A stretch of DNA of 10,567 nucleotides, taken from assembly GCA_023250585.1 (NCBI GenBank), contig JAHFAK010000085.1, positions 1 to 10,567 on the forward strand, written 5' to 3'. Source of the DNA: Deltaproteobacteria bacterium. Lineage in GTDB: Bacteria; Bdellovibrionota_F; JAHFAK01. This document shows, piece after piece, positions 1-10,567 of this stretch (position 1 is its first letter; each line of letters starts with the position of its first letter). The notes beneath the pieces were generated by a model. The model was not told the origin of the DNA. It saw nothing but the letters and a program-made list of their open reading frames with translations, and did no database searches. Both the position numbers and the translations under genes were made by a program.

Positions 1-34
1 ATTGATATACGATATACGAATACAGAAAAATTAT

Positions 35-108
35 GCGCCCGTAGCTCAGCGGATCAGAGCATCTGACTACGGATCAGAAGGCCAGGGGTTCGAATCCCTT
101 CGGGCGCG
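35..108 (+). tRNA. tRNA-Arg (anticodon ACG)
   Basis: A full cloverleaf can be folded by eye. The 7-bp acceptor stem (35-41 with 101-107) is perfectly paired, the discriminator base is G108, the D-arm has a GG in its loop, and the anticodon stem (62-66 with 74-78) is perfect. The T-arm has the standard TTCGAAT loop with one G-U pair in its stem. The anticodon loop is 67-73 and the anticodon ACG is at 69-71, so it reads CGN arginine codons, normally after A34 is deaminated to inosine by TadA. No 3' CCA is encoded, so a CCA-adding enzyme is needed. It stands alone on the + strand and faces the minus-strand parAB operon. Confidence 0.96.
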
Positions 109-110
109 AT

Positions 111-143
111 AAAAAAATATTTTTTAGCAGTGTATCTAAAAAA
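111..143 (-). terminator. Possible A/T-rich terminator of the parAB-bactofilin-lipoprotein operon
   Basis: An 8-bp perfect stem (120-127 with 136-143) encloses an 8-base loop. Read on the minus strand it lies just after the lipoprotein stop and is followed by a T-rich tract (complement of the A run at 111-117). The stem is almost all A-T with one G-C pair, so it is weak as an intrinsic terminator. The position between two converging transcription units is what makes it plausible. Confidence 0.4.
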
Positions 144-671
144 TTAAAACTTTACTGTTTTCCTAATTTCTTCTTCGATTTCTCGCAGCAGAATGCTTGC
201 CTTGTGTCCTGAACTTTCGGCTGGATACCATTTATAGATAGATCCCGTTAAATCATCTCCACTGGTAATGACATCAGAAAAATATTCTTCCTTTGTTTCA
301 ACTTTAACTTTTGTTTCCATTTCATCTTCGGGTTCTATTGTAACCTTAAATTTATACCGAATTTTATATGGTATCCGTGTTTTTCCATACCCTGAATAAA
401 GCCGATCAGACTTTCCTTGAATCCAATCAGTTTCCATTATTCCGAGTTTCGTATCTTCACTAATAACGGGATATTTTCCCACAACACTTCTGACGATCCG
501 CCAGGTATTGTCGTAATCAAGCTGAAACGTCATGTGGGTTTTAAAATCATCAGCATCAACATGGCCAGGCTCTTCAAACTTTTTTGAAGAACAACTATTA
601 ATAACTAAAATTATGAAAAGAAGAAAAAAGCGAAGCTTCATGAAAGTCTTATGATGATTGAATTTATGCAT
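144..671 (-). CDS. Outer-membrane-type lipoprotein, distantly BamC-like
   Basis: A small exported lipoprotein. A short hydrophobic stretch ends in the lipobox VINSC, so signal peptidase II cleavage and lipidation are expected at that Cys (residue 27 from this start). The mature part (about 150 residues) has an early segment, DYDNTWRIV followed by a D-x-K-x-G-I-M-E-T-D-W pattern. This resembles the repeat seen in BamC/NlpB-type lipoproteins, but the match is by eye and no function is certain. The chosen ATG (671-669) overlaps the bactofilin stop by 8 bases, which suggests translational coupling. In-frame ATGs at 692 and 641 are alternatives. The 641 start would give a classic 16-residue lipoprotein signal beginning MKLRFF. 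No strong Shine-Dalgarno sequence decides between them. It is the last gene of the parA operon. The absence of Asp after the lipidated Cys (CSS) favours outer-membrane sorting under the E. coli rule. Confidence 0.8.
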   Translation of the reverse strand: MHKFNHHKTFMKLRFFLLFIILVINSCSSKKFEEPGHVDADDFKTHMTFQLDYDNTWRIVRSVVGKYPVISEDTKLGIMETDWIQGKSDRLYSGYGKTRIPYKIRYKFKVTIEPEDEMETKVKVETKEEYFSDVITSGDDLTGSIYKWYPAESSGHKASILLREIEEEIRKTVKF

Positions 672-1107
672 GCTCTCGTCGATTAGCTTCATCGAGCGTA
701 TTTATTATTTCTGCATTTTTACGGTGATGTTTAGTTGCTTCATTACCATCCATTGCACAACTGCCATCAAAACATACGCCTTCTTCAATGACGAGCGTCG
801 GTGTTTTGATATTGCCTTTAAGACGTGCTGGCGCATGAATTTCGACACGTGATTTTGCTTCAATATTACCAGTAACATTACCGCCAATAATAACTGAATC
901 AACTTTTATTTCAGCATCAACTTCGGCATGTTCACCTATTAATAATTTATCATTTGAAATTATTTCACCTTTAAATTTTCCATCGATACGGACAGTACCT
1001 TGAAAAACAAGCTTTCCTTCAAATTCACTGCCTTTACCAAGAAGAGCATTGATCTGATTACCAGACGTAGCATCGGGAACAATTCCATCACTTTTGGAAT
1101 TAAACAT
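664..1107 (-). CDS. Bactofilin (polymer-forming cytoskeletal protein)
   Basis: A 147-residue protein of the bactofilin family (DUF583/PF04519), which forms nucleotide-free filaments through a right-handed beta-helix. The core runs from about residue 26 to 115 and has the expected short repeating beta turns, such as G-x-V-R-I-D-G-x-F-x-G-E and V-I-I-G-G-N-V-T-G-N-I. It is flanked by a polar N-terminal tail and a charged C-terminal tail rich in Lys, Arg and Glu. I chose the ATG at 1107 because AAGGAG lies 6 bases upstream. An earlier in-frame ATG at 1134 overlaps the parB stop but has no such site. The gene follows parB by 23 bases. In Myxococcus xanthus bactofilins BacNOP are encoded beside parAB and position the segregation machinery, so a scaffold role for ParA/ParB is a reasonable inference here. 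Roles in cell shape or wall synthesis, as for CcmA-type bactofilins, remain possible. Confidence 0.93.
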   Translation of the reverse strand: MFNSKSDGIVPDATSGNQINALLGKGSEFEGKLVFQGTVRIDGKFKGEIISNDKLLIGEHAEVDAEIKVDSVIIGGNVTGNIEAKSRVEIHAPARLKGNIKTPTLVIEEGVCFDGSCAMDGNEATKHHRKNAEIINTLDEANRREHA

Positions 1108-1113
1108 AGATTT

Positions 1114-1119
1114 CTCCTT
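1114..1119 (-). promoter_or_regulatory. Shine-Dalgarno site fixing the bactofilin start
   Basis: AAGGAG on the minus strand with a 6-base spacer to the ATG at 1107. It supports this start over the upstream in-frame ATG at 1134. Confidence 0.8.
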
Positions 1120-1130
1120 CTTAAAAATTA

Positions 1131-2027
1131 TCATTTTCCTCTCTTGAGAACAAGAAGATCGTAAATTCTTTCTAAATCTTCCTCTGAATAGTACTGGATA
1201 ATAATTTTACCACCGCTTTGATTACCCTGTAAAAAGACTTTGGTTCCTAATCGAGTAGTTAATGCATCGATGAATCCTTTGACGGTGATAGTATCAAAAT
1301 TATTTGGCTTTTCAATCTCTTTTTTCTTACGTTTCTGTTTAGTAGGAATTGTAGTCGTTAAAGCTTCAAGCGCACGAACTGATAGTCCATTAAGAACTAT
1401 CAATTTGGCCAAACGATCCATTTCTTCGTGTTCTGTCACTCCTAAGAGAACTTTTGCATGTCCTTGAGCAATAGTTCCTTCAGCAAGTAATTGCTGAACA
1501 TACGGTGACAAATTTAAAAGTCGCAATGTATTCGTTACCGATGTTCTATCGCGTCCAACTCGCTTTCCAATTTCTTCATGTGTTAAACTAAATTCATCAT
1601 GTAAGTAGCCTAAAGCACGAGCTTCTTCTATAGGATTTAAATTTTCACGCTGTATATTTTCAACTAAAGCTATTTCCCATCTCTCTAATTCAGTCATCTT
1701 TTTCACAATGACCGGAACTTTATTGAGCCCCGCAAGTTTAGCGGCATGAAATCTTCTCTCACCAATGACGATTCTAAAACTTCCATCTTGTTTGGTAACT
1801 ACTAAAGGCTGCAGAATTCCATGCGTGGTAATTGAAGCAGCAAGTTCAGCAATACGAGCTTGGTCAAACACTTCTCGTGGTTGCCTTTCTGAAGGAATAA
1901 TATTTTCAAGCGACAGTAAGATATGAGTATCATCTTCTTTAAATATTGAGCTCTTTTCTAAATGAGCAATATCAGGAATTAGTGATGCAAGTCCACGGCC
2001 CAATACTTTTTTTTCTGCTTTTTCCAT
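1131..2027 (-). CDS. parB: Chromosome partitioning protein ParB (Spo0J/Noc-type CTPase)
   Basis: ParB binds parS sites near the origin, loads as a CTP-dependent sliding clamp and stimulates ParA ATPase. In this 298-residue protein the N-terminus has the conserved LGRGLASLI (9-17), the likely ParA-contact segment. The CTP-binding ParB/sulfiredoxin domain follows, with GERRFHAA (89-96) and ENIQRENLNP (123-132). A helix-turn-helix for parS binding spans about 148-171, and a Lys/Arg-rich linker (230-236) leads to a C-terminal dimerisation domain (about 245-295). Box II normally reads GERR followed by a basic or aromatic pair before Ala, and here it is FH. The start at 2027 is chosen because AAGGAG sits 6 bases upstream and overlaps the parA stop. 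An ATG at 2042 lies in frame but is poorly placed. No consensus parS is visible in this window. Confidence 0.96.
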   Translation of the reverse strand: MEKAEKKVLGRGLASLIPDIAHLEKSSIFKEDDTHILLSLENIIPSERQPREVFDQARIAELAASITTHGILQPLVVTKQDGSFRIVIGERRFHAAKLAGLNKVPVIVKKMTELERWEIALVENIQRENLNPIEEARALGYLHDEFSLTHEEIGKRVGRDRTSVTNTLRLLNLSPYVQQLLAEGTIAQGHAKVLLGVTEHEEMDRLAKLIVLNGLSVRALEALTTTIPTKQKRKKKEIEKPNNFDTITVKGFIDALTTRLGTKVFLQGNQSGGKIIIQYYSEEDLERIYDLLVLKRGK

Positions 2028-2033
2028 CTCTTT

Positions 2034-2039
2034 CTCCTT
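2034..2039 (-). promoter_or_regulatory. Shine-Dalgarno site fixing the parB start
   Basis: AAGGAG on the minus strand, 6 bases before the ATG at 2027. Its first base is the last base of the parA stop codon, so parA and parB are probably translationally coupled. Confidence 0.8.
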
Positions 2040-2827
2040 CATAGGTGGACGTCTTTCCGTTCTTTTTGTTCTCGCGCTATTATTTCATACGCTAAATTCA
2101 AATAGCTACGCGAGCCCATTGAATCAGCAGCGTACGTTAAGACCGGCTTACCAAAACTTGGCGCTTCGGTTAATTTAATATTACGAGGAATGATAGTTTG
2201 AAAAACTTTATCTTTTAAATGAGCGGTAACATCATTGACGACTTGATGACAGAGATTGTTACGAGTATCAAACATCGTCAGGAGTATACCTTCGACGCGT
2301 AAATGAGGATTAACATCATTTTGAACATTCATAATTGTTTTAATCAATTGCGCCAAACCCTCCATTGCATAATATTCACACTGCAAGGGAATAATAACTG
2401 AATCTGCTGCTGCAAGAGCATTCATGGTAAGAATTCCCAGAGACGGAGCACAATCAATAAAAATATAGTCATAAGAATTATTAATATTCCTCAATGCTTT
2501 AAGCAATAATCGTTCGCGCGATTCCTTGTTGAGTGAGCCAGCTTCCATGCCAATCAACTCTTCTGTGGTAGGAATAATATCAAAATAATCAAGATTTGTG
2601 CGCGTAATAACATTTTCAATTGGATGATCATTGAGTAAAACATCAACGATGGTATAGGGTAATGTCCCCTTTTTTATACCTACACCGGACGTAGAATTGG
2701 CTTGGGGATCGAAATCAATGAGTAGAACCCGTTTTTCGCTTGCTGCAATAGAAGCGCTGAGATTAATAGCAGTTGTTGTCTTACCAACACCGCCCTTTTG
2801 ATTTGCGATTGCAATAATTTTTGCCAT
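2039..2827 (-). CDS. parA: Chromosome partitioning ATPase ParA (Soj type)
   Basis: A 262-residue deviant-Walker P-loop ATPase. ATP-bound dimers coat the nucleoid and pull ParB-parS complexes. The deviant Walker A KGGVGKTT is at residues 11-18 with the signature first Lys. LIDFDPQANST (36-46) is the A' motif and FIDCAPSLG (123-131) is Walker B. The protein starts directly with MAKIIAIANQKGG and has no N-terminal HTH domain, so it is the small chromosomal Soj type rather than a plasmid P1-like ParA. The start at 2827 fits this conserved N-terminus. The frame stays open 31 codons further upstream, but that extension is hydrophobic, unlike the family, and runs into rlmN. No Shine-Dalgarno is visible, and the predicted promoter lies so close that the mRNA may be nearly leaderless. 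It is the first gene of the par operon. Confidence 0.97.
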   Translation of the reverse strand: MAKIIAIANQKGGVGKTTTAINLSASIAASEKRVLLIDFDPQANSTSGVGIKKGTLPYTIVDVLLNDHPIENVITRTNLDYFDIIPTTEELIGMEAGSLNKESRERLLLKALRNINNSYDYIFIDCAPSLGILTMNALAAADSVIIPLQCEYYAMEGLAQLIKTIMNVQNDVNPHLRVEGILLTMFDTRNNLCHQVVNDVTAHLKDKVFQTIIPRNIKLTEAPSFGKPVLTYAADSMGSRSYLNLAYEIIAREQKERKDVHL

Positions 2828-2840
2828 ACAGTATACAGGT

Positions 2841-2869
2841 ATAGTAATTTTAAGGCTTGGTAAAATCAA
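2841..2869 (-). promoter_or_regulatory. Predicted sigma-70-type promoter for the parA operon
   Basis: Read on the minus strand, TTGATT (2869-2864) is followed after exactly 17 bases by TACTAT (2846-2841). Transcription would begin about 7 bases later, only a few bases before the parA ATG at 2827. It overlaps the candidate rlmN promoter on the other strand, so the two could compete. Confidence 0.5.
2858..2866 (+). promoter_or_regulatory. Candidate extended -10 promoter for rlmN
   Basis: TGG followed by TAAAAT forms an extended -10 element (TGn plus a 5/6 match to TATAAT), about 24 bases before the rlmN ATG. I see no convincing -35, which extended -10 promoters can do without. A purine-rich AGAAGAG at 2871-2877 could bind the ribosome but is about 12 bases from the start. 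Confidence 0.4.
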
Positions 2870-2889
2870 GAGAAGAGTAAAAATAAAGT

Positions 2890-3936
2890 ATGGAAAATAA
2901 TAATCTTTTAAATTTTTCATTAGAAGAACTGGGCGGACTGATTTCTGGTGAGAAAACTGAAAACTATAGAGTCAAACAAGTCTTTCGTTGGTTACATCAA
3001 AAATTGGCAACTGATTTTTCTGAAATGAGCGATTTAGGAAAAGCGCTCCGAGAAGATTTGCAAAAACGCTTTGTCATTTTCTACCCAACTATCCAGAAAA
3101 TTCAAAAGTCTAAAGATGGCACACATAAGTTTCTTTTTCGCCTTCATGATGGTCACTCTATTGAAGCGGTTTATATTCCTGAAAAGAAGCGAAACACCGT
3201 TTGTCTCTCAAGCCAAGTAGGGTGCGCTCTCGGCTGTACCTTTTGTTTAACCGCACAGATGGGGTTTTTACGGAACTTAGAACCTTACGAAATAATAACT
3301 CAATTGTATCTCATTAAAAAAGAACTACGCCTCCCCCGTATTTCAAATATAGTTTTCATGGGTATGGGAGAGCCTCTCTTGAATCACAAAAACGTTATCC
3401 AGGCGATCAAGTTGCTTGTCTCTGATTTTGGACAAGGAGTATCGAGTAGACGTATTACTGTTTCAACGGCTGGTGTTGTCAAAAATATAGAACCACTACT
3501 TACCGAAACAAAAGTCAGCATCGCCCTTTCATTAAATGCCACAAAAGATTCATTACGCGATACAATCATGCCGATTAACAAAAAGTATCCTATTCAAATG
3601 CTGATTGAAACATTACAAAATCTTCCTTTACCAAAAAGACGACGAGTGACAATCGAATATGTACTCATTAAAGATGTCAATGACACGCTCGAAGATGCGC
3701 AACGCCTCGTTCGACTCTTGAGCAAAGTTCGTGCGAAAGTAAATCTTATTCCGTATAATGAAAATCCCTATATCTCAATGAACGCCCCTCACCTCAAAAG
3801 AATCGATGAATTTCATTCGTATTTAATCGAAAAACATATAACTACAATGATCCGCAAACAACGCGGCCTTGATATTCTAGGGGCTTGTGGTCAATTGCGT
3901 GTCACGGAAAACCAAAAGGTGGGGACCGACTCATGA
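2890..3936 (+). CDS. rlmN: 23S rRNA (adenine2503-C2)-methyltransferase RlmN, radical SAM
   Basis: A 348-residue radical SAM enzyme that methylates C2 of A2503 in 23S rRNA (and A37 of some tRNAs), supporting peptidyl-transferase accuracy. The N-terminal helical RNA-binding part (1-95) has the typical RVKQVFRWLHQK. The 4Fe-4S motif C-x3-C-x2-C is C112, C116 and C119, within SSQVGCALGCTFCLTAQMGF. C105 matches the conserved Cys upstream of the cluster, and C333 in ILGACGQL matches the catalytic Cys that carries the methyl group. GMGEPLLN (SAM binding) and LIPYNE also fit. Cfr has a similar core, but the GACGQL ending and housekeeping context favour RlmN. The last seven residues, QKVGTDS, and the TGA lie inside the left arm of an inverted repeat and are not family sequence, so the original terminus has been replaced or extended. 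It diverges from parA across 62 bases. Confidence 0.96.
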   Translation: MENNNLLNFSLEELGGLISGEKTENYRVKQVFRWLHQKLATDFSEMSDLGKALREDLQKRFVIFYPTIQKIQKSKDGTHKFLFRLHDGHSIEAVYIPEKKRNTVCLSSQVGCALGCTFCLTAQMGFLRNLEPYEIITQLYLIKKELRLPRISNIVFMGMGEPLLNHKNVIQAIKLLVSDFGQGVSSRRITVSTAGVVKNIEPLLTETKVSIALSLNATKDSLRDTIMPINKKYPIQMLIETLQNLPLPKRRRVTIEYVLIKDVNDTLEDAQRLVRLLSKVRAKVNLIPYNENPYISMNAPHLKRIDEFHSYLIEKHITTMIRKQRGLDILGACGQLRVTENQKVGTDS

Positions 3937-4013
3937 ACACATTTAGTAAAAATCATGTCTGATAATATAGTGCCCCCTACTAAATGTGTTCATGAGTCGG
4001 TCCCCACCTTTTG
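3913..4013. repeat. Perfect 36-bp inverted repeat (REP/BIME-like) capping two convergent genes; likely bidirectional terminator
   Basis: Arms 3913-3948 and 3978-4013 are perfect reverse complements over 36 bases, separated by a 29-base spacer (3949-3977). Each arm, read outward-in from its own gene, gives the same codons (CAA AAG GTG GGG ACC GAC TCA TGA). It therefore ends both rlmN and the SRPBCC gene with QKVGTDS and a TGA. The stem includes a GC-rich block GGTGGGGACCGAC flanked by AAAA on one side and TTTT on the other, so on either strand the transcript can form a strong hairpin followed by a short U run. The architecture resembles two head-to-head REP units (a BIME). Whether it is repeated elsewhere in the genome cannot be told from this window. 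Confidence 0.9.
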
Positions 4014-4598
4014 AACACGATCGCGAATGACTTGAATAATTTCACCGAGTGTTTGATCCGTGAGAATATTAATAACAAAATCAGGAATAATGGTATCCGG
4101 CTCTGTGAAAAGTGTATAAATTGCTTTGGTTTTGCCCTTTTTATAGTGTTCCAATTTCCAACTGCCGCGTACTTCTTTAACATTTTTTCCGGTTCCGGGA
4201 ACTAAATCCCAGGTAATAGTAAAATGTTTTTTATCATGTACAAGAGCTATTTCATAACTGACATTTCCGAATAGCAAAGGAATTATAAGCTCGCTATAGA
4301 AATATACGGTATTGGCAATACGATCAGTTACTATACTTACCGCTGTTCTCGGCATAAAATCTTTGTAATGCGCATAATCGGTGATAACATCCCAAACCGC
4401 TTCGCGTGGAGCATCTATAATTCCTATAGCCATTGCCTCTCGAAGATTAGTTCCTTGAATGGCTTTTGATCTTTTAATAATTCCATTCGATCGCAAGATA
4501 GTTTGTTCGGATGGTGTGAGTTTGAATACCTCAGACGAAGCCATTGCGCAGGAAAAAAATATTGCCCATATAACAATAGTTTTTGCAATGAAAGCCAT
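3990..4598 (-). CDS. Exported SRPBCC/START-like protein (polyketide cyclase / COQ10-type fold)
   Basis: A 202-residue protein with a Sec-type N-terminus: Lys6, a hydrophobic stretch 7-16, and a likely cleavage after AMA (18-20). A Cys at 17 is badly placed for a lipobox. Residues about 55-195 look like an SRPBCC (START/Bet v1-like) hydrophobic-ligand-binding domain. They have the A-P-R-E-A-V-W-D-V-I-T-D-Y-x-x-Y-x-x-F-M-P opening typical of polyketide cyclase/dehydrase and COQ10-like proteins, then alternating beta strands and a long C-terminal helix (172-196). A ligand cannot be named. AAGGA lies 9 bases before the ATG and overlaps the amidase stop, so it is probably coupled to that gene. It is the last gene of the elbB-kinase-amidase operon. 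Its final seven residues, QKVGTDS, and the stop are supplied by the right arm of the 36-bp inverted repeat, and rlmN ends the same way. Confidence 0.85.
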   Translation of the reverse strand: MAFIAKTIVIWAIFFSCAMASSEVFKLTPSEQTILRSNGIIKRSKAIQGTNLREAMAIGIIDAPREAVWDVITDYAHYKDFMPRTAVSIVTDRIANTVYFYSELIIPLLFGNVSYEIALVHDKKHFTITWDLVPGTGKNVKEVRGSWKLEHYKKGKTKAIYTLFTEPDTIIPDFVINILTDQTLGEIIQVIRDRVQKVGTDS

Positions 4599-4610
4599 AG
4601 AGGTTATTCC

Positions 4611-5762
4611 TTATGGATCAAGCTTTTCAGTATATTCAGAACTTGGCACATAATTTTTCAAATATTTTATATGTTGTTCAAGGCGAGCTCGATCATCAAT
4701 GAGTTTAAAACATAGTATCAGATAATAATACACTTCATCCACATGTTCATGCACCGGTAATATACGTAAAGAGTGGTTCAGAGCCTCAATCGCTTTTTGA
4801 ACTGTTATCTGAAACTTCTCATAGTTATTATTTTTTTGATGATCCAATGCCTGATTATAGAGTTTTTTTCCTTCTTTAATATAACCACTCCATTCCGTAC
4901 CATCAGATACATTATTAAACAAATACGGTTTTGGATGAATGTTATTATCTTTTTTATTGTTCCCTTGTAGATATAATTCATGGCAACCTGGCCCAAAAGA
5001 TTTTTTATCTTCGAGGACAATAACCTTTTTGAAAATATTAAGTTTATGAGGCACAGATTTACCATTAATGAATACCCGCAAAGAATCATCTTTAAAATGC
5101 GCGCCTCCAAAACCATCATCAAGTTCAATAATAATGTCTTGGTCATCATCAGAAGATATCAGCTTATAGTTAGGCAAACCATTTTCAAAATACCCCATAA
5201 TTGCTTCTTTATAGCATTGTGCTTCTTTTTCAATAGAGTCATCTCTTTGTAAAAGTAATTCATTTTTTTGATGCGAAAGAAATGAAGCTTCTCCAATAAC
5301 TGCAGGGATGATATCTTTGAGACTGCGAAGCACATGAAATCCACTGGGAAAAACAAGATAGTCTGAATATACACATGCAGAAAGCTTAAGACGTTTTTGA
5401 AAATAAAATGCAAGATACGAAGCAAAATCAACGCTTGCGGGATTACCAAGAGCATTTTTATGAAAATAAACAATCGAATAATTGAGCGATCTATCTTGCG
5501 CTACTGAATGATGAATCGATACGAATAAATCTGCTTTTGCTTTGAGCGCAATGTCAACACGTTCTTGTAATTCGACAAACCGATCATCTCGTCGAGTTAG
5601 GATTACTTCAATATCTTCATCCGCTAAAAGTTTTTCAAGAGCAAGAGCGACACGAATATTTACTTCTTCTTCACGAAGTCCATACTCGCCTTCACGAAAA
5701 AAATCAGTTCCCTTTGTTCCGCCGTGACCTGGATCAATACATACTGTTATTTTTTGTTCCAT
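4611..5762 (-). CDS. N-acetylmuramoyl-L-alanine amidase (Amidase_3) with C-terminal beta and helical regions, no signal peptide
   Basis: The first ~195 of 383 residues are an AmiA/B/C-type zinc amidase domain, which cuts the bond between muramic acid and L-Ala in peptidoglycan. Visible landmarks are IDPGHGG with zinc ligand H13, an acidic cluster LREEEVNI (E31-E33, one being the zinc-ligand Glu), SIHH with ligand H84, and the catalytic-Glu motif GEASFLSH (E158). Residues about 205-275 look beta-rich, and 293-375 are helical and TPR-like. No signal peptide or membrane segment is present. None can be recovered by an upstream start, because TGA lies in frame at 5771-5769. Most relatives are periplasmic, so either export is non-standard or the enzyme acts in the cytoplasm. 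The canonical SIHAN is SIHHS here. The gene starts 9 bases after the kinase stop, with only a weak GAG upstream, and is likely co-translated with it. Confidence 0.88.
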   Translation of the reverse strand: MEQKITVCIDPGHGGTKGTDFFREGEYGLREEEVNIRVALALEKLLADEDIEVILTRRDDRFVELQERVDIALKAKADLFVSIHHSVAQDRSLNYSIVYFHKNALGNPASVDFASYLAFYFQKRLKLSACVYSDYLVFPSGFHVLRSLKDIIPAVIGEASFLSHQKNELLLQRDDSIEKEAQCYKEAIMGYFENGLPNYKLISSDDDQDIIIELDDGFGGAHFKDDSLRVFINGKSVPHKLNIFKKVIVLEDKKSFGPGCHELYLQGNNKKDNNIHPKPYLFNNVSDGTEWSGYIKEGKKLYNQALDHQKNNNYEKFQITVQKAIEALNHSLRILPVHEHVDEVYYYLILCFKLIDDRARLEQHIKYLKNYVPSSEYTEKLDP

Positions 5763-5771
5763 ACATACTCA

Positions 5772-8700
5772 TTACTTAAAATTCTCTTCTATTTTTTTTA
5801 AAACATCTTTTGCATTTAAACGCTCGGCAAGCATTTTCGCATCAGCGACAAGCGTTTCAATTTTTTTCTTATATTTCTTACTATTTTCTTCATGATAAAG
5901 TAACGCTAAAAAAAATTGCGCCTTCAGCACTCCTTCTTGCGCATCTAACTTTTGTGCCTCTACTAAAAATCCTTCAAGCATTTTTATTCCTTTTTTACGA
6001 CCTCTCGTATGGTAATCAAAATAGGTCAAAAAGATATCATTATACAGCATACCAATTTTCCAACTAATATCATCTGATATTTTTTTCGACATGATAAAAG
6101 CTTTCTTTGCTTCGTCTAGGGATTCTTGCATAAAAAAAATATTTCCTAAATTATAGTAATTAACGCTCTCGCCCCAACGATCCGATATTTGCTGGGTTAT
6201 ACTGATTGATTTCTCACAAAATTCTCGTGCGCGAGCGTAATTTTCTTCAGTGTAATAGATCTCTACAATATTTCCTAATGTAACTCCCATCCCATATTTA
6301 TCGTTAATTTTTTCTTTATAAGCAACAGACCTTTCAAGTGATTTTAGAGCTTCTGCAAGATTCCTTTTTTTTGTAAGAATAATGCCCCGATCATTTTCAA
6401 ATCGCCCAATTAAAAAATCATCCGAAAGACTCATTGCTTCTTTAAGGCCAGCTTCAATATATGTTAAAGCAGTATCGAATGCTCCTTTGAAATTATATAA
6501 ACTTCCAATCTCTCTTGTCAGTTCTGCTTGCAGTAATTTTAAACCTGCTTGTGTTGCAATCTGAGTCGCATCGGTAAAATATTGTAATGCGAGATCGAGT
6601 TCTCCTTTTATTTTGTAAAATCTTCCGAGTGTTTTTATAGAAAGTGTATGAAGTTCCGTATCGTTAATTGATTCCGCTTTTTCAATTGCTTTATGCGCAT
6701 ATTTTATACCTTCTTCCCATTTTCCAATGAGCTGATAAATACTTGCAATTTTTTGATAGATAACTCCTTCTTTTCTTAAACGCACTGATTCTCTCAACTT
6801 TAGCGTTCCAGCATATATTTCGAGCGTCTTGAGAATCTGCTCATAACTTTTAATTGCATCTTCGTTAGCATAATTTTTTGTTTGTCTATCTCCGACGAGC
6901 TCTAAATAGTGAATTTCTTTTTCGAAACATTCTGCTTTATGGAAATGATGAACAAGCGCATTGTAATAATCGTCAATACGGTCGTAGAAAAGATCTTCGA
7001 TAGCTTCACCAACGAGTCGATTATAATTTTTTTTATCGTCATCTGAAGTTAACTTGCTCATCGACTCATAAAGCATCATATGTTTAAAAAGATATTCAGG
7101 CTCACTCTTTTCTGGATCGAGTCGCAGTAAATCTTCTGCCAAGAGTGTGGCAAGCGATTCATCAAGATTAAAGGCAAGCTCTGCACGCAAGTTCTCATCT
7201 TTAGAAATCATTTTTTCCAAAATGTCATAGCGAAAATTTTTTCCAATACATGCAGCAACTGAGAGTAGACGCTTGTCTGTTGCCTCTAACCCTTCGATTC
7301 GTGTAGTAAAAATATCTTCTAATGTTTTGGGAAGTGTTAATGTAGAAAGAATATCTTTTTGAGAAAGATCTTTAATCCCAATTAATTTTTTACTTATTTC
7401 TTCAATAAAAAGTGGATTCCCATCCGCGCGTAAAAGTAATTCTTTTTTTAATTTTGCTGCAGTATCTAACTTCGGAATCAGGGTAATAAACATTTTTTCT
7501 GCTTCGCTTTTCGATAAAGCAGGAAATGTATACTCTTTCAGATTCGGCAACAAAGGCTTTTTGCCTTCTGCGTTTCGCATAATATAGATTAAAAAAAGAT
7601 TTATTTTTGTTACGTCCTTGAGAATTGAAGCTAGAGCTTCGAGCGATGCTGGATCTATCCATTCGCTATCATCAATAATATAAAGAACTGTATCTTTTTC
7701 TGAGAGGCGAATGAAAAAATCTTTGATGACACGAAGGAGTTCTTTCTTACGCTCTTCTCCTTCAAGATATTGAGTATCACTACCGGGGAATTCCACTCCG
7801 AGAATACTTCCCAAAAGATGAATATCGTGATCCTTTAATGAATATTTTTTCAGATGTAGCAACTTAGTGCGAATTAATCCATCTGAATCGCTATCTTTGA
7901 TACCGACAATTTGTTTGAGTAATTCTGCGATGACTGAATAAAGGGAATTTTTTTTGAATGTTTGCTCAAGCTCAGGTTTTGCAGAAACATAATAAGATTT
8001 TTCGTGTTTTTGAAGCATCATAAATTCACGAACGAATCGAGACTTACCAAGGCCAAGAGTACCTTGCAGCGCAAAGGCTTTTCCCAAGTGAGAATTTTGT
8101 ACTTCCTTAAAAAACTTACTAAAATCAAGGAGCTCATTTTTTCTACCAATAAATGCAGTTTTATATTCGATTCTTTTTGTTGTAATTCTTTGTTTTTTTC
8201 TTCTCTCAAGCGCTTCATAATATTTTTCACTTTTTCCACGAAAGAGAAAACTTCCTTTCTCTTTAAATTGAAATCCAGCGTCTTTATAATTTTCGATAGA
8301 TTGCGTAGCAGTAATTACATGATCACGGCTGTATTCAAGCAATGTTTTTGCTCGTTCCACTGGATCACCACTGATGGTAAATGAGCTGATATCTTTTACG
8401 GTTCGATCAACAACAACGACTCCCTGATCAATAGTTATTTTAAGATCAATAGACATATGAAGTTCTTCTTCAAAGGATTGTAATTCATTCAGAATAGAAA
8501 AGGCAGTAATCATCGTCCGAAGCGCATCATCATCTCGAATGTGTGGAATACCAAAAACCACTCCAATACTGCGGCTCGAAAGTTCTGTGATACTTCCTCC
8601 ATAACGATAGATAGTATCCATTATCTTTTTCAACAGCTCATTGGTAATAGATTGAAAATGTTCTTGTGCTAATTCTTTTCCATCGTGATCAGTAATTGTT

Positions 8701-9809
8701 GTAAATGCTACATAAAAGACAAAAGCTTTTTTAGTTTGCGCGATCTCTTTATAGCCCTTCTTAATAATTTTTGTTCCGCCGTCATCGGGTTTTTCTTCCA
8801 ACTCTTTTTGAGTCTTTCGATCTCTAACGATTGTTCCTTCTACTGCTTCTTCCTGCTTTTCAACACCACTGCTCTGTTTATTTTTTTCTTCTCGGAGTTC
8901 AAAAAAAGTTTTGAAGAATTCCAAAAATCGGTCTTTTACATTTTGAATTCCTTCACTCATTATATAATCAGAAAGAGCCTGTGCAAAAACGTTTGCTCGA
9001 GAAAAACGCTCTTCTTTATTTCTGGCTAGGGCTTGTTTAATAATAGTATCAATTGAATCTTTTGCATGAGGAATATAATCACGAAGCGGTTTAAAATGTA
9101 CTTCTTTAATTGCTGTCAGTGTATCTTCATCTTTGTCATACGCAAAAGGATTTTTATAGGTAAGAAGCTCATAGAGAACAATACCCATAGAGAAAATATC
9201 TGAATAAAAATCTACTTCTCTATATTCAACTTGTTCAGGAGAAGCATAACGGAGTTTCCCGACAAATACTCCTTCTTCTTCCTTTTGCATCGTTGACTTG
9301 GCAACACCAAAATCAATAAGCTTAATTTTACCATCATAGGAGACTAAAATATTTGCAGGACTAATATCCCGATGAACAATTGAGAGGCTTGTATTTCGTG
9401 GATCATTTTTATGATGGATGTAATCAAGCGCACCACATACTTCGCTTATAATATAGATCGAAACTTCTTCAGGAATTTTTGGTCCTTCCTCGTTTGTTTC
9501 TCTCATGATTATTCGTAAATCTGATCCATGAATATACTCCATGGCAATGAAGTGCTTGTCTTTTATTTTTCCATGATCAAAAACTTTGATAACATTTGGA
9601 TGGTCAAGACTCCCCGACAGAATTGCTTCGCTTTTGAAAAGTTCAACAATATCTTTTTCATCAGCATAGATTGGTCGGACTGTTTTAATGGCGATAAGCT
9701 TCTCATATCCATCAGCCCCAAAGCTTTTCGCTTTATAAATTTCGCCGAGACCGCCGGTTGCGATCTTATCGATTATAAGATATTTGCCAAATATTTTTGG
9801 TTTGAACAT
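5772..9809 (-). CDS. Multidomain Ser/Thr kinase - degenerate cyclase-like domain - P-loop ATPase - TPR protein
   Basis: A 1345-residue soluble signalling protein with no membrane segment seen. Residues 10-285 form a Hanks-type kinase that looks active: TGGLGE loop (18-23), K42, E61, HRD catalytic loop with D148 and N153, DFG (167-169) and SPE (190-192). A polar charged linker runs 305-355. Residues 362-536 resemble a class III nucleotide cyclase domain (RYGG, VVFG, a DDALR helix, a SGDPVERA segment). The two metal-binding Asp positions and the VNxAAR-like catalytic Asn/Arg appear replaced, so it is probably inactive. Residues 552-830 are an AAA/STAND-like ATPase, with Walker A GTLGLGKS (583-590), Walker B LYIIDDSEW (709-717) and a LLRADGNPLFIEE sensor-like segment (791-804). 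From about 960 to 1335 it is helical TPR-type repeats. The plan combines PknK-like kinase-ATPase-TPR proteins with cyclase-ATPase-TPR proteins. It lies 18 bases after elbB and 9 before the amidase. No Shine-Dalgarno is evident. Confidence 0.93.
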   Translation of the reverse strand: MFKPKIFGKYLIIDKIATGGLGEIYKAKSFGADGYEKLIAIKTVRPIYADEKDIVELFKSEAILSGSLDHPNVIKVFDHGKIKDKHFIAMEYIHGSDLRIIMRETNEEGPKIPEEVSIYIISEVCGALDYIHHKNDPRNTSLSIVHRDISPANILVSYDGKIKLIDFGVAKSTMQKEEEGVFVGKLRYASPEQVEYREVDFYSDIFSMGIVLYELLTYKNPFAYDKDEDTLTAIKEVHFKPLRDYIPHAKDSIDTIIKQALARNKEERFSRANVFAQALSDYIMSEGIQNVKDRFLEFFKTFFELREEKNKQSSGVEKQEEAVEGTIVRDRKTQKELEEKPDDGGTKIIKKGYKEIAQTKKAFVFYVAFTTITDHDGKELAQEHFQSITNELLKKIMDTIYRYGGSITELSSRSIGVVFGIPHIRDDDALRTMITAFSILNELQSFEEELHMSIDLKITIDQGVVVVDRTVKDISSFTISGDPVERAKTLLEYSRDHVITATQSIENYKDAGFQFKEKGSFLFRGKSEKYYEALERRKKQRITTKRIEYKTAFIGRKNELLDFSKFFKEVQNSHLGKAFALQGTLGLGKSRFVREFMMLQKHEKSYYVSAKPELEQTFKKNSLYSVIAELLKQIVGIKDSDSDGLIRTKLLHLKKYSLKDHDIHLLGSILGVEFPGSDTQYLEGEERKKELLRVIKDFFIRLSEKDTVLYIIDDSEWIDPASLEALASILKDVTKINLFLIYIMRNAEGKKPLLPNLKEYTFPALSKSEAEKMFITLIPKLDTAAKLKKELLLRADGNPLFIEEISKKLIGIKDLSQKDILSTLTLPKTLEDIFTTRIEGLEATDKRLLSVAACIGKNFRYDILEKMISKDENLRAELAFNLDESLATLLAEDLLRLDPEKSEPEYLFKHMMLYESMSKLTSDDDKKNYNRLVGEAIEDLFYDRIDDYYNALVHHFHKAECFEKEIHYLELVGDRQTKNYANEDAIKSYEQILKTLEIYAGTLKLRESVRLRKEGVIYQKIASIYQLIGKWEEGIKYAHKAIEKAESINDTELHTLSIKTLGRFYKIKGELDLALQYFTDATQIATQAGLKLLQAELTREIGSLYNFKGAFDTALTYIEAGLKEAMSLSDDFLIGRFENDRGIILTKKRNLAEALKSLERSVAYKEKINDKYGMGVTLGNIVEIYYTEENYARAREFCEKSISITQQISDRWGESVNYYNLGNIFFMQESLDEAKKAFIMSKKISDDISWKIGMLYNDIFLTYFDYHTRGRKKGIKMLEGFLVEAQKLDAQEGVLKAQFFLALLYHEENSKKYKKKIETLVADAKMLAERLNAKDVLKKIEENFK

Positions 9810-9827
9810 AAAACTATAATGAGCACA

Positions 9828-10496
9828 TCACTTTTTTTGTAGGAGTTCTAGAATAGCTTGGACAACTTGTTCTGCCTCATGGGCAATATCTGCAACTGTC
9901 GCATTCAGCATGTAACAAGGAGAAGTAACCACTTTCTTCATTGGATCAACTACAATAGTTCGTTGTTTGGTTTCTTTATGTTTTGCACCCATTGACTCAA
10001 GTGTCTGCGCAGTTTTTTGATCAGTACCGATAGTAAGCGAGACTCCCGGGATAAGTTTTGCAAGAATTGTCGGTGCGATACACAGTGCGCCTAAAGGCTT
10101 TTTTAATTCATGCATTGAAGTAACTGCCCGTACAACTTCAGGATGAATTATAGAGGCAGTTCCATCTTTGGCAAAACTTGAAAGATTGAGCGCAGCTCCT
10201 TGGCCTCCAGGTAAAATGAGCGCATCACATTGTTTTGCATCAAATAAATTCAAAGGAGTAATCTTGCCACGAGCAATCCGCGCCGCTTCTACAAGCACAT
10301 TCCGTTTTTCATGCATTTTCTCGCCAGTGAGATGATTGATTACGAAAGTCTGTTCCATATCAGGGGCAAAACAACGATATTCAACGTTTGCTTTTGCTAA
10401 AGCAAGTAAGGTCATAACTGATTCATGAATTTCTGAGCCATCTCTATTGCCACAGCCAGATAAGAGAACACCAATGGTAATATTTTTCTTTTCCAT
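9828..10496 (-). CDS. elbB: ElbB-type DJ-1/PfpI superfamily protein (glyoxalase-like)
   Basis: A 222-residue cytoplasmic protein matching ElbB (YhbL), a DJ-1/PfpI-superfamily member reported to have weak glyoxalase activity and linked to isoprenoid biosynthesis in E. coli. Features recalled from E. coli ElbB are LLSGCGNRDGSEIHE (11-25) with the conserved acidic E22, CFAPD (42-46), INHLTGE (53-59), RNVLVEAARIARG (65-77), LILPGGQGAALNLS (93-106), and the nucleophile elbow ALCIAP with C139. LTIGTD and TSPCYML also fit, and the length is normal for the family. GAGGAA lies 5 bases before the ATG, and a strong promoter lies upstream at 10528-10556. It is the first gene of the operon that continues into the kinase. 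The physiological substrate is not established even for E. coli. Confidence 0.93.
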   Translation of the reverse strand: MEKKNITIGVLLSGCGNRDGSEIHESVMTLLALAKANVEYRCFAPDMEQTFVINHLTGEKMHEKRNVLVEAARIARGKITPLNLFDAKQCDALILPGGQGAALNLSSFAKDGTASIIHPEVVRAVTSMHELKKPLGALCIAPTILAKLIPGVSLTIGTDQKTAQTLESMGAKHKETKQRTIVVDPMKKVVTSPCYMLNATVADIAHEAEQVVQAILELLQKK

Positions 10497-10527
10497 AGCG
10501 TTTCCTCATAATATATTTTTCCCCTAA

Positions 10528-10556
10528 ATTATAATGATATTGGGACAGAAACTCAA
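10528..10556 (-). promoter_or_regulatory. Sigma-70-type promoter for the elbB-kinase-amidase-SRPBCC operon
   Basis: On the minus strand a TTGAGT -35 (10556-10551) is followed after exactly 17 bases by a perfect TATAAT -10 (10533-10528). The predicted start is about 20-25 bases upstream of the elbB ATG, leaving room for the GAGGAA ribosome site at 10507-10502. No other good promoter is seen in the 9-18 base gaps further down the operon, so it probably drives all four genes. Confidence 0.7.
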
Positions 10557-10567
10557 GGACCGAAACG

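Follow-up and report, generated by a model that had tools for sequence, protein, structure and literature searches.

A 101-bp palindromic repeat at the convergent ends of rlmN and an SRPBCC gene, very probably a TIR dimer of a RAYT-type transposase system

The window that we have analysed, i.e. the whole stretch of 10,567 nucleotides from a deltaproteobacterial assembly (GenBank GCA_023250585.1, contig JAHFAK010000085.1), contains two convergent genes whose products both end in the residues QKVGTDS, followed by a TGA stop codon; the two proteins belong to the families RlmN and Polyketide_cyc (SRPBCC), which are unrelated according to Pfam. The question that this locus raises is how two unrelated proteins have come to share the same end. 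A preliminary description of the window had attributed the shared end to a perfect 36-bp inverted repeat, and our inverted-repeat search of the window agrees with it: the arms, located at 3913-3948 and 3978-4013, are 100% complementary, are separated by a 29-nt spacer and constitute the top-ranking inverted repeat of the whole window, while in dinucleotide-type shuffles no nearby inverted repeat of at least 14 bp has been found. The whole dimer, located between the two convergent genes, measures 101 bp, and the features of the junction are the following:

2890..3936, plus strand: rlmN (RlmN_N and Radical_SAM, Pfam); its 3' end enters the left arm
3913..3948, plus strand: left arm, a repeat unit of TIR type whose outer edge lies at 3913
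3913..3936, plus strand: rlmN codons QKVGTDS and TGA stop, derived from the element; tail missing from RlmN homologues
3949..3977, no strand: 29-nt spacer between the left and right arms
3978..4013, minus strand: right arm, an inverted copy whose outer edge lies at 4013
3990..4013, minus strand: SRPBCC-gene codons QKVGTDS and TGA stop, derived from the element; homologue ends differ, e.g. RLESGGTWKK
3990..4598, minus strand: SRPBCC (Polyketide_cyc, Pfam) protein gene with an N-terminal hydrophobic stretch; its 3' end enters the right arm

The first base of the arm is the entry point for both genes, with codon 342 of rlmN located at 3913 and codon 196 of the SRPBCC gene located at 4013. Read inward from the outside, the arm encodes QKVGTD(S/I)-stop in frame one and KRWGPT.E.I-stop in frame two, while frame three is open. 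Since one common frame of entry is all that a single palindrome requires, the two identical tails represent one event and not two; for one palindrome between convergent genes, a common frame is expected in about 1/3 of cases, and the particular frame seen here in 1/9. The right arm's match to the family consensus extends into the right part of the spacer, AGTGCCCCC, and the left arm departs from that consensus beyond position 36. Elsewhere in the window, a 1345-aa ORF (5772-9809, minus strand) looks by eye like a Ser/Thr kinase with cyclase-, AAA- and TPR-like regions after it; the longest ParA ORF (2039-2920, minus strand) overlaps the start of rlmN at 2890 (plus strand), and its start as listed probably lies too far upstream, since the usual ParA start, MAKIIAIANQKGG, is located about 30 codons further in.

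The repeat is not confined to the window. With the use of a 45-nt sequence model, we have located 33 arms in the 2.24-Mb genome that contains the window and none in five other genomes, the only class-level relative among them; the core GTGGGGACCGAC has 29 exact and 7 one-mismatch matches in the same genome, versus 4 in a reversed control, and the 101-mer also has many matches there. A DNA search of 77 other genomes has returned no copy of the repeat, and a longer repeat pattern has no match in a collection of 84,980 species genomes, which possibly leaves out the records of this genome itself. The arms, whose family consensus is CAAAAGGTGGGGACCGACATATGAACTCATTTAGTAGGGGGCACT, occur both as monomers and as inverted dimers, the latter at six sites: the dimers at the window and on contigs C41, C22 and C88 span 101-123 bp, and those on contigs C47 and C113 span 50 bp. 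Thirty-three arms are few for a REP family, and the family is therefore easy to count. By a rough count, made by eye on a longest-ORF annotation, about 14 of about 24 sites are located at most 50 bp from the 3' end of a gene, and most sites are located between genes of the same direction.

The dispersal agrees with the REP/BIME-type element that had been proposed for this locus; the type has to be amended. Single arms fold barely better than shuffles (z from -0.6 to -1.15), while the dimer folds strongly (z -15.8 as DNA; -66.7 kcal/mol as RNA); GTGG is present within GGTGGGGACC with no foot hairpin to place it. Lacking a stable hairpin, the single arm belongs to the TIR type and not to the canonical GTAG REPs.

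The association with a RAYT gene located outside the window, which had also been anticipated, has been found: the window has no transposase gene, and a 224-aa Y1/HUH protein of RAYT type is encoded on contig C47 (L059:4515-5189). An arm lies on either side of its gene, at 4376 and at 5236, and the two make up a perfect 23-bp inverted pair (L059 4378-4400 and 5212-5234). This protein matches the NCBIfam model REP_Tyr_transpos (NF047646) with an E-value of 2e-18 and 66 bits, below the curated cut-off of 80, and its Pfam score of 20.7 is below the cut-off of 23; an alignment of 16 sequences, of which 14 come from other genomes, shows no variation at N65-H66-x-H68 or at Tyr125. A single-protein scan of the genome collection, in which the records of this genome were possibly left out, gave no match. 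Other genomes have 19 homologous transposase loci, most of them with inverted repeats of 16-28 bp around the gene, often edged GGGGTCAG; this corresponds to the published TIRtron/TIRYT architecture and its motif GGGGWSAS (PMC3733652). That motif is carried by some TIRs and is not obligatory in TIR systems; in the present arm, GGGGACCG fits it at 7/8 positions.

A second RAYT of the same genome (L109:1586-2239), 45% identical to the transposase on C47, adjoins a second repeat family, GACCGAAACGTGCCCGGCAACTTTCGGTC, which has 35 exact core matches (0 in the control; L109, L125-L140) and many inverted pairs about 36-103 bp apart, close to this RAYT; a PDB sequence search with the second RAYT has returned chance matches only. 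The second family also supplies a gene end, i.e. the end ..ENVPGNSR of an aldehyde dehydrogenase.

The shared tail is missing from the homologues of both proteins. RlmN homologues have variable tails after CGQL and none of them ends in VGTDS; SRPBCC homologues have RxRxExGG.WKK or a similar end at the place of QKVGTDS and, with the class relative (RLESGGTWKK) included, mostly stop a short way past the same helix, in different sequences. As the ends of the homologues differ and are variable, the element has most likely replaced dispensable last codons. Stop codons are supplied by 3 of about 33 arms, located at two sites: the window, with two of them, and the gene of a PilZ protein on contig C28, whose arm-supplied end is ..IHKSVPTL. 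The earlier proposal that the element spreads by landing at gene ends, with a tail and a stop codon, thus describes these two sites, but not the majority of copies, which are located beside genes without supplying a tail. One copy lies within a coding gene: the 50-bp dimer on C113 is located in frame within an AMP-binding acyl-CoA ligase (L070:1297-3048, minus strand), where, according to alignments to solved homologues, it adds ..KGGDQLMKSYVGPHL.. in the linker just ahead of the YTSGSTG motif.

Further copies have inner sequence in common. The copies on contigs C118, C39 and C87 have their inner 118 bases in common (at least 97%) and diverge outward of the outer edge of the arm; the copies on C54 and C45 have about 200 inner bases in common, with the divergence likewise starting from the outer edge. 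These boundaries coincide with CAAAAGG or are only a few bases away from it, and they indicate that arm-bounded segments have moved. No empty site has been found for the insertion in the window; the joined flanks leave rlmN without a nearby stop codon, so that either a small deletion or a change of sequence would have accompanied the insertion, or the earlier junction had another form.

Genes of toxin-antitoxin type are found repeatedly next to the repeat: arms adjoin MNT/HEPN and PIN-domain genes. An arm adjoins MNT/HEPN genes on C54 (L066 2360-3129); a shortened MNT/HEPN copy on C45 (L069 1893-2131) ends at the second repeat family; an arm on C66 (L077 116-898) adjoins a short ORF and a PIN-domain gene. 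The arm-bounded repeats with common inner sequence on C118 (L071 2334-2452), C39 (L072 1-118) and C87 (L076 2361-2625) are all cut by contig ends, and the longest of them, on C87, runs into the start of a Phd/YefM-like antitoxin (a weak match, under the curated cut-off). That the transposase also moves, in trans, repeat-bounded segments with toxin-antitoxin-type genes (C87/C118/C39, C66, C54/C45) is an unlikely proposal on present evidence; if true, a REP-type system would move small toxin-antitoxin cassettes.

On the grounds of the dispersed family and its dimers, the transposase gene between two copies, the boundaries at the outer edge, the strong folding of the dimer and the homologues that are free of the tail, we consider it very probable that the window contains a non-autonomous 101-bp TIR dimer of a RAYT-type Y1/HUH system, inserted between rlmN and the SRPBCC gene. 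Against this speak the transposase scores below the cut-offs, the search for an empty site, which found none, and the small number of arms. The mobiliser is probably the transposase on C47 (L059), which would most likely bind the TIR pair while it is folded as single-stranded DNA, moving the dimer in trans; the landing site would have been either the space between the two convergent genes or their overlapping ends, and the insertion would have replaced the last few dispensable codons of both. Both proteins then end in QKVGTDS-TGA because the element is palindromic and both genes enter it in the same frame.

Other origins of the shared end have been weighed against this insertion. Identical tails would also result from a simple inverted duplication that arose locally, at one gene's end, with no mobile family; this has next to no probability, as it is ruled out by the copy number: 33 dispersed copies have a common outer boundary, and two of them enclose a transposase gene. 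It is quite improbable that the arms were made identical locally, by gene conversion or hairpin-templated copying, rather than by the insertion of a ready symmetrical dimer. Gene conversion had been suggested in the preliminary description, and the arms of the window are identical at 36/36 positions, whereas those of most other dimers differ (C41 30/36, C22 31/36, C88 23/36, C113 21/25); the arms of the C47 dimer, however, are identical too (25/25), and the variant TCATGAACACA of the window arm is found again at C56, so that an ordinary recent subfamily copy suffices for the identity of the arms and gene conversion is not needed.

A further explanation, compatible with insertion, is that the palindrome, whatever its origin, has been kept as a useful bidirectional terminator or protector of mRNA 3' ends. 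The convergent position speaks for it, and so does the very stable RNA hairpin; REPs, moreover, are located predominantly between convergent or unidirectional ORFs, near 3' ends (PMC3733652). However, the A and T runs that had been placed on the outer sides of the repeat exist as runs of 4 nt only, located within the arms, and the stem is followed by only 4 T; a terminator consensus scan, which covers loops of 3-8 nt and is blind to the 29-nt loop here, has found no terminator-like site, and other copies are located upstream of genes, with one inside a gene. We regard such a retained function as possible, but doubtful.

The probable insertion of a TIR dimer between rlmN and the SRPBCC gene, in which a single palindrome would have rewritten two unrelated C-termini together, is a clean case of its kind. 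It shows how such repeats can occupy the ends of genes without costing them much, and it contributes a small TIR family, along with a candidate transposase, from an isolated bacterial lineage. The overlap of gene ends by repeats has already been published: REPs adjoin 3' ends, supply stop codons and occur inside ORFs (PMC3733652), and the Coxiella burnetii MITEs QMITE1 and QMITE2 overlap the C-terminal ends of functional genes, with EnhC gaining 33 residues (PMC5896051).

The closest resemblances are with TIRtrons/TIRYTs, i.e. TIR-associated tyrosine transposases with dispersed TIR families (Di Nocera et al. 2013; PMC3733652), and with REPINs, i.e. REP doublets that form hairpins (Bertels and Rainey 2011; PMC3116915). 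With the former, our system shares a Y1/HUH RAYT-like gene between inverted repeats other than GTAG REPs and the dispersed monomers and dimers, but its TIR sequence is new and its family of 33 arms is small and unmatched in the other genomes that were searched. With the latter, it shares two inverted units with a spacer, a total length of about 100 bp, a long hairpin and the RAYT link, but its single arm has neither a stable internal palindrome nor a foot hairpin at which a GTAG-type tag could be placed. QMITE1 and QMITE2 are likewise non-autonomous palindromes that lie over 3' gene ends and supply C-terminal residues, but their sequence differs (not compared base by base), and in the present genome a RAYT-type gene carries the ends of the present repeat. 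The Rickettsia palindromic elements (RPE; PMC3733652) resemble the C113 dimer of the acyl-CoA ligase in their in-frame insertion in coding genes, a likeness by description, with the sequences not compared, whereas the present repeat is mostly extragenic. Given that a single arm forms no stable hairpin by itself and that inverted repeats surround the RAYT genes, the element is best filed as a dimer that resembles REPINs and belongs to a RAYT system of TIR type (TIRtron/TIRYT).
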